From NCBI GenBank assembly GCA_017942035.1, contig JAGAVG010000037.1, positions 1 through 64,000 on the forward strand: a stretch of DNA of 64,000 bases, in the 5' to 3' direction. Positions 1-64,000 of this stretch are shown in pieces. The translations under genes were made by a program, and so were the position numbers. Within the stretch, counting starts at the first letter, position 1. Each line of letters starts with the position of its first letter. The notes under the pieces were generated by a model. It was not told the origin of the DNA. It saw only the letters and a program-made list of their open reading frames with translations, and did not search any database. This stretch comes from a bacterium (lineage in GTDB: Bacteria > Cyanobacteriota > Vampirovibrionia > Gastranaerophilales > Gastranaerophilaceae).

Positions 1-126
1 ATGAAATTGTGGAACAATTCACGAATCATCGGCTCTTTTTGTTTCGTATTTGAAAGAACAAACTCACCAAATAAAAAAAACGATATTCGGGTGGGTTATT
101 TTGTTATACCCTAAATTACCCTCTGA

Positions 127-474
127 GTAAGCACGACCTTAGGGATAAAAGATTGTGTTGATTATAATGATAAATGGGGAGGAGCCGTAAAATTGTGTGG
201 TGGAATTCAAAATATGCCAACAGAAGCTGATTTGAAAAAAATAGCAGAAATGATATATGAAGGGAAACCAAATATTAGTAATGGTTATACCGGAAATTTG
301 AAATATAAAGCAGGTACAGCCACTGCACTCGGACTTCCTGAACCTTACTTTGGAATATGGTCTGCAAATGAAGGAAGACATTATTCCAATTATATTGCTT
401 ATGGCCGTTATTACAGTACTAATGCAACCAACTATGATAGTATGTTATCTTTTAGGGCTATAACAAGCCCATAA
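127..474 (+). pseudogene. C-terminal remnant of a prepilin-like surface protein
   Basis: The frame is open from about 127 (after a TGA at 124-126) to the TAA at 472-474. The only in-frame starts are poor; a TTG at 193 would give 93 residues. The translation reads KLCGGIQNMPTEADLKKIA and later GIWSANEGRHYSNYIAYGRY, a layout resembling C-terminal domains of Gastranaerophilales prepilins (CGG..NMPT..DL motif, then an aromatic-rich stretch). The hydrophobic prepilin N-terminus is missing and is not found in the other frames upstream. I infer a decayed or 5'-truncated gene; family assignment is from recall of similar proteins, not from a search. Confidence 0.4.
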
Positions 475-553
475 GTGTTGTGTATTAGTGCAATTATATC
501 TAATGTTTCCATGTTCCTTATTCCTTATTTCTTATGTGTGTAATGTTGTTATT

Positions 554-787
554 TTATTGTATTAGATAAGGTTTCAACTGTTCTTGTTCTTCCACCTTAT
601 AAAGTTTGTATATGTCATTTTTTACTTCAAGCACTTTATGATAGATTGCTGATGAAAGCTCTATAATGCTGTCAAACTTTTTATGATAATCGGTAGGGTT
701 CATGTCTATATCGTATAGTAAATTGTTTATGATGTAGCTTAATCCCTCGAGGTTGTATGCCTTATCGAGTAGTCGTTGTATCTTCAT
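554..787 (-). CDS. small hypothetical protein (77 aa)
   Basis: Not recognised. The start at 787 is chosen because GGAGATAAAC directly precedes the ATG on the reverse strand; a longer reading up to 841 has no ribosome site. The product is soluble, helix-rich and charged, with a segment IYHKVLEVKNDIYKLYKVEE near the C-terminus and no signal peptide or membrane segment. It lies between a prepilin remnant and a serine-recombinase remnant near a tRNA, so it may be a leftover mobile-element gene. Confidence that it is translated rests on the good ribosome site and an uninterrupted frame. Confidence 0.5.
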   Translation of the reverse strand: MKIQRLLDKAYNLEGLSYIINNLLYDIDMNPTDYHKKFDSIIELSSAIYHKVLEVKNDIYKLYKVEEQEQLKPYLIQ

Positions 788-1444
788 GTTTATCTCCTTA
801 TGTGTGTAGAGCAGTTGAGGGCAAGGTACAACTATCCGCAAAACCTGGATTTAATATTGAGAGTCGAGCTACAGATTTACAAACTAAAAGAAATGCGTGC
901 CTTGCTTAATATTCCAGAGCGAGAAGCTGGCATGGTATATCTAACTGATGTGCTTAATAGTACGGCAACCATTGTACGGGAAGTCTGTATGAGTCTGTCT
1001 TGTTTTGCTCGGGTCGCTCAGTTTCTTCTGAACTGCAAAATAGGTGGCTTCATCAATAATAGCTGGGAAGTTAGTTTTTTCGACACTTTAAGACGTGCCT
1101 TTGAAGAAAATTTCAATAGTGCTGGCATGAAAGCTAACATTGAAAAATGGGAAGCAGAACGTGAAGCATTAGTCATGGAAGAACACGAAATACAGAAAGC
1201 CACTAAAGATTTTTACGAGCAATCGAACTCTTTGCTAAGGTTCTGTAATGATTGCTACAAGGCATTTCTAGACGGTAGTGCTGAACAGAAACGTAAAATT
1301 ATAAATATAGTATGTTCGAACTTTACGTATGACGGTGAAATACTATATATAGAGCCAATTCCAGCCTTTAAGGTAATAATGCAAAATGCCCTAAATATTA
1401 AAAAACTCCCCAGGTTGGACTCGAACCAACAGCCTACCGGTTAA
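776..1444 (+). pseudogene. serine recombinase C-terminal remnant
   Basis: The open frame has no convincing start: its first ATG lies inside the start region of the opposite-strand gene at 787. From about residue 120 onward the product resembles the C-terminal coiled-coil end of large serine recombinases: a helical stretch rich in E and K, then CYKAFLDGSAEQKRKIINIV and SNFTYDGEILYIE, the usual ending of these integrases. The catalytic serine domain and zinc-ribbon region are absent. The frame runs into the tRNA-Asn gene (1406-1477), so the last residues are tRNA antisense. I infer a leftover integrase tail from an element that used or neighboured the 3' end of the tRNA. The middle part (residues 1-100) matches nothing I know and may be frameshifted. 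Confidence 0.5.
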
Positions 1445-1477
1445 CAGCCGGTTGCTCCGCCATTGAGCTACTGAGGA
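1406..1477 (-). tRNA. tRNA-Asn (GTT)
   Basis: Read on the reverse strand, TCCTCAG (1477-1471) pairs with CTGGGGA (1413-1407). The anticodon arm is ACCGG-CTGTTAA-CCGGT with anticodon GTT, and the T-arm contains GGTTCGAGTCC. CCA is not encoded. The 3' end faces the recombinase remnant, the usual geometry for integration into a tRNA 3' end. Confidence 0.95.
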
Positions 1478-1532
1478 TTAATCAAACATTTACCATTAAG
1501 CGTTATGCTTTTCGGCTCGTGTCTGCCCTTTC

Positions 1533-1561
1533 ATTATAGAATAAAAAATTTTAAATGTAAA
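1533..1561 (-). promoter_or_regulatory. promoter of tRNA-Asn
   Basis: On the reverse strand TTTACA (1561-1556), a 17-nt spacer and TATAAT (1538-1533). The predicted start near 1526 is about 50 nt before the mature tRNA 5' end. It lies just downstream of the ABC transporter stop at 1571. Confidence 0.7.
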
Positions 1562-1570
1562 GTCTTTTTT

Positions 1571-3385
1571 TTATTTTTTTTCTGAAATTGTTGATAATTT
1601 AACGAGCTGTTCAAAATCCGCATATCTGTCGGAAAGTTCTTCAAACGTACCAACATCAACTATTTCACCATCTTTTAAATATACAAGTTTACTGCAAGCT
1701 TTTAATGTTGATAAACGGTGGGCAATCGCTATTATAGTACGATCTTTGGACATTTTATTCAGAATTTCAGTTATTTCGTTCTCAACTACCACATCTAAAG
1801 CTGAAGTAGCTTCGTCAAGTATTAAAATTTCAGGGTTTCTATATAAGGCTCTTGCAATTGCCAGACGCTGCTTTTGACCTTGCGAAAGCCCGACTGTTCC
1901 AACAAATGGATTTTCATATATTCCATGCTCAAATTCCATGACAAAATCATAAAGTTTCGCAGATTTTAATGCTTCACAAACTTTATTATCATCAATTTTA
2001 TCTTTCTCAACGCCCCAGGCAATATTTTCGCGGAAAGAGCCATCTATAACCCTTATTTCCTGCATGACGTATCCCGTTAATTCTCGAAATGCTCCGTAAT
2101 TTTTTGGGGTTAATTTTAAACCGTCAACGTATATATTTCCGGCATCCACAGGCAAAAGCCCCAGCAAAATATCGGCAAGAGTAGTTTTTCCGGCTCCGGA
2201 AAGCCCTATTATACCGATAAAATCACCTTTTCGAATATTTAAATTTACATGCTTCAACACCGGTTTGTTATCATACGCAAAAGTTATATTTTCCAGTCTT
2301 ATTTCATGCTTAAAATCAATTTTCGTATTGTCAAAATTTTGTATATTATTAAACGAACCCATGTTATTTTTTTCATAAATATCATTAATTCTTTTTACGA
2401 AATCTCTTGTCGAATTTATATTTATTATTGCCGTTTGAATTCGATTGAGAGCTGGCGCAATCCTAAACAACGCAGCCACTACAACCGCAAACGAGGCAAT
2501 CAGCATGGAGCCATCTTGCGGATTTTTAATAGAAATTAGTGCTCCTAACATTAATAGTGAAATTACAATAAAAGTTTCCACGATATACGGCGGAATTGAC
2601 GAATAAAAAATCTGATCAAGCTGAACTTTTCTTACTGCATTATCAGCTTTTAAAAATTTATCATAAAAATGCTGTTCGGCTGAAAGTACTTTCACTTCTT
2701 TTAGACTATAAACGTTTTGTATCATTGTGTTATTAAAATCTTTTTGAATCTCAAACATCTGCATTGCAAGCCGATTAATTTTTTGCTTGAAAAATTTATT
2801 CTGCATTACCATGCTTAATGTAGTAAAAACAATTGTAACTACCGCAGCTAAAGGGAATTTCCAAATCAAAAAAGCAATTATCATTGATATTATGACAACA
2901 TTTATAGCGAGATTTATCAACCTTACAACAAACCCGTCAATTACTTGAGAGGACAGAGAGGATAGATAAAAAATCTTATCGGATTCTGAAATTTTCATGA
3001 CATTTTTATATGAGTCAAACATAAAAAAATTCATGAATAATCTGCTAATATCGCTTTTCCAATATGTTGTAAATTTAGTTTGTAAATATATTATCAAAAG
3101 CATGAAAATATTCTTAAAAATAAAAACACCCAGTACAAAAACACCTATACATAACGCCGTTATAATTGAACTATCAGTGTGTAATATTGACTGTAATTTT
3201 ATATAATATGAGGTATTAACAAGGATCTGCGGATTTACAATAAGCATAACAAACGGATAAATAAGTGCTACCCCTGCAAGTTCTAAAAAACCTGCAATTA
3301 AAGATAAAAAAACGAATCCTGCAAGCTGAAATTTTTTCCCTTTGCCATAATATTTTATAAAACGTCTGTAATTTTCCAGAAACAT
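1571..3385 (-). CDS. ABC exporter, fused permease and ATPase
   Basis: A 604-residue half-transporter with the usual order. Residues about 20-330 form a six-segment transmembrane domain, and about 365-600 the nucleotide-binding domain. The latter shows Walker A GLSGAGKTT, signature LSQGQKQR, Walker B LILDEATSALD and the H-loop IAIAHRLST. Such proteins work as homodimers or heterodimers in the inner membrane, exporting lipids, lipid-linked sugars or peptides. The overall look is that of the PglK/MsbA type, which flips lipid-linked glycans, but the substrate cannot be read from the sequence. There is no adjacent partner; a GT41 gene lies 5 kb away and is not in the same unit. The start at 3385 is preceded by AAGGGA. 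It is transcribed towards tRNA-Asn. Confidence 0.9.
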   Translation of the reverse strand: MFLENYRRFIKYYGKGKKFQLAGFVFLSLIAGFLELAGVALIYPFVMLIVNPQILVNTSYYIKLQSILHTDSSIITALCIGVFVLGVFIFKNIFMLLIIYLQTKFTTYWKSDISRLFMNFFMFDSYKNVMKISESDKIFYLSSLSSQVIDGFVVRLINLAINVVIISMIIAFLIWKFPLAAVVTIVFTTLSMVMQNKFFKQKINRLAMQMFEIQKDFNNTMIQNVYSLKEVKVLSAEQHFYDKFLKADNAVRKVQLDQIFYSSIPPYIVETFIVISLLMLGALISIKNPQDGSMLIASFAVVVAALFRIAPALNRIQTAIININSTRDFVKRINDIYEKNNMGSFNNIQNFDNTKIDFKHEIRLENITFAYDNKPVLKHVNLNIRKGDFIGIIGLSGAGKTTLADILLGLLPVDAGNIYVDGLKLTPKNYGAFRELTGYVMQEIRVIDGSFRENIAWGVEKDKIDDNKVCEALKSAKLYDFVMEFEHGIYENPFVGTVGLSQGQKQRLAIARALYRNPEILILDEATSALDVVVENEITEILNKMSKDRTIIAIAHRLSTLKACSKLVYLKDGEIVDVGTFEELSDRYADFEQLVKLSTISEKK

Positions 3386-3476
3386 AATATAAGTTATCCC
3401 TTTTATTAATTAAATGTTAAAAACTTTCATATATAATAAATATCATATATAATCATGTTAAAGGAAGGAGTAATAT

Positions 3477-4208
3477 ATGTCAAATCCAATTTTAAACAGT
3501 AATTTCGGAGCTGGAGAACACATTCTTGAAGCGGAACCGATGACAATCAGCGGAACAGTTAATAAAACACTGATTTTATCCGTATTTTTAACTATTGGTG
3601 CCGCATGCAACTGGCATTTTATAGCTGCAGGTTTTATAGATAAAGCATCCATGCTAGTTACCGCCGGTGCAATAATCGGACTAATACTTGCGATTATAAT
3701 ATCTTTCAATGTTAAAATGGCAAAATATTTATCCCCGATTTACGCAATAATGGAAGGTTTATGCCTGGGTGGAATATCCGCAATGTTCGAAGCTCAATAT
3801 TCAGGAATAGTTTTCCAAACAATCGGAGCTACTGTTACCACATTGATAGCAATGTTATTTTTATACCGAACCGGTACTATTAGATATACCGAAAAAATGG
3901 GCAGTATCTTAAAGACTGCAATGCTTTCCATATTAATAATTTATTTGATACAATTTGTAGCATCATTCTTTTCGCGAGGAATTCCGTTAATTTTCGGTAA
4001 CGGCCCTGTCGGAATCTTGTTCAGTGCATTTGTATGTTTGGTTGCTGCATTTTGCCTTATTCAAGATTTCTACTTTATTGAAACAGGAGCGGAAAGAATG
4101 CTTCCGAAAGATTTTGAATGGTATGGAGCCTTTGGCCTTATGGTTACACTTGTTTGGCTTTATATGGAATTCTTAAGACTCTTTGCCAAACTAAATTCAA
4201 GAAGGTAA
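3477..4208 (+). CDS. Bax inhibitor-1/YccA family membrane protein
   Basis: A 243-residue, seven-segment hydrophobic protein. After a polar N-terminus of about 30 residues come tightly spaced helices and the C-terminal EWYGAFGLMVTLVWLYMEFLRL, which is the family hallmark (pattern given in pieces: EWYGAFG, LVWLYMEFL, RLF at the end). Bacterial members of the YccA/YbhL group are inner-membrane proteins proposed to act as Ca2+ leak or stress-response channels; the exact role here is unknown. The start follows a strong AAGGAAGGAG site. A hairpin terminator follows at 4236-4266, and the gene stands alone between divergent and downstream genes. Confidence 0.88.
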   Translation: MSNPILNSNFGAGEHILEAEPMTISGTVNKTLILSVFLTIGAACNWHFIAAGFIDKASMLVTAGAIIGLILAIIISFNVKMAKYLSPIYAIMEGLCLGGISAMFEAQYSGIVFQTIGATVTTLIAMLFLYRTGTIRYTEKMGSILKTAMLSILIIYLIQFVASFFSRGIPLIFGNGPVGILFSAFVCLVAAFCLIQDFYFIETGAERMLPKDFEWYGAFGLMVTLVWLYMEFLRLFAKLNSRR

Positions 4209-4235
4209 TAATAAATTATAAACATATTTAAAATC

Positions 4236-4266
4236 AAAAACGGGTGGAAAAACCCGTTTTTTTTTT
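4236..4266 (+). terminator. Rho-independent terminator after the Bax-inhibitor gene
   Basis: AAAACGGGT / ACCCGTTTT stem with a short GGAAAA loop, followed by at least ten T residues. Confidence 0.9.
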
Positions 4267-4318
4267 AAAATTGGAATGTCCCTGTTATCCTGAATAGCCG
4301 ATAGACCTCCGTGTTTTA

Positions 4319-4403
4319 TGTCATGCTGAACGTCGGATTGACCTCCGCGTTTCAGCATCTCCATAATAAAAGTGAGAAGGTAGGTCGGATTTACTAATCC
4401 GAC
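4319..4403 (+). repeat. intergenic palindromic repeats (two families)
   Basis: 4319-4362 carries a long imperfect dyad (TCATGCTGAACGTCGG … GTTTCAGCATCT). It recurs inverted at 24740-24790, inside a prepilin leader, and as a half copy at 57601-57630. 4384-4403 is a separate hairpin, GTCGGATT-TACT-AATCCGAC. Together with the terminator and the cassette at 4440 these fill the 440-bp gap before the prepilin gene; no gene is seen. Confidence 0.75.
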
Positions 4404-4439
4404 AAAACCAACATTTTTGATTGAATTTTTAACAAAAAA

Positions 4440-4612
4440 CATACACCAAATTTTATATTTTGGTGCGAGTTTTTTATAGCCTTATTATACAATATTTTCG
4501 AGCACATTTCAAGTGGTCATTTTGTTGTTTTTGTGAATTTTTTGGATTTTGAAAGGGTATGTTTTAGTTAGTTTCAGACCCACTCGCACCAAAATATAAA
4601 TTATGGTGCATG
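4440..4612 (+). repeat. prepilin leader cassette, copy A
   Basis: About 170 bp, nearly identical to copies at 34471-34643 (same strand) and 24889-25060 (reverse). The left end (4441-4464) is a palindrome with CACCAAA / TTTGGTG arms followed by GAGTTTTTT. The right end (4586-4609) is a second palindrome, GCACCA…TGGTGC. The two ends are also inverted copies of each other (about 27 of 30 bases by eye). Conservation continues through ATGAATTTAAAG almost to the ribosome site of the prepilin gene. It may be a duplicated regulatory 5' region or a MITE-like element. Confidence 0.8.
4484..4512 (-). promoter_or_regulatory. reverse promoter inside cassette A
   Basis: On the reverse strand TTGAAA (4512-4507), 17-nt spacer, TATAAT (4489-4484). 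It points away from the prepilin gene. The predicted start near 4477 is followed at once by the cassette-end hairpin and a T-rich tract near 4434, so the product would be an RNA of about 45 nt. Confidence 0.65.
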
Positions 4613-4650
4613 AATTTAAAGAATAGTTTAAGCCTGAAAAGGAGGATAAT

Positions 4651-5385
4651 ATGTTTAAAAATAGTCATTGCGAGCGAAGTGCAAGGAGGCAAAGGACGAA
4701 GGCTTTTACTTTGGCGGAAGTTCTTATTACTCTCGGGATAATTGGCATTGTTGCGGCGATGACCATGCCGGCGGTGATTACTAAGTATCATCAGAAAGTT
4801 ACCATTACTCAACTAAAAAAGGCGTATTCAACGCTTTCTCAGGTTATGATTTCGGCTTTCCCCGATGGCGATTTTTCACAAACAGAGATTCGCGACAGTA
4901 ACACTGTTCAGATGAAAAACTGGTTTTTAACTAACATTAAGCCTTATATGAAAATAACTAAGTATTGCATTGATCGTGCCGGCTGCTGGAATGATGGCAC
5001 TTATATGCTTAGCGGCTCAAAATATGCTTGGGATCAAGGTAACATCGGCATGGGATATAATGTAATTACATTTATTACTTCTGATGGATACTTTGTTAAT
5101 ATTGATGCATTTACTGAGAATAGTTATGGTAGATTTGGATTTAATAATGATGGCCAACATTATCTTATATTTTTTGTAGATGTAAATGGTGCAAAAAGAC
5201 CTAATATAGTCGGAAAAGATGTTTATGTTTTCGCCTTTGCTAAAGATAGGGGATTTATTACTCCAGGACGGGATTTAGAAGATAGTGCCGTTGATAGCAA
5301 TTGCAGCAACAACGGAACGGGTTTATATTGCACTGAAAAAATAATTCGCAGCGGATGGCAGACAAACAAAGTAAATTTCTGGTAA
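4651..5385 (+). CDS. type IV prepilin-like protein, copy A
   Basis: A 244-residue prepilin. A basic leader of 18 residues ends in TKA. The mature part starts FTLAEVLITLGIIGIVAAMT, with Phe at +1, Glu at +5 and an unbroken hydrophobic helix, as required by the prepilin peptidase PilD. After the helix come KAYSTLSQVMISAFPDGDF and a globular domain containing cysteine pairs (CIDRAGC, CSNNGTGLYC). Such proteins are built into pili or pseudopili in the cell envelope. The ATG follows AAGGAGG with a 6-nt gap. The leader (SHCERSARRQR) is the translation of the genome's TCATTGCGAG repeat. Behind cassette A; converges with the reverse-strand gene at 5394. Confidence 0.85.
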   Translation: MFKNSHCERSARRQRTKAFTLAEVLITLGIIGIVAAMTMPAVITKYHQKVTITQLKKAYSTLSQVMISAFPDGDFSQTEIRDSNTVQMKNWFLTNIKPYMKITKYCIDRAGCWNDGTYMLSGSKYAWDQGNIGMGYNVITFITSDGYFVNIDAFTENSYGRFGFNNDGQHYLIFFVDVNGAKRPNIVGKDVYVFAFAKDRGFITPGRDLEDSAVDSNCSNNGTGLYCTEKIIRSGWQTNKVNFW

Positions 5386-5393
5386 ATTACAAT

Positions 5394-5825
5394 TTAACCT
5401 TTTAAATTCACATTCACAATCGGAGTATCTTGAACGTTTAAGTCTATATATTTAAACATATTCAGGACAATTCCGGGTTGGAAGTAGTATACATTGCTGA
5501 CCGGAGTAATTCTCAACATTGCTTTTGAACTGCTGAATTTTAATATTGAAGCTAAAAACTGTCTATTTACGGCTGTAAATAGCACATAGCCCGTTTTTGA
5601 CTGAATTTCATCTATTTGAAAGTTATTGGCATTTATTGCCGAAATTGTCAGATAAAAAAGTTTTTCAGTTGAAGTTGAATAAAGGCGCGAGCAAATTTCT
5701 TGTGAAACACTCTGGGGGGTTACAAAATTACTCATTGTTGAGACGGTATTAACCTCTGCCGCGTGAGACGGTGTCAGTGTGAGCATTAAAACTAAAAAAG
5801 TTATAAACAGAAATATCTTTTTCAT
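5394..5825 (-). CDS. secreted hypothetical protein (143 aa)
   Basis: Not recognised. The N-terminus is a clear signal peptide: MKKIFLF, a hydrophobic core and SHAAE as a likely cleavage point after residue 22. The mature part has a central region FQIDEIQSKTGYVLFTA followed by alternating hydrophobic residues, suggesting a small alpha/beta domain outside the inner membrane. It starts 3 nt after the polA stop, so both are probably on one transcript, with a GGGAAGA-type ribosome site lying in the end of polA. The pairing with polA gives no functional clue. Confidence 0.7.
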   Translation of the reverse strand: MKKIFLFITFLVLMLTLTPSHAAEVNTVSTMSNFVTPQSVSQEICSRLYSTSTEKLFYLTISAINANNFQIDEIQSKTGYVLFTAVNRQFLASILKFSSSKAMLRITPVSNVYYFQPGIVLNMFKYIDLNVQDTPIVNVNLKG

Positions 5826-5828
5826 TCT

Positions 5829-8696
5829 CTATTCTTCCCAGGTTTCCCCAATATTAACATCAACAACTAAAGGCACTTCAAATGGCCGGTTAAGTTCCAT
5901 TGCCTCTGTTACAAGTTTCTTGACAAGTTCCAGCTCGTCTTTTTTTACTTCAACAACAAGTTCGTCGTGCACCTGCATTATCATTTTAGACTTTAATCCG
6001 TTGTCTTTCAAATTCTTTTCAAAACTTATCATTGCAATTTTCATCAAATCTGCGGCAGTACCTTGCATTGGATGATTTATAGCAGCCCTTTTTGCAAATT
6101 CTCTTACCATAGCGTTTGATGAATTTAATTCTTTTGTTAAGTCGCGTTTGCGGCCGAAAAGTGTCTGAACATAACCGTTTTTTTCGGTTTCCATAACAAT
6201 TGCTTCCATGTAAGCCTTAACCATTGGATAAGTTTTAAAATATTTGTTAATGAAATCTTCTGCCACATCTTTTGTAATTCCGAGAGCTTTTGCAAGCCCG
6301 TACTTACTTTGTCCGTATATTATTCCGAAATTAACAGCCTTGGCTTTATAGCGCATTTCTTTGGTAACTTTATCAACCGGAACTTCAAAAACTTTTGAAG
6401 CCGTTATAGTGTGAATATCTTCTCCCGAATTAAAAGCTTTTATCAGGTGTGTATCACCGGAAATATGAGCAAGCAGGCGCAATTCAATCTGTGAATAATC
6501 CGCTGAAAGAATTAAATAATTTTCTCTATCTTTCGGCACAAAAGCTTTACGGATTTGGTTTCCCTCCTCGGTTCTAACCGGTATATTTTGAAGGTTAGGA
6601 TTTGACGAAGAAAGGCGGCCTGTTGTTGTTACCGTCTGATTATATGTCGTATGTATGCGTTTATCTACAACATCAACAAGTGCAGGCAGTGCATCAGTGT
6701 AAGTTGACTTCAATTTTGCATACTTTCTATATTCCAGTATATATCTGGCAATTTCGTATTCTTCCGCGAGAATTTCAAGAACTTCTGCACTTGTAGAATT
6801 TTGGTTTTTTCCGCGTTTCTTTTTACCTTTATAACCTAATTTATTGAACAAAATATCTGCAACCTGACGCGGCGAGTTAATATTGAAACTTTCCTGCGCA
6901 ATTTCAAAGATTTTCTTTTCCAGCACAAAAAGTTTTTGAGTCATGGAATATGAAAGAGAGCTTAAATATTTTGTATCAATGGAAACGCCGTTGAATTCCA
7001 TATCGGCAAGCACCATTGCAAGAGGAACCTCAATATCATAAACAATTTTTAGTTCTTCTGCATCCAGTGAAGAGTTCCAGAATTTTGTAAGATTAACTAT
7101 TGTGGAAATTCTATCTGCCGTGTAGCCGAGAATATTATCCAAAACTGCATCTTTAAACTGAATTTGTTTTTTCTTATCTTTTTCATAAGGTGCAAACGGA
7201 ACAACAGAATGATCAATCCGTTCCATTGCCTGAATATCAAGTTCATGGTTTCTTGTCGGGTCTTTGACGTAACTTGCAAGCATTACATCAAAAATACAGC
7301 TTTTTAAATCAACATTATAATTCCGTAAAATGTTATACTGGCGCTTCAAATCGTATGTTATTTTCTTTATATTTTCATCTTCAAAAATTTCTTTAAGCTT
7401 ATCTATAACAAGCTTATATGGAAGTTGTTTCGTAAGTGATGAATGTGATAAAGGTATGTAAAAAGTTTTAATTTCCAGTTCTTCATCTGACTCAAACTTC
7501 AAGGCATTGTCCGCAGTCATTTTGTCGGTAAATCCGATATTTATGCCGGTAATTATTGATTTTACAGCGCTTAAAACTTCGGCTTCAATTTCAAAAGCAA
7601 TGCAGGATCTTTTTTTCAATGCAATAAATAAGTCATCAAGATCTTCATTATCCGTAATTAAGCGTTTTGAATATTTTGTATCGTCATTTTTATTAATTTC
7701 AGCCTGAATTGCCTGAGTAAAAAGTCCGAGTTGTCCGGGAGCTGAGGGTACAGTGCTCAAAGCTGTTTCGGTTTCCGTAAGGATTTTAGGTTTCTCACCG
7801 TCTTTAGTAAAAGAATACAAAATTTCGTCGATATTTTTTATGAAACTGTAAAACTGCATATTCTTTAAAAATGCTGTTACGGCAGAAATTTCTGGAAGTT
7901 CAACTTTAGTCTTTTCAAAATCGAAATTAACGTCTAGATCCCTGACAATTGTTGCGAGATACTGGCTTAATTTAGCCTGTTCGACACCATTTTCAATCTT
8001 TTCACGTAAAGATTTTTGAGAAATTTCGGCACTGTGAGCCAGCACTTCTTGAAGGGTGTAATGCTCTGCGAGAAGCTTTTGCGCTGTTTTTTCTCCGATA
8101 CCTTTAATCCCCGGAATGCAGTCTGAAGTATCCCCTCTGAGAGCCTTATAATCAATAACTTGATCCGGATAAATTCCTAGTTTTTCGTGAACTTTGTTCC
8201 AATCATACTCAACAAGTTCGCCTTTAGACGGTAAAATAACTTTTACACATCCGTCTTTATCAATAAGCTGGAATGCATCCTGATCGCCGGTTAGGATTAA
8301 AACTTTATGCCCTAATTCGCAGGCTTCTTTTGATATTGTGCCGATAACGTCATCGGCCTCGTAACCTTCTTTTGTATAAACGGGAATTCCGAAAGCCTCC
8401 AGCCCTTCATTTATGAGTTCCATTTGAGATTTCATAGGAACAGGCATAGCTTCACGGTTGCATTTATAATCCTCATATTTTTCCGTTCTAAAAGTTCTGT
8501 GGCTTACATCAAAAGCAACAGCTATGGCATCGGGGTTTAAATCCGGATTTTTAAGCAGATCAAATATAGCCTTAAAAAATCCGTAAACAGCCCAAGTCGG
8601 TGTGCCGTCAGAGGTTTGCATGTTAGTTCGCTCAAGTGCGTAATACTGTCTGAACGCAAGAGCATGACCATCTATCAAAATTAAAGTTTTTCCCAT
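5829..8696 (-). CDS. polA: DNA polymerase I
   Basis: 955 residues in the standard order: 5'-3' flap nuclease (about 1-290: ILIDGHALAFR, EADDVIG, GDTSDCIPGIKGIGEKTA), a 3'-5' exonuclease-like domain (about 345-560) and the polymerase (about 570-955). Polymerase motif A is SADYSQIELRLLAH, motif B RYKAKAVNFGIIYGQS, motif C QVHDELVVEV. The proofreading domain looks inactive: the DxE of Exo I is FEIE, the Exo II aspartate after the NLK position is replaced (YDLKRQYNIL), and Exo III is degenerate. This state is common in Pol I of several phyla. The enzyme fills repair gaps and removes Okazaki primers. ATG at 8696; a TATAAT lies almost directly before it. Confidence 0.97.
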   Translation of the reverse strand: MGKTLILIDGHALAFRQYYALERTNMQTSDGTPTWAVYGFFKAIFDLLKNPDLNPDAIAVAFDVSHRTFRTEKYEDYKCNREAMPVPMKSQMELINEGLEAFGIPVYTKEGYEADDVIGTISKEACELGHKVLILTGDQDAFQLIDKDGCVKVILPSKGELVEYDWNKVHEKLGIYPDQVIDYKALRGDTSDCIPGIKGIGEKTAQKLLAEHYTLQEVLAHSAEISQKSLREKIENGVEQAKLSQYLATIVRDLDVNFDFEKTKVELPEISAVTAFLKNMQFYSFIKNIDEILYSFTKDGEKPKILTETETALSTVPSAPGQLGLFTQAIQAEINKNDDTKYSKRLITDNEDLDDLFIALKKRSCIAFEIEAEVLSAVKSIITGINIGFTDKMTADNALKFESDEELEIKTFYIPLSHSSLTKQLPYKLVIDKLKEIFEDENIKKITYDLKRQYNILRNYNVDLKSCIFDVMLASYVKDPTRNHELDIQAMERIDHSVVPFAPYEKDKKKQIQFKDAVLDNILGYTADRISTIVNLTKFWNSSLDAEELKIVYDIEVPLAMVLADMEFNGVSIDTKYLSSLSYSMTQKLFVLEKKIFEIAQESFNINSPRQVADILFNKLGYKGKKKRGKNQNSTSAEVLEILAEEYEIARYILEYRKYAKLKSTYTDALPALVDVVDKRIHTTYNQTVTTTGRLSSSNPNLQNIPVRTEEGNQIRKAFVPKDRENYLILSADYSQIELRLLAHISGDTHLIKAFNSGEDIHTITASKVFEVPVDKVTKEMRYKAKAVNFGIIYGQSKYGLAKALGITKDVAEDFINKYFKTYPMVKAYMEAIVMETEKNGYVQTLFGRKRDLTKELNSSNAMVREFAKRAAINHPMQGTAADLMKIAMISFEKNLKDNGLKSKMIMQVHDELVVEVKKDELELVKKLVTEAMELNRPFEVPLVVDVNIGETWEE

Positions 8697-8760
8697 AATT
8701 ATATTTTTTCATAAATATAAAGATATGACAAACAATTTACATATACTTTATATTTATAAT

Positions 8761-10395
8761 TTAAAGTCCTTTACAGAAATTTTCCCAAGCATTCTGATAA
8801 GCATTTTCAATCTGTTGAACGTATTTGTCGTAATTATTGAACATTTCGGAATTAAATACAATAGTTCTGAGATTTTCTCGATACCATTTTAATTTTTCGA
8901 TATCTGAGGTTAAATTCACAGCAAGTTCGACAAGTTCCTGTTCACTGTCAGCCACAAATTCGTTAAGTTTCATCATTTTGCAAACACGCGCCGCACCTTT
9001 TGAAGCGATAGTTTCACCCGGCATACATAAAACAGGAATTCCGGAATGTAAAAGTTCTATTGTAATTGTTAAACCGCTGAATGGCAGAGGGTCAAGTGCT
9101 ATATCACATTTTGGATAAGCCGCGAAATGATTTGGTTTTGCAGGTTTATTGTCAAAGATTATTCTGTTTTCGTCAATATCATTTTCTTTAAATTGCTTTT
9201 TGTATCTTACAATATCCCTATCTTGAAGCTGTGTCCTATATATTAATAATTTAGAATTTGGAACCGCTTTCAATATTTTAGACCAGACAGAAACGGTATA
9301 CGGATTAATTTTCGAAAGACAATTAAAGCTTCCAAAGGTTATGTAGCCATTTTTTAGATAAGGTAACGGCGGAATATCAAGGAATTTTTGATTTCTTGTA
9401 CTAAAATTAAATCTATTCATACCGCAGTTTATATAAAGCGGTTTTTCTGTATAATATTGGGCAATATCCTCCGGAATTGTGAATTTATCCGCTAGAATAT
9501 AATCAACCTCTCTCATACCGTAAGTTCCCAAAAATCCAAGATATTGGATTTGTATAGGAGCAGGCTTATACAATAATGTCCAAATTCTTGAATGAGTATA
9601 TCCGCCTAAATCGACCAGAATATCTACTCCGTCATCATGAATTTTTTGAACAAGTTCTTCGTTTGTAAGCGCATGGCACTCTTCAAATTTCATACCGGTT
9701 TCTTTAATCCTGTTAGTTGCAATGTCACATCTGTCACTGCAAGAATAGAGGACAAAATCAAATTTTTCCTTGTCATGATGTTCCAAAATCGGAATAACAA
9801 ACTGCATCATGGCATGGGTATAAAAATCAGATGAAAGATAGCCGATTTTTAACTTTTTATTCGGATCGAAAGATTTGTAATCGTAATGGTACGGTTCTTT
9901 CCCTGCTAAAATTTCTGGTCTGAACTTATCAACATAATGCTCAAAAATTTCTTTCAAATCTTTCTGACCGTAATCCTTACTCTTAATCATAACCTGAGTA
10001 AGCATTACAAAGGTTTTAAGCTCGGGAGCAAGTTTCATTTTTTTGAGGTAATATTCAATACTTTTTGAACTGTCTTTGTAAAAGTACATAAATCCGAGCA
10101 TATTATAAATGCTTGCGTTATTGTTGTAATATTTTAAAGTCTTTTCATAAGCTATAATTGCGTTATCATAATCCGGCATTGCGTAATAATTATTACCCAT
10201 TTTACGATATAATTCACACTTGTCATAGCGATATGAATCATCAATCTTATCTTCTAAAGATTTATAGATATCGATAGCCTCGTTATATTGCCGTTTTGAA
10301 TAATATTCATCAGCCTGTGCAAGCTGAGCTAAAATTTTTTCTGATTTAATTCTTTTTGTCGTACTTTGTTTATGTTCCGTAAAATATTTAACCAT
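8761..10395 (-). CDS. TPR protein with GT41 O-GlcNAc-transferase-like domain
   Basis: 544 residues. Residues about 25-150 are tetratricopeptide repeats (ADEYYSKRQYNEAIDIYKSL; YYAMPDYDNAIIAYEKTLKY; IYNMLGFMYFYKDSSKSIEY). From about 185 the two-lobed GT41 catalytic region starts (KIGYLSSDFYTHAMMQF). It continues with VDLGGYTHSRIW, QIQYLGFLGTYGM, GSFNCLSKINPYTVSVW and DPLPFSGLTITIELLHSGIPV, the family's nucleotide-sugar pocket. Family members transfer a sugar, usually GlcNAc, from a UDP-sugar to Ser/Thr of proteins. The acceptor here is unknown; pilins and other envelope proteins are possible but not shown. A promoter-like TTGACA lies about 60 nt upstream with a TAATAT-type -10. Single-gene unit divergent from hydG. 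Confidence 0.88.
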   Translation of the reverse strand: MVKYFTEHKQSTTKRIKSEKILAQLAQADEYYSKRQYNEAIDIYKSLEDKIDDSYRYDKCELYRKMGNNYYAMPDYDNAIIAYEKTLKYYNNNASIYNMLGFMYFYKDSSKSIEYYLKKMKLAPELKTFVMLTQVMIKSKDYGQKDLKEIFEHYVDKFRPEILAGKEPYHYDYKSFDPNKKLKIGYLSSDFYTHAMMQFVIPILEHHDKEKFDFVLYSCSDRCDIATNRIKETGMKFEECHALTNEELVQKIHDDGVDILVDLGGYTHSRIWTLLYKPAPIQIQYLGFLGTYGMREVDYILADKFTIPEDIAQYYTEKPLYINCGMNRFNFSTRNQKFLDIPPLPYLKNGYITFGSFNCLSKINPYTVSVWSKILKAVPNSKLLIYRTQLQDRDIVRYKKQFKENDIDENRIIFDNKPAKPNHFAAYPKCDIALDPLPFSGLTITIELLHSGIPVLCMPGETIASKGAARVCKMMKLNEFVADSEQELVELAVNLTSDIEKLKWYRENLRTIVFNSEMFNNYDKYVQQIENAYQNAWENFCKGL

Positions 10396-10511
10396 TTTTC
10401 CAACCTTATCTTCCCTAATATTACAATATTTTTTGCTTTTTTGTCAATTCATCAAACCTCGACCTTGAAAATAAATTATGTAAGTATTAACATAAAATCA
10501 GGGAGGATATA

Positions 10512-11936
10512 ATGTACAATCCACATTCAAAAATCGCAGAAGAATTCATCTCTAATGATGAAGTTCTTGAAACTTTAGAATATGCAAAAGCTAACAAAAA
10601 TAATGTTGAACTAATTGAAAAAATAATTGAAAAAGCAAAACAGATGAAAGGTTTATCTCATAGAGAGGCCGCTGTTTTGCTGGATTGTGATATCAAAGAA
10701 AAAAATGATGAAATATTTAAGCTTGCAAACGAAATTAAGCTGAAATATTACGGAAACAGGATTGTGCTGTTCGCACCGCTTTATCTTTCCAATTACTGCG
10801 TAAACGGATGCGTGTACTGCCCTTACCACGCTAAAAACAAACATATTCCGCACAAAAAAATGACTCAGGAGGAAATAAAAGAAGAAGTTATTGCGCTTCA
10901 AGATATGGGTCACAAAAGACTTGCGATAGAAACCGGCGAAGATCCCATAAACAACCCGATTGAATACGTTCTGGAATCCTTAAAAACAATATATTCTATT
11001 AAACATAAAAACGGAGCAATAAGACGTGCAAATGTAAATATTGCCGCAACTACAGTTGAAAATTACCGTAAATTAAAAGAAGCCGGAATAGGCACTTATA
11101 TCCTTTTTCAAGAAACCTATAACAAAGAAAGCTACGAAAGACTTCATCCGACAGGCCCGAAACACAATTATGCATACCATACAGAGGCTATGGACAGGGC
11201 AATGCAGGGCGGAATAGATGATGTAGGACTGGGAGTTCTCTTTGGTCTGGAACTTTATAGATATGAATTTGCCGCTCTTTTAATGCATGCCGAACATTTA
11301 GAAGCCGTTTACGGCGTCGGCCCTCATACAGTATCGGTTCCGCGTATCAGAAAAGCAGACGACATTGACCCGACAGCTTTTGATAATGGAATTGATGATG
11401 ACACATTTGCAAAAATTGTCGCCTGTATAAGGATTGCAATTCCATACACAGGCATGATTGTTTCGACACGAGAAAACGAAAAAGTTCGAGAAAGACTTCT
11501 TCATCTTGGAGTTTCGCAGGTTAGCGGAGGCTCCAAAACAAGTGTCGGAGGATACGCTCACCCTGAGGATGAAACGTTTGAAGATTCCGCACAATTTGAC
11601 GTATCAGATAGAAGAAGTCTTGATGAAGTCATAAAATGGCTTATGGAATTGGGTTACGTCCCGAGTTTTTGCACCTCCTGCTATAGAAACGGAAGAACCG
11701 GCGACAGGTTTATGGAAATTTGCAAATCCCAGCAAATCCACAATTTCTGCCACCCTAACGCGTTGATGACACTGAAAGAATTTTTGGAAGATTACGCATC
11801 AAAAGAAACCAAACAGGTCGGAGACGAATTAATCCGCAAAGAACTGGAAAAACTTGACGATAAATCAAAAATAAAATCACAAACGATTGAAAACCTTCAA
11901 AAAATATCACAGGGTGAAAGAGATTTTTGCTTTTAG
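10512..11936 (+). CDS. hydG: [FeFe]-hydrogenase maturase HydG (radical SAM tyrosine lyase)
   Basis: 474 residues, the usual HydG length. The radical SAM cluster site is CVNGCVYC (C96, C100, C103, CX3CX2C). The C-terminal auxiliary cluster has the diagnostic CX2CX22C spacing (CTSC … HNFC). HydG cleaves tyrosine to supply CO and cyanide for the H-cluster of [FeFe]-hydrogenase. The gene is alone: HydE, HydF and the hydrogenase itself are not in this window. The start follows AGGGAGG with a 6-nt gap. It abuts the convergent gene at 11937 with no spacer and no separate terminator. Its presence implies fermentative hydrogen metabolism. Confidence 0.95.
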   Translation: MYNPHSKIAEEFISNDEVLETLEYAKANKNNVELIEKIIEKAKQMKGLSHREAAVLLDCDIKEKNDEIFKLANEIKLKYYGNRIVLFAPLYLSNYCVNGCVYCPYHAKNKHIPHKKMTQEEIKEEVIALQDMGHKRLAIETGEDPINNPIEYVLESLKTIYSIKHKNGAIRRANVNIAATTVENYRKLKEAGIGTYILFQETYNKESYERLHPTGPKHNYAYHTEAMDRAMQGGIDDVGLGVLFGLELYRYEFAALLMHAEHLEAVYGVGPHTVSVPRIRKADDIDPTAFDNGIDDDTFAKIVACIRIAIPYTGMIVSTRENEKVRERLLHLGVSQVSGGSKTSVGGYAHPEDETFEDSAQFDVSDRRSLDEVIKWLMELGYVPSFCTSCYRNGRTGDRFMEICKSQQIHNFCHPNALMTLKEFLEDYASKETKQVGDELIRKELEKLDDKSKIKSQTIENLQKISQGERDFCF

Positions 11937-12827
11937 TTAAATGTGACGGTAGATTTTCAACCCGTCAAATCTAACTGCTATGCCGTCTGCGCAAACGATT
12001 GTGATTGATTTTGTTTTAGAATTTTTGTCGATAACTCGGCCGATTCTATCTGAATGACCGGCGATTGACCATTTGTTAGGCGAAATTCTGAAAAACTTTC
12101 CTTTTAATTCTATATAGCAAGGTATCCAAGGGTAAAACGCGCGAACTTGACGGAAAATTTCAGATGAGGTTTGCTTCTTAAAATTGATAATATTCTCTCT
12201 CGATTTCAGCGGATAATACGTCGCGGCTCTTTCGTTTTGTGCAACGGGAATCAAAAGACCGTTTGACACATCCGAAACGAATTGCGGAATAAGTTTGTGG
12301 ATATTATAAATAATCTTATTGCGCAAATCCTCGCCCGTGTCATATTCTTGAATAGGAACACGGCTTTGAAGAAGGATTTTACCCGAGTCATAATTCTCAT
12401 CCATCAGATGAAACGTAACTCCGCTTTCTTTTTCGCCATGTAATATGGTTTCCAAATAGGGGTTTGGCCCTCTGTATTCCGGCAAAAGCGACGGATGAAT
12501 ATTTATTGTAGCAAGCCGCGGAGTGTCAATAATTTCTTTTTTAAATTTTTCTCCCCAGGTTCCAACAAGCACAATATCAACATTTTTACGGATTAAAAAG
12601 CTCTTAAAAGCCTTTGAATTTACCGATTTAAACTTTAAATCAGGGAGTTTGTACCTATTTATCAATAATTTATCTGGTCCCGGAGAAATAAAATCTTTTA
12701 TAAACTGTAAAGATGATGAATTTACCGTCTCATAGCGCAGAACTCCGGCGATTTTGAGGTTCGCCGAAACACAGCCCTCAATCATTGCAGATAACATTTT
12801 TCCCTTGCCGACAAGCACTATACTCAT
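11937..12827 (-). CDS. formyltransferase of the Fmt/ArnA type
   Basis: 296 residues. The N-terminal Rossmann-like formyltransferase domain carries the family signature INIHPSLLPEYRGPNP with the catalytic Asn and His, and the partner Asp in MDENYDSGKIL. A C-terminal beta-barrel-like region follows (about 205-296). These enzymes move a formyl group from 10-formyl-tetrahydrofolate to an amine. Sequence around the signature (PEYRGPNP rather than PRWRGAAP) and divergent N- and C-terminal parts suggest a sugar or amino-acid formyltransferase or a divergent methionyl-tRNA formyltransferase; I cannot decide. It is read from a promoter whose -10 is 6 nt before the ATG, with no ribosome site. The stop abuts the hydG stop. 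Confidence 0.7.
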   Translation of the reverse strand: MSIVLVGKGKMLSAMIEGCVSANLKIAGVLRYETVNSSSLQFIKDFISPGPDKLLINRYKLPDLKFKSVNSKAFKSFLIRKNVDIVLVGTWGEKFKKEIIDTPRLATINIHPSLLPEYRGPNPYLETILHGEKESGVTFHLMDENYDSGKILLQSRVPIQEYDTGEDLRNKIIYNIHKLIPQFVSDVSNGLLIPVAQNERAATYYPLKSRENIINFKKQTSSEIFRQVRAFYPWIPCYIELKGKFFRISPNKWSIAGHSDRIGRVIDKNSKTKSITIVCADGIAVRFDGLKIYRHI

Positions 12828-12833
12828 AAAAGA

Positions 12834-12862
12834 AATATATCATAAATTTTTGACAACATCAA
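12834..12862 (-). promoter_or_regulatory. leaderless promoter of the formyltransferase gene
   Basis: Reverse strand: TTGATG (12862-12857), 17-nt spacer, TATATT (12839-12834), then TCTTTT and the ATG at 12827. The expected transcription start falls on or next to the ATG. It overlaps the forward NfeD promoter. Confidence 0.6.
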
Positions 12863-12878
12863 TAAAAAATGTTATACT
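12850..12878 (+). promoter_or_regulatory. promoter of the NfeD-SPFH operon
   Basis: TTGACA (12850-12855), 17-nt spacer, TATACT (12873-12878). It drives the two-gene unit from 12910. Its -35 and spacer overlap the opposite promoter of the formyltransferase gene, so the two divergent units may compete for RNA polymerase. Confidence 0.75.
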
Positions 12879-12909
12879 CAAATCCATACCAAATAAGAAG
12901 GAGAAATAT

Positions 12910-13338
12910 ATGTTTTACTGGCAAATTTTTGGAATCGTAGCACTGATTGCAATAATTCTTGAAATTGTGATGCCGTCATTTTTCTTCCTGAATTTTGCAA
13001 TTGCAGGGGTTATAACCTCAATTGTTTCAATTTGGGTCGGAAACTTTATACATCTGCTTGTTATATTTGCAGCTTTGTCTCTGATATCACTTTTGTTTTT
13101 TAGACCGTTTTTTCTTGAAAAAGTAAAACCGGAGGATAACCAATCCGGAGTGGAATCAACATATTACGGCAAGATTGCAAAAGTAACTGAAACTGTCACA
13201 AAATCTTCGGGCGCGATTTCAATATATGACGAGCGCTGGGATGCAAGACTTGTGTGCGGTGATGAAGAAATTCCCACAGGGGCAGAGGTTAAAATAGTTA
13301 AAAATGACAGCTTAATTATGTACGTAGAGAAAATATAA
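12910..13338 (+). CDS. NfeD-like membrane protein
   Basis: 142 residues, the short NfeD form. Two or three membrane segments come first (about 5-75: YWQIFGIVALIAIILEIVMP). A soluble OB-fold domain follows (about 85-142: YYGKIAKVTETVTKSSGAIS, then WDARL and GAEVKIVKND), typical of NfeD proteins. The start at 12910 is chosen for the GAAGGAG site 6 nt upstream; a longer in-frame reading from 12754 runs back through the promoter. NfeD proteins partner with SPFH/stomatin proteins in membrane microdomains, and the gene just downstream is such a protein. Confidence 0.88.
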   Translation: MFYWQIFGIVALIAIILEIVMPSFFFLNFAIAGVITSIVSIWVGNFIHLLVIFAALSLISLLFFRPFFLEKVKPEDNQSGVESTYYGKIAKVTETVTKSSGAISIYDERWDARLVCGDEEIPTGAEVKIVKNDSLIMYVEKI

Positions 13339-13350
13339 GGAGAAAATTAA

Positions 13351-14322
13351 ATGGCATTATTCTGGCTGATAGTATTTGCAGCGTTAATAGTTTATATCGC
13401 TAAAGGAATTATTATTGTACAAGAGCAGGAAAAGGTTATCATTCAGCGTTTTGGACGATATTTCAAAACGCTTGAGGCAGGGCCGAATTTTATATTCCCG
13501 CTTTTGGATGCACCGAGAGGAATATTGAAAAAGGTTTCATTTAAACAATTGGATGGTAGAACGTATTTTACAACAAAACTTGTTGACAGAATTGATTTAA
13601 GGGAAACTGTTTATGACTTCCCGCGCCAGAATGTAATCACAAAAGATAACGTTTCAATCACAATTAATGCGCTTTTGTACTTCCAGATTATTGAAGCTAA
13701 AAAGGCGGTTTATGCTGTTGAAAATCTTCCGGAAGCGATAGAAAAATTAACTCAAACAACATTGAGAAACCTTGTCGGTCAGATGGATTTGCAAGAAACC
13801 CTTATTTCACGTGACAAAATTAACGTTGAATTAAGGGCAATTCTTGACGAGGCAACTAACAAATGGGGCGTAAAAGTTAACCGTGTTGAACTTCAAGACA
13901 TATTCCCGCCGGCTGATATTCAGGCTTCAATGGATAAATTGATGAAAGCCGATAGGGAAAAGAAAGCTACGATTACAGAGGCTGAAGGCTTGAAAGAGGC
14001 CGCAATTAGAAAAGCTGAGGGTGAAAAAGAGGCCGCAATTCGTTCGGCAGAAGGTGCGAAACAGGCTGAAATTTTAAGGGCCGAAGGTGTTGCTCAAGCC
14101 CGAGTGATTGAAGCTGACGCTGAAAAAGAAGCAATCCAGAGAATTATCAACGCCCTTGCAGACAAAGGAGAGCCGGATAAATACCTCATCGCTATGAAAT
14201 ATCTTGAAACAATGACCGCAATCACAAGCGGCGAAAACAATAAGGTTGTATATATGCCTTATGAAGCAACGGGAATTCTCTCCTCCGTCGACGGTATCAA
14301 GCAAATGTTCGATAAAAAATAA
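13351..14322 (+). CDS. SPFH/stomatin-like (paraslipin) membrane protein
   Basis: 323 residues. A single N-terminal membrane anchor (about 3-20) is followed by the SPFH/Band 7 domain (EQEKVIIQRFGRYFKTLEAG, then RIDLRETVYDFPRQNVITKD). A coiled-coil region about 180-255 contains the repeated EAEGLKEAAIRKAEGEKEAA type heptads. The C-terminal stretch VVYMPYEATGILSS is like that of paraslipins. These proteins form large ring- or cage-like oligomers at the membrane with NfeD and influence protease or membrane-domain function. 12 nt after NfeD with its own GGAG site; the operon ends at the hairpin at 14335. Confidence 0.92.
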   Translation: MALFWLIVFAALIVYIAKGIIIVQEQEKVIIQRFGRYFKTLEAGPNFIFPLLDAPRGILKKVSFKQLDGRTYFTTKLVDRIDLRETVYDFPRQNVITKDNVSITINALLYFQIIEAKKAVYAVENLPEAIEKLTQTTLRNLVGQMDLQETLISRDKINVELRAILDEATNKWGVKVNRVELQDIFPPADIQASMDKLMKADREKKATITEAEGLKEAAIRKAEGEKEAAIRSAEGAKQAEILRAEGVAQARVIEADAEKEAIQRIINALADKGEPDKYLIAMKYLETMTAITSGENNKVVYMPYEATGILSSVDGIKQMFDKK

Positions 14323-14334
14323 TCAAAGAAAAGG

Positions 14335-14358
14335 CCGGATAATTTATCCGGTCTTTTT
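14335..14358 (+). terminator. terminator of the NfeD-SPFH operon
   Basis: CCGGAT / ATCCGG stem with an A/T loop, followed by TCTTTTTTT. Confidence 0.9.
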
Positions 14359-14468
14359 TTAAGGTTAAAATTAATCTTCTTGTCATAAAAATTTAAAATT
14401 AGTAACATCTTTTTATTTTTTTGCTAGAATAAAATTAAGTCTGGATAAAATAAGAAAAGGAAAATAAA

Positions 14469-16250
14469 ATGTTAAAGACAAGAATCAAATCAAACAATTG
14501 CGGAGAGCTTAATCTTAGTAATTTAGATCAGCATGTAACACTTTCCGGATGGGTATCTTGCGTAAGAGACCTCGGCGGAATTTTGTTTGTTGAATTGAGA
14601 GACAGATCAGGTTTCTTCCAGATTGTTGCAAACCCTCAGATTAACCCTCAAATACACAAAGTTTTGGAAAAAGTTAGAACTGAATACGTTATAACAGTTT
14701 CCGGTAAGGTTACAAGAAGACCGGAAGAAACTTATAACGAAAAATACGCAACCGGTCAGGTTGAAATGTATCCTGAAACTATTGAAGTTTTGTCAGAATC
14801 TAAAGTTCTTCCGTTCGTTCTTGATGATGAAAACGTATCAGAGGACGTTAGATTGAAATACAGATACCTTGATTTGAGACGTGAAAAAATGCTGCACAAT
14901 TTGACTACACGTCACAAAATTTGTCAGGCCGCAAGAAATTACTTGAATGGACTTGATTTTCTTGAAGTTGAAACCCCTATTTTAATCAAAACAACTCCGG
15001 AAGGCGCTCGTGATTACCTTGTTCCGTCACGAGTTCAGGAAGGTAAATTCTACGCACTTCCTCAATCTCCTCAAATCTTCAAACAACTTTTGATGGTTGG
15101 CGGTATTGAAAGATATTACCAGATTGCAAAATGCTTCCGTGACGAGGATTTGAGAGCTGATAGACAACCTGAATTTACACAGATTGATATTGAGATGTCT
15201 TTTGTTGAACAGCAGGACGTTATCAGAGTTGTTGAAGGCTTGATTGTCGATACTTTCAAAGCCGCAGGAGTAGAAGTTCAAACTCCATTTATCCAGATGC
15301 CATGGCAGGAAGCTATGGACAGATACGGTTCTGATAAGCCTGATACAAGATTTGGACTTGAACTTTTCGATATCGGCGATATTATTCTTCAATCTAATTT
15401 TGAAATTGTTAAAAAGACTCTTGAAAACGGTGGTATTGTACGTGGTATAAGAATTCCGGGCGGTGCTAAATATTCAAGAAAAGATATTGATGATATCACA
15501 AAACTTGCCGTATCATTCGGCGCAAAAGCTCTTGCAAATATTATTTATAATGAAGATGGAACGGCTAAATCACCTGTATTGAAGTTTGTGACAGAAGAAC
15601 AAGCAAAACAAATTCAAGAAAGAGCAGACGCTCAAGCCGGCGACATAATCTTTTTTGTAGCAGACAAGCCAAAACTGGTTTATGATATTATGGGCCGTTT
15701 GAGATTGCATTTCGGTAAATCTTTGAACTTGATTGATGAAAGCAAACACAATCTTCTTTGGGTTGTTGACTTCCCTATGTTTGAATGGAGCGACGAAGAA
15801 GGAAGATTTATGGCAATGCACCACCCGTTCACTTCACCTTGCATAGAAGACTTAGACAAGCTTAAATCAGGAGATTTAGGCAATGTTAAATCAATTGCTT
15901 ATGATATCGTTTATAACGGAACCGAATTGGGCGGAGGCTCTGTGAGAATTCACTCTTCAGAAGTTCAGTCCGCAATATTTAAGGCTTTGGGCTTGACGGA
16001 AGAAGAAGCTAAAGAAAAATTCGGATTTATGGTAAACGCTCTTCAATACGGAACACCGCCTCATGCCGGTCTTGCAATCGGTTTGGATAGATTGGTTGCA
16101 CTGCTTTGCAGAACAGAAAGCATCCGCGACGTTATCGCCTTCCCGAAAAACTCCGGTGCTAAAGACTTGATGAGTGATGCACCTGGCGAAGCCTCACTCC
16201 AGCAGTTGAGAGAACTTCATCTCAAATCAACAGCTCAACAGCATAAATAA
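14469..16250 (+). CDS. aspS: aspartyl-tRNA synthetase
   Basis: 593 residues, bacterial length. The N-terminal OB-fold anticodon domain (about 15-110: LSGWVSCVRDLGGILFVELRD) is followed by the class II catalytic core. Motif 2 is FRDEDLRADRQPEFTQID; the bacterial GAD insertion lies at about 300-410; motif 3 is AIGLDRLVAL. It charges tRNA-Asp. Whether it also charges tRNA-Asn (with GatCAB correction) cannot be read reliably by eye. The start has AAAAGG about 7 nt upstream; a strong hairpin terminator at 16258-16292 ends the single-gene unit. Confidence 0.97.
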   Translation: MLKTRIKSNNCGELNLSNLDQHVTLSGWVSCVRDLGGILFVELRDRSGFFQIVANPQINPQIHKVLEKVRTEYVITVSGKVTRRPEETYNEKYATGQVEMYPETIEVLSESKVLPFVLDDENVSEDVRLKYRYLDLRREKMLHNLTTRHKICQAARNYLNGLDFLEVETPILIKTTPEGARDYLVPSRVQEGKFYALPQSPQIFKQLLMVGGIERYYQIAKCFRDEDLRADRQPEFTQIDIEMSFVEQQDVIRVVEGLIVDTFKAAGVEVQTPFIQMPWQEAMDRYGSDKPDTRFGLELFDIGDIILQSNFEIVKKTLENGGIVRGIRIPGGAKYSRKDIDDITKLAVSFGAKALANIIYNEDGTAKSPVLKFVTEEQAKQIQERADAQAGDIIFFVADKPKLVYDIMGRLRLHFGKSLNLIDESKHNLLWVVDFPMFEWSDEEGRFMAMHHPFTSPCIEDLDKLKSGDLGNVKSIAYDIVYNGTELGGGSVRIHSSEVQSAIFKALGLTEEEAKEKFGFMVNALQYGTPPHAGLAIGLDRLVALLCRTESIRDVIAFPKNSGAKDLMSDAPGEASLQQLRELHLKSTAQQHK

Positions 16251-16257
16251 AAATCAC

Positions 16258-16292
16258 GAAATATCCCGAAAATAATTCGGGATATTTCTTTT
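16258..16292 (+). terminator. terminator of aspS
   Basis: A 13-bp stem GAAATATCCCGAA / TTCGGGATATTTC with a 5-nt loop, followed by TTTT. Confidence 0.9.
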
Positions 16293-16296
16293 CACG

Positions 16297-16429
16297 GTCA
16301 TTGCGAGGCGAACGAAGTGAGTGCGGCAATCCAGAGAACAGTGGGCAGAACGCAAGTAGGTTAACCCCTCACCCCAACCCTCTCCCACAAGGGGCGAGGG
16401 AGTACGTCATTGCGAGGCGAAGCAATCCG
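16297..16429 (+). repeat. stack of intergenic palindromic repeats
   Basis: TCATTGCGAGGCGAACGAAG…GCGGCAATCC (16297-16333), CCCTCACCCCAACCCTC…AAGGGGCGAGGG (16365-16400) and a second TCATTGCGAGGCGAAGCAAT (16405-16429). The same families occur at 34733-34940 and 57574-57656. They separate aspS from the large membrane-protein gene. Confidence 0.8.
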
Positions 16430-16523
16430 GTGTTAATAAAAATTAACAAACGCATTAAGTAATAGCAATAAAAATATATTTCAGGCTTTTATATTAATAT
16501 AGGGAAAAATCTTAGGGAAAATT

Positions 16524-19500
16524 ATGGATTTTATCAATTCACTGGTCGAAGTAAAAAAGAACAACAAAAACTTTAAAAAATGGGAAGAACACCAGCGAGA
16601 TGAGGAAGCTCAGCGCGAGGAACTTTCCAAACGCCGTCAACATACAGAAGAGCAAAAGGCTGCCGCAAAAGCCTACGGTGAAAAGATTATCGACATTGTG
16701 GATATTATGGATAACCATTCGGAAAACGTTGCAGAAAACGTTGAAACCGCAGTTGAACCTCTGTCGGCATTGGTAACGGCTATAACCGGTATTGGCGGTA
16801 CTATTCTTGTTGCTAAAAAATATTCTGACCCTAAATTAAAACAGATAGAAAATATTGAAGACACATATACTAAAAGTGAAAAAGCAAAAGATCTTATAAA
16901 ACGAGTAAGAGAATTCCATGAAAAACTTCCAAATGCCAATGACGATCTTAAATATTTTAGTTCTTGGCAATTACTCCAAGAAAAGTACATAAAAAAAATT
17001 AAAAATCCGCTACTCAAAAAAGAGGCGATGGATGCTTATAAAGAGATAAAAAAACAAACAAAACCTATATACAAAAAAATAATGGCAGCTCATCTGGGTG
17101 TATTTGGAGCCGCTATAGCATCTTTTATAGGTGCAACAATATTTCAGGCAAAAATTCAGACTGATTCGTCAAAAGTTGCAAGATATCAGGCAAGAAAAGA
17201 GCTTGAAGATGAAAAGAACTTTGTAATGTACACTCCGGAACAGATTGAAGCTGCTAAAGAAGAACTTAAAAATCATCCGGAGAAACTTAAAGAAAAGAAA
17301 AAATCAAACCTTAAATCCGGAATGATTAAGTCTATCTATGGCGTTATAAGAGATACACGAGCTTATAACAAAGATAAAAGAGCAAGGGAAGATGATTCTC
17401 AAAAGATAGAAAGAGAACTTTCTCCTCAAGAATTAATTGATGCGCAAAAAGATAAAGAAGTAATCCAGCGAGTTGTACGTATAATCAACAACGAGGCAGA
17501 AAAGAATTCAGAAAACATGGAAGTTGCCGCAAACGTAATTATGGGCTCTACTCCTATTTTAGGTGCAACAGTTGGTGCCGGAGTAGCATGGATTTTGAAA
17601 AAATCCGGAACTATTGATAAATTTGTAAAATCAACTGTTGAAAAATACGGCTCAAAAGAAACAAAAGAACTTTATAATGACTTTAAAGCCGTAAAAGAAG
17701 GCGGCCCTGGGTATTCAGCGAAATGGATGAAATTTGCAAAAAGTTTAAAAAATGATTTCGATAATGTTGACAAGAATGCAAAAGAAGCTTCTGAAAAGCT
17801 GGATGCAGTTAAACCTAAAAACAAAGCTAAAGTTAATATTAGTCAGTTAACCAAAAAATGGTCAGCAATTGCTATGTCTCATAAATGGGGAAGAAATGGT
17901 GTTGCCGCCTATTTTGGTATGATAATTTCAAGTTTTGCCGGTATGATGATAGGCTTGAAACTTCAAAAATCAGCCGCAAGAGCTGGCCGTTATAATGCGA
18001 AACGTGATTTAGAAAAAAATCCGGAAAACTTTATCGGATACACTCAAGAAGATTACAATGAAGTAAAAGATATTAAAAATAACAAGAAAAAGACAAACCC
18101 GATTAAAGAATACGCCCTCTTCATTCCAAACGTAATGAAGCAATACTGGGCATACGAAAAATACAGAAAACACGAATACAAAGAAAAACAAGCGCTGAAT
18201 GACATCTTGAAAAAACAGGATGTAACAGAGGAACAAATCAAGGATGCAAAAAATCTACAAAGAAAACTTTTCAACACGTTTGAAAAAGTAGACGACAATT
18301 CTCAGGTATATTCTGAATCAATGGAAGCCGCCTGCGAAATTGCCCAGCCATTTGTCTGGTATGGAGGAATTGCAGCCGCAGTTTCGCCGATTGGTATTGG
18401 TGCTTATCAGCTATACAAACATCCGGCAAAATACACAAACAAACTTCTTGGTAAAATCAGTTCAACATCAAACTTGATGCAGAAAAAATGGTTTAAAAAT
18501 TACCTGAAAGATGTTGCCGATAACATTCCGCACAAAATTGAAGGGGTTGATGTTAACAATAAGCCATTCGCTCATATATTGAAAAATGTTAACCTTAAAG
18601 ACGATCCGGCAATAGAAATTTTAGGTAAGATTTCTGAAAACATCTCTTCAACAGAAGCGCTCAGAAAAATGGATAATTATGGACAATACAAGGAAATTTC
18701 CAAAATAAAAGAAAAATTAAACGGTTCTCTTGCTAAAAATAAAATACCTGAATATCTATTGGACCCGGTTAACAGACTTCTTGATGAACTTTCCGTCTAT
18801 GGTAAGTGGCACAGCGGTAAAGATATTAATATGGTAGAATACAGAGCCGACATTCTCGATAGTATCTTTAATCCGGAAGTGTTTAAAACATTCTCACCTG
18901 AAAGACAAAATCAAGTTATGAAATTTATGAATACTCTTCCTGAAGATGATTTGATACTACATAGTGCTGTACGCGGAGTTATGACACTTGCAAAAAGCTT
19001 GAAGAATGTAAATTCTAAAGATGCAAACAAACAAAAACAAGAAATTACTGATATGATTTCTAAAAATCTGTCCCAAAAAGATGAAAATGGAAAGATTCAT
19101 CTCAGCCTGGGAGAAATCAAACTATTAGAACTGCTTAGAGGCAAAAAATGCGATTCAAGTCACGTAACTGAACAAGAATTGAATATGATGTTGAATGAGA
19201 TTTCAACACGTCTCACAACAAGAAAAATTAAAGATTTTATTCCGGCATCTCTTAAAGATCCAAAAGCTCAGATTAATGAATTCAAAGACTATGTAAACAA
19301 AATGAATGATGAAGAGTTTAAGGATTTTGCAGAAAAAATTAATTTCTCAAGTATGGATAAAAAGACAATGCTTGAAATTATTCCGAAAGTTGAAAAAATT
19401 CTGGATAATATTCCAAAAGAAGAAGTGCAGAAAATACTTGACGTACTTGTTAAAGAATTTAATGAACATCCGGACGAATTTATGAAATTTGTAACTTCCG

Positions 19501-19802
19501 CCAGAGTTCGAAAAATGTTCTTGACACCTAAACTTGAAAAAGCGCTGGCTGCAGCCGGAATTTCATGGACTGTATTCACAGTTATAATGACATACGCCGT
19601 TGAAGCTTGGATGGCTGATATGCAGTTGAAAGCCGGAAGATTAGGGGTTATGAAAGCAATGGAAGGGCTTGACGATCCGGCATACTATGCAAACGTTGAA
19701 CCAACTCACACCGCTAAGCAAAACGAAACAGAGCAACCTAAAACTCCTGCAACAGACGCTATAAAGACAAACCAAAATCTTTTAGATAAGTTTAAGAAAT
19801 AA
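16524..19802 (+). CDS. large hypothetical protein with three-fold repeated membrane module (1,092 aa)
   Basis: Not recognised. Three copies of one module are visible. Each has a motif NSENM/ESMEAA (residues about 72, 330, 595), a hydrophobic glycine-rich segment (GIGGTILVA; GATVGAGVAWIL; GGIAAAVSPIGIG), a charged helical stretch, and a second hydrophobic segment (about 195, 465, 1020). The second segment is followed by a basic motif: VARYQARKELE, RAGRYNAKRDLE, AGRLGVMKAMEGL. Between them lie long K/E-rich helices likely to be coiled coil; residues 640-1000 are mainly soluble. No signal peptide. Six membrane segments in three hairpins is my reading. The product may be a lineage-specific envelope or inner-membrane scaffold. 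Ribosome site TAGGGA upstream; a palindromic repeat follows the stop. Confidence 0.8.
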   Translation: MDFINSLVEVKKNNKNFKKWEEHQRDEEAQREELSKRRQHTEEQKAAAKAYGEKIIDIVDIMDNHSENVAENVETAVEPLSALVTAITGIGGTILVAKKYSDPKLKQIENIEDTYTKSEKAKDLIKRVREFHEKLPNANDDLKYFSSWQLLQEKYIKKIKNPLLKKEAMDAYKEIKKQTKPIYKKIMAAHLGVFGAAIASFIGATIFQAKIQTDSSKVARYQARKELEDEKNFVMYTPEQIEAAKEELKNHPEKLKEKKKSNLKSGMIKSIYGVIRDTRAYNKDKRAREDDSQKIERELSPQELIDAQKDKEVIQRVVRIINNEAEKNSENMEVAANVIMGSTPILGATVGAGVAWILKKSGTIDKFVKSTVEKYGSKETKELYNDFKAVKEGGPGYSAKWMKFAKSLKNDFDNVDKNAKEASEKLDAVKPKNKAKVNISQLTKKWSAIAMSHKWGRNGVAAYFGMIISSFAGMMIGLKLQKSAARAGRYNAKRDLEKNPENFIGYTQEDYNEVKDIKNNKKKTNPIKEYALFIPNVMKQYWAYEKYRKHEYKEKQALNDILKKQDVTEEQIKDAKNLQRKLFNTFEKVDDNSQVYSESMEAACEIAQPFVWYGGIAAAVSPIGIGAYQLYKHPAKYTNKLLGKISSTSNLMQKKWFKNYLKDVADNIPHKIEGVDVNNKPFAHILKNVNLKDDPAIEILGKISENISSTEALRKMDNYGQYKEISKIKEKLNGSLAKNKIPEYLLDPVNRLLDELSVYGKWHSGKDINMVEYRADILDSIFNPEVFKTFSPERQNQVMKFMNTLPEDDLILHSAVRGVMTLAKSLKNVNSKDANKQKQEITDMISKNLSQKDENGKIHLSLGEIKLLELLRGKKCDSSHVTEQELNMMLNEISTRLTTRKIKDFIPASLKDPKAQINEFKDYVNKMNDEEFKDFAEKINFSSMDKKTMLEIIPKVEKILDNIPKEEVQKILDVLVKEFNEHPDEFMKFVTSARVRKMFLTPKLEKALAAAGISWTVFTVIMTYAVEAWMADMQLKAGRLGVMKAMEGLDDPAYYANVEPTHTAKQNETEQPKTPATDAIKTNQNLLDKFKK

Positions 19803-19812
19803 CAACACCGGC

Positions 19813-19845
19813 AACATGTCATCCTGAACTCGTTTCAGGATCTCT
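19813..19845 (+). repeat. palindromic repeat CATCCTGAACTCG…
   Basis: TGTCATCCTGAACTCGTTTC followed by AGGATCT matches the repeat at 34832-34899 and, inverted, 24709-24735. It lies between the convergent ends of the 1,092-aa gene and mtnA. Confidence 0.65.
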
Positions 19846-19850
19846 GTATA

Positions 19851-20909
19851 TTACATTTCAAAAGCTTTTCTAATAGACTCGTTATAATCCGGTCTGAGAA
19901 TTCCTTTTTCCGTAATAATTCCGGCGATAAGTTCGTGCGGAGTCACGTCAAATCCAGGATTTATGACATTTACGTCTTTAGCGCAAATCCAATCGCCGTT
20001 TATGTGCGTAACCTCTTCGTGCGAGCGCTCTTCAATCACAATTTCATCACCGGTTTTAATGCTGGTATCTATAGTTGATAGCGGAGCCGCGATGTAGAAA
20101 GGTATATTATGATATTTTGCGGCAATCGCAACCGTGTAAGTTCCGATTTTGTTTGCACTGTCACCGTTTGCGGCAATTCTATCGGCACCCACAACAACCA
20201 TATCAATCATACCTTTTTTCATAAAATATGAGCACATACCATCTGTAATCAAGGTTGTCGGAATTCCATCCATTGTGAGTTCAAGAGTTGTAATTCTTGC
20301 TCCCTGCTGACGCGGACGAGTTTCATCAGCAAACACCTGAATTGTAGGATCGTTTGCAAACGCGGAGCGAACAACACCCAATGCAGTTCCATATCCAACT
20401 GTAGCAAGCGCACCGGCGTTGCAGTGCGTCAAAATCGTTGCGCCTTTTGGGACAACTTCAGCGCCGTAATCACCGATTTTTTTATTGATTGCGATATCTT
20501 CATTTTCAAGCTTTATACCGTTTTCTTTTAATTTTTCAACCAAGCCTTCAATATCGGCGTTAGATTCTTTAATCAAGTCTTTCTGTTTTTCAACTGCCCA
20601 TTTTAAATTCACTGCCGTAGGTCTGGAGGTTATAAGATAATCAGCCTTTTCAAGAAGTTTTTTTACAAAATCCTCGCAAGATAAATTTTCTTTCGCAAGT
20701 TCCTGAGCGTACAGTACAACTCCATGAGCTCCCGCAACCCCTATGGCCGGAGCGCCTCTGACTATCATCGTTTTGATTGCATCATACATCTGCTGCCCGC
20801 TTGTAATATTTACAAACTCAAAGCTTTTGGGCAATAGCGTCTGGTCAACCATTTTTGAAAAATTATCAACCCATTCTATCGTCTTTATTTTTGAATGAAA
20901 TTCAGCCAT
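19851..20909 (-). CDS. mtnA: S-methyl-5-thioribose-1-phosphate isomerase
   Basis: 352 residues. Family motifs are present in order: MIVRGAPAIGVAGAHG near 50, LTHCNAGALATVGYGTALG with the catalytic Cys near 160, ETRPRQQGARITTLEL, and GADRIAANGDSANKIGTY with the catalytic Asp near 240. The enzyme converts methylthioribose-1-phosphate to methylthioribulose-1-phosphate in methionine salvage. No other salvage genes are adjacent. It is the last of a compact reverse run ruvC - membrane protein - mtnA (gaps 27 and 15 nt), with AGGAAAGGG as ribosome site. Confidence 0.95.
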   Translation of the reverse strand: MAEFHSKIKTIEWVDNFSKMVDQTLLPKSFEFVNITSGQQMYDAIKTMIVRGAPAIGVAGAHGVVLYAQELAKENLSCEDFVKKLLEKADYLITSRPTAVNLKWAVEKQKDLIKESNADIEGLVEKLKENGIKLENEDIAINKKIGDYGAEVVPKGATILTHCNAGALATVGYGTALGVVRSAFANDPTIQVFADETRPRQQGARITTLELTMDGIPTTLITDGMCSYFMKKGMIDMVVVGADRIAANGDSANKIGTYTVAIAAKYHNIPFYIAAPLSTIDTSIKTGDEIVIEERSHEEVTHINGDWICAKDVNVINPGFDVTPHELIAGIITEKGILRPDYNESIRKAFEM

Positions 20910-20924
20910 TTATATTTCCCTTTC

Positions 20925-21377
20925 CTATTTATTTTCATTATCAATATTTTTTAAAAATTCAAGTCCATAATATGTTAAAAATCCTGTAAAAGCATTTATT
21001 ACAGCACTTAGCAATGCCATAAAAAGCACCAGCAGAATAATTATTCCGAAACTTCCGACACTCAAAAATACTGAAACGCCGTACCAAGAATAAAGATTAA
21101 ATACCCTGGAAAGCACGTATACAAGCGGAAGATACATCACGCAAAACGCAATAAACGAAATAAACCCGACAATTGCACCGGCAACAATGCTCTGCTTATT
21201 AGTTTTAATCTCAATAAGTTCAACCTTCAGCATAAACCAAATAACAATAACTGCCGCAAAACACATAAGAATTATAAATGCAAGTTGTCCGACAAACGGA
21301 ATTAATGTCAAAACTCCAAGCAAAACACCAAGAATGGCCGACAATGTTGACAACTGTTTTATTGAAAGTTTATTCAT
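20925..21377 (-). CDS. hypothetical four-helix membrane protein (150 aa)
   Basis: Not recognised. Four hydrophobic segments cover most of the length (about 10-32, 32-52, 62-92, 105-135), with short polar loops (KVELIEIKTNKQS between the second and third) and a short charged tail NIDNENK. It resembles small integral proteins of the DUF4199/DUF5684-like kind in layout only; I make no family claim. The start has AAGGAG 7 nt upstream. It lies between ruvC and mtnA on what is probably one transcript. Confidence 0.7.
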   Translation of the reverse strand: MNKLSIKQLSTLSAILGVLLGVLTLIPFVGQLAFIILMCFAAVIVIWFMLKVELIEIKTNKQSIVAGAIVGFISFIAFCVMYLPLVYVLSRVFNLYSWYGVSVFLSVGSFGIIILLVLFMALLSAVINAFTGFLTYYGLEFLKNIDNENK

Positions 21378-21404
21378 TAAATCTCCTTATTTTGTATAAT
21401 TCTA

Positions 21405-21872
21405 TCACAAGTTCCTGGTATGGCAAATCGCAATTGCAATCGAATCTACTGTATCGTCAAGTTTCGGAAGAGTATCAACTTCAAGCGTAAGTTTCACCAT
21501 TTGCTCAACCTGCTTTTTATCAGCATGGCCAAATCCAGTCAAAACCTGTTTTACAACCTTTGGCGTGTATTCATAAATCGGAATTCCGAATTTCTCAAGC
21601 GCCGCAAGTATTACCCCCCTTGCATGAGCAACCGGCATTACAGTCGTCTGATTACGGCAAAAGAAAAGCTTTTCAATCGATGCTACATCAGGTTTGAGTG
21701 CCGTTAAAAGTTCATTCATATCCTCAAAAATTTCAAGCAGCCGTTTGCTCTCCGATTCATCTTTTGATGTCTGTATAGAGCCGGATGTTAAAAGTTTATA
21801 GCTAAACCCGTCATACTCGACAAGGCTATACCCTACTATTGCCATCCCCGGATCTATACCTAAAATTTTCAT
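21405..21872 (-). CDS. ruvC: Holliday junction resolvase RuvC
   Basis: 155 residues from the start at 21872. Catalytic acids are at the expected places: D7 in LGIDPG, E67 in SIEKLFF, D140 and D143 in LDDTVDSIAIAICH. RuvC cuts recombination junctions with RuvAB, which are not in the window. A longer reading starting at 21890 (MCYNNCM) is rejected because MKILGIDPG is the universal start and a TATAAT lies only 6 nt before it: the extra codons would be inside the promoter. No ribosome site, so the mRNA is probably leaderless. First gene of the run to mtnA. Confidence 0.93.
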   Translation of the reverse strand: MKILGIDPGMAIVGYSLVEYDGFSYKLLTSGSIQTSKDESESKRLLEIFEDMNELLTALKPDVASIEKLFFCRNQTTVMPVAHARGVILAALEKFGIPIYEYTPKVVKQVLTGFGHADKKQVEQMVKLTLEVDTLPKLDDTVDSIAIAICHTRNL

Positions 21873-21878
21873 GCAATT

Positions 21879-21887
21879 ATTATAACA
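21879..21887 (-). promoter_or_regulatory. extended -10 promoter of ruvC
   Basis: Reverse strand TGTTATAAT (21887-21879), followed by AATTGC and the ATG at 21872. The TG of an extended -10 compensates for a poor -35. The 6-nt gap puts the expected start of transcription at the ATG. Confidence 0.6.
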
Positions 21888-21945
21888 CAAGGGAAGTATT
21901 TATGTTACAATAAAATCATAATTTTAAATTAGAAGGGAAAAACAG

Positions 21946-23538
21946 ATGGATAAATTTTATTTAACTACTGCAATTGACTATGTAAACGGCGCGCCGCATA
22001 TCGGGCACGCTTATGAAAAAATATTGTCAGATGTAATCGCCAGACATTACAAACAACGTTGCGACGATGTTTATTTTTTAACAGGAACCGATGAACACGG
22101 AATTAAAATCCAAAAAACGGCCGCAAAAGAAGGTATTACACCAAAGGAACTTTGCGACAAAAATTCTCAGAAATTCAAAGATGCCTGGAAGGCTCTTGAT
22201 ATGGACTATAACAGATTTATCAGAACAACAGATGAGGATCATAAAGCTATAGTTCAAAAAATTTTCCAGAAACTTCTTGATAACGGCGATATTTATATGC
22301 ACTCTTACGAAGGCTGGTACTGTCCCGGATGCGAATGCTTTTTGAACCCTAAAGACTTAACAGAGGACGGACTTTGCCCTGACCATTTAAGAAAGCCCGA
22401 TATAGTTAAAGAAGAAAACTATTTCTTTAAGCTTTCAAAATATAAAGATGCAATTATTAAACACATAAAAGAAAATCCGGACTTTATTCTGCCGCAATTC
22501 AGAGCGAACGAAGTTCTGAACCAGCTTGAAGATATTCAGGATATTTCGGTTTCCAGAGCAAAATCAAACGTTCAATGGGGTATTGATGTGTTGAACGACC
22601 CTGAACAATCTATATACGTATGGATTGACGCACTTTCAAATTACATCACGGCTCTTGGCTATGATACAGAAAATCCTTCTGAAATGTTCAAAAAATACTG
22701 GCCGGTTGATGTTCATGTAATCGGAAAAGATATTTTGAAATTTCACAGCATCTATTGGATTGGAATTCTGATGGCGTTAGGATTGCCGCTTCCAAAACAT
22801 ATTTTTGCTCACGGATGGATTACGATTGATGAATCTAAAATGTCAAAATCGCTCGGAAACGTAATTTCACCGACAAGCGTTATTGAAAACTTTGAACTTT
22901 CTACTCCTGATGCGTTCAGATACTATATGGCAACAACAGCACCGGCAGGCCGTGACGGTAACTATTCTGATGATGATTTCAAAGAAAAAGTTAACGCACA
23001 TCTTGCAAATTCAATGGGGAATTTATTAAACAGAACGCTTTCAATGCTTGTAAAATACTTTGACGGTGAAATCAAACCTGAATTTGATATTAACAATAAC
23101 GAGCTTGTTGAAGGTTCAAAGGCACTGCTTAAAACCGCACTCGGTAAAGTAAAAATCGTTGAAAATCATTTCGATAAATTTGAAATTGCAGAAGCCGGAC
23201 AGGAAATCATTAACCTTGTCGACTTAACAAACAAATATGTAACCGACAACGCGCCATGGACTCTTGCAAAGGAAGAAAAAATGACGGAATGCGGTCAGGT
23301 TTTAACGACCGTATTGGAAGTTATGTGTGTGGTTTCTGCATTGATTTATCCGTATTGTCCGAATATTGCGCAAGATATGGCAAAACAGCTTTCTTTCAAT
23401 TTGGACAGTGTTAAACTGGACACTCTCGATGTCCATAACATAAAAACCGGCAAACTTATCACAAAAGAAGAAATTCATCCGGTATTTTTAAGAGTTGACA
23501 GCGAACTTGCAGATAAGTCAAAAGCACTTGTTAAATAA
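21946..23538 (+). CDS. metG: methionyl-tRNA synthetase
   Basis: 530 residues, the short form without the C-terminal tRNA-binding domain. Class I motifs: GAPHIGHAYEK (HIGH) and SKMSKSLGN (KMSKS). The connective zinc region has CPGCECFLNPKDL followed by GLCPDH. The anticodon-binding helical domain is about 390-520. It charges tRNA-Met. Divergent from ruvC; ribosome site GAAGGG. A bidirectional-looking hairpin terminator follows at 23541. Confidence 0.97.
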   Translation: MDKFYLTTAIDYVNGAPHIGHAYEKILSDVIARHYKQRCDDVYFLTGTDEHGIKIQKTAAKEGITPKELCDKNSQKFKDAWKALDMDYNRFIRTTDEDHKAIVQKIFQKLLDNGDIYMHSYEGWYCPGCECFLNPKDLTEDGLCPDHLRKPDIVKEENYFFKLSKYKDAIIKHIKENPDFILPQFRANEVLNQLEDIQDISVSRAKSNVQWGIDVLNDPEQSIYVWIDALSNYITALGYDTENPSEMFKKYWPVDVHVIGKDILKFHSIYWIGILMALGLPLPKHIFAHGWITIDESKMSKSLGNVISPTSVIENFELSTPDAFRYYMATTAPAGRDGNYSDDDFKEKVNAHLANSMGNLLNRTLSMLVKYFDGEIKPEFDINNNELVEGSKALLKTALGKVKIVENHFDKFEIAEAGQEIINLVDLTNKYVTDNAPWTLAKEEKMTECGQVLTTVLEVMCVVSALIYPYCPNIAQDMAKQLSFNLDSVKLDTLDVHNIKTGKLITKEEIHPVFLRVDSELADKSKALVK

Positions 23539-23540
23539 CT

Positions 23541-23576
23541 AAAAAGCCTCTTGAAATTAATCAGGAGGCTTTTTTA
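23541..23576 (+). terminator. terminator of metG, probably bidirectional
   Basis: AAAAAGCCTC / GAGGCTTTTTT stem with a 13-nt loop. The A-run on one side and T-run on the other serve metG (+) and the small reverse gene ending at 23589. Confidence 0.85.
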
Positions 23577-23588
23577 TTATACAAAATT

Positions 23589-23765
23589 TTATTTTTTAAA
23601 TAAATCAAGAACCGAAAACTTGCCTGAATTCTCTTTGCGAAATTCAATCAGCTTTTTATGTATCGGAATTGTCGTGTGGCGCCCTGCCGGTTTGTTTAAC
23701 TCAGTAATTTCGGCTTTTTTAGCTCCGTCAATTATAGTTAAATTGTCCTTTGTTTTTTCGCTCAT
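23589..23765 (-). CDS. small hypothetical protein (58 aa)
   Basis: A reverse-strand frame MSEKTKDNLTIIDGAKKAEI … VLDLFKK. The ATG at 23765 has a GAGGT ribosome site 7 nt upstream and the TAA sits at 23589-23591, directly before the shared terminator. The product is soluble and basic, with GRHTTIPIHKKLIEFRKE in the middle. No family recognised. The opposite-strand frame over the same stretch has no ribosome site and overlaps the metG terminator, so I prefer this one. Confidence 0.65.
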   Translation of the reverse strand: MSEKTKDNLTIIDGAKKAEITELNKPAGRHTTIPIHKKLIEFRKENSGKFSVLDLFKK

Positions 23766-23893
23766 AATTTACCTCTTATTTATATAAAACGCTAAACACA
23801 AAAATTATTGCGTATTTTTTAGACAAAAAGTATATATTTGTTACATAACTTAATTTTAAAGGAAGGAATTAATAGCGTCATAAAAACTACAAC

Positions 23894-24847
23894 TTAGAAC
23901 TTAATCGGATAATCGTCTTTTATCTGCCAGCCGTCACGTCTTATTAACTCAGTGCAATAACCACTGGGACTTGTATGATAACCATCATCTCCAACTATTC
24001 TGCCAGTATTAGCATTGCATTTCTCAATCAACTCATCTCGCGTTAAATTTGGATATCTGGTGTTTGCCTCTGTGGATAAAGTCCAAGCATTATTTTTATT
24101 AGACATGGCAAAAGCGAATATTTCTCTGCCAAATAATTTTAAATTTCTTGTCGGTCTTAAAATTACATAGATAGGAGGAATATAAGCGGAATTTGTTCCT
24201 CCTCTTCCTGCCCAAAAGGCAATAACTGCACCATCAGCAAGACTGTAACACGCAGCATTGGTATCGGTATAAGTTGCAGAAGGATTGCTTTGAGGATGTG
24301 AAACCAGTAAGTTATCACATTCATCTTGCGGATATTTAAAATTCACTTTCAAATATGGTGCCAAATATTTGCCAAAAACTCTCTCTGCATTTTCCGGACA
24401 CCAACTATTTTGGACAAGCATATCGGTTACATCAAACCCAATACCGTGTTCGCTCTCAGCCATTCTAATAGCCTGTGAAAGACTTGAGTAAACTTTTTTC
24501 AATGTTGTTTCAGTTACTCTTTTCTGATAAGCACCAACTAAACCAGGAATAGTGAGAGCCGCCACAACCCCGATTATCCCGAGAGTGATGAGAACTTCCG
24601 CCAAAGTAAAACCCTGTTTTACCCTCTCTCTTTGTGAGAGGGTTGAATTTGTTAGTGAGCAGAATGCGAACTTACAAATTCGGGAGAGGGTTTTATAGCA
24701 AGATTCAATGTCACCCTGAACTCGTTTCAGGGTCTCAGTATCATGAGATGCTGAAACACGGAGATCAATCCGACGTTCAGCATGACATGTTTTTTCTGAT
24801 ACTGGCCTGCCTTCTTGCCCTTTTGCATTCTGTTCTTCTATATTCAT
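23894..24847 (-). CDS. type IV prepilin-like protein, copy C
   Basis: 317 residues from the ATG at 24847, chosen because GGAGG lies 8 nt before it; the ATG at 24862 would overlap that site. The leader is unusually long (79 residues) and ends VKQG, followed by mature FTLAEVLITLGIIGVVAALT. After the helix comes KVYSSLSQAIRMAESEHG and a globular domain with cysteines (NSWCPENAERV, DTNAACYSLADG, SGYCTELIRRDGWQ). The leader residues about 18-75 are translated palindromic repeats (CHAERRIDLRVSASHD; FCSLTNSTLSQRERV). The first residues (EEQNAKGQEGRP) match copy B (EEPKSRGQEGKQ). Behind cassette C. Confidence 0.82.
   Translation of the reverse strand: MNIEEQNAKGQEGRPVSEKTCHAERRIDLRVSASHDTETLKRVQGDIESCYKTLSRICKFAFCSLTNSTLSQRERVKQGFTLAEVLITLGIIGVVAALTIPGLVGAYQKRVTETTLKKVYSSLSQAIRMAESEHGIGFDVTDMLVQNSWCPENAERVFGKYLAPYLKVNFKYPQDECDNLLVSHPQSNPSATYTDTNAACYSLADGAVIAFWAGRGGTNSAYIPPIYVILRPTRNLKLFGREIFAFAMSNKNNAWTLSTEANTRYPNLTRDELIEKCNANTGRIVGDDGYHTSPSGYCTELIRRDGWQIKDDYPIKF
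24620..24790 (-). repeat. palindromic repeats inside the prepilin C leader
   Basis: 24620-24690 holds an ACCCTCTCTCTTTGTGAGAG hairpin and a partial inverted partner ending CGGGAGAGGG. 24709-24790 holds the CCTGAACTCGTTTCAGG and GATGCTGAAAC…GTTCAGCATGAC dyads. All are in frame and encode about 55 residues of the leader peptide. Related copies lie at 4319-4362, 19813-19845, 57601-57630 and 62762-62785. Confidence 0.8.
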
Positions 24848-24888
24848 CCTTTTGACCTCCATATTTTCATTAATTATCCTTTAAATTC

Positions 24889-25060
24889 ATGCACCATAAT
24901 TTATATTTTGGTGCAAGTAGGCCTGAAACTCACTAAAACATACCTTTTCAAAAATTAAAAAATCATCAAAAAATGACAAACGACCACTTGAAATGTGCCG
25001 GAAAATATTGTATAATAAGGCTATAAAAAACTCGCACCAAAATATAAAGTTTGGTGTATT
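24889..25060 (-). repeat. prepilin leader cassette, copy C
   Basis: Reverse-strand copy of the cassette at 4440 and 34471. Palindromic ends lie at 24891-24914 (gene-proximal) and 25034-25057 (gene-distal). The interior is nearly identical, including the 16-nt block CACATTTCAAGTGGTC and TATGTTTTAGT. Conservation again runs on through ATGAATTTAAAGGATAA towards the prepilin ribosome site. Confidence 0.8.
24988..25016 (+). promoter_or_regulatory. reverse promoter inside cassette C
   Basis: TTGAAA (24988-24993), 17-nt spacer, TATAAT (25011-25016), pointing away from the prepilin. Predicted start near 25023; hairpin 25034-25057 then seven T (25059-25065). Predicted RNA about 43 nt. It runs towards the 3' end of the GH57 gene. 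Confidence 0.65.
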
Positions 25061-25094
25061 TTTTTGCGTAAAAAATCAGAATATAGCGATTTAT

Positions 25095-27335
25095 TTAATC
25101 TCTTTGGGCTGTCAATAACATTTCATTTGGAATATAGAAATCTTTGATTCCGTAATGAGCATTAATAAACATAAATTCAACAGTTTCACCGCTTGCAATA
25201 TCTATACTGTCAAACGGAACTTTCACATCTATATATTTATCAAAAACAGCGGTAATAGCTTTCGGGTTATCAATTACCCATAGATTATTTGGAACGGCTT
25301 TAACAAGTCTAACCAGATTTAAGGCACCTTCATAGACCGATATTTGGATTTCGTTATGGAATTTTTCTTTAGAAATTGGAAGAATACTTTCAGCTTTATG
25401 AATTACTCGAATCGGAGAAGTAGGATGTTTCTTAGTACTTTCTCTTAAATAAACATACATTTGATTAACATTTTTACGCTGGTTACTTTCATCACTAAAA
25501 TACTGATTTATATAAAATCTAAAGTACAAATTATCTTTGTCATATCCGAAACAAATTCTGTTAAAAAATTTGTCTTTTTTTAGCACAGGCCCGTCCGGAA
25601 TATCAATACATCCGGCGTTTAACCAGGACGCATCATCGTTTTCTTCTCCGGTAACATTCGGTGTAATCTCACCTTTTGGGTATCTTGAAGGTTTTGTTAT
25701 TGCTGAAAGCAGTGGAGTATCAAGATATTTCGGGTAATCCAGACCCATATATATGTATATATTTTTTAAGTGTTCTCTAAAAATATAATCAAAAATGTTA
25801 TCTCGTCCGGAATCGTTTGGTTCACCATACCACCAGAACCAGTCACTACCTTCTGATATAAAAAGTTCCTTTCGAGCCAGGTCAATGTTTGGATGTGTCG
25901 GATTTTGTTTTACAAACGCAGAAAAATCATCTCTTACATTTTTCAGATATGTCCAGGCAAAATTCTTCAGCGGCTCATCAATCCATAATTTAAAATTACG
26001 ATTAATCCAAGAACCTGGCGTAATCTTATTCAGCGGTTTTACATACTCATCTTTTTCAATATAATCACTCAAAAGAACAGTTTCTAAAGTTTCATCTTTT
26101 TCGATTAAGGAATAGAGAGTTTTTAAGAAAATATCACCGTCATTTGAATAATTTTCCCAGCAATTTTCTCCATCCATAGCTATTGTTAAAAGATGACTTT
26201 CATCAGGAGATGACAAAAGTTTTCCCTGAGTTACTTTTATCCTGTCGTAAAGGTCATTTGCAGCCGCAACAGGATCGTGATTGAAATATTCAAAACTTAT
26301 CAAGTTTGGAATTATTGCGTCTCTGAATATTATTTTCAAATCGGAATTTTTGGTTTTATAACTATATGTTTTTAAAAGATGGTAAGGGTCTTCCAAATAT
26401 CCGCGAAAATCTCTTACAAAATCAAAGTTCATTGAACTTGCAAGTATACCTTCATCTGAAATTGTCCATTCTGCCCCTACAGATTTAAATAAATCGAGTT
26501 CTTTCGGGCTTACGCAATGCTCAGATGGCCAAATTCCTTTAGGCCGTTTCCCGAATAATTCTTCTACTCTATCTAGTGCGGTTACGGTTTGGATTTTAGC
26601 ATCAAGTTCCATTTTTAAATTATCCGGCAAACCATTTTTAACATTTGCGGAAATACCCTTTACATCTAACAAAATTGGAAGTATCGGATGGTAATAAGGA
26701 CTTGTTGTTATTTCAATCTTACCTTCTTCCTGAAGGCGTTTGTATGTCGGAATAATCTGTCGTATTATTTCTCGCTGAATTTCAATTATTCTAACTCGAT
26801 CTTCATAGGTATAATTTTTACCTTTTTTGACAAGTTTTTTTAATTCCGGTATTGATTGCTTAAACGCAGGGTCAATCCAAACAATATTAAATAATGCCAT
26901 TAAATCAGAATATTCCTGCTCGCTAAAAGCATCTAAATCAAGGTTTTTTAGACTCTGATATTTTTGAAAAAGCCGGCGGTACTCAGAATTCGGCAATATC
27001 ATAGTATGATAATTTGCATCAAAAAAGTTATTTAATATAAATTCTTTATCGGATGCATTCAAGTCCTCAACTTTCATAACAGTTAGTCTTGAATGTATAT
27101 CGTGAAAACCATTTTCAGCATAATTAATAATACTGTCCAATAATACCGGCACCAGATTAAAATTTAGTTTCAAGTTTTTAAAATTTTCAACCTGAAGAGC
27201 CATATCCAGATAGTCTTTCACTGCATGCAATCGAACCCATGGCATAAGAAAATCTCCTTGCGCTGAAAGTTGATATATAGGCTGATGCATGTGCCAGTAG
27301 AATGCTATTGATAACTTTTTTTGTTGACTCATCAT
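25095..27335 (-). CDS. GH57 glycoside hydrolase
   Basis: 746 residues. GH57 signatures: YWHMHQPIY at the N-terminus, the catalytic nucleophile region GIWPSEHCVSP with E272, and the acid/base region IAMDGENCWENYSNDGD with D388. After the (beta/alpha)7 barrel comes a helical part including SDWFWWYGEPNDSG and then a beta-rich C-terminal domain (about 570-746) like that of alpha-glucan-acting GH57 enzymes. Likely substrate is starch or glycogen-type alpha-glucan inside the cell; no signal peptide is visible. A TTCACA-16-TATAAT promoter lies about 50 nt upstream of the ATG at 27335; the ribosome site is weak. Confidence 0.9.
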   Translation of the reverse strand: MMSQQKKLSIAFYWHMHQPIYQLSAQGDFLMPWVRLHAVKDYLDMALQVENFKNLKLNFNLVPVLLDSIINYAENGFHDIHSRLTVMKVEDLNASDKEFILNNFFDANYHTMILPNSEYRRLFQKYQSLKNLDLDAFSEQEYSDLMALFNIVWIDPAFKQSIPELKKLVKKGKNYTYEDRVRIIEIQREIIRQIIPTYKRLQEEGKIEITTSPYYHPILPILLDVKGISANVKNGLPDNLKMELDAKIQTVTALDRVEELFGKRPKGIWPSEHCVSPKELDLFKSVGAEWTISDEGILASSMNFDFVRDFRGYLEDPYHLLKTYSYKTKNSDLKIIFRDAIIPNLISFEYFNHDPVAAANDLYDRIKVTQGKLLSSPDESHLLTIAMDGENCWENYSNDGDIFLKTLYSLIEKDETLETVLLSDYIEKDEYVKPLNKITPGSWINRNFKLWIDEPLKNFAWTYLKNVRDDFSAFVKQNPTHPNIDLARKELFISEGSDWFWWYGEPNDSGRDNIFDYIFREHLKNIYIYMGLDYPKYLDTPLLSAITKPSRYPKGEITPNVTGEENDDASWLNAGCIDIPDGPVLKKDKFFNRICFGYDKDNLYFRFYINQYFSDESNQRKNVNQMYVYLRESTKKHPTSPIRVIHKAESILPISKEKFHNEIQISVYEGALNLVRLVKAVPNNLWVIDNPKAITAVFDKYIDVKVPFDSIDIASGETVEFMFINAHYGIKDFYIPNEMLLTAQRD

Positions 27336-27417
27336 TTTTATTAAATCCAGACCAATTCTTATCTAAATTATAACATGAAAAAAAATTTTGTGAATAATAA
27401 ATCCCCTGGCTTAAGCC

Positions 27418-27446
27418 TTGACTTTTATTTTTGTGTAAAGTAATAT
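27418..27446 (+). promoter_or_regulatory. promoter of tRNA-Cys
   Basis: TTGACT (27418-27423), 17-nt spacer, TAATAT (27441-27446); the expected start is about 8 nt before the tRNA. Confidence 0.75.
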
Positions 27447-27460
27447 AAAGTAACAGAGAT

Positions 27461-27532
27461 GGCGACATGGCCAAGTGGTAAGGCAGAAGCCTGCAAAGCT
27501 TTTATCCCCCAGTTCGAATCTGGGTGTCGCCT
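27461..27532 (+). tRNA. tRNA-Cys (GCA)
   Basis: Acceptor GGCGACA pairs with TGTCGCC. The anticodon loop CTGCAAA is closed by a GAAGC / GCTTT-type stem and gives anticodon GCA. The T-arm has AGTTCGAATCTGG. CCA is not encoded. It has its own promoter and terminator. Confidence 0.95.
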
Positions 27533-27547
27533 TTTTATTCAAAACAG

Positions 27548-27572
27548 TTTGCCTTTGCGGGCAAATTTTTTT
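27548..27572 (+). terminator. terminator of tRNA-Cys
   Basis: TTTGCC / GGCAAA stem with a short loop and a run of seven T. Confidence 0.85.
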
Positions 27573-27608
27573 ATGCTTAAATTATAAAAAACAGATTGTG
27601 AGTTAAGA

Positions 27609-28919
27609 ATGAATATTTTATTAAATCCGGTAGTTATTTCAGTTTTTATATTATGTGCACTATGCCTTTTACGGGTAAATGTATTATTAGCACTTATGGT
27701 TTCGGCCATTTCTGCGGGAATTGTTTCCGGAATGCCGATTGAGAAGATTATGAATACATTTGTTTCCGGCATGGGCGGGAATTCTGAAACAGCCCTGAGT
27801 TACATTCTTTTGGGAATGTTTGCCGCCGCAATGTCTCATACTGGATTGGCTGGCGTGCTTGCTAGAAAAATTGCCGGTGTAATTAAGTCAAAAAAATTCC
27901 TCCTGCTTTTTGTCCTTGCTTTTATTGCAATGCTTTCACAGAATTTAATTCCGGTGCACATTGCTTTTATCCCGATTTTAATCCCGCCGCTTTTGCATGT
28001 AATGAACAAATTAAAACTCGACAGACGCGCGGTCGCTTGTGCGCTTGCCTATGGACTCAAAACACCTTATATTGTGGTACCGGCAGGGTTTGGATTAATT
28101 TTTCAGGGCTTAATCGCTGATAACATTAACCAAAACGGCATGCATGTTTTGAAAGCCGATATATGGCATTATAACTGGGTTTTAGGACTTGCGATGACCG
28201 CTGGTTTTCTTTGGGCAATTTTTGTTTCTTACAGAAAAGATCGTGTATATGAAGATATTAATATTGAAGAGGATAATGAAATAAAAAATATTCCCCTAAA
28301 ACTCAATCGCAGTCACTATATTACACTTCTTGCTGCCTTTGCTACACTAATAGTTCAGTTATGGTCAAAATCTCTACCGCTCGGAGCACTTGTAGGGCTT
28401 GGAATCGTATTCGGCGCAGGTGCTGTAAAGCATGGGAAAATGGATAAACTCATGGATGAAGGTATCGGTTTAATGGGCTATGTTGCCTTTGTAATGCTTG
28501 TAGCGGCCGGATTTGCTGCAGTGTTAAAATATACTGGCGGAATAGAAACTTTAATTGATGCAATTGCTCCATTAATGGCTTACAGCAAGTTTTTGGCAAT
28601 ATTCCTTATGCTGCTATGCGGACTTTTTATAACAATAGGAATTGGAACATCCTTCGGAACAATCCCGATACTCGCTGTATTCTTTGTTCCTGTATGTATT
28701 CATTTAGGTTTAAGTGTACCTTCTACAGTTATTATTTTATCAGCCGCTGCCGCCTTGGGAGATGCCGGCTCTCCAGCTTCTGACACTACTTTGGGGCCTA
28801 CAGCAGGTTTGAATGCTGACGGAGCTCACAATCACATAAAAGATACCTGTATCCCTACATTTTTACACTATAACATCCCTCTTTTCGTATTTGCGCTCAT
28901 TGCAGCATATTTATTCTAA
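27609..28919 (+). CDS. Na+/H+ antiporter family carrier (YuiF/NhaC-like)
   Basis: 436 residues with about 11-12 membrane segments and a charged central loop (about 208-225: RKDRVYEDINIEEDNEIKN). The C-terminal half has GIGTSFGTIPILAVFFVPV and GDAGSPASDTTLGPTAGLN, conserved in the ion transporter group that includes NhaC and the Bacillus YuiF amino-acid carrier. It probably exchanges Na+ and H+ or takes up an amino acid across the inner membrane; the sequence does not decide. The ribosome site is weak (TTAAG). It follows the tRNA-Cys unit. Confidence 0.85.
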   Translation: MNILLNPVVISVFILCALCLLRVNVLLALMVSAISAGIVSGMPIEKIMNTFVSGMGGNSETALSYILLGMFAAAMSHTGLAGVLARKIAGVIKSKKFLLLFVLAFIAMLSQNLIPVHIAFIPILIPPLLHVMNKLKLDRRAVACALAYGLKTPYIVVPAGFGLIFQGLIADNINQNGMHVLKADIWHYNWVLGLAMTAGFLWAIFVSYRKDRVYEDINIEEDNEIKNIPLKLNRSHYITLLAAFATLIVQLWSKSLPLGALVGLGIVFGAGAVKHGKMDKLMDEGIGLMGYVAFVMLVAAGFAAVLKYTGGIETLIDAIAPLMAYSKFLAIFLMLLCGLFITIGIGTSFGTIPILAVFFVPVCIHLGLSVPSTVIILSAAAALGDAGSPASDTTLGPTAGLNADGAHNHIKDTCIPTFLHYNIPLFVFALIAAYLF

Positions 28920-28927
28920 ATTCATAA

Positions 28928-28950
28928 AAAAAAGGGAGCAAATGCTCCCG
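28928..28950 (-). terminator. reverse-strand terminator without an annotated gene
   Basis: Read on the reverse strand, CGGGAGCATTTGCTCCC is followed by eight T. On the forward strand no T-run follows, so it does not fit the antiporter gene as a normal terminator. The reverse transcript it would end must arise in 28950-29200, where no gene is seen. The remaining 406-bp gap (28920-29325) holds the promoter and hairpins listed next and AT-rich sequence without a clear frame. Confidence 0.55.
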
Positions 28951-29209
28951 TTGGAATTAAGAATAGCTGGAAGTATGAAAAAGATTAATTATATTAAATC
29001 TAAATTTAATATATATATCAATAGCCCATGTCGGTAACTTTTGAGCTAATATGAACTTTTGTAACAATAGAAACTTGCTAAAATAGTAGTAATAAAAAAA
29101 CGGTGGAAATCCTTATTATTAACGGAATAAGTGTACTTTTTGCACTTTATCGTAAACACCTTAATATAACGGGCTTTTACATATTTTAACAAATCTTGAG
29201 TAAAGGGGG

Positions 29210-29238
29210 TTGACAAAATAATTATTATAGCTTATAGT
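29210..29238 (+). promoter_or_regulatory. strong promoter of the 92-aa gene
   Basis: TTGACA (29210-29215), 17-nt spacer, TATAGT (29233-29238). The best match to the housekeeping consensus in the window. Expected start near 29245, giving a leader of about 80 nt. Confidence 0.8.
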
Positions 29239-29249
29239 GAAAATGTAAT

Positions 29250-29322
29250 ATGAAGTGTTAAATAAACACTTAATCAACTTGAGATACATCTCAAACCAAC
29301 GAGGGAAACCTCAAAGGAGGTA
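29250..29322 (+). promoter_or_regulatory. hairpin-rich 5' leader of the 92-aa gene
   Basis: Three consecutive small stem-loops precede the ATG: AAGTGTT…AACACTT (29252-29270), TTGAGAT…ATCTCAA (29279-29294) and GAGG-GAAA-CCTC (29301-29313 region). They are followed by AAAGGAGG. The last hairpin sits directly before the ribosome site. No known riboswitch class is recognised. Confidence 0.5.
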
Positions 29323-29325
29323 ACA

Positions 29326-29604
29326 ATGATTACAATAAATCCAGTAAAAATAATTTCGCCGGTATCATTTGGCGAAGGTAATAACATAAATCCGAGCGTA
29401 GGTATTTTGTCACTACAAAATCCAAATGCAAAGGTTAACTTTCAAAGAGATTTTAATTTAACTCAAAAATCAGATGCTGTACAGGGCAATCCTCTGACCG
29501 CACTTGGTTACAAATTTGTCAAGACTTATAATATACTATTTAACAAAAACAATGATAGTAATTCGCAAGATGCCGTAAGAGATCACATTGTCTATATGGC
29601 ATAA
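29326..29604 (+). CDS. small hypothetical protein (92 aa)
   Basis: Not recognised. It begins MITINPVKIISPVSFGEGNN, a beta-type start with the PVSFG pattern that I associate with lineage-specific short proteins of gut Gastranaerophilales. The rest is polar (NAKVNFQRDFNLTQKSD), with no signal peptide or membrane segment. Expression signals are excellent: consensus promoter, structured leader and AAAGGAGG 7 nt before the ATG. A hairpin terminator lies at 29688. A small, strongly expressed protein is the inference. Confidence 0.7.
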   Translation: MITINPVKIISPVSFGEGNNINPSVGILSLQNPNAKVNFQRDFNLTQKSDAVQGNPLTALGYKFVKTYNILFNKNNDSNSQDAVRDHIVYMA

Positions 29605-29687
29605 AAATATTTACCCAATATATTATATTTACCCTAATATCACATCACATTTACCCCTAAAGTGATATTATTTTCTTAAATTAACCG

Positions 29688-29719
29688 AAAAAATTGCCCG
29701 ATTATACGGGCAATTTTTT
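29688..29719 (+). terminator. terminator of the 92-aa gene
   Basis: AAAAATTGCCCG / CGGGCAATTTTTT stem with a 6-nt loop. It is symmetrical enough to work in both directions. Confidence 0.9.
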
Positions 29720-29767
29720 AAAAATATCGGATATCCTTTCTTTAGAAATAAAGAAAGGATATTAATT

Positions 29768-30157
29768 ATGAAAGATGAACACATTAAACAAGTTCGCAGG
29801 GATTGTAAAAAGGCATATGAATATTTTGTGAATAACCTTGCTTTTACACTGGGACCGGTTGAACTCAAGCATTTTATGGACAAAGGCGGAATAAGAGTTG
29901 TTGATGTAAGAGCTAAAGAAGATTATGATGCCGGACATATTCCGGGGGCAATATCTATACCAAAGGCTGAAATCGCCGATAATTTGGATAAACTTTCGAA
30001 AGAAGAAATTACGATTGTATATTGTTACAACCAGCAGTGCCATTTAGGGGCGAATGCTTGTATTATACTCGCAGACTTTGAATATCCTGTTATGCTGTTA
30101 GAAGGCGGATACAAGGTTTGGACAGAAGATTTCCGGTTTGCAGTCCAACAAAATTAA
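29768..30157 (+). CDS. rhodanese-like domain protein
   Basis: 129 residues, one rhodanese domain. Typical features: VVDVRAKEDYDAGHIPGAISIP (given here in part: DVRAKEDYDAGHIPGA), the active-site loop starting at C86 (YCYNQQCHLGANA) and LEGGYKVWTED near the end. Single-domain rhodaneses carry sulfane sulfur on the loop cysteine for sulfur transfer or sensing. Here a second cysteine (C91) lies within the loop, which could form a disulfide. About 25 extra N-terminal residues precede the domain. Ribosome site AAAGGA; terminator at 30178. Confidence 0.9.
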   Translation: MKDEHIKQVRRDCKKAYEYFVNNLAFTLGPVELKHFMDKGGIRVVDVRAKEDYDAGHIPGAISIPKAEIADNLDKLSKEEITIVYCYNQQCHLGANACIILADFEYPVMLLEGGYKVWTEDFRFAVQQN

Positions 30158-30177
30158 AAATTTGAATATTAGTAATA

Positions 30178-30206
30178 ATGCCGCAAAATAATTTTTGCGG
30201 CATTTT
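30178..30206 (+). terminator. terminator of the rhodanese gene
   Basis: GCCGCAAAA / TTTTGCGGC stem with a 4-nt loop followed by ATTTTG. Confidence 0.8.
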
Positions 30207-30233
30207 GAATAAGATATAAAATATAGAAAGAGT

Positions 30234-30872
30234 TTACCAATTTGTTCTTGTCATTAGTTGTTTGCCATTTTTGTCAAACATTTTTTCTTTATACCAAACC
30301 CCTTTGAATTTATGATCCGGCTCAAACATATATTGAATATCACGAGTTTCAAAAGCTATTGCACTGACAAGTTTTCCGTTTTTCTTATATTGCTTTGAGG
30401 TATAAGGAAAGTTAGGATAATTATCAGACATAACATCAATAAATTTAAGATTTCCGTATGCATCGTAATAATAAGCATGAGTCATATCATTTTTATACTG
30501 AATTGCATAACTTATAAGCAAGCCGCTTTTTGTATAAAACCCGCAAAGATTACAATCCTCAAGCTCAGTTACACCATTTTTAACCTGCCGGTAGTGTTCT
30601 TTACGATTTTTATCTTTGAAAAATGGTTTGTATTGCGCATTCCAATCTTGTTTTCTAAAAAGTCCAAAACTATCATCAACAAAAAGCAGATGTTCATAAT
30701 CGGAAATTTTCTTATTCCTTTGAAGCTGCGACATGTTAACCCAATCATAATCGGCTGATAGCTGAATAACTTTTTGTTCTTGATTATTAGCCGGTACATT
30801 TTGTTCAAGTGCAAATACTGACGGTGAGATAGCTGAAAGCAATATTGCAGTTGTTATAACGATCTTCTTCAT
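30234..30872 (-). CDS. secreted hypothetical protein with tyrosine-rich repeats (212 aa)
   Basis: Not recognised. A clear signal peptide (MKKIVITTAILLSAISPSVFA) of about 21 residues. The mature part is rich in Tyr, Asn and Lys and has beta-strand-like units of the form YxxxGxL: FYTKSGLLISYAIQYKN, YYYDAYGNLKFIDV, KQYKKNGKLVSAIAF, MFDKNGKQLMTRT. This looks like a MORN/YwqK-type toxin-antitoxin or Rhs-like beta repeat in shape only. It contains a CNLC pair. Exported; role unknown. Ribosome site TTGGAGG 8 nt before the ATG. Confidence 0.72.
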   Translation of the reverse strand: MKKIVITTAILLSAISPSVFALEQNVPANNQEQKVIQLSADYDWVNMSQLQRNKKISDYEHLLFVDDSFGLFRKQDWNAQYKPFFKDKNRKEHYRQVKNGVTELEDCNLCGFYTKSGLLISYAIQYKNDMTHAYYYDAYGNLKFIDVMSDNYPNFPYTSKQYKKNGKLVSAIAFETRDIQYMFEPDHKFKGVWYKEKMFDKNGKQLMTRTNW

Positions 30873-30908
30873 AAAATTTCCTCCAATGAAATATTAGTTA
30901 CAGATTAT

Positions 30909-33494
30909 TTATTTAAATAGATTTAATTGCGGAACTTCCGGAATTGAATCTGCTGATTTTTTACGTACCGCAAGATTATTTGAATAATCTTTTTGCATTC
31001 TGTTCATCAAATCCATTGAACGCTTGACGACTTGTGACGGTAAACCAGCCATTTTAGCAACCTGAATACCGTAACTTTTACTTGCTCCGCCCTGTACAAC
31101 TTTTCTCAAGAATTCGATTTCACCATTCTCTTCTGAAATTGTTATTCGGTAATTTTTTATTTGAGGATATTTTTGTGTCATCACGTTTAATTCATGATAG
31201 TGAGTTGCAAAAATACATCTTGCCTTTATTTTTTCGGCAATAAATTCTGCTACGGACCAGGCAATTGCAACACCATCATAGGTGCTAGTTCCCCTTCCAA
31301 TTTCATCGAGAAGAATAAAACTTCTTTGCGTTGCGGAATTCAAAATATAGGCTGTTTCAACCATTTCGACCATAAATGTAGATTGTCCCAGCGTCAAATC
31401 ATCACTGGCTCCGACTCTTGTATAAATTTTATCCACTATACCCAATTTTAAATAATCGCAAGGAACCCAGGCTCCTATTTGTGCCAAAATAACAATTAAC
31501 GCATTCTGACGCATATAAGTTGATTTACCGGCCATATTTGGTCCTGTCAATATCATAAACTGCGTTGAATCGTTTGCATTACATTTTAGTTCTAAATCAT
31601 TTGAAACGTATTCTCCAAGCGGTAATATTTTTTCAAGAACAGCATGGCGCCCGTTTTTTACGATAAAATCATCGCTTTCATCTATTATTGGTCTGCAATA
31701 ATTATTTTCCGCGGCAATTTGCGCTAATGAAACAAAAACATCACATTCAGCAATACATTGAGCTATTTCTCGGATAGTTGGAACGAACTCTTTCGAATAC
31801 TCTCTAAAGTCACAAAACAGTTTGTATTCAAGTTCTGAAGATTTAAATTTTGCAGAAACAACATCATCCTCATGCTTTTTAAGTTCTTCTGTAATATATC
31901 TTTCACTGCCAGAAAGTGTTTGTTTGCGAATATATGTATCCGGAACAAGATTTAATGAAGAATTTAAAACTTCGATATAATATCCGAAAATTCTGTTATC
32001 ATTGACTTTTAATGCTTTTATACCTGTACGTTGTCTCTCTCTTTCTTGAAATTCTTCAATCCATTTTTCTCCACCTGAAAGTAAATCGCGGAAGTAATCA
32101 AGTTCACCGCTTACACCTGGTTTTATAAGTCCGCCGTCTTTTAGAGAAGTTGGTGTATTTTCATCAATAATCGTTCGTTTAATAATCTCTGCATATTCTG
32201 CTATTTCATCTTTATAATCTTCAACATTCTTTAACGGATTATTTTCCAGTTTTGAACAAACTTCCAAAAGTTGAGGGAGAACAAATAGAGAATCTCTTAA
32301 TCCTACAAATTCCCTTGGTGACAATGAACCACTGCTCATTCTGGTTGCAAATCTTTGAATATCAGATATATTTTCCATTAATGCTGAAATTTTAAATCTT
32401 ATACTTGAATTTTCAACCAATTCACTAACGAAATTCTGTCGGAAAATAATATCCTCAACATTCTTTAATGGCTGACAAATCCAACTTTTCAGAAGTCTTG
32501 CACCCATATTTGTTTTAGTTTTATCAATTGCCCATAAAAGAGAACCATATTTACTTTTTCCTCTCAGGGTTTCAATAAGTTCAAGGTTTTTACGGGTTGC
32601 ACCATCAAGAATCATGTATTCTGAAAGCTCATAAGGCTCAATTCTTTCAAATACCGGAATTGCACCTTTTAGATTTTCCCAGGCATACGCCAACAGAGCT
32701 CCTGCAGCTCTAAAACCTAAACGGTATTGGGAATAACCGAAACTTTCAAGATTTGCATTATTAAAAACAGCTTGCAGATTATTTTTAGCAAAGTTTTCTT
32801 CAAAAATACTTGTTGGAACTTTTGAACAATTATATAGTTTCACAATCATTTCAGGCAAATCGATCTTAGTTTCCGGAACAATTTGAAAAGGTTTAATCTC
32901 CTGTTGAATCGCCGGAGCAACAATTTCAGAAGGCTTAATCCTTGCAAGTTCTGACATTATAAGATCATAATTTGCCTGAGTCGTTTTAAATTCTCCAGTT
33001 GAAATATCTGCGTAAGCAAATCCATAATCATCGCTTTTTTCATCATGAAAAAGTGCACAAATATAATTATTTGATTTTTGTTCAAGAAAATCTGTTTCAG
33101 TGATAGTTCCGGACGTAATAATTCTTGTAACGCCTCTTTTTACAATCCCTTTTACCTCTTTTGGATCTTCAAGCTGCTCACATATTGCAACTTTTATATT
33201 TTTAGCAACAAGTTTTTCCAGATAATTATTAATCGCTTTTACCGGAATGCCGGCAAGAGGAACTTTACCCAATGCTTTACCGCCTTCACGAGCTGTAAGT
33301 GTCAATTCCAGAACTTTTGACATAAGCTTTGCATCTTCGAAAAAAGTTTCATAAAAATCGCCGAGACGGAATAGTAAAAGTGCATCCGGATTTTGTCGTT
33401 TTATTTCAAGATACTGCCTCATCCCCGGTGAAATTTCTTTTGAAGTCATGTCAACTTCGCATGATTTTATGTTATTGATTTCTTGATTTTTCAT
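30909..33494 (-). CDS. mutS: DNA mismatch repair protein MutS
   Basis: 861 residues from the ATG at 33494. The mismatch-binding domain I has LLFRLGDFYETFFEDA; the ATPase has Walker A TGPNMAGKSTYMRQ, Walker B FILLDEIGRGTSTYDG, and ATHYHEL. The C-terminus has GLPSQVVKRS. MutS recognises mispairs and recruits MutL (not in the window). A longer reading to 33683 is rejected: its extra N-terminus (MARSIISICVGL) overlaps the divergent gene and the promoter. A TTGTCA-18-TATAAT promoter lies 12 nt before the ATG and no ribosome site is present; an internal ATG at 33449 (MTSKEISPGMRQYL) is an alternative start. Confidence 0.95.
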   Translation of the reverse strand: MKNQEINNIKSCEVDMTSKEISPGMRQYLEIKRQNPDALLLFRLGDFYETFFEDAKLMSKVLELTLTAREGGKALGKVPLAGIPVKAINNYLEKLVAKNIKVAICEQLEDPKEVKGIVKRGVTRIITSGTITETDFLEQKSNNYICALFHDEKSDDYGFAYADISTGEFKTTQANYDLIMSELARIKPSEIVAPAIQQEIKPFQIVPETKIDLPEMIVKLYNCSKVPTSIFEENFAKNNLQAVFNNANLESFGYSQYRLGFRAAGALLAYAWENLKGAIPVFERIEPYELSEYMILDGATRKNLELIETLRGKSKYGSLLWAIDKTKTNMGARLLKSWICQPLKNVEDIIFRQNFVSELVENSSIRFKISALMENISDIQRFATRMSSGSLSPREFVGLRDSLFVLPQLLEVCSKLENNPLKNVEDYKDEIAEYAEIIKRTIIDENTPTSLKDGGLIKPGVSGELDYFRDLLSGGEKWIEEFQERERQRTGIKALKVNDNRIFGYYIEVLNSSLNLVPDTYIRKQTLSGSERYITEELKKHEDDVVSAKFKSSELEYKLFCDFREYSKEFVPTIREIAQCIAECDVFVSLAQIAAENNYCRPIIDESDDFIVKNGRHAVLEKILPLGEYVSNDLELKCNANDSTQFMILTGPNMAGKSTYMRQNALIVILAQIGAWVPCDYLKLGIVDKIYTRVGASDDLTLGQSTFMVEMVETAYILNSATQRSFILLDEIGRGTSTYDGVAIAWSVAEFIAEKIKARCIFATHYHELNVMTQKYPQIKNYRITISEENGEIEFLRKVVQGGASKSYGIQVAKMAGLPSQVVKRSMDLMNRMQKDYSNNLAVRKKSADSIPEVPQLNLFK

Positions 33495-33537
33495 AACTAT
33501 AATAATATTATACCAGAAAAAATATAAGGATGACAAC

Positions 33538-34137
33538 ATGGGCTGTTTAAAAAATTTTTTGAGAGCAATACTTATAACACTTGCTGTTATTGGGTTTTTA
33601 GCAATTGGCGGAAAAGATTTTATTGTTAAGTATATTAAACAATGGTTTAACCCGACACAAATAGAGATGATGGAGCGAGCCAAAAAAGTTGGTGATTTTT
33701 CAAAAATATCGGAAGAATTTGAAATTGAAAAAGCTGCCGGAATTATGGGCTATAATGCTGTTGTAGCTGAACACAAAGCTTCCGGACAAAAAATGTTTGT
33801 TATTGATACCGGTAAAAAAGAAATAATTACACAAAATGATTTGCTTTCTGATAATATTGAGGAAAAGCTTCTGAATACCGCTCATAAGTTCAAATATCAG
33901 TCAATTTCAGCAGAAGATATTAAAGTTGTGAAAAAAGGTTCAATAAATACATTCGGAAAAGACGCACCTTATATAAAATTCAATGCGCGTGTCTCTAAAC
34001 TACCTATGGGGGAAATCTCAGGGATAATTTCAGTTGTTAAAAATAATGATGGTGCCACCAGAACTATCATTTCTGTCAACGAAAAAAATAAATATTCGCA
34101 GTTAATTTCTGATGAATTTTTCAGAAAAATAAAATAA
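33538..34137 (+). CDS. membrane-anchored hypothetical protein (199 aa)
   Basis: Not recognised. One N-terminal hydrophobic segment (about 8-25: AILITLAVIGFLAIGG) acts as an uncleaved anchor or signal. The rest is a soluble domain with GIMGYNAVVAEHKASGQKMF, VIDTGKKEIITQNDLL, and a C-terminal beta region (PYIKFNARVSKLPMGEISG). Divergent from mutS; its AAGGATGACAAC ribosome region overlaps the -35 of the mutS promoter on the other strand. Confidence 0.7.
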   Translation: MGCLKNFLRAILITLAVIGFLAIGGKDFIVKYIKQWFNPTQIEMMERAKKVGDFSKISEEFEIEKAAGIMGYNAVVAEHKASGQKMFVIDTGKKEIITQNDLLSDNIEEKLLNTAHKFKYQSISAEDIKVVKKGSINTFGKDAPYIKFNARVSKLPMGEISGIISVVKNNDGATRTIISVNEKNKYSQLISDEFFRKIK

Positions 34138-34157
34138 TTGTAATTTTATAAAAACAC

Positions 34158-34186
34158 TTGAAATTTATACAAAAATGTTTTATAAT
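34158..34186 (+). promoter_or_regulatory. leaderless promoter of the 69-aa gene
   Basis: TTGAAA (34158-34163), 17-nt spacer, TATAAT (34181-34186), then ATTGTT and the ATG at 34193. The start of transcription should coincide with the ATG. Confidence 0.7.
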
Positions 34187-34192
34187 ATTGTT

Positions 34193-34402
34193 ATGAATTA
34201 TGAACAAATCAGTAAAATTGTAGATAAAGAAATTGTAGCAATGAAAGAAATCCAATCATTGATGAATTGTGATATGGTTAAATCTGTAACACCTTGTAAA
34301 GAGGACAAAAGACATCCGAAACATCTAAAATATGAAATTCGTTTAACAAATGAAGAGCTTTATTGGGTTTATGTAAAAGAGAAAAAATTTCTTTGGTTTT
34401 AA
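34193..34402 (+). CDS. small hypothetical protein (69 aa)
   Basis: Not recognised. Starts MNYEQISKIVDKEIVAMKEI and ends YWVYVKEKKFLWF. It is small, charged and soluble, with a central DMVKSVTPCKEDKRHPKHLK. The upstream ATG at 34175 lies between the -35 and -10 boxes and cannot be the start of this mRNA; the ATG at 34193 is 6 nt after the -10 and has no ribosome site. The 280 bp downstream hold only prepilin cassette B and no separate gene. Confidence 0.65.
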   Translation: MNYEQISKIVDKEIVAMKEIQSLMNCDMVKSVTPCKEDKRHPKHLKYEIRLTNEELYWVYVKEKKFLWF

Positions 34403-34470
34403 CCGCAAATAAAATAAATGGTCAAAATAACTTAATAATCAAGATATTTTGATGAATATGAAAACAAAAA

Positions 34471-34643
34471 CATGCACCAAATTTTATATTTTGGTGCGAG
34501 TTTTTTATAGCCTTATTATACAATATTTTCAGACACATTTCAAGTGGTCTTTTGTTGTTTTTTGATGATTTTTTGAATTTTAAGAAGGTATGTTTTAGTG
34601 GATTTCAGGCCCACATGCACCAAAATATAAATTATGGTGCATG
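34471..34643 (+). repeat. prepilin leader cassette, copy B
   Basis: Third copy of the cassette at 4440 and 24889. Palindromic ends at 34474-34497 and 34617-34640; in this copy both outer edges read CATGCACC / GGTGCATG. The first palindrome is followed by GAGTTTTTT, so it is also a possible terminator for the upstream 69-aa gene. Confidence 0.8.
34515..34543 (-). promoter_or_regulatory. reverse promoter inside cassette B
   Basis: Reverse strand TTGAAA (34543-34538), 17-nt spacer, TATAAT (34520-34515). It is followed by the cassette-end hairpin and a T-rich tract in 34460-34470, again giving a predicted short RNA directed towards the 69-aa gene. Confidence 0.65.
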
Positions 34644-34683
34644 AATTTAAAGGATAATTTAAGAAAATATGGAGGATAAAAGT

Positions 34684-35697
34684 ATGAGAAATGAGGAACC
34701 GAAGTCAAGAGGACAGGAAGGCAAGCAAGAAACGTCATTGCGAGTGAATAAAATGAGCGTGGCAATCTCGTCAAGAAAAAATAAATGGATTGCCGCGTCG
34801 CATACGCTCCTCGCAATGACGAAGAAATTCACATGTCATCCTGAACTTGTTTCAGGATCTCATGACACAGAGATTCCGAAACAAGTTCGGAATGACATGA
34901 ACCCCTCACCCCAACCCTCTCCCACAAGGGGCGAGGGAGTAAGTAGTAGGGTAGACTTTAGTCTACCGGAAAAACTTGCGTTTACCCTAGCAGAGGTTCT
35001 AATCACCCTCGGGATAATCGGGGTTGTGGCAGCGATGACGTTACCTACCATTGTTAATAACATTCGTCATAAAGAGCTTGAAACATCATTTAAAAAGGCT
35101 TATTCTTCTATAAGTCAGGCTTTAAAATTATATGAAGCGCAAAACGGTACTCCGCTTCTTCCGGGGGATATACCCACACGTAAATTAAAAGGAATGATAA
35201 TGCCGTATTTTAAAACGGTAAAAGATTGCGGATTGGGGAAGGCTAACTCTTCATCTGCCGAAAAAGCCTGTGTTCCAAATCCTGCGGGATGGAGTGAGCA
35301 GGATAAAACAGAAAATTACAAAGCTATTTACAAAAATTACAACGGAACTTCTGAAATTAACCTTTACGCGTTTGATGATGGTCAATTTGTAATAAATGAT
35401 GGGATGTTAATTTTAATTAATAATGATGGCGGAGGCACAAATGGCGGCAGAGATTTTCAAAAATGGATTTCTGTGGATGTTAATGGGTATAACAAACGCC
35501 CAAACAGGCTGGGACAGGATTTATTTATGTTTAGGCTCGGTGAATCAGGTAATCTTTTGCCGGGCGGCTCTGCTGGAGCATATGGAAATGGCACGATAGA
35601 TGCATATTGTTCTAAAACATCAACTGATCCGCAAAATGGAGTAGGTTGTGCAATAAAAGCACTTTCTGAGCCGGACTTTTTCAAAAATCTGCCGTAA
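34684..35697 (+). CDS. type IV prepilin-like protein, copy B
   Basis: 337 residues from the ATG at 34684, chosen because GGAGG lies 8 nt upstream; the ATG at 34669 overlaps that site. The leader has 99 residues and ends EKLA, followed by mature FTLAEVLITLGIIGVVAAMT. Then come KAYSSISQALKLYEAQNG and a globular domain with cysteines (VKDCGLG, EKACVPNP, DAYCSKTS, NGVGCAIKAL). Leader residues 18-46, 50-72, 73-86 and 88-91 correspond to four different palindromic DNA repeats placed end to end. The true mature protein should be about 238 residues. Pili or pseudopili in the envelope are the likely destination. Confidence 0.85.
   Translation: MRNEEPKSRGQEGKQETSLRVNKMSVAISSRKNKWIAASHTLLAMTKKFTCHPELVSGSHDTEIPKQVRNDMNPSPQPSPTRGEGVSSRVDFSLPEKLAFTLAEVLITLGIIGVVAAMTLPTIVNNIRHKELETSFKKAYSSISQALKLYEAQNGTPLLPGDIPTRKLKGMIMPYFKTVKDCGLGKANSSSAEKACVPNPAGWSEQDKTENYKAIYKNYNGTSEINLYAFDDGQFVINDGMLILINNDGGGTNGGRDFQKWISVDVNGYNKRPNRLGQDLFMFRLGESGNLLPGGSAGAYGNGTIDAYCSKTSTDPQNGVGCAIKALSEPDFFKNLP
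34733..34967 (+). repeat. four palindromic repeat families inside the prepilin B leader
   Basis: 34733-34821: CGTCATTGCGAG … CTCGCAATGACG inverted pair. 34832-34899: TGTCATCCTGAACTTGTTTC … GTTCGGAATGACAT. 34902-34940: CCCTCACCCCAACCC … GGGGCGAGGG. 34950-34967: GGTAGACTTTAGTCTACC. All four also occur in intergenic DNA here (16297-16429, 19813-19845, 57574-57656, 62797-62814). Total length is kept in frame with no stop. Confidence 0.85.
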
Positions 35698-35719
35698 TTT
35701 TCTACGGCAGGTCAAAATT

Positions 35720-35932
35720 TTATTCATTATATTGGTATTCATTTTGCAGTTTTTTCAAATGTTCAATTTCAGAGACCTTTTTATCAATTTCCTGTTGGAC
35801 ATTTTGGACTGAGGATTCTGTCGTAAAACTACTATTTACCGATTTTAATAACGGGAAAAATGTTACCACCATTATTGAAACGATAAGCAGGCCTAAAAGA
35901 AGTTCAATTATGCCAAATCCGTATTTTTTCAT
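35720..35932 (-). CDS. short pseudopilin-like protein (70 aa)
   Basis: 70 residues with a short leader MKKYG and mature start FGIIELLLGLLIVSIMVVTF. Gly at -1, Phe at +1 and a Glu near +5 (FGIIE) fit prepilin peptidase processing. After the helix there is only a charged stretch of about 40 residues (VQNVQQEIDKKVSEIEHLKK), probably coiled coil, and no globular head. It begins directly after the TAA of the 107-aa gene (stop and ATG abut), so it is part of the reverse-strand run from the radical SAM gene and RNase E/G. Possibly a minor pilin or assembly factor. Confidence 0.75.
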   Translation of the reverse strand: MKKYGFGIIELLLGLLIVSIMVVTFFPLLKSVNSSFTTESSVQNVQQEIDKKVSEIEHLKKLQNEYQYNE

Positions 35933-36256
35933 TTATAACCTGTTATGATTTATAAAAAAATCAACCGCATCTTCAACTGTTTCAGGAGTGTCAAATTCAG
36001 AACGAGACTTTTGTACGGGACTTTTTTTCTCTAAAACTTTTCCTCTCATTCCGTTATATATCTTCAATCCGATATAAAGTGCAATTGAAGATATTGCAAC
36101 TGCGCCCATTGCTATTAAAAATTTCATCACGGCACTTTTTAAAGATAAAGGCGCCGCAGTATTGGCCGTAACGGCTAATGTGGATGTGTTATCCAGCATT
36201 AATGCCGTTACTGTCAATAAAGCTAATATTAAAAATTTGATTTTTTTATTCTTCAA
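35933..36256 (-). CDS. hypothetical protein with two hydrophobic segments (107 aa)
   Basis: Not recognised. I choose the TTG at 36256 because AGAGGAAACAG precedes it and it overlaps the RNase E/G stop by only 11 nt; an ATG at 36298 has no ribosome site and would overlap by 53 nt. The start KNKKIKFLILALLTVTALML is a signal-like segment. A second hydrophobic helix (about 50-75: MKFLIAMGAVAISSIALYIGL) is followed by a basic KIYNGMRGKVLEKK stretch and an acidic tail. Likely an inner-membrane protein with a short cytoplasmic end. Directly followed by the small pseudopilin gene. Confidence 0.65.
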   Translation of the reverse strand: MKNKKIKFLILALLTVTALMLDNTSTLAVTANTAAPLSLKSAVMKFLIAMGAVAISSIALYIGLKIYNGMRGKVLEKKSPVQKSRSEFDTPETVEDAVDFFINHNRL

Positions 36257-38231
36257 CTGTTTCCTCTTTTTTTGCTGATTTTGCCTTGCGAGAAGCACCC
36301 CTATTTGGACGTTTTGTCTTTTTAGGTGCTTCTTCCGGTGCTGTTTCAGATTCCGTATCGGTTGTTTTTTTAGAAGTTCTAGTACGTTTTGTTTTTTTAG
36401 GTTTTTCTTCCGTTACAACTTCAACTTCCGGTTCTGCGTTTGGCTGAACTGGAGCTGGTGCTGGTTCTGAAACTTGGGTTTCTTCGGCTTTTTCAGCGGC
36501 TTTTTTAGAATTTTTCTTTGCTTTACGCGGAAGTTTTTTAGGTTTTACCTCTTCTTGCACCGTTTCAACAACTTGTTCAGTTACAGGCTCTGTTGCAATA
36601 TTTTCAGGTTCACTAACCTGTTCAACTACCGGCTGAGGAGCCTCATTTGATTCAACAGAAGTTGTTTCTTCTTTTTTAGTCTCATCATTGCGCTGTTTGT
36701 TGAATTTACTTTTCTTATTATTATTTCGTCTTCTGTCGCGTTTTTCGTTTTCTTTAGATGCAACGGCTGACGGATTTTCGACCTGAATTTGAACCGGATT
36801 TTCTTCGATAACTTCAACCGTTTCTGTTTCAATCTGATTTTGCGGTTCCTGCTGTTCTTTAGAAGTTTTTTTATTATTTACGTTATTTATAGGCATTTTG
36901 ATTTTCGCCTGTTTGGCTCTGTATTCACCCTCTGCGGTCGGGGTTGCAAAATTAAATTCGTTCATAAAGTAACCGCTTCCCTGACAGTGCGGACAACGTT
37001 TTGTGAAGATTTCAGAAAGGCTCTGCCCCTGTCTGTGACGGGTTAGTTCAACAAGTCCCAAATCAGAAAGCTGGCCGACCTGCGGCTTTGCCTTATCTGC
37101 TTCAAGCGCAATTTCAAGTTCTTCCATAATTGCAAGCTTATCAGCGCGGGAAAGCATATCAATAAAGTCAATAATAATCATTCCGCCGATATTTCTTAAC
37201 CTCAATTGTCTTGCGATTTCATGAACGGCCTCCAGGTTAGTTTTAAGTATTGTTTCATCCTGAGTTGCAGAACTTATGAATTTACCGCTGTTTACATCAA
37301 TTACAGTTAAAGCCTCTGTCTGCTGAATGAATAAATAACCGCCGGATGGCATATTTACCTTAATATTTAAGGCCGCTTTTATTTCTTTATGAATGTCGTA
37401 AGCCACAAGTAATGGGTCAGTGCCCTTATACAGGGTTACATTAACATTTTTTGCCATGTGCCAGTTTTGGAGAATATTCTGGACTCGATTTAGCGCAAAC
37501 GCTGTATCCACAACAATTTCTTTTGTATGTTCGGTGCAGGCTTCTCTTATTACTCTATATAACAAATCTTGATCACGGCAAAGAAGGTTTGGCGGGTCTA
37601 AGGTTTCAGCTGATGTAATAATATTGTTCCATTTTTCGAGAAGAACTTCCAAATCCTCTTGAATGTCAGCTTCCGAAAGCCCTTCTGCCTCAGTTCTAAT
37701 GATTACGCCGACACCGACAGGTTTTATCAAACTTACAATTGATTTCAATCTTGCGCGTTCTTTTGAGTTTTCAATTTTTTTACTAATACTGATTCCCGGT
37801 TCATACGGCATAAGAACCAAAAAACGTCCTGGAAGGCTGATTTCTGTAGTAACTCTAGGCCCCTTGTGCCCGGTCGGTTCTTTTACAACCTGAACAATCA
37901 ATTTCTGCTTAGGCGAAAGTTTTTCTTTCAAAGATCCTTTTCCCATAACGTCCTGCGCATGCAAAAATCCCATCTTATCAGAGCCGACATTTACAAAAGC
38001 CGCATCAATACTCGGCAAAATGTTATCAACTGTTGCAAGATAAACATCTCCAAGTAAAATATCCCCTCTATGGATAAAGAAATCGGTTACTTTATTTCCT
38101 TCCAAAACTGCTGCAATATTATCTCTTTCGGCAATAATTATTTTTTGCTCGTTCGCATTTTGAGCATTATTATTCTGTTGTTTGTTGGAATTTTGATTAA
38201 AATTCTTTCTGTTTCTGTTGTAATTTGCCAT
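36246..38231 (-). CDS. rng: ribonuclease E/G
   Basis: 661 residues. The N-terminal part has the S1-containing RNase E/G region (VTDFFIHRGDILLGDVYLAT, then VKEPTGHKGPRVTTEISLPG). The catalytic DNase-I-like part contains VIDVNSGKF and IIIDFIDML with the metal-binding aspartates. The zinc-link motif is KRCPHCQGSGYF near 405. The last 230 residues are a low-complexity tail rich in Lys, Glu, Pro and Val (for example EKPKKTKRTRTSKKTTD), resembling the degradosome-scaffold tails of RNase E. It processes rRNA and mRNA. It follows the radical SAM gene by 20 nt, a neighbour pair also common in Firmicutes. Confidence 0.93.
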   Translation of the reverse strand: MANYNRNRKNFNQNSNKQQNNNAQNANEQKIIIAERDNIAAVLEGNKVTDFFIHRGDILLGDVYLATVDNILPSIDAAFVNVGSDKMGFLHAQDVMGKGSLKEKLSPKQKLIVQVVKEPTGHKGPRVTTEISLPGRFLVLMPYEPGISISKKIENSKERARLKSIVSLIKPVGVGVIIRTEAEGLSEADIQEDLEVLLEKWNNIITSAETLDPPNLLCRDQDLLYRVIREACTEHTKEIVVDTAFALNRVQNILQNWHMAKNVNVTLYKGTDPLLVAYDIHKEIKAALNIKVNMPSGGYLFIQQTEALTVIDVNSGKFISSATQDETILKTNLEAVHEIARQLRLRNIGGMIIIDFIDMLSRADKLAIMEELEIALEADKAKPQVGQLSDLGLVELTRHRQGQSLSEIFTKRCPHCQGSGYFMNEFNFATPTAEGEYRAKQAKIKMPINNVNNKKTSKEQQEPQNQIETETVEVIEENPVQIQVENPSAVASKENEKRDRRRNNNKKSKFNKQRNDETKKEETTSVESNEAPQPVVEQVSEPENIATEPVTEQVVETVQEEVKPKKLPRKAKKNSKKAAEKAEETQVSEPAPAPVQPNAEPEVEVVTEEKPKKTKRTRTSKKTTDTESETAPEEAPKKTKRPNRGASRKAKSAKKEETVEE

Positions 38232-38251
38232 AAAAAATCCTTTATTTAAAC

Positions 38252-40783
38252 TTATAACTCTTTCATCTCATTATCAAAGAACTTTGTACGTGTAATTTTA
38301 AATATGGTATCTCCTCCGATTAGGCTCATAACCACATCAGCTCTAACCGCAGGAATATCAGTTCCCTGACCTGTTTTTAACACTATGAACAGATTTCCCC
38401 CTTCAAATCTATATGATTTTATTGAGTTTTTAATATCTGTTTTTTTAATTATACCTTTTTTGTTCTTCTTTTCGATAAAAATTTGTTCGCAAGATAGAAC
38501 TCTCTCTGTATCATACTTCAAATTTTCAAAATCGTAAAGTGTTTTTGAATTTTTCAATAAAGAAACTTTATATTCCGCCCACATCGCAGTGTTATCAATG
38601 GCTTTGAAATTCTGACCGCGTTCTTTTATTTCTTTAACCTCATAAATTTTACACATTTTCGGCAAAACTTTTTCTAAGCGGACTTTTAATTCCTCCGGTG
38701 TTATATCATCGAAAAGGTCGATATCCACAAGCTCACAGTCACTTTCTACAAACAGCGGAAGTGCAACCCCCATTGATATTTTCATAGTAGGGTTAAACCC
38801 TTGAGAAAACGCAACATCAAGATTTGACCGCTTAATTGCCTTAAAAAACGTATTTTGCCAATCAAGATGGGAAAAATATCTCAAATTTCCGGATTTTGAA
38901 AGTTTAATTCTAAATCTTTTAGCCAGCGAATTATCGCGAACTTTTTCGTTTTTCTCCGCAATTAGCGGGTTATAATCAGACTTAAACGGTTTATCATCAA
39001 TCTTATGGACGCCCATATTCTTGCAAACTCCGCAATTGACACATTTTTGCTGGCATGTCGGCTGTAATATCATTTCCGAATGGTCTTGAATACTCATTGC
39101 CTTAGTATATTCAGCCACAAACCATTCCTTATCTATTCCTATGTCGATAAAATCCCAAGGCAGTTCTTCTTCCGTATTATATTGCATGCCGGCAAGTTTT
39201 TTCAAATCAATTCCCAATTCGTCCGCTGTATTATGCCATATATCAAGGTTGAAATATTCACCCCAGGCATCAAGATAACAGCCTTTTTTATAAAGCTCTT
39301 CAATATATTTATCCAACGACAAATCGCCGCGGGTTAAAACAGCTTCAATTTGTGAAACGTCCTGCTCGTGGTAGTTAATTTTCAGACCTTTTATGTGTTT
39401 TATTTTATCTTTGAGGTAATAAATATGTTCGCTAACCTCTTTCAAATCCATCTGAGGACACCACTGGAATGGTGTGAAAGGTTTTGGTACAAATATAGAA
39501 AGGGTGCAGGTGATATCCATCCCGTGTTTAAGCCCCTTTTCTTTTTTTAGTTGAACACAGCGGTATTTTATTCGGCCGAAGAGTTCTGCCATTTTGTCCA
39601 TATCTTCAAGGGTTTCTGTCGGAAGTCCGCATATAAAATACAACTTAACCTTTGACCAGCCGTTTTCGTAAAGAGAAGTAATAACATTCAAAATTTGTTC
39701 ATCCGAAATATTTTTCTTTATAACATCTCTTAATCTCTGGCTTCCGGCCTCCGGCGCAAGCGTCATGGTCGATTTGCGGACATTTTGAACAAGGTTTGCA
39801 AGTTCAAGGTTAAACCCGTCAATCCTCTGGCTCGGAAGGGATACCGAAATTTTCTTTTTATCAAACTCTTTTGATAATTCTTTTATAACTTCGTTTATAT
39901 TTGTATAATCGTTAGAAGAAAGCGAAAGGAGAGAATACTCTTCATAACCGGTATTTTCAACCAATTCTTTCGCTATTTTCACAATATCTTCGGCCGGTCT
40001 TTCTCGATATGGAAGTGTCACATGCCCGGGTTGACAAAAACGGCACATACGGCCGCAGCCGCGTCTTATTTCAACAACAGCTCTATCATGAACTGATGAT
40101 GAATAAGGTATCGGATAAGCTTTCAATGCGGTATCGTAAGTTAATTGTGCAATCCTTTTTTTTACTTTTCCTCCGGTTAAAAGTGACCAGCGGCCGGAGT
40201 TTTCGCCCTCACACAATGCTTTAATCCGCTCATTACGAGGCAAACCTTTTGTTCGTTTTAATATTTCGCAAGTTTCGACGATACTGTCTTCCCCGTCGCC
40301 AATCATAAATACATCAATGAATTCCGCAACCGGCAAAGGATTAAATGCGCACGGTCCGCCCGCAATAATTATAGGGTCGTTTTCGCCTCTTTCAGAATTT
40401 TTATATGGAATACCTGACATTTCAAGCATTTTTAACACTGTCGGATATGCCATTTCGTACTGGAGAGAAAATCCGACTGCATCAAAATCCTTAATCGGGC
40501 GTTTGCTCTCTAATCCGTATAAAATTTCAGGCTTAAAATCAGGTTCCGGCGCATACACTCTATCCGCCATAAAAACTTCGTTTTTATTAATTTGCTCATA
40601 TAAAACTCTCAAGCCTAAATTGCTTATTCCAATTTCGTATTTGTCCGGAAAAGCAAGCGCAAAACGAACTTCCGCTTTTTCAAAATCCTTATTATATGAT
40701 AAATATTCCCCTCCAACGTACTGGTAAGGCTTATTGCATCTGTTTAATTTTTCTTGATATTTATCAAAAAATGAACAACCCAT
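38252..40783 (-). CDS. radical SAM protein fused to a DUF2344 domain
   Basis: 843 residues, the fused form of the TIGR03960 and TIGR03936 (DUF2344) families. Residues about 1-200 contain a B12-binding-like region (ALAFPDKYEIGISNLGLRVLYE). The radical SAM core has RRGCGRMCRFCQPG (CX3CX2C) near 245 and LAPEAGSQRLRDVIKK. A cysteine-rich stretch follows at about 575 (CQQKCVNCGVC), and the DUF2344 part begins with FRIKLSKSGNLRYFSHLDW near 625. The reaction is not known; neighbourhood with RNase E/G suggests an RNA or translation role. Starts 3 nt after the 114-aa gene. Confidence 0.9.
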   Translation of the reverse strand: MGCSFFDKYQEKLNRCNKPYQYVGGEYLSYNKDFEKAEVRFALAFPDKYEIGISNLGLRVLYEQINKNEVFMADRVYAPEPDFKPEILYGLESKRPIKDFDAVGFSLQYEMAYPTVLKMLEMSGIPYKNSERGENDPIIIAGGPCAFNPLPVAEFIDVFMIGDGEDSIVETCEILKRTKGLPRNERIKALCEGENSGRWSLLTGGKVKKRIAQLTYDTALKAYPIPYSSSVHDRAVVEIRRGCGRMCRFCQPGHVTLPYRERPAEDIVKIAKELVENTGYEEYSLLSLSSNDYTNINEVIKELSKEFDKKKISVSLPSQRIDGFNLELANLVQNVRKSTMTLAPEAGSQRLRDVIKKNISDEQILNVITSLYENGWSKVKLYFICGLPTETLEDMDKMAELFGRIKYRCVQLKKEKGLKHGMDITCTLSIFVPKPFTPFQWCPQMDLKEVSEHIYYLKDKIKHIKGLKINYHEQDVSQIEAVLTRGDLSLDKYIEELYKKGCYLDAWGEYFNLDIWHNTADELGIDLKKLAGMQYNTEEELPWDFIDIGIDKEWFVAEYTKAMSIQDHSEMILQPTCQQKCVNCGVCKNMGVHKIDDKPFKSDYNPLIAEKNEKVRDNSLAKRFRIKLSKSGNLRYFSHLDWQNTFFKAIKRSNLDVAFSQGFNPTMKISMGVALPLFVESDCELVDIDLFDDITPEELKVRLEKVLPKMCKIYEVKEIKERGQNFKAIDNTAMWAEYKVSLLKNSKTLYDFENLKYDTERVLSCEQIFIEKKNKKGIIKKTDIKNSIKSYRFEGGNLFIVLKTGQGTDIPAVRADVVMSLIGGDTIFKITRTKFFDNEMKEL

Positions 40784-40785
40784 AA

Positions 40786-41130
40786 CTACGCTAAATCCTC
40801 CGGAAAATACTTATCAATCTCAATGATTTTACCGTCAAGGGTGTTTTCCTCAAAAGATTTTATGAATTTAAACAAATCTTCGTTTGGAACATCATAGTTA
40901 TAAAGGAAGGTTTCGTTGTTAAAACTGCGCATAACACGTACTATATAATGACATCTTTGTGCGTATGCCAAAAGATGTTCTTCGTTAAATTTTTTCCCGT
41001 TTGTATCTTTATCTATACGAACATAATTAAATCCGGCATAAAATTTTACATGTTCATTTCCGACCGGCGGTAAATCTTTGTTGTGCCGCGAAAAAATGCT
41101 GGTCACTTTACGGTTTATTTCATCGCTCAT
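40786..41130 (-). CDS. hypothetical protein (114 aa)
   Basis: Not recognised. A soluble, charged protein with HVKFYAGFNYVRIDKDTNGK, then YAQRCHYIVRVMRSFNNET and an acidic end IIEIDKYFPEDLA. No signal or membrane segment. Its stop lies 3 nt before the radical SAM start, so it leads the run 114-aa gene, radical SAM, RNase E/G, 107-aa gene, pseudopilin. An AGAGAGA-type ribosome site precedes the ATG. Confidence 0.7.
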   Translation of the reverse strand: MSDEINRKVTSIFSRHNKDLPPVGNEHVKFYAGFNYVRIDKDTNGKKFNEEHLLAYAQRCHYIVRVMRSFNNETFLYNYDVPNEDLFKFIKSFEENTLDGKIIEIDKYFPEDLA

Positions 41131-41213
41131 TTTTCATCTCTCTTAACAAAATCTTCATTACAATTAAACTATAGATTTCTCTATTTGTCCAAATGTTAAG
41201 AAAGTTTGAGAGA

Positions 41214-41519
41214 CTATTCTTCTATATTCTGGTTCAAATATTCAATAATATCAAATGCAAGTTCTTTGCGCAAATCCTCAGGAGCCAATCTTAAATATTC
41301 CATTGCATGCGAAACTTTGACATTTTTATCGTACCATCTGCGCAAAATATAATTGTATTGCTCGTCTAAAGACATATTAAAATCAATGTCTTTCAGTTTA
41401 TCAATGACATATTCGGCACAAATTGTCTGCAAATGTTCCGGTGCATCTTCCCATCTGGAAACTGCATTGCTAACTGTCGGATCAATGTCATACCATCTTT
41501 TTTTAGAAATATCTGCCAT
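41214..41519 (-). CDS. RWYD-repeat protein 1 (101 aa)
   Basis: No family recognised. The protein is built from two copies of one unit of about 45 residues. Unit 1 starts RWYDIDPTVSNAVSRWEDAP at residue 8 and unit 2 RWYDKNVKVSHAMEYLRLAP at about residue 61; each continues with a helix ending in (Y/E)VIDKL or DIIEYL. The neighbouring gene at 41560 has the same plan. Small, acidic, all-helical and cytoplasmic by appearance. The ATG lies 6 nt after a TATTAT -10 box with no ribosome site, so the mRNA is probably leaderless. Confidence 0.75.
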   Translation of the reverse strand: MADISKKRWYDIDPTVSNAVSRWEDAPEHLQTICAEYVIDKLKDIDFNMSLDEQYNYILRRWYDKNVKVSHAMEYLRLAPEDLRKELAFDIIEYLNQNIEE

Positions 41520-41525
41520 AGGTTT

Positions 41526-41553
41526 ATAATATCATTTTTTTTAATAATGTCAA
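41526..41553 (-). promoter_or_regulatory. leaderless promoter of RWYD gene 1
   Basis: Reverse strand TTGACA (41553-41548), 16-nt spacer, TATTAT (41531-41526), AAACCT, then the ATG at 41519. It lies between the two paralogues, so gene 1 can be transcribed on its own. Confidence 0.65.
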
Positions 41554-41559
41554 TATATT

Positions 41560-41859
41560 TTAAGCCGCCGGTTTCAAATAATCTAAAACATTTTGCGATA
41601 TTAATTTTTGATTTTGCGCCGGAACATGTTTTAAATAGTCAAAAGCTTTTGATATCAATTCATTTTTATCGTACCAGCGATTTTTCGGATGAATTTGCGC
41701 TTCACTTAATGCAATAATGTTTTTTAAAACATAATCATCAGATAGATTATCTATTTTTTTTAGAATAAACTTTGCACATTTCACCTGCATCGGGAAATCC
41801 GCCATCTCAATCATACTGATTGCCATATATACTGTAGGATCCAGTTCATACCAGCGCAT
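41560..41859 (-). CDS. RWYD-repeat protein 2 (99 aa)
   Basis: Paralogue of the gene at 41214. Unit 1 is RWYELDPTVYMAISMIEMAD at residue 2 with VKCAKFILKKIDNL; unit 2 is RWYDKNELISKAFDYLKHVP at about residue 61, ending NVLDYLK. The two genes are therefore a tandem duplication of an already duplicated unit. An ordinary GGAGGA ribosome site precedes this ATG, unlike its neighbour. Function unknown. Confidence 0.75.
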   Translation of the reverse strand: MRWYELDPTVYMAISMIEMADFPMQVKCAKFILKKIDNLSDDYVLKNIIALSEAQIHPKNRWYDKNELISKAFDYLKHVPAQNQKLISQNVLDYLKPAA

Positions 41860-41960
41860 AAATTCCTCCGCCTAATTATTAATATCTAATTCCAATTAAC
41901 TATTTTAATCTTACCCATAATAACTAATTTTTAAACGCTAGTATAAAAATTGTAATAAAT

Positions 41961-41988
41961 TTGAAATAAATAAAACTTAAGGTATAAT
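41961..41988 (+). promoter_or_regulatory. leaderless promoter of the 384-aa gene
   Basis: TTGAAA (41961-41966), 16-nt spacer, TATAAT (41983-41988), TTTGTT, then the ATG at 41995. Confidence 0.7.
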
Positions 41989-41994
41989 TTTGTT

Positions 41995-43149
41995 ATGAAA
42001 AAAATAATATCACTGCTTTTAATATATTTACTCACAATAACAGCTATAGCACCTGTTAAAGCCGATTTAATAAGGGGTTATGCAGAAAAATCCGATGAAT
42101 ACCGGCAAATGAAAGAAGAACTGTTTACCGGCAAAGAAGAAACGCTTGATAAAAACGACATTATTAACATGACTGTATCGCAGGTTTTAGATTCAAATAT
42201 AAGTATTGAAGGTGATGAATTCTTTGCAGAAGTTACAACAGATGTTTTCGGCAATAAAGGTATTATTATCCCGAAAGGTACAATAGCGCACGGCAAAATT
42301 TTGGAAAAAACTGAAGCAAAACGTCTTGGGCGTCCCGCAAGCATTTCATTGGATTTTGATTATCTTGTAACTCCGGACGGCCGTGAAATTCCGATAGAAG
42401 GCCGTATGTCTACAAAAATGCATCCGGTTGTTCAAACTGCAAAAATTGCAGCTCAGGATGTCGGTTACACTGTAGTTGGAGGTGCTGTTGGCGGATTTAT
42501 GGCCCTTAACTGGCTCGGAATTGAAGCGGCTATAGCGTCACAAGGTTACACCTTAGCCGGCGGAGCTGCCGTAGGCGGTGCAATCGGGCTTGGTATGGCA
42601 CTTATCAGAAAAGGCAGTGATGTTTTAATTGCTCCGGGAGACGAAATAAGGATTAAGGTCAATAAATCCGTAAGTTTACCTGTATACAGATCAGAAGCTT
42701 TAATGCAGCATGAACTTTTCTATCCGGGTTTGGAAGTTCAAATAACCTCGGTCGAACACGAAAAGGATCCTTTTGGAGAATTAAATACAATTACATTAAC
42801 TATTTTAATTTCAAATATGTCGGATAAAGTCTTTTCAGGGCTCGATATGGCCCTTGTAAATGATTACAATGCAATATTCAGACCCTCTGTATTTGGAGAT
42901 ACAAGAATTCTATTCAAACAATTAAATCCGGGAGACAAAGCCATCGGAAAAATATCTTTTGCCGTTGACAATATTCACCGTAACTTCTGGCTGACATTTT
43001 ACGACAAACGAACTAAAACTCCGCTGGCAAAGATATCAGTTGATAATGCATATAAAAATGTGTCTAAAAAAGTTAAAAAACACAACGAAAAAGTTCGGTT
43101 GAAAAATACTAATTTTAAAAAAGAAGAGTCAATATTCGATATTGAATAA
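41995..43149 (+). CDS. secreted protein with VirB10/TrbI-like beta region (384 aa)
   Basis: A signal peptide (MKKIISLLLIYLLTITAIAP … KAD) of about 23 residues. The core has IIIPKGTIAHGKILEKTEAK, then DFDYLVTPDGREIPIEGR, a glycine-rich hydrophobic stretch (about 158-200: GGAVGGFMALNWLG; GGAAVGGAIGLGMAL) and LIAPGDEIRIKVNKSVSLP. This order of a rigid-wall PKGT motif, a DGR strand, a gly-rich segment and a PGDEI strand is like the C-terminal domain of VirB10/TrbI secretion channels, though no system genes are nearby. The last 150 residues are a separate beta domain. A related but shorter protein lies at 49653. Probably outside the inner membrane; function unproven. Confidence 0.6.
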   Translation: MKKIISLLLIYLLTITAIAPVKADLIRGYAEKSDEYRQMKEELFTGKEETLDKNDIINMTVSQVLDSNISIEGDEFFAEVTTDVFGNKGIIIPKGTIAHGKILEKTEAKRLGRPASISLDFDYLVTPDGREIPIEGRMSTKMHPVVQTAKIAAQDVGYTVVGGAVGGFMALNWLGIEAAIASQGYTLAGGAAVGGAIGLGMALIRKGSDVLIAPGDEIRIKVNKSVSLPVYRSEALMQHELFYPGLEVQITSVEHEKDPFGELNTITLTILISNMSDKVFSGLDMALVNDYNAIFRPSVFGDTRILFKQLNPGDKAIGKISFAVDNIHRNFWLTFYDKRTKTPLAKISVDNAYKNVSKKVKKHNEKVRLKNTNFKKEESIFDIE

Positions 43150-43240
43150 TTGTAAACATTATAAAATATATTGTTGCATAATTCGTTTTTTATGTTACAA
43201 TGTTAGTAATAAAGTGTAAAATGTAAGAAAGTAGGAATTT

Positions 43241-43582
43241 ATGGTCTGTGGTAAACTTGAAATTGATATTTTGAACTCATTTTGGAATATGTGTGAATTT
43301 GAAGAAAATCGTGATATTTCAATCCAAGATGTAGTTGATGATTTATCATCCCAAGGTGTTGAAAGGGCATATACAACCATAAAAACTGTTATGGACAGAC
43401 TTGTAACCAAATCTATTCTTGTCAGATATAAGGTTGGTAAAAAATTCTATTACAGCACAACAATGTCAAGAGAAGAAATGGCACTTCAAGCAGTTAATGA
43501 GGTTTCAGAACAGTTCTTTGGCGGAAATACTGTTTCAATGATTAGATTTATTGAAAAGCATTCTATGGTTGATATGGTCTAA
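43241..43582 (+). CDS. BlaI/MecI-type transcriptional repressor
   Basis: 113 residues, a winged-helix DNA-binding protein. The recognition part YTTIKTVMDRLVTKSILVRY and the wing VGKKFYYSTTMSREEM match the penicillinase repressor family. Members are dimers that bind palindromic operators and are inactivated by a partner protease (BlaR1) or, in CopY types, by metals; no such partner is encoded next to it. AGTAGGAATTT precedes the ATG. The gene at 43591 follows after 8 nt and is probably co-transcribed. Confidence 0.85.
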   Translation: MVCGKLEIDILNSFWNMCEFEENRDISIQDVVDDLSSQGVERAYTTIKTVMDRLVTKSILVRYKVGKKFYYSTTMSREEMALQAVNEVSEQFFGGNTVSMIRFIEKHSMVDMV

Positions 43583-43590
43583 AAAGCTTT

Positions 43591-43962
43591 ATGTTTGTTG
43601 ATAAAAAAGAATACAGAACAAATGTTGCAAGTTTAATAAGATTTGTTTTAATTGGGGAGCTTTGTGTTCGGGAAGCAATATTAAAATTCCCGCGAGATTG
43701 TAATGATACCAGCATTGACGCGGCTTATCATGCATTAGTTCACTATGAAGCTGATGAAGATTTAAGATTACGTGACCCTTTATATAAAGAGGAACAGGAT
43801 GATTACCTTGAAATGATTGCCTCAACTCTGGAAAAGGGTGATAGTTTGCCGCAAAATATTATAGCTAATTACAATAAATATTATAAAGAAACCTCAATCC
43901 CGCACCAAAACAACAAAGCCGGAATTTTAAAAAGCTTTTTCAGATATTTAAATATTTCGTAA
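43591..43962 (+). CDS. hypothetical protein downstream of BlaI-type regulator (123 aa)
   Basis: Not recognised. Helical, acidic and soluble: VASLIRFVLIGELCVREAIL, then DTSIDAAYHALVHYEADEDL and a C-terminal KSFFRYLNIS. The DAAYHALVHYEAD stretch looks like a small helical bundle. It is 8 nt after the repressor and probably in its operon; it ends 40 nt before radA, whose promoter lies in that gap. Confidence 0.7.
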   Translation: MFVDKKEYRTNVASLIRFVLIGELCVREAILKFPRDCNDTSIDAAYHALVHYEADEDLRLRDPLYKEEQDDYLEMIASTLEKGDSLPQNIIANYNKYYKETSIPHQNNKAGILKSFFRYLNIS

Positions 43963-43966
43963 AGAT

Positions 43967-43996
43967 TTGACAGTACATTAAAAATCGCAATATAAT
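43967..43996 (+). promoter_or_regulatory. leaderless promoter of radA
   Basis: TTGACA (43967-43972), 18-nt spacer, TATAAT (43991-43996), GGGAAT, then the ATG at 44003. Both boxes are perfect consensus. GGGA is too close to the ATG to act as a normal ribosome site. Confidence 0.75.
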
Positions 43997-44002
43997 GGGA
44001 AT

Positions 44003-45370
44003 ATGGCAAAAGTTAAATCAAAATGGGTATGTCAAAACTGCGGTTATGAATCTGCTGGATATCTTGGGAAATGTCCTCAATGTTCTTCATGGGCATCTTT
44101 TGTTGAAGAAGTTGAGGCAAGCGGTCAAAATAAATCCGCTCAGGAATTCTTAAATACAGAAAAACCTGCACTTTTAAAAGACATTGAAATAGACGATAAA
44201 GTTAGAATTAAAACTGAAATATCAGAGCTTGACAGAGTTTTAGGCGGAGGTTTTATACAAGGTTCGCTAGTTCTTCTTGCCGGAGATCCCGGAATCGGAA
44301 AATCGACAATAACCCTTCAAACCTGCGGCAGAATCTGCGATACAGGCAAGAAAGTTTTGTATGTATCAGCAGAAGAAAGCGCACAGCAAATAAAACTCAG
44401 GGCTGAACGGCTTAGAATTAAGTCTGAAAAATTATACATATATCCACAGACAAATCTGGAAAATATAAAAAAACAAATTGATGAAATAAAGCCGGATTTT
44501 GTTGTTGTGGACAGTATTCAGGCAGTATATTCAAACAATGTCGAAAGCTCGGCGGGCAGCGTTTCTCAGATTCGTGAGTGCTGCAATATTTTGATGCACA
44601 TCGCGAAAGCAAAAGGAATAACAACAGTTGTAATCGGCCATGTTACAAAAGAAGGCAACATTGCCGGCCCGAAAATTCTTGAACACATGGTAGATACCGT
44701 AATCTATTTTGAAGGGGATAAATACAAATCTTTCAGAATTTTACGCTCTATCAAAAACAGATTTGGAAATACGTCAGAAGTCGGAATTTTTGAAATGTGT
44801 GAAAGCGGTTTGAGATGTGTAAACAACCCTAACGAACTTTTTCTCAACGAAAGATCCCAGATAACCTCGCCTGGAAGCGCAATTATCGTAACTAACGAGG
44901 GCACAAGGCCTTTATTAGTGGAAATTCAAGCTCTTGTAGGTTCTTCACCTTACCCTTCTCCAAGACGTGTCGCTAACGGACTTGACACAAGCAGATTATT
45001 GCAAATCCTTGCAGTCCTAGAAAAACGAGTAGGCTTAAATCTTTCAAAACAAGATGTTTACGTAAACGTTACCGGCGGAATAGATGTAGACGAACCCAGT
45101 GCCGATTTAGGAATCGCAATGGCTATTGCAACTTGTGCGAGAGATGTTGTTGTGGATACAAGTACGGTAATAATAGGTGAAATCGGACTTTCCGGAGAAA
45201 TTCATCCGGTTAATAATATTGAAAAAAGGCTCAATGAAGCCGCCGCTTTAGGGTTTAAAAAAGCCATTGTACCTTATGTGACAAACTCTGATTACACGAA
45301 TAAAAAACTTGAAATTGTGCCTGTTAAACGTCTTATGGATGCAATTATGGCCTGTGTTTCAAAAGCTTAA
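44003..45370 (+). CDS. radA: DNA repair protein RadA
   Basis: 455 residues. The N-terminal zinc finger is WVCQNCGYESAGYLGKCPQC. The RecA-like ATPase has Walker A AGDPGIGKST and the RadA-specific KNRFG motif; the C-terminal Lon-like fold holds DEPSADLGIAMAIA and GEIGLSGEIHPV. RadA is a branch-migration helicase that helps process recombination intermediates; ruvC and mutS are elsewhere in this window. It has its own promoter and appears to be a single-gene unit. Confidence 0.96.
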   Translation: MAKVKSKWVCQNCGYESAGYLGKCPQCSSWASFVEEVEASGQNKSAQEFLNTEKPALLKDIEIDDKVRIKTEISELDRVLGGGFIQGSLVLLAGDPGIGKSTITLQTCGRICDTGKKVLYVSAEESAQQIKLRAERLRIKSEKLYIYPQTNLENIKKQIDEIKPDFVVVDSIQAVYSNNVESSAGSVSQIRECCNILMHIAKAKGITTVVIGHVTKEGNIAGPKILEHMVDTVIYFEGDKYKSFRILRSIKNRFGNTSEVGIFEMCESGLRCVNNPNELFLNERSQITSPGSAIIVTNEGTRPLLVEIQALVGSSPYPSPRRVANGLDTSRLLQILAVLEKRVGLNLSKQDVYVNVTGGIDVDEPSADLGIAMAIATCARDVVVDTSTVIIGEIGLSGEIHPVNNIEKRLNEAAALGFKKAIVPYVTNSDYTNKKLEIVPVKRLMDAIMACVSKA

Positions 45371-45497
45371 AAAATTTTTAGCGCTAATTTTCATTAGTTT
45401 TTGTAGTTGAAATACCTTTGGCATCTTTTATGATGTAAGGCCGTACAAAAGCGTAAGTCCAGTACATTGAAGCTAACAAACCTGCTTCCATGATATT

Positions 45498-45526
45498 AAA
45501 AAAGAGGCATATATTGCCTCTTTTTT
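45498..45526 (+). terminator. bidirectional terminator between radA and the SIMPL gene
   Basis: AAAAAAGAGGCA / TGCCTCTTTTTT stem with a 5-nt loop. It has A and T runs on both flanks and lies between two convergent units. Confidence 0.85.
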
Positions 45527-45553
45527 AATAGAAATAAATTTATTTAACTAACA

Positions 45554-46303
45554 TTATTTCAAATAATAGCTGGCATTAACTGTTGCTCTCAAATTAATTG
45601 TACCTGGTTCAATTGGAGATGTTTCGGTTTCAGAAACTGCAGAATCTTCCATTGCCGCACCGGCAGCTTTTAACATAACATTGCTGTACATAACTCTTGC
45701 AACGGCATTTCCGGAATTTACAGATAAGTTTTTTACACCTGCAATTGTTGATGCTGATGCTTTGGCAAGAGTAGATGCTTTAGCATAGGCTTTCTTTGCG
45801 GCTTCAGCAATCAATTCATCACTTTGAGCTTCATAATTTGACAGTGAAAAATTCAAATTGTTGATTTCTGTAGCACCTAAGGTCGTAGCTTTATCAATCA
45901 TTGCGCCAACTTTGTCTATAGATTTTGTTTTTACAACAACATTATTGGAAACCTGATATTTATCAAAATTTCTTTTGCCGCTGTTGTAATTATATAAAGC
46001 TGTTGCATTGTAGTTAGCAGTTCTTACGTAATCTCCATTAGCACTGTTAATCATGCTTTTTAGCGCAGTATAAATTTTGTCTGAAATTTCTTTATTTTGT
46101 GCGGCGGCTTTTTGCATCGATTTTCCGTCGTAAGTTGTTACGGCAAAAGATATTTCAACCGTATCGGGTGCAACTTCTTTTGTTGCTGTTGCCGAAACAC
46201 TGACTGATGCTCTTTCATAATTTCCGGAATCGTTAACAGCTTGAGCAGTCATTGGAGAAAGCATTAATGCAAACATAATAGCAGATAAAATAAATTTGTT
46301 CAT
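45554..46303 (-). CDS. secreted SIMPL (DUF541) domain protein
   Basis: 249 residues with a signal peptide (MNKFILSAIMFALMLSPMTAQA). The SIMPL domain has the usual start VSVSATATKEVAPDTVEISF, then KYQVSNNVVVKTKSIDKVG and the helix-rich middle AAKKAYAKASTLAKA; it ends with strands (TINLRATVNASYYLK). Members such as YggE are periplasmic and linked to oxidative-stress tolerance; the mechanism is not known. It follows the 149-aa membrane gene by 1 nt and ends the reverse-strand run that starts with gltD. Confidence 0.88.
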   Translation of the reverse strand: MNKFILSAIMFALMLSPMTAQAVNDSGNYERASVSVSATATKEVAPDTVEISFAVTTYDGKSMQKAAAQNKEISDKIYTALKSMINSANGDYVRTANYNATALYNYNSGKRNFDKYQVSNNVVVKTKSIDKVGAMIDKATTLGATEINNLNFSLSNYEAQSDELIAEAAKKAYAKASTLAKASASTIAGVKNLSVNSGNAVARVMYSNVMLKAAGAAMEDSAVSETETSPIEPGTINLRATVNASYYLK

Positions 46304-46304
46304 A

Positions 46305-46754
46305 CTAATTCCTCTTTTCTTTCATATTACTATCAGAAACACATTCTGGAGTTTTATTTTCAACATTATTAGAACTATCGTTTTCAGATTTTTTCATTTC
46401 AGCGGCATTCTTAATCATTGCATTCAGAATTTTTGTTTGAGATTGCATTTGAGCCTGTTTAAGAATTCTTTTTAGCTCTTCATCGCTTAATTCTGTAGGG
46501 GCCCTAAACGTAGTAATGAATTTACGTCTATCATTCAATACATAAATTGAACCGGCAATTAATGCCCATAATAAGCCGCCTTGAAAAGCATTAATAGATG
46601 GGATTGCTAATATATTAGAAAGATAATTCCAACCGTGCATCAGCATTATTGACGGGAATGCTACAAATCCGGCAATAAGACATACTACAATGAATCCGGC
46701 AATAAAAAAGCCTCTTAGACCTGATATTTGTATAACTTTTGCTTTCTTTTTCAT
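46305..46754 (-). CDS. hypothetical membrane protein (149 aa)
   Basis: Not recognised. Two hydrophobic segments (about 14-38: GFFIAGFIVVCLIAGFVAFP; about 52-72: AFQGGLLWALIAGSIYVLN). Then comes a basic short loop and a cytoplasmic-looking helix (ELSDEELKRILKQAQMQSQT) with a polar Asn/Ser-rich tail. Ribosome site GAAGG. Between ligA and the SIMPL gene, so close to the latter that translational coupling is likely. Confidence 0.7.
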   Translation of the reverse strand: MKKKAKVIQISGLRGFFIAGFIVVCLIAGFVAFPSIMLMHGWNYLSNILAIPSINAFQGGLLWALIAGSIYVLNDRRKFITTFRAPTELSDEELKRILKQAQMQSQTKILNAMIKNAAEMKKSENDSSNNVENKTPECVSDSNMKEKRN

Positions 46755-46794
46755 ATATTCAACCTTCTTTTTTTATAATTATATTATAAAATTT

Positions 46795-48777
<1,983 letters not shown>

Positions 48778-49614
48778 TTACATAATCATTAATAATTCTC
48801 TGATAACCTTTGTTGCAACGGCGGTTGAGGCTCCTGTCGGGTCGTAATCAGGTGCAAGTTCGACTACATCGGCTCCAACAATATTGAAATCTTTCAAATA
48901 TTTGAACCAGCTCATTAATTCATCAAATGCCATTCCGCCGACTTCAGGTGTTCCTGTTCCCGGCATTATTGAGGTATCAAGGACATCCAAATCAACTGTC
49001 ACAAATATATTTTTACCTCTCAAACATTCCAAATCAGAAGATTTGTGGCAAAGTGTTTTGTGTTCGGCCATAAAATCCCACTCTTCGCGCATGCCGGATC
49101 TTATACCAATTTGCTTAATGTTTTCAGGTCCGACAATTTCTGAACAACGTCTCATTACAGAGGCATGAGATAATTTTTCTCCAAGGTAATCTTCTCTCAA
49201 ATCAGTATGCGCATCAAAATGAACGATTGCCAGATTGTTGTAAAATTTGCTTACTGCTTGAATTTGCGGTAAAGTCACAAGATGCTCCCCGCCGATACCG
49301 AACACTCTTTTTTTATCGGCATAAATATCTTCAACGTTTTCCCTTATCACATCCAAAGTTTTTTCAGTGTTTCCGAGCGGAAACTCCAAATCTCCGGCGT
49401 CGTGGAAATTCACGTAAATAAGTTCCCTATTAAATGTCGGCGAATACTCCTCTAACCCCCAGCTTGCTAATCTTATCTGCTCCGGTGCAAACCTTGAACC
49501 CGGACGGTATGACACCGTACCATCAAAAGGCAAACCGAGCATAACGATTGCAGATGTCGAATAATCAGGATTTTGAGCCATCCAGCTTCTATCTAAAAAA
49601 GGTCCTCTTAACAT
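48778..49614 (-). CDS. speB: agmatinase-type ureohydrolase
   Basis: 278 residues from the ATG at 49614, chosen for AAAGGAG 5 nt upstream; the longer frame to 49647 has no site. Dimetal motifs in order: GIGGEHLVTLP, HFDAHTDLRE and TVDLDVLDTS; the C-terminus has GADVVELAPDYDP. This fits agmatinase, which makes putrescine and urea from agmatine; related ureohydrolases (guanidino-type) are a possible alternative. No speA is visible here. Part of the reverse run gltD to SIMPL. Confidence 0.88.
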   Translation of the reverse strand: MLRGPFLDRSWMAQNPDYSTSAIVMLGLPFDGTVSYRPGSRFAPEQIRLASWGLEEYSPTFNRELIYVNFHDAGDLEFPLGNTEKTLDVIRENVEDIYADKKRVFGIGGEHLVTLPQIQAVSKFYNNLAIVHFDAHTDLREDYLGEKLSHASVMRRCSEIVGPENIKQIGIRSGMREEWDFMAEHKTLCHKSSDLECLRGKNIFVTVDLDVLDTSIMPGTGTPEVGGMAFDELMSWFKYLKDFNIVGADVVELAPDYDPTGASTAVATKVIRELLMIM

Positions 49615-49652
49615 ATTTTCTCCTTTGTTGTAATAAACATTGTACAATAAAA

Positions 49653-50561
49653 TTATTCCATATAAACATCTTCAACAAGTTTCAATTCAAACGGCGCACC
49701 GGCCGGAACAGAAATTCTTCCGCCCTTTGAAAATGCCGCAGAAACCGGTGATGCAACTATTGTTGCGCCATAAACTACAACTCCCGAAACAACGGTAAAC
49801 GGTGTTAAAATCCAGCCGATAGGGTTTTGCGAAAGTTTTGAAGTTGTCCTCATCATTTTGGTATAAAACGGTTTGCCCTTTTTGGCGTAAACCGGAATGT
49901 TAACCATATATTTTCTTTTTCCTTTTATATTATTGAAAAAGATTTTTTTAGAATTTGCCTTGGTAACTTTTCCGTTAAGACTGCGTTGGACACCGTTATA
50001 AACAATACCGTCGACTTTTACGACGATTAACCCGCCGTTGCCGGATTTTTGCGGAAGGTGAGAATCCACAATTACACCTTTCAACACACTTCCCGCCGGA
50101 ATGGTTATATATCGCTGGGTTACGCTCTCTTGAGTCTTAAATGACATTCTGGCGCCGATTTTTGTGCCGTCAGAAATATTAGTTAAGGATTTAACCTTGA
50201 ATTTTGTACCTTTTTTCAATTTTATGGCGGTTGATTTGTCGATGCCGGTGTTTGAAACGTAAGCGTTTTGCGTTTTTACAACCTTATGTGAGCCGCCGGA
50301 TTGAATAGGTGTAAGTCCTGTTTTGGGCGGCAAAGTATCATTTTTCGCCGGTGAATTTTGTGTTGATGTCTTGGTTGAGGTTTGCGGAACAACTGTTTTA
50401 TCAATATTCGGGAGCTGCGGAAGTTGTTTGACCTCTAATTCCGATGGTTTGTAATTCTTTCTTATCTCATCATCCACAGACATATCAAGTTCCAGTGCAA
50501 AAACTTGCACCGGAACCAATAATAAAGCAGTAATAAAAATCAACTTCAACAGAGCGCGCAT
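49653..50561 (-). CDS. secreted protein with VirB10/TrbI-like beta region (302 aa)
   Basis: An N-terminal signal peptide (LLKLIFITALLLVPVQVFA). A Pro/Thr/Ser-rich linker (about 45-95) is followed by a beta region: TAIKLKKGTKFKVKSLTNIS, YITIPAGSVLKGVIVDSHLP, VKVDGIVYNG, and near the end a hydrophobic gly-rich stretch (VVSGVVVYGATIVASPV) and ISVPAGAPFELKLVED. The PAGS..KG and DG strand order matches the protein at 41995, so I regard the two as distant relatives. Function unknown; probably on the outer side of the inner membrane. Ribosome site GAGG; 15 nt after gltD. Confidence 0.6.
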   Translation of the reverse strand: MRALLKLIFITALLLVPVQVFALELDMSVDDEIRKNYKPSELEVKQLPQLPNIDKTVVPQTSTKTSTQNSPAKNDTLPPKTGLTPIQSGGSHKVVKTQNAYVSNTGIDKSTAIKLKKGTKFKVKSLTNISDGTKIGARMSFKTQESVTQRYITIPAGSVLKGVIVDSHLPQKSGNGGLIVVKVDGIVYNGVQRSLNGKVTKANSKKIFFNNIKGKRKYMVNIPVYAKKGKPFYTKMMRTTSKLSQNPIGWILTPFTVVSGVVVYGATIVASPVSAAFSKGGRISVPAGAPFELKLVEDVYME

Positions 50562-50575
50562 TTGTGCCTCAAAAA

Positions 50576-51946
50576 CTATTTCAATAATTCGTTAATAGCT
50601 TTAGCGGCTTTTTTACCTGCACCCATTGCGTTGATAGCGTTTGAAGTTCCAACCGGAGCAACATCACCGCCTGCAAATATTGCAGGGATTGAAGTTGAAC
50701 GTTTGTCCTCATCAACTGTAATATAACCTTTTGAATCGGTCAGAATTTCCAAACCTTCCATTTTTGCTGATTTCTGGATAATCGGGTTCGGGCCAGTTCC
50801 AAGCGCAACGATTACGGTATCAAGTTCCATGTTGATAACTTCACCCGTTGCAACCGGTCTTTGACGGCCTGACGCATCAGGTTCACCGAGTTCCATAACC
50901 TCTAAATCAACAGATTTTACGTAACCATCTTCACCTTTAATTTCTTTCGGTGCGAGAAGGAATTTAAAAATTACGCCTTCTTCTTTGGCATGCCTGATTT
51001 CTTCCAAACGTGCCGGAAGTTCTTTTTCTGTACGTCTGTATAATACGTAAACTTCCTCAAAACCAACACGAACTGCAGTTCTTGCCGCATCCATTGCAAC
51101 GTTTCCGCCTCCGAAGATTGCAGCTTTTTTGCCGACTTTTAATGGAGTTGGAGTTTCTTCTTTATAAGCCTGCATAAGGTTTACACGGGTCAAAAATTCG
51201 TTAGCGGAGAATACACCGTTTAAGTTTTCACCCGGAACGTTAAGCATTTTCGGCAATCCGGCACCTGAGCAGATAAATATCGCATCAAATCCGTCTTCTT
51301 TCAATTGTTTTAATGTAATTGATTTGCCGACAACAACATTTGTATGGAATTGAACGCCCATAGATTTCAAGTTTTCGATTTCTCTATCCAAAACAACACG
51401 CGGAAGTCTGAAAGGAGGAATACCATATCTCAAAACTCCGCCTAATTTATGCAAAGCTTCAAATACAACAACTTCATGACCGGCTTTTCTCAAATCTGCC
51501 GCAGCGGTAATTCCGGCACATCCGGAGCCGATAACGGCAACTTTTTTACCTGACGGTTTAATTTCAGGTTCGGCCGCTTTTGTATTATCGCCTACATATC
51601 TTTCCAAAGCTCCGATTGAAACCGGAAGCCCTTTTATTCCTAAAACGCAATTGCCTTCACACTGTCTTTCTTGAGGGCAGACCCTTCCGCATACAGAAGG
51701 AAGCATACTTGTTTCGCGAATAATTTCTCCTGCTTTTTCAAGATTTCCTTCTTTGATTGCCTGAATGAACTGCGGAATTTGTATATTTACAGGACATCCC
51801 TGAACGCATCTCGGATTTTTACAATTCAAACATCTTGATGCTTCCAGCTTAACCTGTTCTTCTGTAAGGTTGCTTTCCACCGGATCAAAATTGTGTCTGC
51901 GCTCCATTTTGTCCTGTTCTTGAACTCTCTGTCTTTCTATTGCCAT
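50576..51946 (-). CDS. gltD: NADPH-dependent glutamate synthase small-subunit family oxidoreductase
   Basis: 456 residues. Two 4Fe-4S sites near the N-terminus: CLNCKNPRCVQGCP and CGRVCPQERQCEGNC. An FAD fold follows (GSGCAGITAAADLRKAGHEV near 140) with RYGIPPFRLPR, then an NADPH fold (GGGNVAMDAARTAVRVG near 275) and the second FAD motif FAGGDVAPVGTSNAINAMGAGKKA (given here only in part). It transfers electrons from NADPH to glutamate synthase; stand-alone homologues also act as NfnB- or SudA-like enzymes, so the partner is uncertain. The large subunit is not in the window. AAAGGGGATA is its ribosome site. First gene of the run down to 45554. Confidence 0.85.
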   Translation of the reverse strand: MAIERQRVQEQDKMERRHNFDPVESNLTEEQVKLEASRCLNCKNPRCVQGCPVNIQIPQFIQAIKEGNLEKAGEIIRETSMLPSVCGRVCPQERQCEGNCVLGIKGLPVSIGALERYVGDNTKAAEPEIKPSGKKVAVIGSGCAGITAAADLRKAGHEVVVFEALHKLGGVLRYGIPPFRLPRVVLDREIENLKSMGVQFHTNVVVGKSITLKQLKEDGFDAIFICSGAGLPKMLNVPGENLNGVFSANEFLTRVNLMQAYKEETPTPLKVGKKAAIFGGGNVAMDAARTAVRVGFEEVYVLYRRTEKELPARLEEIRHAKEEGVIFKFLLAPKEIKGEDGYVKSVDLEVMELGEPDASGRQRPVATGEVINMELDTVIVALGTGPNPIIQKSAKMEGLEILTDSKGYITVDEDKRSTSIPAIFAGGDVAPVGTSNAINAMGAGKKAAKAINELLK

Positions 51947-52157
51947 ATCCTATATCCCCTTTTAAATTTACATAACTTCTTTTTTAAGTTTAACCCAAAT
52001 ACGCATTCCATGCAAGTTCTTTTTAATTATAAATATTTGTAACAATATAGCAATTATCACAGCTCAAAATACTTTATATAACTGTCAGGGGAAAATATTG
52101 ATTTATAGCTCTTACTAGAGGCTATAAGGATTTAATTTGGGGAAATGGAGGATATTT

Positions 52158-52826
52158 ATGGCAAATGGTTATCAGTACTTACAAACGCTTACCAGATCTT
52201 GCGCGCTTGGTCAGGTTATTGAACGTTTATTGCAAAGAGAGGCAGGTGCGCAAGTCGGAAAAATTATAACTCATGAAGTCGCAAAAGGGTCGCGTCTGCA
52301 GCGTAAAATTCCGGGATTATTTGAAGGACTCAAAAACCCACAAATACAATATGGATATGAAAATACAAGAGATCTAAATTCGTTCTTCTTAAATATATTG
52401 GATGGCAGAAATGTTAAAAGAGCCATAAAATACAATAAAGCGAACGGTATTTACAACGCAGAAATAAGAGGAACACAAGAACATTTAAACTGTGTATTTA
52501 ATCCGGATGAACCTTTGTTAAATTTGTCTAAATCCGCATTAAAAATTAATACCGGAGTAAAAGGTACCCCGGAGAATATGGTTGATATGCTGGTTAACCT
52601 GAATGATTCGGCATTGCGAATTGAAGGTCGTGTAGCAAAAGCCCGTCTCGGTCGCACTTTAAACAGATGTTTGCCTTCAAAAGGACGTATTGGAATACAA
52701 TCCGGCGTTGAGGGCACCCCCGCAGGTCGAACTGATATTGGGATTAATTATCACGACTCGGATGTTAATTTAGAACTTCAAAATAAACATCTACAAAAAC
52801 TTAAAAATTTATTATCCAATTCATAA
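52158..52826 (+). CDS. hypothetical protein (222 aa)
   Basis: Not recognised. The ATG at 52158 is chosen because GGAGG lies 6 nt before it; an upstream in-frame start at 52137 would place that site inside the gene. Residues about 10-60 are helical (ALGQVIERLLQREAGAQVGK). The remainder alternates polar strands (KGTPENMVDMLVNLND, SGVEGTPAGRTDIGINYHDS), with two GVxGTP motifs suggesting an internal repeat. No signal or membrane segment. It stands alone before the export operon. Confidence 0.65.
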   Translation: MANGYQYLQTLTRSCALGQVIERLLQREAGAQVGKIITHEVAKGSRLQRKIPGLFEGLKNPQIQYGYENTRDLNSFFLNILDGRNVKRAIKYNKANGIYNAEIRGTQEHLNCVFNPDEPLLNLSKSALKINTGVKGTPENMVDMLVNLNDSALRIEGRVAKARLGRTLNRCLPSKGRIGIQSGVEGTPAGRTDIGINYHDSDVNLELQNKHLQKLKNLLSNS

Positions 52827-52936
52827 TAAAAAAAATCTGCAAATTCTTAAACTTATTCATACGGCTAAAGGATTAAAATGAACAAATAATTATATATAAT
52901 CGTTACATTAATGTATAGAGAAGTTAAGGATTTATT

Positions 52937-54391
52937 TTGAACATAAAAAAAGTTTGCATATTAGCCTTGATAGGAATACTTTTGAGCAGTAATGCCGCGT
53001 TTTGTGCTGAAAAAATCCTTGTTGAAAAGAACACTATTTTGTCGCTTAAAGACTGTCTGAATCTTGCATTACAAAACAGTCCCGCAATAAAAAAATCTAG
53101 ATATAATTACGGAATAAGTTTGAATGATATCACAATTGCAAAATCTGCGTTTTTCCCGACATTAGGACTTGGAACCGGATATGACTTAGGGTCAACAAGA
53201 AGCACCAGAGTTGATACAAATTCGAATGCTTACTCTGCGCAGGCAAATTTAAACCAGCTTATTTTTAATTTTGGAAAAACAAATGCAAGAATCCGGATGC
53301 AGAAATTTTACAAAATTGCGGCTAAATATAATTTTGATAACACTGTTCTTGATACTGTTTATACTGTGATGATTAATTATTACGGTGTGTTAGCGGCAAA
53401 AGCAAATCTTGATGTTGAAAGAGCAAATGTGCAGATTAACGAGCGGAATTACCAGAGGACAAAAGCGTATTTTGATGAAGGTATAAGATCAAAAATAGAT
53501 CTCGTTAATGCGGAAGTTAACCTTTCAGATTCTAAAGTTGCCCTTGTAACAGCCGAAAAAACTTATCAGAACGCAATTGTTCAGTTGAACAACTCAATGT
53601 ACATCGCTTATGCACCGGAATATGAAATCGAAAACACCGAGGCATTTAATTTTTCAAGAAATATTATCCCTGTTAATCTTGAAAAAATATCTGAAACAAA
53701 AGATTTGAGTTCAGCTCCAAAAGAGGTCAGCGACGCTTTTTTAACCTCAGAAGTTCAGAAATTAGATGTTTTAGAAGATTACAAGTTCAAACCGTTTCCT
53801 TATTCTTTTGAAGAATCCGTTGAGATTGCGAACAAAAACCGTCCGGATTTAAAATCTTACAAGGCTACGGTTGATGCGATGAAACAGGCTCTTTTATATA
53901 TTAAAAGAGAATATTATCCGGAAATAAAAGCTGCGGCCGGATATGGATTCAGAGATAAATATTCGACAAACTCATACACTCTCGGTATTACGGCATCCAC
54001 GAATATCAACATTCTCCAGAAAAAAAGCGAAATAGATACCGGCAAGCTTCAAGTTGCGCTTGCTCAAAATGAGGTGGATAAGTTAGAGCAGGATATTTAT
54101 TTTGAAGTTCAAAATCTTTATATTAATATGAAACAACTTGAAAAACAAATCCCGCTTTTAGGCGTAAAAGTCCGTCAAACTCTTGAAAACTTTGAGCTTG
54201 CGGATGGAAGATATGCTGTAGGAATCGGCGATTATATTCAATTGCAGGATGCTAAAGTAAATTATAATAATGCCCAGCAGTCCTATGTAAGAACAGTTTA
54301 CAACTATAACGTTGCAAGAGCAAATCTTGAAAAGGCAATTGGGCTCCAGCAAGAAGTTACTCTAACCTTAGATGAGGATAAGAAAAAATAA
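52937..54391 (+). CDS. TolC-family outer-membrane efflux protein
   Basis: 484 residues. A TTG start is used; TTAAGGA lies upstream. A signal peptide (NIKKVCILALIGILLSSNAA) precedes two homologous halves of the TolC channel: LSLKDCLNLALQNSPAIKKS near 35 with the tail motif GLGTGYDL, and YSFEESVEIANKNRPDLKSY near 300. Long alpha-helical barrels with coiled coil follow each. TolC trimers form the outer-membrane exit of tripartite pumps. The stop TAA overlaps the adaptor ATG (TAATG), first of a four-gene operon with adaptor, ATPase and permease. It also implies a diderm envelope. Confidence 0.93.
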   Translation: MNIKKVCILALIGILLSSNAAFCAEKILVEKNTILSLKDCLNLALQNSPAIKKSRYNYGISLNDITIAKSAFFPTLGLGTGYDLGSTRSTRVDTNSNAYSAQANLNQLIFNFGKTNARIRMQKFYKIAAKYNFDNTVLDTVYTVMINYYGVLAAKANLDVERANVQINERNYQRTKAYFDEGIRSKIDLVNAEVNLSDSKVALVTAEKTYQNAIVQLNNSMYIAYAPEYEIENTEAFNFSRNIIPVNLEKISETKDLSSAPKEVSDAFLTSEVQKLDVLEDYKFKPFPYSFEESVEIANKNRPDLKSYKATVDAMKQALLYIKREYYPEIKAAAGYGFRDKYSTNSYTLGITASTNINILQKKSEIDTGKLQVALAQNEVDKLEQDIYFEVQNLYINMKQLEKQIPLLGVKVRQTLENFELADGRYAVGIGDYIQLQDAKVNYNNAQQSYVRTVYNYNVARANLEKAIGLQQEVTLTLDEDKKK

Positions 54392-55566
54392 TGAAAATAA
54401 AGAAAAGATATTTAGCCGCAATTATCGCGGGAATAATTGTGATAGGAACTGTAAGTACAGTTGTAATAACAAAAAATCATTCTGCAAAATATGAAACCAA
54501 ACCGCTTGAAAGATGCACGATAACTCAATATGTTGAGGCGTCCGGAACTATTAATCCTGTTAACACCTACAGTGTCGGTTCAACAGTATCAGGGCTTATC
54601 AAAGCGATTTACGTCGATTACAATTCAGAGGTTAAAAAAGGTGATTTGCTGGCAGAAATTGACCCGCGAACGTTTGAAGCAAATGTTCAGCAAAATCAAG
54701 CACAAATTAGAAATGCCGAGGCAAATCTTGCCCGAATGAATGCCGTTACAGAAATGTCTCAAAAAACTCTTAACAGGTATAAAAATTTGTATAATAAAAA
54801 TTTTATCGCAAAAAGTGAACTCGATCAGGCACAAAGCGATTATCTTGCTAACTTAGCTCAGGTTGGAGCTGCAAGAGCACAGATTGCACAGTTTAGAGCA
54901 AGCTATAAAACAGCATTGACGAATCTTGAATACACAAAAATAACAGCTCCGGTATCAGGTACAATTATTTCACGTAAAATAGATGTCGGCCAGCCGGTTG
55001 CCGCAAGTTTTCAGGCTCCTGAATTGTTCACTATCGCGCAGGATTTAACAAAAATGCAGATAGAAGTTAGTGTATCAGAAGCCGATATCGGCAAAGTTAA
55101 GGAAGGACAAGCCGTCACCTACACTCTTGACGGATATCCCGATCAAACTTTCCATGGCGAAGTTACTCAGGTTCGCCTTTCGCCGACAACGGTTTCAAAC
55201 GTTGTAACCTATTCCGTTATCGTTTCTGTTGATAATGAAGATTTCAAGCTTAAACCCGGAATGACGGCAAATGTTTCGATTATAACCGAGAAAAAAGAAG
55301 ATATTTTCTGCGCTCCGAATATTGCACTTAAATTCTCTCCCGAAACAAACGGACAAAAATATAAAAATCAAGGCATCTGGATTTTAGAAAAAAATAAGCC
55401 TGTCAGAATTGAAATAAAAGAAGGTATCAGCGACGATTCTTCAACCGAAATTATTTCTAACAGGATAAAAGAGGGCGATATGATAATTATCAGTTCAATT
55501 CAAAAGGGCGGTAAAAAAGGCTACGGAAATAACAACATGCGCAAAAGACCAATGAGGATGTTTTAA
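54391..55566 (+). CDS. periplasmic adaptor (membrane fusion protein), MacA-like
   Basis: 391 residues. An N-terminal anchor (about 7-28: AAIIAGIIVIGTVSTVVIT) is followed by the barrel-sandwich lipoyl motif (VGSTVSGLIKAIYVDYNSEV), a coiled-coil hairpin (about 90-190) and YTKITAPVSGTIISRKIDVG. A beta-barrel and membrane-proximal domain follow (VTYTLDGYPDQTFHGEV; KLKPGMTANVSI). It links the inner-membrane MacB-type transporter with TolC. It overlaps TolC by one base at the start and the ATPase gene by one base at the end. Confidence 0.92.
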   Translation: MKIKKRYLAAIIAGIIVIGTVSTVVITKNHSAKYETKPLERCTITQYVEASGTINPVNTYSVGSTVSGLIKAIYVDYNSEVKKGDLLAEIDPRTFEANVQQNQAQIRNAEANLARMNAVTEMSQKTLNRYKNLYNKNFIAKSELDQAQSDYLANLAQVGAARAQIAQFRASYKTALTNLEYTKITAPVSGTIISRKIDVGQPVAASFQAPELFTIAQDLTKMQIEVSVSEADIGKVKEGQAVTYTLDGYPDQTFHGEVTQVRLSPTTVSNVVTYSVIVSVDNEDFKLKPGMTANVSIITEKKEDIFCAPNIALKFSPETNGQKYKNQGIWILEKNKPVRIEIKEGISDDSSTEIISNRIKEGDMIIISSIQKGGKKGYGNNNMRKRPMRMF

Positions 55567-56282
55567 TGAGCCTTCTAGAAGTAAAAAACGTCATCAAAAC
55601 ATATCAGACAGGTGAAGATAGCTTCAATGCGCTGAATAATGTATCTTTAAGCATTGAACAGGGTGAATTTGTTGCCATAATGGGAACATCTGGTTCCGGC
55701 AAATCAACTTTTATGAATATGCTCGGCTGTCTTGATAAGCCGACTTCCGGAGAATATTACCTTGACGGGATTGACGTTTTATCTCTAAATGCTGATGAGC
55801 TTTCGGATATAAGAAACAGAAAGCTCGGTTTTGTTTTTCAGGGTTTTAATCTTATCTCAAGAACTACTGCGCTGGAAAATGTTATGCTTCCGATGATTTA
55901 TTACGGAGTTCCGGAAGAAGAACGCGAAAAAAGGGCAATGGAAGCTTTAAAAATAGTAAATATCGAAAAGCGCAGAGATCACATGCCAAATCAAATGTCC
56001 GGCGGTCAGCAGCAGCGCGTTGCAATTGCGCGGGCAATTATTAACGATCCACCCGTAATTCTTGCGGACGAACCTACCGGAAATCTTGACACAAAAACAA
56101 GTATTGAGGTTATGGAATTTTTTGTAAATTTAAACGCAAAAACCGGCAAAACAATTGTGCTTGTTACCCATGAACCTGATATTGCAGATTACTGCTCCAG
56201 AGTTGTGCGATTTAAAGACGGAAACATTATATCGGATGACTCAAAAGAAGTCTGGCGCAAAAAACGCACCAGAGAAACTTAA
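55566..56282 (+). CDS. MacB/LolD-type ABC ATPase
   Basis: 238 residues. Walker A MGTSGSGKST, Q-loop FVFQGFNL, signature MSGGQQQR, Walker B ADEPTGNLDT and H-loop VLVTHEPD are all present. It belongs to the MacB/LolD/FtsE group that powers FtsX-type permeases by mechanotransmission. The permease gene follows at 56308 (25-nt gap), the adaptor and TolC precede it. Substrate could be a peptide, a lipoprotein or a macrolide-like molecule; the sequence gives no preference. Confidence 0.94.
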   Translation: MSLLEVKNVIKTYQTGEDSFNALNNVSLSIEQGEFVAIMGTSGSGKSTFMNMLGCLDKPTSGEYYLDGIDVLSLNADELSDIRNRKLGFVFQGFNLISRTTALENVMLPMIYYGVPEEEREKRAMEALKIVNIEKRRDHMPNQMSGGQQQRVAIARAIINDPPVILADEPTGNLDTKTSIEVMEFFVNLNAKTGKTIVLVTHEPDIADYCSRVVRFKDGNIISDDSKEVWRKKRTRET

Positions 56283-56307
56283 ACTTTTCATGAAAGGTTG
56301 TTAAAAC

Positions 56308-57537
56308 ATGATTGATATTAAATCAATATTAAAAATGGCCGTTGTGTCATTAAAAATAAATAAAATGCGCTCTATGCTGACCAGTTTGGGGATTATTATA
56401 GGTGTAAGCGCGGTTATTATAATGCTTGCTGTAGGAACAGGTTCAAGCCAGAAGATTGCAAAAGATATGGAGGCTATGGGAAGTAACCTCTTGATGATTC
56501 GTTCAGCCTCGGCAACCTCCGGAGGCGTAAGAATGGGTTCCGGAACAAAGCCGACACTAACTCTTAAAGATGCGGCAGCTATAGAAAAGAATTGCCGCGG
56601 AATTCTTGCCATAGCACCGTATTCGGCTGAAGCAAAACAATTAACTTACGGAAATCAAAACTGGTCAACTTCTGTAGGCGGAACTACAGCGTCATATCTT
56701 TATATAAGAAATTATGAAATCTCATCTGGCAGAAATTTTATTCCCGAAGATATTCAAAATAACGCAAAAGTCACAATCATAGGTAATACGATTGCAAATG
56801 AATTGTTTGGAGATGTTGACCCTATCGGAAAAACTATGAGGGTTGGAAATATTCCGTTCAAAGTTATCGGGCTTTTAAAAACTAAAGGACAAAGCGGAAT
56901 GGGAATGGATCAGGATGATTTGATTTTTATTCCGATTACAACCGCTCAGAAAAAAGTGTTCGGGACAAGCTTTCCCGGAACGATTGACCGCATAAACGTA
57001 AAAGCTCAGAACGATGAAATTATAGAAACAACTCAAACAGAAATAACGGAACTATTAAGGACAAGACATCATATCGGCAAAAATCAAGATGATGATTTTG
57101 AAGTACGAAATCTTGCAGAAATGCAGGAAACCATTAAATCTTCCGCCAAAACAATGTCAATTTTGCTGGGTGCAATCGCGTCAGTATCCCTTCTTGTCGG
57201 CGGTATCGGAATTATGAATATTATGCTTGTTTCTGTAACCGAAAGAACCAAAGAAATCGGAATTAGAATGGCAATCGGCGCAAAAGCTTCCGATATAAGA
57301 ATTCAATTTTTGATTGAATCATTTATTTTATCCATGGTAGGCGGGCTTATTGGGGTTGCTGTTGGAATTTTAGGAGCATATATCGTTAAATGGACAACCG
57401 GCACAACAATAGCAATAACTTCAATGTCTATATTTTTGTCACTGGGATTTTCTGGCGCAATAGGAGTTTTGTTTGGCTATTATCCGGCATATAAAGCCTC
57501 CCTTCTCAATCCGATTGATGCACTGAGATATGAATAA
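56308..57537 (+). CDS. MacB-type ABC permease
   Basis: 409 residues with four membrane helices: one after MRSMLTSLGIIIGVSAVIIM (given as its start motif), then a large periplasmic MacB domain (about 45-285). Three C-terminal helices start with MSILLGAIASVSLLVGGIGI and include the FtsX-type ERTKEIGIRMAIGA loop; the end is LNPIDALRYE. It completes the four-gene exporter with TolC, adaptor and ATPase. Palindromic repeats follow the stop. Confidence 0.93.
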   Translation: MIDIKSILKMAVVSLKINKMRSMLTSLGIIIGVSAVIIMLAVGTGSSQKIAKDMEAMGSNLLMIRSASATSGGVRMGSGTKPTLTLKDAAAIEKNCRGILAIAPYSAEAKQLTYGNQNWSTSVGGTTASYLYIRNYEISSGRNFIPEDIQNNAKVTIIGNTIANELFGDVDPIGKTMRVGNIPFKVIGLLKTKGQSGMGMDQDDLIFIPITTAQKKVFGTSFPGTIDRINVKAQNDEIIETTQTEITELLRTRHHIGKNQDDDFEVRNLAEMQETIKSSAKTMSILLGAIASVSLLVGGIGIMNIMLVSVTERTKEIGIRMAIGAKASDIRIQFLIESFILSMVGGLIGVAVGILGAYIVKWTTGTTIAITSMSIFLSLGFSGAIGVLFGYYPAYKASLLNPIDALRYE

Positions 57538-57540
57538 ATT

Positions 57541-57656
57541 AAGACACTAAGATACCAAGACGCTAAGAATTTACGTCATTGCGAGGCGGAAAAGATAACA
57601 TGTCATGCTGAACGTCGGATTGACATGTTACATTCCCTCGCCCCTTGTGGGAGAGG
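57541..57656 (+). repeat. cluster of intergenic palindromic repeats
   Basis: Four units in 116 bp: AAGACACTAAGATACCAAGA (57541-57567; also near 62711), TCATTGCGAGGCGGAA (57576-57591), TGTCATGCTGAACGTCGG (57601-57629) and CCCTCGCCCCTTGTGGGAGA (57635-57656). They fill the gap between the MacB-type permease and the metallopeptidase gene. Confidence 0.75.
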
Positions 57657-57743
57657 ACAGGGTCACAATAGTTGTATAAAACAACGGTTTACAAGCTTCG
57701 AAAAAAATGTTATATTTATAACATATAGAAGGAGAGAAACGAA

Positions 57744-59501
57744 ATGGATTACGAATTAAATTTAAGCATAGAAGAATTAGAAAAGAGAACACACAAGGAT
57801 TATTTGGCAACTAAAAAGATGCTAGAGCCTGATGCTGTTGAATATACATCACTGGCTGACGGGGACAAAGAGGCTTTGAAATATCTGGTTAAAGCCGGCG
57901 ATATTCTGGAAAAAATCAACATGCAGCTTGATAACAAAGAAAATTTAGGATTTAAGAAATTCCTTGATGATGAAATTGCTAAAGGAAACAGACAGGCCGA
58001 ATTAACTAAAATTCTTTTTGATGCACAAAAAGGCGTTTGTGCGCTTGATAGGGAAACTAATCAGATTGAACTTATTAAAGGAGTTCATGTTTTGCCGGGG
58101 AAGGGCTTATACCCTGTAGATTTGACCAAAGAAGAATTTCACAAAATCCTTATAAAAATGATTAAAGAGGGTAAAACCGACGAGGTTAAAAAAATTCTCA
58201 ATCAGCGCTCTGTGATCGAAAGAAGCGGAGATGAATTAAAAGCAACGGATTATATCGACTATTTCAAGGAAGATTTTTCTAAAATGGCGGATTATCTTGA
58301 TAAAGCAGCAAAAGTTTCAACAAATACTGATTTTAATGAGTTTTTACATCTACAGGCTGAAGCATTGAGAAAAGCTGACCCGATGCTGGATGCTTACGCT
58401 GATAAAAAATGGGCAACTTTGCAGGATACCCCGTTGGAATTCACGATTACGCGTGAAAATTACGCTGATGAGATGACTGAATCCGTTATTGAAAATGCTG
58501 AATTGAAAAAACTTTTAGATGAAAACAAAATCGAAGTTATTTCTAAAGATTTTCTAGGCGCAAGAATTGGAATTGTGAATAAAAAAGGAACAGAAGATTT
58601 GTTGAAGATTAAGAATTATCTTCCGCTGATTGCTTATAATATGCCATACAAAGACGAGTATGAGCAGAATATAAAACCGGTAAATGAAGTTATCTTGCCG
58701 GATACAAATTCTCAAGCCGAAACAAAACAAACAATGGTAGATGTGGATTTGGTACAAGTTAATGGTGATGTCGGGGAATATCGTGCTGGAATTACGCTTG
58801 CAGAAAACCTTCCAAATGATGATAAACTTTCTCTTACAATCGGCGGCGGCCGTCGTAATGTTTACCACAGGCAGATAAGATTTATTTCTGATTACGAAAA
58901 ACTTCAAAAGCGTCTCGATACGCTTTTAGACAAAGAACAGCATAAATATTACCTGAACGAGGCCGACCACTGGTTTACAATCGGACATGAGAATACCCAC
59001 TCTCTCGGACCTAACAAAGGTACAGAAGCTTTAGGAAAATATAAAAGTATTATTGAAGAAAACAAAGCTGATATGGGCGCTCTAGCGTTTTTAGACCTTC
59101 TTGTTGAAAAAGGAATGTATACAAAAGAGCAGGCCGAGCAGATGATTGTGACCTTCGCGGCTGATAATTTCCTAAAATCAAAACCTACACTTTCTCAAGC
59201 ACACCGCGTTCGTACCGTAATGCAGACAAAATATTTTATTGAAAACGGTGCAATTGAACTTACCGCAGACGATAAAATTCACGTAAATATCGAAAAAATG
59301 GTACCGACTGCAAAGAAAATGCTTGAGCAAATCGTTAGAATTCAGATTGACGGTGATTTTTCCAAAGCTAAAAAATACGTTTTGGATAACTTTATCTGGA
59401 CAGACGAAATGGAAAAAATTTCGCATAAAATGAAAGAAATTGACAAAAACCTAAACGGCCGGGTAGAAGCAAAACTTGCACAAAAATTACTTAACGAGTA
59501 A
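57744..59501 (+). CDS. M49-like (dipeptidyl-peptidase III type) zinc metallopeptidase
   Basis: 585 residues, cytoplasmic by appearance (no signal). The zinc site is HENTH (H415, E416, H419) followed by SLGP, with the third ligand region EENKADMGAL (E438/E439). Spacing of about 20 residues between the two and the overall length fit the M49 family. The classical DPP III motif is the six-residue HELLGH; here it is a five-residue HExxH, as in some distant bacterial M49 proteins. The family removes dipeptides from the N-terminus of short peptides. GAAGGAG precedes the ATG. Assignment is based on motifs only. Confidence 0.65.
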   Translation: MDYELNLSIEELEKRTHKDYLATKKMLEPDAVEYTSLADGDKEALKYLVKAGDILEKINMQLDNKENLGFKKFLDDEIAKGNRQAELTKILFDAQKGVCALDRETNQIELIKGVHVLPGKGLYPVDLTKEEFHKILIKMIKEGKTDEVKKILNQRSVIERSGDELKATDYIDYFKEDFSKMADYLDKAAKVSTNTDFNEFLHLQAEALRKADPMLDAYADKKWATLQDTPLEFTITRENYADEMTESVIENAELKKLLDENKIEVISKDFLGARIGIVNKKGTEDLLKIKNYLPLIAYNMPYKDEYEQNIKPVNEVILPDTNSQAETKQTMVDVDLVQVNGDVGEYRAGITLAENLPNDDKLSLTIGGGRRNVYHRQIRFISDYEKLQKRLDTLLDKEQHKYYLNEADHWFTIGHENTHSLGPNKGTEALGKYKSIIEENKADMGALAFLDLLVEKGMYTKEQAEQMIVTFAADNFLKSKPTLSQAHRVRTVMQTKYFIENGAIELTADDKIHVNIEKMVPTAKKMLEQIVRIQIDGDFSKAKKYVLDNFIWTDEMEKISHKMKEIDKNLNGRVEAKLAQKLLNE

Positions 59502-59632
59502 TAAATCTGACTAAAATAATTAATTATAATTCAAAAATCTGATGTAGTTTTTTATTTAGTCGGGTAGTTACAAATGTTAAATATTGTGTTATTATGTTAC
59601 TGTAAGAAGAAAATATTCAGAGGTATTTTGAC

Positions 59633-60181
59633 ATGAAAAATATAAAAGGTATTATTGCATCATTAGGTTTAATTTTATGTATTGGCGGATGCACTGTTGG
59701 TTATGCGAATACAGCAATTCCGGCAAAAACTTTACAGGCAGCTCAAACTGCAGCTCAAAAGGGTGCTATAAAACCTGTTGCTGCACAGGCACCATATCAA
59801 ATTTATACAAGTGTAAATCCGCTTGATGTAGTTAATGCACCGGATAGATATTTAAATAAAAATATAAAAATAAAAGCTAAATTTGATAAGTTTGCAACAC
59901 TGGGTCTGGATTATCCGCCGGCAATGAAAAGTTCCGAAAATTTTATTTCATTTTTAATTCAAAGACCGGATGTTTTGGATCATAATATTCCGCTTTCAGA
60001 AATGAAAATTTTTCTTGATAGAAAAGAAGCAGAAAAACATATTGACTTGAATTCCGGCGATATAATAGAATTTACCGGTAAAGTTTTTTCTTCAGCTCTG
60101 GGCGATCCTTGGATTGAAGTTGATAAATTTACAGTAATTTCTTCTACACCGAAAAAAGACAGCAGCAATACTGCTAATTAG
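59633..60181 (+). CDS. putative lipoprotein (182 aa)
   Basis: Not recognised. The N-terminus MKNIKGIIASLGLILCIGGC ends in a possible lipobox (IGGC, Cys at 20). An Ala/Gln/Lys-rich linker follows, then a domain from about 60 with VNAPDRYLNKNIKIKAKFDK, PSxMK-like turns and DIIEFTGKVF … DPWIEVDKF, which looks like an OB-fold of the tRNA_anti-like secreted type. Probably attached to the outer face of the inner membrane. AGAGG ribosome site; 29 nt before the GH57 gene. Confidence 0.65.
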   Translation: MKNIKGIIASLGLILCIGGCTVGYANTAIPAKTLQAAQTAAQKGAIKPVAAQAPYQIYTSVNPLDVVNAPDRYLNKNIKIKAKFDKFATLGLDYPPAMKSSENFISFLIQRPDVLDHNIPLSEMKIFLDRKEAEKHIDLNSGDIIEFTGKVFSSALGDPWIEVDKFTVISSTPKKDSSNTAN

Positions 60182-60210
60182 AGTTTAAGGCTAAATATTG
60201 GAGTTAGGAT

Positions 60211-62703
60211 ATGGCAAAGAATGAAACTTTTTTAACGATACACGGACACTTTTACCAGCCGCCAAGAGAAAATCCATGGTTGGAAGCTATAGAGTTGCAA
60301 GACAGCGCACTTCCATTTCATGATTGGAATGAAAGGATTTGCAAAGAGTGTTACAATCCGAATTCCGTATCTAAAATCGTCGATAACAGAAATAGAATTT
60401 TGGATGTTGTAAATAACTACGAAAAAATGAGCTTTAATTTTGGTCCGACGCTTTTATCCTGGATGGAAATTTATGCTCCTTTAACTTATGAAAGAATTAT
60501 AAAGGCTGATATTGAAAGTGTTTCAGAACATAACGGCCACGGTAATGCTATAGCACAGGTATACAACCATATTATTATGCCGCTTGCAAATTATCACGAC
60601 AAGGAAACTCAAGTTAAATGGGGCATTAAAGATTTTGAATATCGTTTTGGAAGAAAGCCTGAGGGTATGTGGCTTGCTGAAACTGCCGTAGATGATGAAA
60701 CTTTGCTTGTACTTGCAAACAACGGTATTAAATTTACTATTCTTTCACCTTATCAAGCCGCAAAAATAAAACGTGAATCTGATAAAGATTGGACTGATGT
60801 AAGCTGGGGAAATATTGATCCGGCACGTTCATACAGATATTATATTAAATCTGCACCGGGAAAATATATTGATTTATTTTTCTACGATGGCGCAATATCA
60901 AAATCCGTTGCTTTTGATGAACTTTTGAAAGACGGAAACCGTTTTATAAAAAGGTTGAAAGAAGGGGTTTCCGACTGGAGAGATTATCCGCAATTGATAA
61001 ACATTGCAACCGATGGTGAAAGTTACGGCCATCACACTAAATTCGGTGATATGGCACTCTCTTATGTTTTAAAAATCAAAGCTCAGGATGAATGCTTTAA
61101 CATAACGAATTATGGTGAGTATCTTGATAAATATCGCAGTGATTATGTTGTTGAGATCAAACAAAGCTCTTCTTGGAGCTGTTTCCATGGTGTCGGCAGG
61201 TGGAAAGAAGACTGCGGCTGTTCTACAGGCGGACACCCCGGCTGGAACCAAAAATGGAGAAAACCTTTAAGAAATGCTCTCGATTATTTGAGAGATGAAC
61301 TTATTAAAATATTTGAAAAAGAGGGCCCTAAATACTTTAAAGATGACGTTTGGGAAGTTCGAAACCGCTATATAGACGTTATACTTGACAGAAATGAAAT
61401 GAATGTTAAAGCTTTCCAGAACAATAATTTTAAACAGGAACTTTCAGACAATGAGAAAGTAAAGGCAATGGAGCTTTTAGAAATTCAACGTCAAGCAATG
61501 TTGATGTATACAAGCTGCGGTTGGTTTTTCTCTGAAATCTCAGGAATTGAAACCGTTCAGATAATGAAATATGCTGCCCGCGCAATTCAACTTGCGGCAA
61601 GATTTACAGATAAAAACATTGAAGAAAACTTCAAAAATATTTTGTCAGAGGCAAAAAGCAATCTTAACGAATACGGCAGCGGTAAAGATATTTATGAGAG
61701 ATTTGTTAAACCTTCTGTTATTACAGTTAAGCAAATTGCTACACTTTGGGCTTTGACATCTTTGTATCAAGATTTTGAGGATGAAGAAAATGTTTATTGT
61801 TATACAATAAAAAAACTTGCATACAAGAAAGTTTCAAAAGGCAATTCAAATCTTGTCATAGGACATATTGAAGTTAAATCCCGAATAACTCTCCAAAAAG
61901 CAAATGTTATGTTTGCGCTTATGCAGTATTCCGGCGGAGATTTCCATTGTGCAATTAAAGAATACTCTGATGATTTAGAATTTAACAACATGAAAAATGA
62001 ACTTATCAAGACATTTATGCTTAATTCAATCACTGAGATTATAAGGGCCCTTGATGAATCTTTCGGAAAAGAATATTTCACGCTCAAAGATATATTTATT
62101 GAAGAACGACGCAAAATTCTTCAAGTTTTACTTAAAGATAAGCTTGAAAAATTCTCTCAAACTTATCAGGATATGTATGACGGCGGAAAAGGTTCTATTT
62201 ATCATTTGCAAAGTCTCGGGCTTGCAATTCCTGATGAATTCAAACTTTCAGCAGGTTATGCGCTTAGCCGCAAATTTAACAGAATAGTTTTAGATAATGA
62301 TGCATATCTTGACAATGATGCAATCCAACAGGCTATGGATTTGAATTTTGAAGCTAAAAAAATCGGCATAAAATTAAATAAAAAGCCTTCAAATGATTTG
62401 TTTGGTAAAAAAATTCTCCAGAATGTCAACAGACTTGTATATAGTTTTGAATATCAGCAAACTGAAATTATACTGGAACTTTTCGATGAAGTTTCTTCTT
62501 TGGAATTAGAAGTTGACATCGCGGAGGCTCAGAATATTTATTTTGCTAAAATTTATCATAGAATTTCTGAAATACTTGACAGTGAGCAGATTACAAAGAA
62601 AAATCAGGCAAAGAAATTCGTCAACGCGCTATTAGATATAGGTGATAAGTTAAATATTAACACTGAATTTTACAGATTAAAACTTGCGAAAATGAATGTG
62701 TAA
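60211..62703 (+). CDS. GH57 glycoside hydrolase with DUF3536 C-terminus
   Basis: 830 residues. The GH57 barrel has IHGHFYQPPRENPW, EHNGHGNAIAQVYNH, the nucleophile region GMWLAETAVD (E157) and the acid/base region NIATDGESYGHHT (D268). A conserved SSWSCFHGVGRWKEDCGCST follows near 320, then the long helical DUF3536 region (about 420-830). These proteins are predicted alpha-glucan hydrolases or transferases acting inside the cell. It is the second GH57 of the window (other at 25095), with little similarity outside the catalytic motifs. GGAGTTAGGA precedes the ATG. Confidence 0.92.
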   Translation: MAKNETFLTIHGHFYQPPRENPWLEAIELQDSALPFHDWNERICKECYNPNSVSKIVDNRNRILDVVNNYEKMSFNFGPTLLSWMEIYAPLTYERIIKADIESVSEHNGHGNAIAQVYNHIIMPLANYHDKETQVKWGIKDFEYRFGRKPEGMWLAETAVDDETLLVLANNGIKFTILSPYQAAKIKRESDKDWTDVSWGNIDPARSYRYYIKSAPGKYIDLFFYDGAISKSVAFDELLKDGNRFIKRLKEGVSDWRDYPQLINIATDGESYGHHTKFGDMALSYVLKIKAQDECFNITNYGEYLDKYRSDYVVEIKQSSSWSCFHGVGRWKEDCGCSTGGHPGWNQKWRKPLRNALDYLRDELIKIFEKEGPKYFKDDVWEVRNRYIDVILDRNEMNVKAFQNNNFKQELSDNEKVKAMELLEIQRQAMLMYTSCGWFFSEISGIETVQIMKYAARAIQLAARFTDKNIEENFKNILSEAKSNLNEYGSGKDIYERFVKPSVITVKQIATLWALTSLYQDFEDEENVYCYTIKKLAYKKVSKGNSNLVIGHIEVKSRITLQKANVMFALMQYSGGDFHCAIKEYSDDLEFNNMKNELIKTFMLNSITEIIRALDESFGKEYFTLKDIFIEERRKILQVLLKDKLEKFSQTYQDMYDGGKGSIYHLQSLGLAIPDEFKLSAGYALSRKFNRIVLDNDAYLDNDAIQQAMDLNFEAKKIGIKLNKKPSNDLFGKKILQNVNRLVYSFEYQQTEIILELFDEVSSLELEVDIAEAQNIYFAKIYHRISEILDSEQITKKNQAKKFVNALLDIGDKLNINTEFYRLKLAKMNV

Positions 62704-62710
62704 GCCGTAA

Positions 62711-62814
62711 AAGGCACTAAGACGCTAGGATACTAAGTAATCTGTAATGCTGAATTTATTTCTCTCTCGCCATTTGTGAGAGAGGGTAAATAGTAGGGTA
62801 GACTTTAGTCTACC
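62711..62814 (+). repeat. intergenic palindromic repeats
   Basis: AAGGCACTAAGACGCTAGGA (from 62711; compare 57541), CTCTCTCGCCATTTGTGAGA (62762-62785; compare 24620) and GGTAGACTTTAGTCTACC (62797-62814; identical to 34950-34967). Confidence 0.75.
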
Positions 62815-62873
62815 AGTTAAATTAATTTGGAATCAACTAGCAAAAAAAAAATTTTACAAGTTTTATACCTAAC

Positions 62874-64000
62874 ATGTTAAATGGTGTAAGTTTATACAAT
62901 ACAACTGCCAAAATTCAAGAAAACACTCTTCTTAATCGAGGAATTATTGAAGTTGGCGGTGTCAGTATACCGCAAATTCTGATGTCTAATAATAAAGACG
63001 AAGCAATTGAACGTTCCATTATGCAGGTCTTATACTTTTCAATGTCATTTTTGACGCCTTTTATTTTATTACCGTTTTTCAATAAAAGAGCTCTGAAATC
63101 TACCGGAATTGTTAAAAATTTCAATAATAGCGAAAAGCGCATCTTAGAAGTTTCAAAAAAATATTTGACTGGAACATCAGAAGAAATGGTTTCAGGCATA
63201 CGAAAAACAGCAAAAGAACTTTCAAATAAAGATAAAAATATAACCTCTGATTTTGAAAATGTTTTAAATCGTTTTAATGACAAAGATGAATTAAGACAGA
63301 AACTTATTAAAACTCATGAAAAAATTCTAAGAAATGATTACTTGACTACTACTGCAATGTGGGGGTTAACGCCATGGATTTGTACTGAAATAACTGAGAA
63401 ACGCACTCATAGAAAAGGTTTTTCTGCGGCATATAAACTTAAAAATGATGTAGTTGATGACAAAACATATCAAAAATCTAAAAGAAAAAAATTCAGTGCA
63501 ACAGTTCTCCTTTCTGTATTACAGTCAATGATTTTTCCAAAACTTATTATGAAAGGAATTAAATCAGGAAAATTAAAAAATCATGCAGGGTTATTTGATT
63601 ATACAAAAGCAATGTTTATGTCAAAAACAATTTTTGCAATGATGTGGTTATTATATGATTATCCAAACCAGTTAATTCAATCACGAGATAAAGATGAACT
63701 GAAAGATAGGACTATAAGAATCGGAGCAATGATTGCAATGTTTTTCGGTGGAGATTTTGTGTTAAATAATATTTTAGGTAAAACGAGTGATAAATTATTT
63801 AAAACCAAAATCATGAATGGTTCTTCTTTAAAATCGTTTAAAGATATCGAAAAACTTGAAGGAAATACATTAAAAAAATCAAAAAGTGCGGGAATGATGG
63901 TATATTGGACTTCATTATTAGCTAACTGTCTAATTCTTGGTTTTGGACTGCCGGCTATCTTAAATCGAATGTTAAGAAAAAATATTCAAAAAGAAAACAA
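62874..64000 (+). CDS. large membrane protein, 3' end beyond the window
   Basis: An open frame of at least 375 codons running off the end. First ATG at 62874; an in-frame TAG lies at 62838. No ribosome site is visible. The product has four or more hydrophobic segments (about 60-75: MSFLTPFILLPFF; about 160-172; about 245-262: MSKTIFAMMWLLYD; about 285-300: IGAMIAMFFGGDFVLN; about 345-368) with basic, helix-rich links such as TIRIGAM and KKSKSAGMM. Composition resembles the 1,092-aa protein at 16524, but I see no shared motif. Lineage-type inner-membrane protein, function unknown. Confidence 0.65.
   Translation, partial: MLNGVSLYNTTAKIQENTLLNRGIIEVGGVSIPQILMSNNKDEAIERSIMQVLYFSMSFLTPFILLPFFNKRALKSTGIVKNFNNSEKRILEVSKKYLTGTSEEMVSGIRKTAKELSNKDKNITSDFENVLNRFNDKDELRQKLIKTHEKILRNDYLTTTAMWGLTPWICTEITEKRTHRKGFSAAYKLKNDVVDDKTYQKSKRKKFSATVLLSVLQSMIFPKLIMKGIKSGKLKNHAGLFDYTKAMFMSKTIFAMMWLLYDYPNQLIQSRDKDELKDRTIRIGAMIAMFFGGDFVLNNILGKTSDKLFKTKIMNGSSLKSFKDIEKLEGNTLKKSKSAGMMVYWTSLLANCLILGFGLPAILNRMLRKNIQKEN

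Follow-up and report, generated by a model that had tools for sequence, protein, structure and literature searches.

Each of the roughly 167-bp cassettes that precede prepilin genes in this genome is very probably an invertible promoter, a phase-variation switch that would stand mostly in its OFF orientation in the assembly. The window, by which we mean the whole 64,000-nucleotide stretch of DNA that was analyzed, contains three such cassettes at 4440-4612, 24889-25060 (reverse) and 34471-34643, where the original prediction had placed them, and a search of the genome for further copies, which that prediction had proposed, raised the three to 103 core copies at up to 3 mismatches, with no match to the reversed control pattern, and to 104 when up to 4 mismatches were allowed. 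The copies are spread over many contigs and occur in both directions. Many contigs terminate inside a cassette, presumably because it is a repeat of about 170 bp, as one would expect. The consensus order is a distal repeat D (27 bp), a core (113 bp) and a proximal repeat P (27 bp), followed by the prepilin gene. The corresponding features of the window are as follows.

4443..4469, + strand: distal repeat D of cassette 1, putative recombination site and predicted hairpin of the OFF-state terminators (sequence, pattern match; terminator-like on both strands)
4470..4582, + strand: putatively invertible 113-bp core of cassette 1, in the common (predicted OFF) orientation (alignment of copies)
4484..4512, - strand: predicted promoter of cassette 1, TTGAAA-17-TATAAT, directed away from the prepilin (11/12 to consensus; identical in 104/104)
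4583..4609, + strand: proximal repeat P of cassette 1, putative recombination site (sequence, pattern match)
4651..5385, + strand: prepilin gene of cassette 1 (ORF; N_methyl PF07963; TIGR02532)
23894..24862, - strand: prepilin gene of cassette 2 (ORF; N_methyl PF07963; TIGR02532)
24891..24917, - strand: proximal repeat P of cassette 2 (sequence, pattern match)
24918..25030, - strand: putatively invertible core of cassette 2, in the common (predicted OFF) orientation (alignment)
24988..25016, + strand: predicted promoter of cassette 2, TTGAAA-17-TATAAT, directed away from the prepilin (11/12 to consensus)
25031..25057, - strand: distal repeat D of cassette 2 (sequence; terminator-like on both strands)
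34474..34500, + strand: distal repeat D of cassette 3 (sequence; terminator-like on both strands)
34501..34613, + strand: putatively invertible 113-bp core of cassette 3, in the common (predicted OFF) orientation (sequence and alignment)
34515..34543, - strand: predicted promoter of cassette 3, TTGAAA-17-TATAAT, directed away from the prepilin (11/12 to consensus)
34614..34640, + strand: proximal repeat P of cassette 3 (sequence, pattern match)
34669..35697, + strand: prepilin gene of cassette 3 (ORF; TIGR02532; PF07963 match below its cut-off)

The palindromic, mutually inverted ends that had been described for the cassettes were borne out. D (GCACCAAATTTTATATTTTGGTGCGAG) and P (CTCGCACCAAAATATAAATTATGGTGC) are both dyads with the common layout GCACCAAA-8-TTTGGTGC and are inverted copies of each other with 2 mismatches over 27 bp, and the end palindrome pattern GCACCAAAATATAAATTATGGTGC occurs 6 times in the window, precisely at the six cassette ends, where 0.00 matches were expected in shuffles. 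Inverted repeats around a short segment, here 113 bp, are what is looked for in an inverton, and an invertible promoter would explain why the palindromic ends are inverted relative to each other. Conservation reaches 99% from the -10 box to D and is lowest in the 13 nt just inside the spacer (77%). On the gene side, a conserved ATTTAA comes after P and the flank remains conserved past the repeat, while beyond D and its outer run of T the copies share 31% identity, i.e., the DNA is unrelated. A second conserved core segment, GGTATGTTTTAGTGAGTTTCAGGCC (34587-34611 in the window), occupies the same place in all copies and might be where an accessory factor binds. An Rfam scan of the window returned two tRNAs only, with no structured-RNA or riboswitch family matching the cassette.

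The promoter scan found a single strong match in the core, 11/12 to consensus in all three window copies. This promoter, TTGAAA-N17-TATAAT, lies on the strand facing away from the prepilin, and its hexamers and spacing are identical in 104/104 core copies, so that the segment between the repeats carries a promoter pointing one way in every copy, as judged by consensus match. Outward of D there is a T-run, positions 4-6 being T in 95-99% of the 98 copies; no T-run was found next to P when flanks were compared across copies, in a tally that took in one distal end (L093). In keeping with this distribution, the terminator scan of the three window cassettes gave two sites per region, one for either direction and both at D; P gave none. 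With the core oriented as in most copies, the promoter would thus fire into a terminator, and readthrough from upstream would also meet one. We had considered TTATTATACAAT as a gene-facing -10 box and rejected it, as the good cassette promoter is on the other strand; weak promoter matches in relatives (L117, L118) that might have supported it were likewise set aside, since those promoters serve a divergent gene.

In the mechanism that we propose, one sigma-70-type promoter in the 113-bp core would be enclosed by a pair of inverted 27-bp recombination sites. While the core keeps its common orientation, the transcript would run away from the prepilin into a terminator formed by D and the outer T-run, leaving the prepilin OFF, and D with a T-run inside the core would act as a second terminator against upstream readthrough. 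Recombination between D and P would flip the core only, and the flipped promoter would read through P, which lacks a T-run, and on across the ribosome-binding site into the prepilin, turning it ON. With about 100 scattered switches, one per prepilin, and near-identical sites, one recombinase could suffice in trans. We infer that flipping is active now and that the two orientations correspond to OFF and ON expression, the direction resting on consensus matches to promoters and terminators. The original prediction had suggested a common control module, and it was right as to control; the mechanism, an invertible promoter, it had left unnamed.

Which enzyme might flip the cores was approached through a search of the genome, which gave five tyrosine-type recombinase matches (XerC, XerD, two further integrases and an enzyme of 181 aa) and six serine-type ones. 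The 181-aa enzyme, encoded at C69:88163-88705, 24 kb past the window, consists of a catalytic domain only; the N-terminal domain usual in such enzymes is missing. It has both the family match and the catalytic residues of a tyrosine recombinase: the PF00589 match is above cut-off (1.7e-27), H129 and R132 (HxxR), H155 and Y164 are invariant in 8 homologues, and the first Arg, R41, is present in 7/8. It is distantly similar to FimB/FimE and Xer profiles, and also to Xer structures, and does not reach the FimB/FimE family cut-offs (48 bits vs 222, and 30.9 vs 221). Among 117 family genomes, 79 encode homologues, and an inverted repeat (score at least 14, spacing 70-260 bp) lies beside 11 of 30 such loci as compared with 1 of 60 control loci. 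These recombinase-linked repeats are single and similar in size to the cassette, with a spacer mostly of 122-158 bp, and several are located just 3′ of the recombinase gene. The repeats of the closest homologues carry the cassette half-site TTTGGTGC. The repeat in G108, GCACCAAAATAATAAATTTGGTGCGTTTTT, is nearly the cassette D, T-run included; that in G043, ATTTTGGTGCAA, lies ahead of a neuB-like gene; and those in G074 and G115 have AAAATGATGC and GGTGTA. More distant homologues have different half-sites (ACAACA, TCTTACA). That half-site and recombinase vary together is the main reason for naming the 181-aa enzyme, which we consider the probable invertase of the cassettes. No inverted repeat adjoins its gene in this genome, and it would therefore act in trans. 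The enzyme is also common in relatives without the cassette.

Alternatively, a different enzyme may flip the promoters, either XerC/XerD or a serine-type recombinase, which we regard as possible but rather doubtful. The genome does encode XerC, XerD, two further integrases and the six serine-recombinase matches, and 27-bp dyad sites would also suit some serine invertases. However, in relatives it is homologues of the 181-aa enzyme with which the half-site and the inverted repeat are associated, and in this genome the surroundings of the other recombinases showed no long inverted repeat. At three loci in relatives (L189, L190 and L279), the recombinase-linked repeats precede genes resembling those for UDP-galactopyranose mutase, asparagine synthase and NeuB, so surface glycans may be switched there.

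An invertible core should be encountered in both orientations. We classed each junction by which core end meets which outer flank, and counted 98 core-left/D and 90 core-right/P junctions of the common type, the latter including one that the script mislabelled (L093). Inverted-type junctions, 3-4 of each kind, were found at six loci, at which the promoter is turned toward the prepilin. One orientation thus accounts for about 95% of junctions, and both orientations are observed, in the assembly rather than in reads. One locus, L068 (C77:56983), is a complete reversed copy, its core 92% identical to the inverted core and 51% to the forward core. There the order is D flank with T-run, reversed core, and P flank with standard leader and ribosome-binding site, then the prepilin, such that the core alone is reversed and both outer flanks are in place. 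Three others are partial, with core-left joined to P (L070, L236) or core-right joined to D (L062). The remaining two (L076, L257) are hairpin contigs in which a single D flank adjoins both ends of the core; unless they are artefacts, these would need both orientations to be present in the sequenced material. Repeats are most prone to misassembly at contig ends, and five of the six inverted cases lie there; L068 is inside an 83-kb contig. In principle, all six could still have arisen as artefacts of the library or the assembly. Three further candidates with the prepilin on the other side (L033, L035, L085) were rejected as inverted and left uncounted, being divergent neighbors or ambiguous.

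If these reversed copies were all assembly errors in repeats, the cassette could be a fixed regulatory module of a prepilin regulon that undergoes no inversion. A core repeated more than 100 times, contigs that often end in it and the predominance of a single junction orientation would agree with such a module. It is nonetheless improbable: in every common copy the sole strong promoter is directed away from the gene, an arrangement that would be senseless if fixed, the ends share less than 20 bp, which is probably too short for most assemblers to misjoin, and in L068 the whole core is reversed between intact flanks.

All assessable cassettes are associated with prepilins. The prepilin N-terminal motif has 129 matches in this 2-Mb genome, and when the genes downstream of the cassettes were tabulated, a prepilin stood behind the gene-side end in all 76 assessable cases, an end being assessable if at least 600 nt of sequence beyond the cassette lay within the genome stretches fetched. 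Six more apparent gene-side ends without a prepilin were distal ends picked up by the loose pattern and were excluded. The numerous copies without a prepilin that would speak against the association were thus not found. Conversely, among 112 distinct prepilin starts, 89 have a cassette and 9 do not; the other 14 are truncated by the end of a contig. The claim that the cassette is better conserved than the genes it serves held when the two were compared separately, as divergence among cassettes is far below that of the coding sequences: mean pairwise identity is 89.5% for cassettes, whereas mature prepilins past residue 40 reach 25% as protein and 42% as DNA. Within prepilin leaders, in-frame dispersed repeats (SRVDFSLPEKLDC, NPSPQPSPTRGEG, CHAERRIDLRVSASHD, NTLAPCGRGQGEG) were seen in the window (24600-24862, - strand; 34669-34990, + strand) and in most cassette-linked prepilins, and leaders with such repeats extend up to 100 aa or more ahead of the cleavage motif. 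The motif itself is partly duplicated in tandem at L043, L083, L094, L109, L085 and L035, with FTLAEVFSSHFAGRRK ahead of FTLAEVLITLG. At L026/L114 and L105, two prepilins diverge from cassettes that stand back to back within a few hundred bases of each other.

Polymorphisms in all 85 full-length cassettes of the genome are near linkage equilibrium beyond 15 nt, and all four combinations occur at 557 of 595 pairs of polymorphic sites. This implies recurrent mutation or an exchange of short tracts between the cassette copies, and near-equilibrium of this kind is a sign of intense exchange between cassettes. One could accordingly suppose that the cassette and the N-terminal coding region serve as homology blocks for swapping prepilin heads, as in silent-copy pilin systems. 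The steps in identity from cassette to N-terminal region (70-71%) to head fit this, as does the near linkage equilibrium. We nevertheless find head swapping an unlikely function, given that each copy comes with a full-length gene and a leader of its own, that heads have already diverged like unrelated family members, and that the conserved promoter, T-run and inverted ends do not require it. Recombination of new heads, which the original prediction had also raised, may instead occur as a side effect of the cassettes and is not needed to account for their anatomy. Returning to the invertible promoter, we are evenly divided on a fuller version of it, in which one short tyrosine recombinase would control in trans some 100 or more independent ON/OFF prepilin promoters with built-in OFF terminators and so open an enormous combinatorial space of surface filaments, with the switches exchanging sequence among each other and thereby holding the sites uniform as the heads diverge.

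The cassette was sought in related Gastranaerophilales, as the original prediction had advised, and no copy was present in 382 other genomes of the family, both congeners being without it; 38 relatives plus genome and viral contig collections likewise gave no copy, the weak matches being short fragments. The earlier suggestion of a MITE-like mobile element that inserts ahead of prepilins matches the cassette in size, copy number and terminal inverted repeats, but is scarcely credible given a prepilin at every assessable gene-side end instead of gene-independent dispersal, a gene-side flank conserved past the repeat, the reversal at L068 of the core alone between fixed flanks, and the absence of the cassette from the other family genomes and the genome collection.

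Recombination is known to vary the expression of type IV pilins in Neisseria, by gene conversion from silent copies, and in Moraxella, by invertible pilin genes. In those cases coding sequence is replaced or switched at one expression locus, whereas here each gene would have its own invertible promoter. In the RecV-dependent switches of Clostridioides difficile, terminators take part in OFF states, as we propose for the cassettes. That system likewise has one tyrosine recombinase and several scattered inverted-repeat switches, but these are few and have different targets (PMC5386303, PMC8844915), whereas here one uniform switch would serve one gene family. E. coli fimS with FimB/FimE (PMC9993118) is similar in having an invertible pilus-gene promoter and tyrosine recombinases of ~180-200 aa without an N-terminal domain; it differs in being one 314-bp switch with short repeats for one operon, as opposed to about 100 putative 167-bp switches, one per type IV-like prepilin, and the 181-aa candidate is far below the cut-offs of the FimB and FimE families. 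The capsule promoters of Bacteroides fragilis are invertible under the serine enzyme Mpi, according to PMC11868660, which cites Coyne 2003 and Jiang 2019, and a survey of a 125-strain gut community, which comes closest in scale among the published work found, reported up to 181 invertons in one genome, with 72 members in the largest repeat-homology group (PMC11892184). These gut invertons resemble the cassettes in having a promoter between short inverted repeats, both orientations, surface genes as targets and many sites per recombinase. They belong to another lineage, however, and Mpi is a serine enzyme where our candidate is of the tyrosine type; the ~104 copies found here, with near-identical core and sites and all on one gene family, also exceed the 72 of the survey's largest repeat-homology group, which spans its 125-strain community. 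The open-licence literature yielded no paper that connects Gastranaerophilales with invertons or phase variation. Invertible promoters are thus known, and a family this large and uniform on one gene family is, as far as we have found, new. If our reading is true, flipping of single switches could change the cell surface, and there would be a testable reason for 129 prepilin-motif genes in 2 Mb, most being silent and few on at once. With about 100 pairs of recombination sites on one chromosome, one would also ask what keeps large rearrangements from arising between cassettes.

Relatives have prepilin families of 10-100 members without the cassette, and inverted repeats upstream of ~60 prepilins in six of these relatives revealed no cassette in common. 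Poly-G tracts of 7-14 were observed in or before prepilin leaders of relatives without the cassette (L199, L201, L213, L215 and L223 in G009; L196 and L208 in G015; L158, L163 and L170). Such tracts could permit slipped-strand switching, and, if they do, switching of prepilin families would have evolved by two routes.

Follow-up and report, generated by a model that had tools for sequence, protein, structure and literature searches.

Several described systems of control by DNA inversion resemble the arrangement analyzed here. In Mycoplasma penetrans, the mpl (P35) lipoprotein family is a large paralogous surface-protein family of 38 genes in which each gene has its own invertible promoter (PMC10502178). 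In Escherichia coli, the fimS promoter segment is flanked by inverted repeats and is inverted by FimB and FimE, catalytic-only tyrosine recombinases of about 180-200 aa. In Bacteroides fragilis, many homologous invertible promoters of surface structures are controlled in trans by a global invertase, Mpi, which is a serine recombinase. Groups of invertons that share a repeat sequence are also known from the gut, where the largest group in one 125-strain community had 72 members and one genome had 181 invertons (PMC11892184). DNA inversion also changes type IV pilin expression in Moraxella, whose invertible pilin locus is among those listed in PMC11868660; there, the Piv-mediated inversion joins alternative pilin coding segments at one locus.

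The locus described here differs from each of these systems. It is one of about 110 nearly identical promoter elements scattered around the chromosome of a gut bacterium of the Gastranaerophilales (Melainabacteria), each of which could turn a different pilin-like surface protein on or off. Compared with mpl, the genes are type IV prepilins rather than lipoproteins, the loci number about 110, the host belongs to the Gastranaerophilales, and an outer terminator closes the OFF state; this comparison concerns gene and promoter arrangement. Compared with fimS, the repeats are different, the segment is shorter (165 bp), the recombinase would act in trans on about 110 targets, and the genes are prepilins instead of chaperone-usher fimbriae. 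Compared with the Bacteroides system, there are about 110 homologous copies in one genome, all at one gene family, and a tyrosine recombinase is implied; compared with Moraxella, it is a promoter that would be flipped, at many loci. No report of DNA-inversion phase variation in Gastranaerophilales or Melainabacteria was found in the papers searched.

The starting point was a 64,000-nucleotide stretch (hereafter the window; positions 1 to 64,000 of contig JAGAVG010000037.1, called C69 below, in the 1.99-Mb, 84-contig assembly GCA_017942035.1), in which a preliminary description had noted that three prepilin cassettes each carry TTGAAA, a 17-nt spacer and TATAAT on the strand opposite to the prepilin, followed by a hairpin and T-rich sequence. 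This observation is confirmed. The promoter lies at 24988-25016 (+) in copy B, 4484-4512 (-) in copy A and 34515-34543 (-) in copy C, and in each case it is followed after 18 nt by a hairpin (25035-25056, 4444-4465 and 34475-34496, respectively) and a T-run, which is at 25059-25065 (+) in copy B and on the - strand in copies A (A-run 4434-4439 on the + strand) and C (A-run on the + strand). Seven TTGAAA-N15-19-TATAAT matches occur in the window against 0.61 expected in shuffled sequence, three of the seven being these homologous copies. The predicted 44-nt RNA of copy B (25023-25066) folds at -10.1 kcal/mol (z -3.8). The near-identity of this hairpin to a second hairpin in the prepilin 5' region is also real, but it is an inverted-repeat relation.

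These cassettes are three of about 112 copies in the genome. The core TTTTTATAGCCTTATTATACAATATTTT has 112 matches with up to 3 mismatches and none for the reversed control, while a 19-mer gives 113 matches in this genome and 0-2, the level of the control, in each of 59 other genomes of the family. A blastn search of same-genus genomes found no element, and the core as an exact 21-mer is absent from the collections of genome contigs and viral contigs that were scanned, so that no second strain was found in which orientation could be compared. TATAAT is intact in 109 and TTGAAA in 108 of 110 copies, the rest appearing to be one-base register shifts, despite 40 different 17-nt spacers; loss of the boxes in other copies, which had been named in advance as grounds for rejecting the pattern, was therefore not seen.

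Alignment of 91 copies revealed a common anatomy, in which homology begins at an A-run and continues with a near-palindrome (IR-far), T6, ATAGCC, the promoter, a variable middle, a conserved GGTATGTTTTAGTGAGTTTCAGGCC-like motif, a second near-palindrome (IR-gene), a 5' UTR with GGAGG, and the prepilin. The two near-palindromes (consensus GCACCAAAATATAAAATTTGGTGC) are inverted repeats of each other, each has the dyad layout of a recombination site, and the pair measures 165 bp from end to end in 91 of 96 copies. In copy B the whole element spans 24892-25056, with IR-far at 25035-25056 and IR-gene, which has no T-run on the gene side, at 24892-24913; IR-far and IR-gene lie at 4444-4465 and 4587-4608 in copy A and at 34475-34496 and 34618-34639 in copy C. 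The prepilins that these elements would control are at 23894-24847 (-) for copy B (likely start ATG at 24847 after GGAGG, with the open reading frame listed to 24862), 4651-5385 (+) for copy A, and 34684-35697 (+) for copy C (likely start ATG at 34684 after GGAGG, with the open reading frame listed from 34669). All 81 OFF-oriented copies with enough downstream sequence lead into a prepilin (AFTLAEVLITLGIIGIVAAMT), and the bodies of those prepilins are diverse. The stretch between the start codon and the prepilin cleavage motif in these and other cassette prepilins (4651-5385, 24650-24862, 34684-35000) varies greatly in length and contains translated dispersed repeats (for example NPSPQPSPTRGEG, SSRVDFSLPEK and CHAELVSASHDTEIPKQVRND), so prepilin leader peptides seem to be built from genome-wide repeats.

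Both orientations of the segment occur in the assembly. In 94 of 110 sites the prepilin or its 5' UTR lies on the side away from which the promoter points, whereas in two loci, L032 (contig C1, position 9712) and L113 (contig C77, position 56975, inside an 83-kb contig), the segment is flipped, so that the promoter faces the prepilin, and the breakpoints fall inside the repeats. The far flank is joined to the non-promoter end, an ON-type junction, at locus L076 as well as at L113, and at L166, which lies at a contig end, the same far flank is joined to both ends of the segment, as expected from a mixed population, although this could be an assembly artefact. L032 and locus L035 are closest paralogues (79% over 520 nt) that share the rare TATATAAT core but have opposite orientations; a search of the loci for a contig carrying the second orientation of L032, L113, L076 or L166 found none apart from this paralogue pair. 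The outer halves of the repeats stay with their flanks (far side AAAATTTGGTG in 89 of 100; gene side AAATTATGGTG in 80 of 95), while the inner halves travel with the segment, which places the exchange in the TTTATA centre, as for a tyrosine-recombinase site. L113 is an exception, since its gene-side outer arm is CACCAAAT rather than the usual CACCATAA, so this copy is not a textbook product of inversion. In addition, elements at different loci share identical internal sequence with different flanks (L040/L049/L088, L047/L059/L081/L127 and L077/L079), and many contigs end inside elements, suggesting recent exchange or gene conversion between loci.

The sequences outside the repeats are asymmetric. 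Outside the far repeat a T-run of at least 4 is present in 97 of 100 copies, while outside the gene-side repeat the longest T-run is 3 in 95 of 95. The same promoter therefore should terminate in one orientation and read into the prepilin in the other. In the assembled orientation no σ70-like promoter faces the gene (best score 7-9 of 12, no better than shuffled sequence), against 11 of 12 in the away direction in 98 of 98 copies. Two same-genus genomes, G001 and G002, have 23 and 15 prepilins without the element, many of which have ordinary promoters of the TTGAAA/TATAAT kind facing the gene; a search for inverted repeats upstream of these prepilins found only isolated repeats and no prepilin switch of this kind.

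The explanation held with high confidence is that each cassette is a 165-bp invertible promoter element in which two near-palindromic inverted repeats bracket a segment with one strong σ70-type promoter, and that a tyrosine recombinase acting in trans recombines the repeats and flips the segment. In this view, when the promoter points away from the prepilin (OFF) the outer T-run of IR-far would end transcription after about 42 nt, while the inner T-run would also block read-in from the neighbouring gene; when it points toward the prepilin (ON), transcription would pass through the gene-side repeat, which has no T-run. With about 110 such switches, mostly OFF, a population could present many combinations of prepilins. 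The sequences themselves establish the element, its copy number, the occurrence of both orientations, and the asymmetry of the boxes and T-runs, whereas active and reversible inversion, the identity of the invertase, prepilin expression in the ON state and its dependence on orientation, and the benefit to the cell are inferred. The assembled copies are overwhelmingly in one orientation, and this must be weighed against the proposal. If it is correct, one genome devoting about 110 homologous invertible promoters to a divergent prepilin family would be among the largest single-family switch sets known, and suggests how a non-photosynthetic gut relative of the cyanobacteria varies its surface, for adhesion, phage escape or immune escape. 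It also illustrates how a promoter-terminator unit that looks like a small-RNA gene can be the OFF state of a switch.

Additional support comes from analysis of candidate invertases. The genome encodes five tyrosine recombinases and six serine-recombinase matches, one of which overlaps a tyrosine one; besides the candidate discussed here these include XerC, XerD, two phage-type recombinases and five to six serine recombinases. The likely invertase, L171 (C69:88163-88705), is a 181-aa protein with a catalytic domain only (PF00589, E 1.7e-27), and the catalytic R, K, HxxR, NH and Y columns are conserved in 9 relatives, except that the R of the GLRVSD motif is Q in one of nine. L171 aligns over most of NCBIfam PRK09871 (tyrosine-type DNA invertase) but scores 48 bits against a cut-off of 222, so it may work like the Fim invertases without being a member of that curated subfamily. 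XerC and XerD were considered as the invertase, but their known dif sites do not resemble the repeats, while relatives of the small recombinase carry them. Homologues of L171 occur in 40 of 60 family genomes and at no fewer than 544 loci in the genome-contig collection. The presence of the other recombinases and the lack of an adjacent inverted-repeat pair beside L171 itself count against the proposal, but within 450 nt downstream of the homologous gene a pair scoring at least 15 is present in 30 of 71 relatives, against 2 of 213 shuffles and 1 of 69 control windows; one of the 30 is a tRNA-like 72-nt case. Typical spans are 150-350 bp, most near 190, and several have the same site sequence as the repeats described here: a profile built from 206 repeat arms of this genome scores 32.9 in locus L282 and 27.4 in locus L240, against a shuffle maximum of 5.3. 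In one relative, L245, the order is recombinase, inverted-repeat-flanked segment and prepilin (MKKIKKAFTLAEVLITLGVIGVVASITLP), although here the gene-side repeat does carry a T-run. Other relatives have the repeat pair before surface-protein, glycan and methylase-like genes, names that were read by eye and for which Pfam gave no or only weak support in the two cases that were run. Inverted-repeat pairs with longer spans (305-320 bp) lie near small recombinases or glycan and surface-protein genes at L334 (genome G030), L226, L228 and L278, some beside two recombinase genes in tandem.

Comparative analysis also identified similar arrays in another genus. The repeat pattern gives 225 forward matches in this genome and few in most of 239 genomes, but 14 and 16 in G147 and G163, two genomes of another genus. 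With an adapted pattern these have about 27 and 15 elements, respectively, whose repeats are 145 bp apart from start to start (167 bp in all), with a promoter at a fixed position and a different internal sequence. In all 9 elements whose target could be assigned, the promoter faces away from the prepilin. The same architecture at the same gene family in another genus argues against a chance repeat.

The alternative that survives best, although it is unlikely, is that of the preliminary description, which proposed that the away-facing promoter and terminator make a tiny RNA of about 45 nt that pairs with the prepilin leader, or act as a transcription-interference device, in a segment that does not normally flip. 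This interpretation is partly supported: a promoter running straight into a terminator is really there, and an RNA of about 42-45 nt from the OFF state is plausible, but it is probably a by-product of that state. The invariance of the boxes while the spacer varies, a hairpin with a T-run well above shuffled sequence, and the shared orientation of about 95 copies and of the G147 and G163 arrays are consistent with a regulatory RNA. However, the inverted copies L032 and L113 exist with breakpoints inside the repeats, relatives of a genome-encoded recombinase carry the same repeat pair, and an Rfam scan of the window returned only two tRNAs. In addition, without a σ70-like promoter for the prepilin in the assembled orientation there would be little leader for the short RNA to act on in cis. 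A further reading, also considered improbable, would extend the switch model: the OFF copies would all make nearly the same ~42-nt hairpin RNA, whose sequence is complementary to the repeat hairpin at the 5' end of every ON transcript, so the total OFF-state RNA could set how many prepilins are expressed at once, giving control resembling allelic exclusion and combinatorial pilus identities per cell.

Even less likely is the possibility that the element is a small mobile repeat (MITE-like) with terminal inverted repeats that inserted upstream of prepilins or was copied along with them, so that orientation differences reflect insertion or assembly rather than switching. About 112 near-identical dispersed copies, absent from same-genus genomes, and the terminal inverted repeats fit this view. 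On the other hand, where enough sequence is present the element is always upstream of a prepilin at a fixed register together with the 5' UTR, its asymmetric outer arms stay with their flanks, the protein with adjacent matching repeats in relatives is a catalytic-only tyrosine recombinase rather than a transposase, and the architecture recurs with different internal sequence in G147 and G163; target-site duplications were not seen at the boundaries that were read. The weakest alternative, a fixed transcription insulator with prepilins transcribed in the assembled orientation from an unrecognised activator- or alternative-σ-dependent promoter near the GGTATGTTTTAGTGAGTTTCAGGCC motif, draws on the conservation of that motif and the prevailing orientation, but same-genus prepilins use gene-facing TTGAAA/TATAAT-type promoters, the conserved consensus promoter would then serve no gene, and the inverted copies and the recombinase linkage would remain unexplained.

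Not every set of related hairpins proved to be an array of switches. In genome G141, 61 hairpin sites initially resembled another array, but in the loci that were read (L315-L321) the palindrome CACCAAAAAATATATTTTGGTG, present in about 61 copies, is mostly single and between ordinary genes, so these are probably dispersed terminators related in sequence to the switch repeats. By contrast, several of the switch elements in G163 (L328-L331, L340-L360) lie between two divergent prepilins, so flipping might alternate expression between the two genes.
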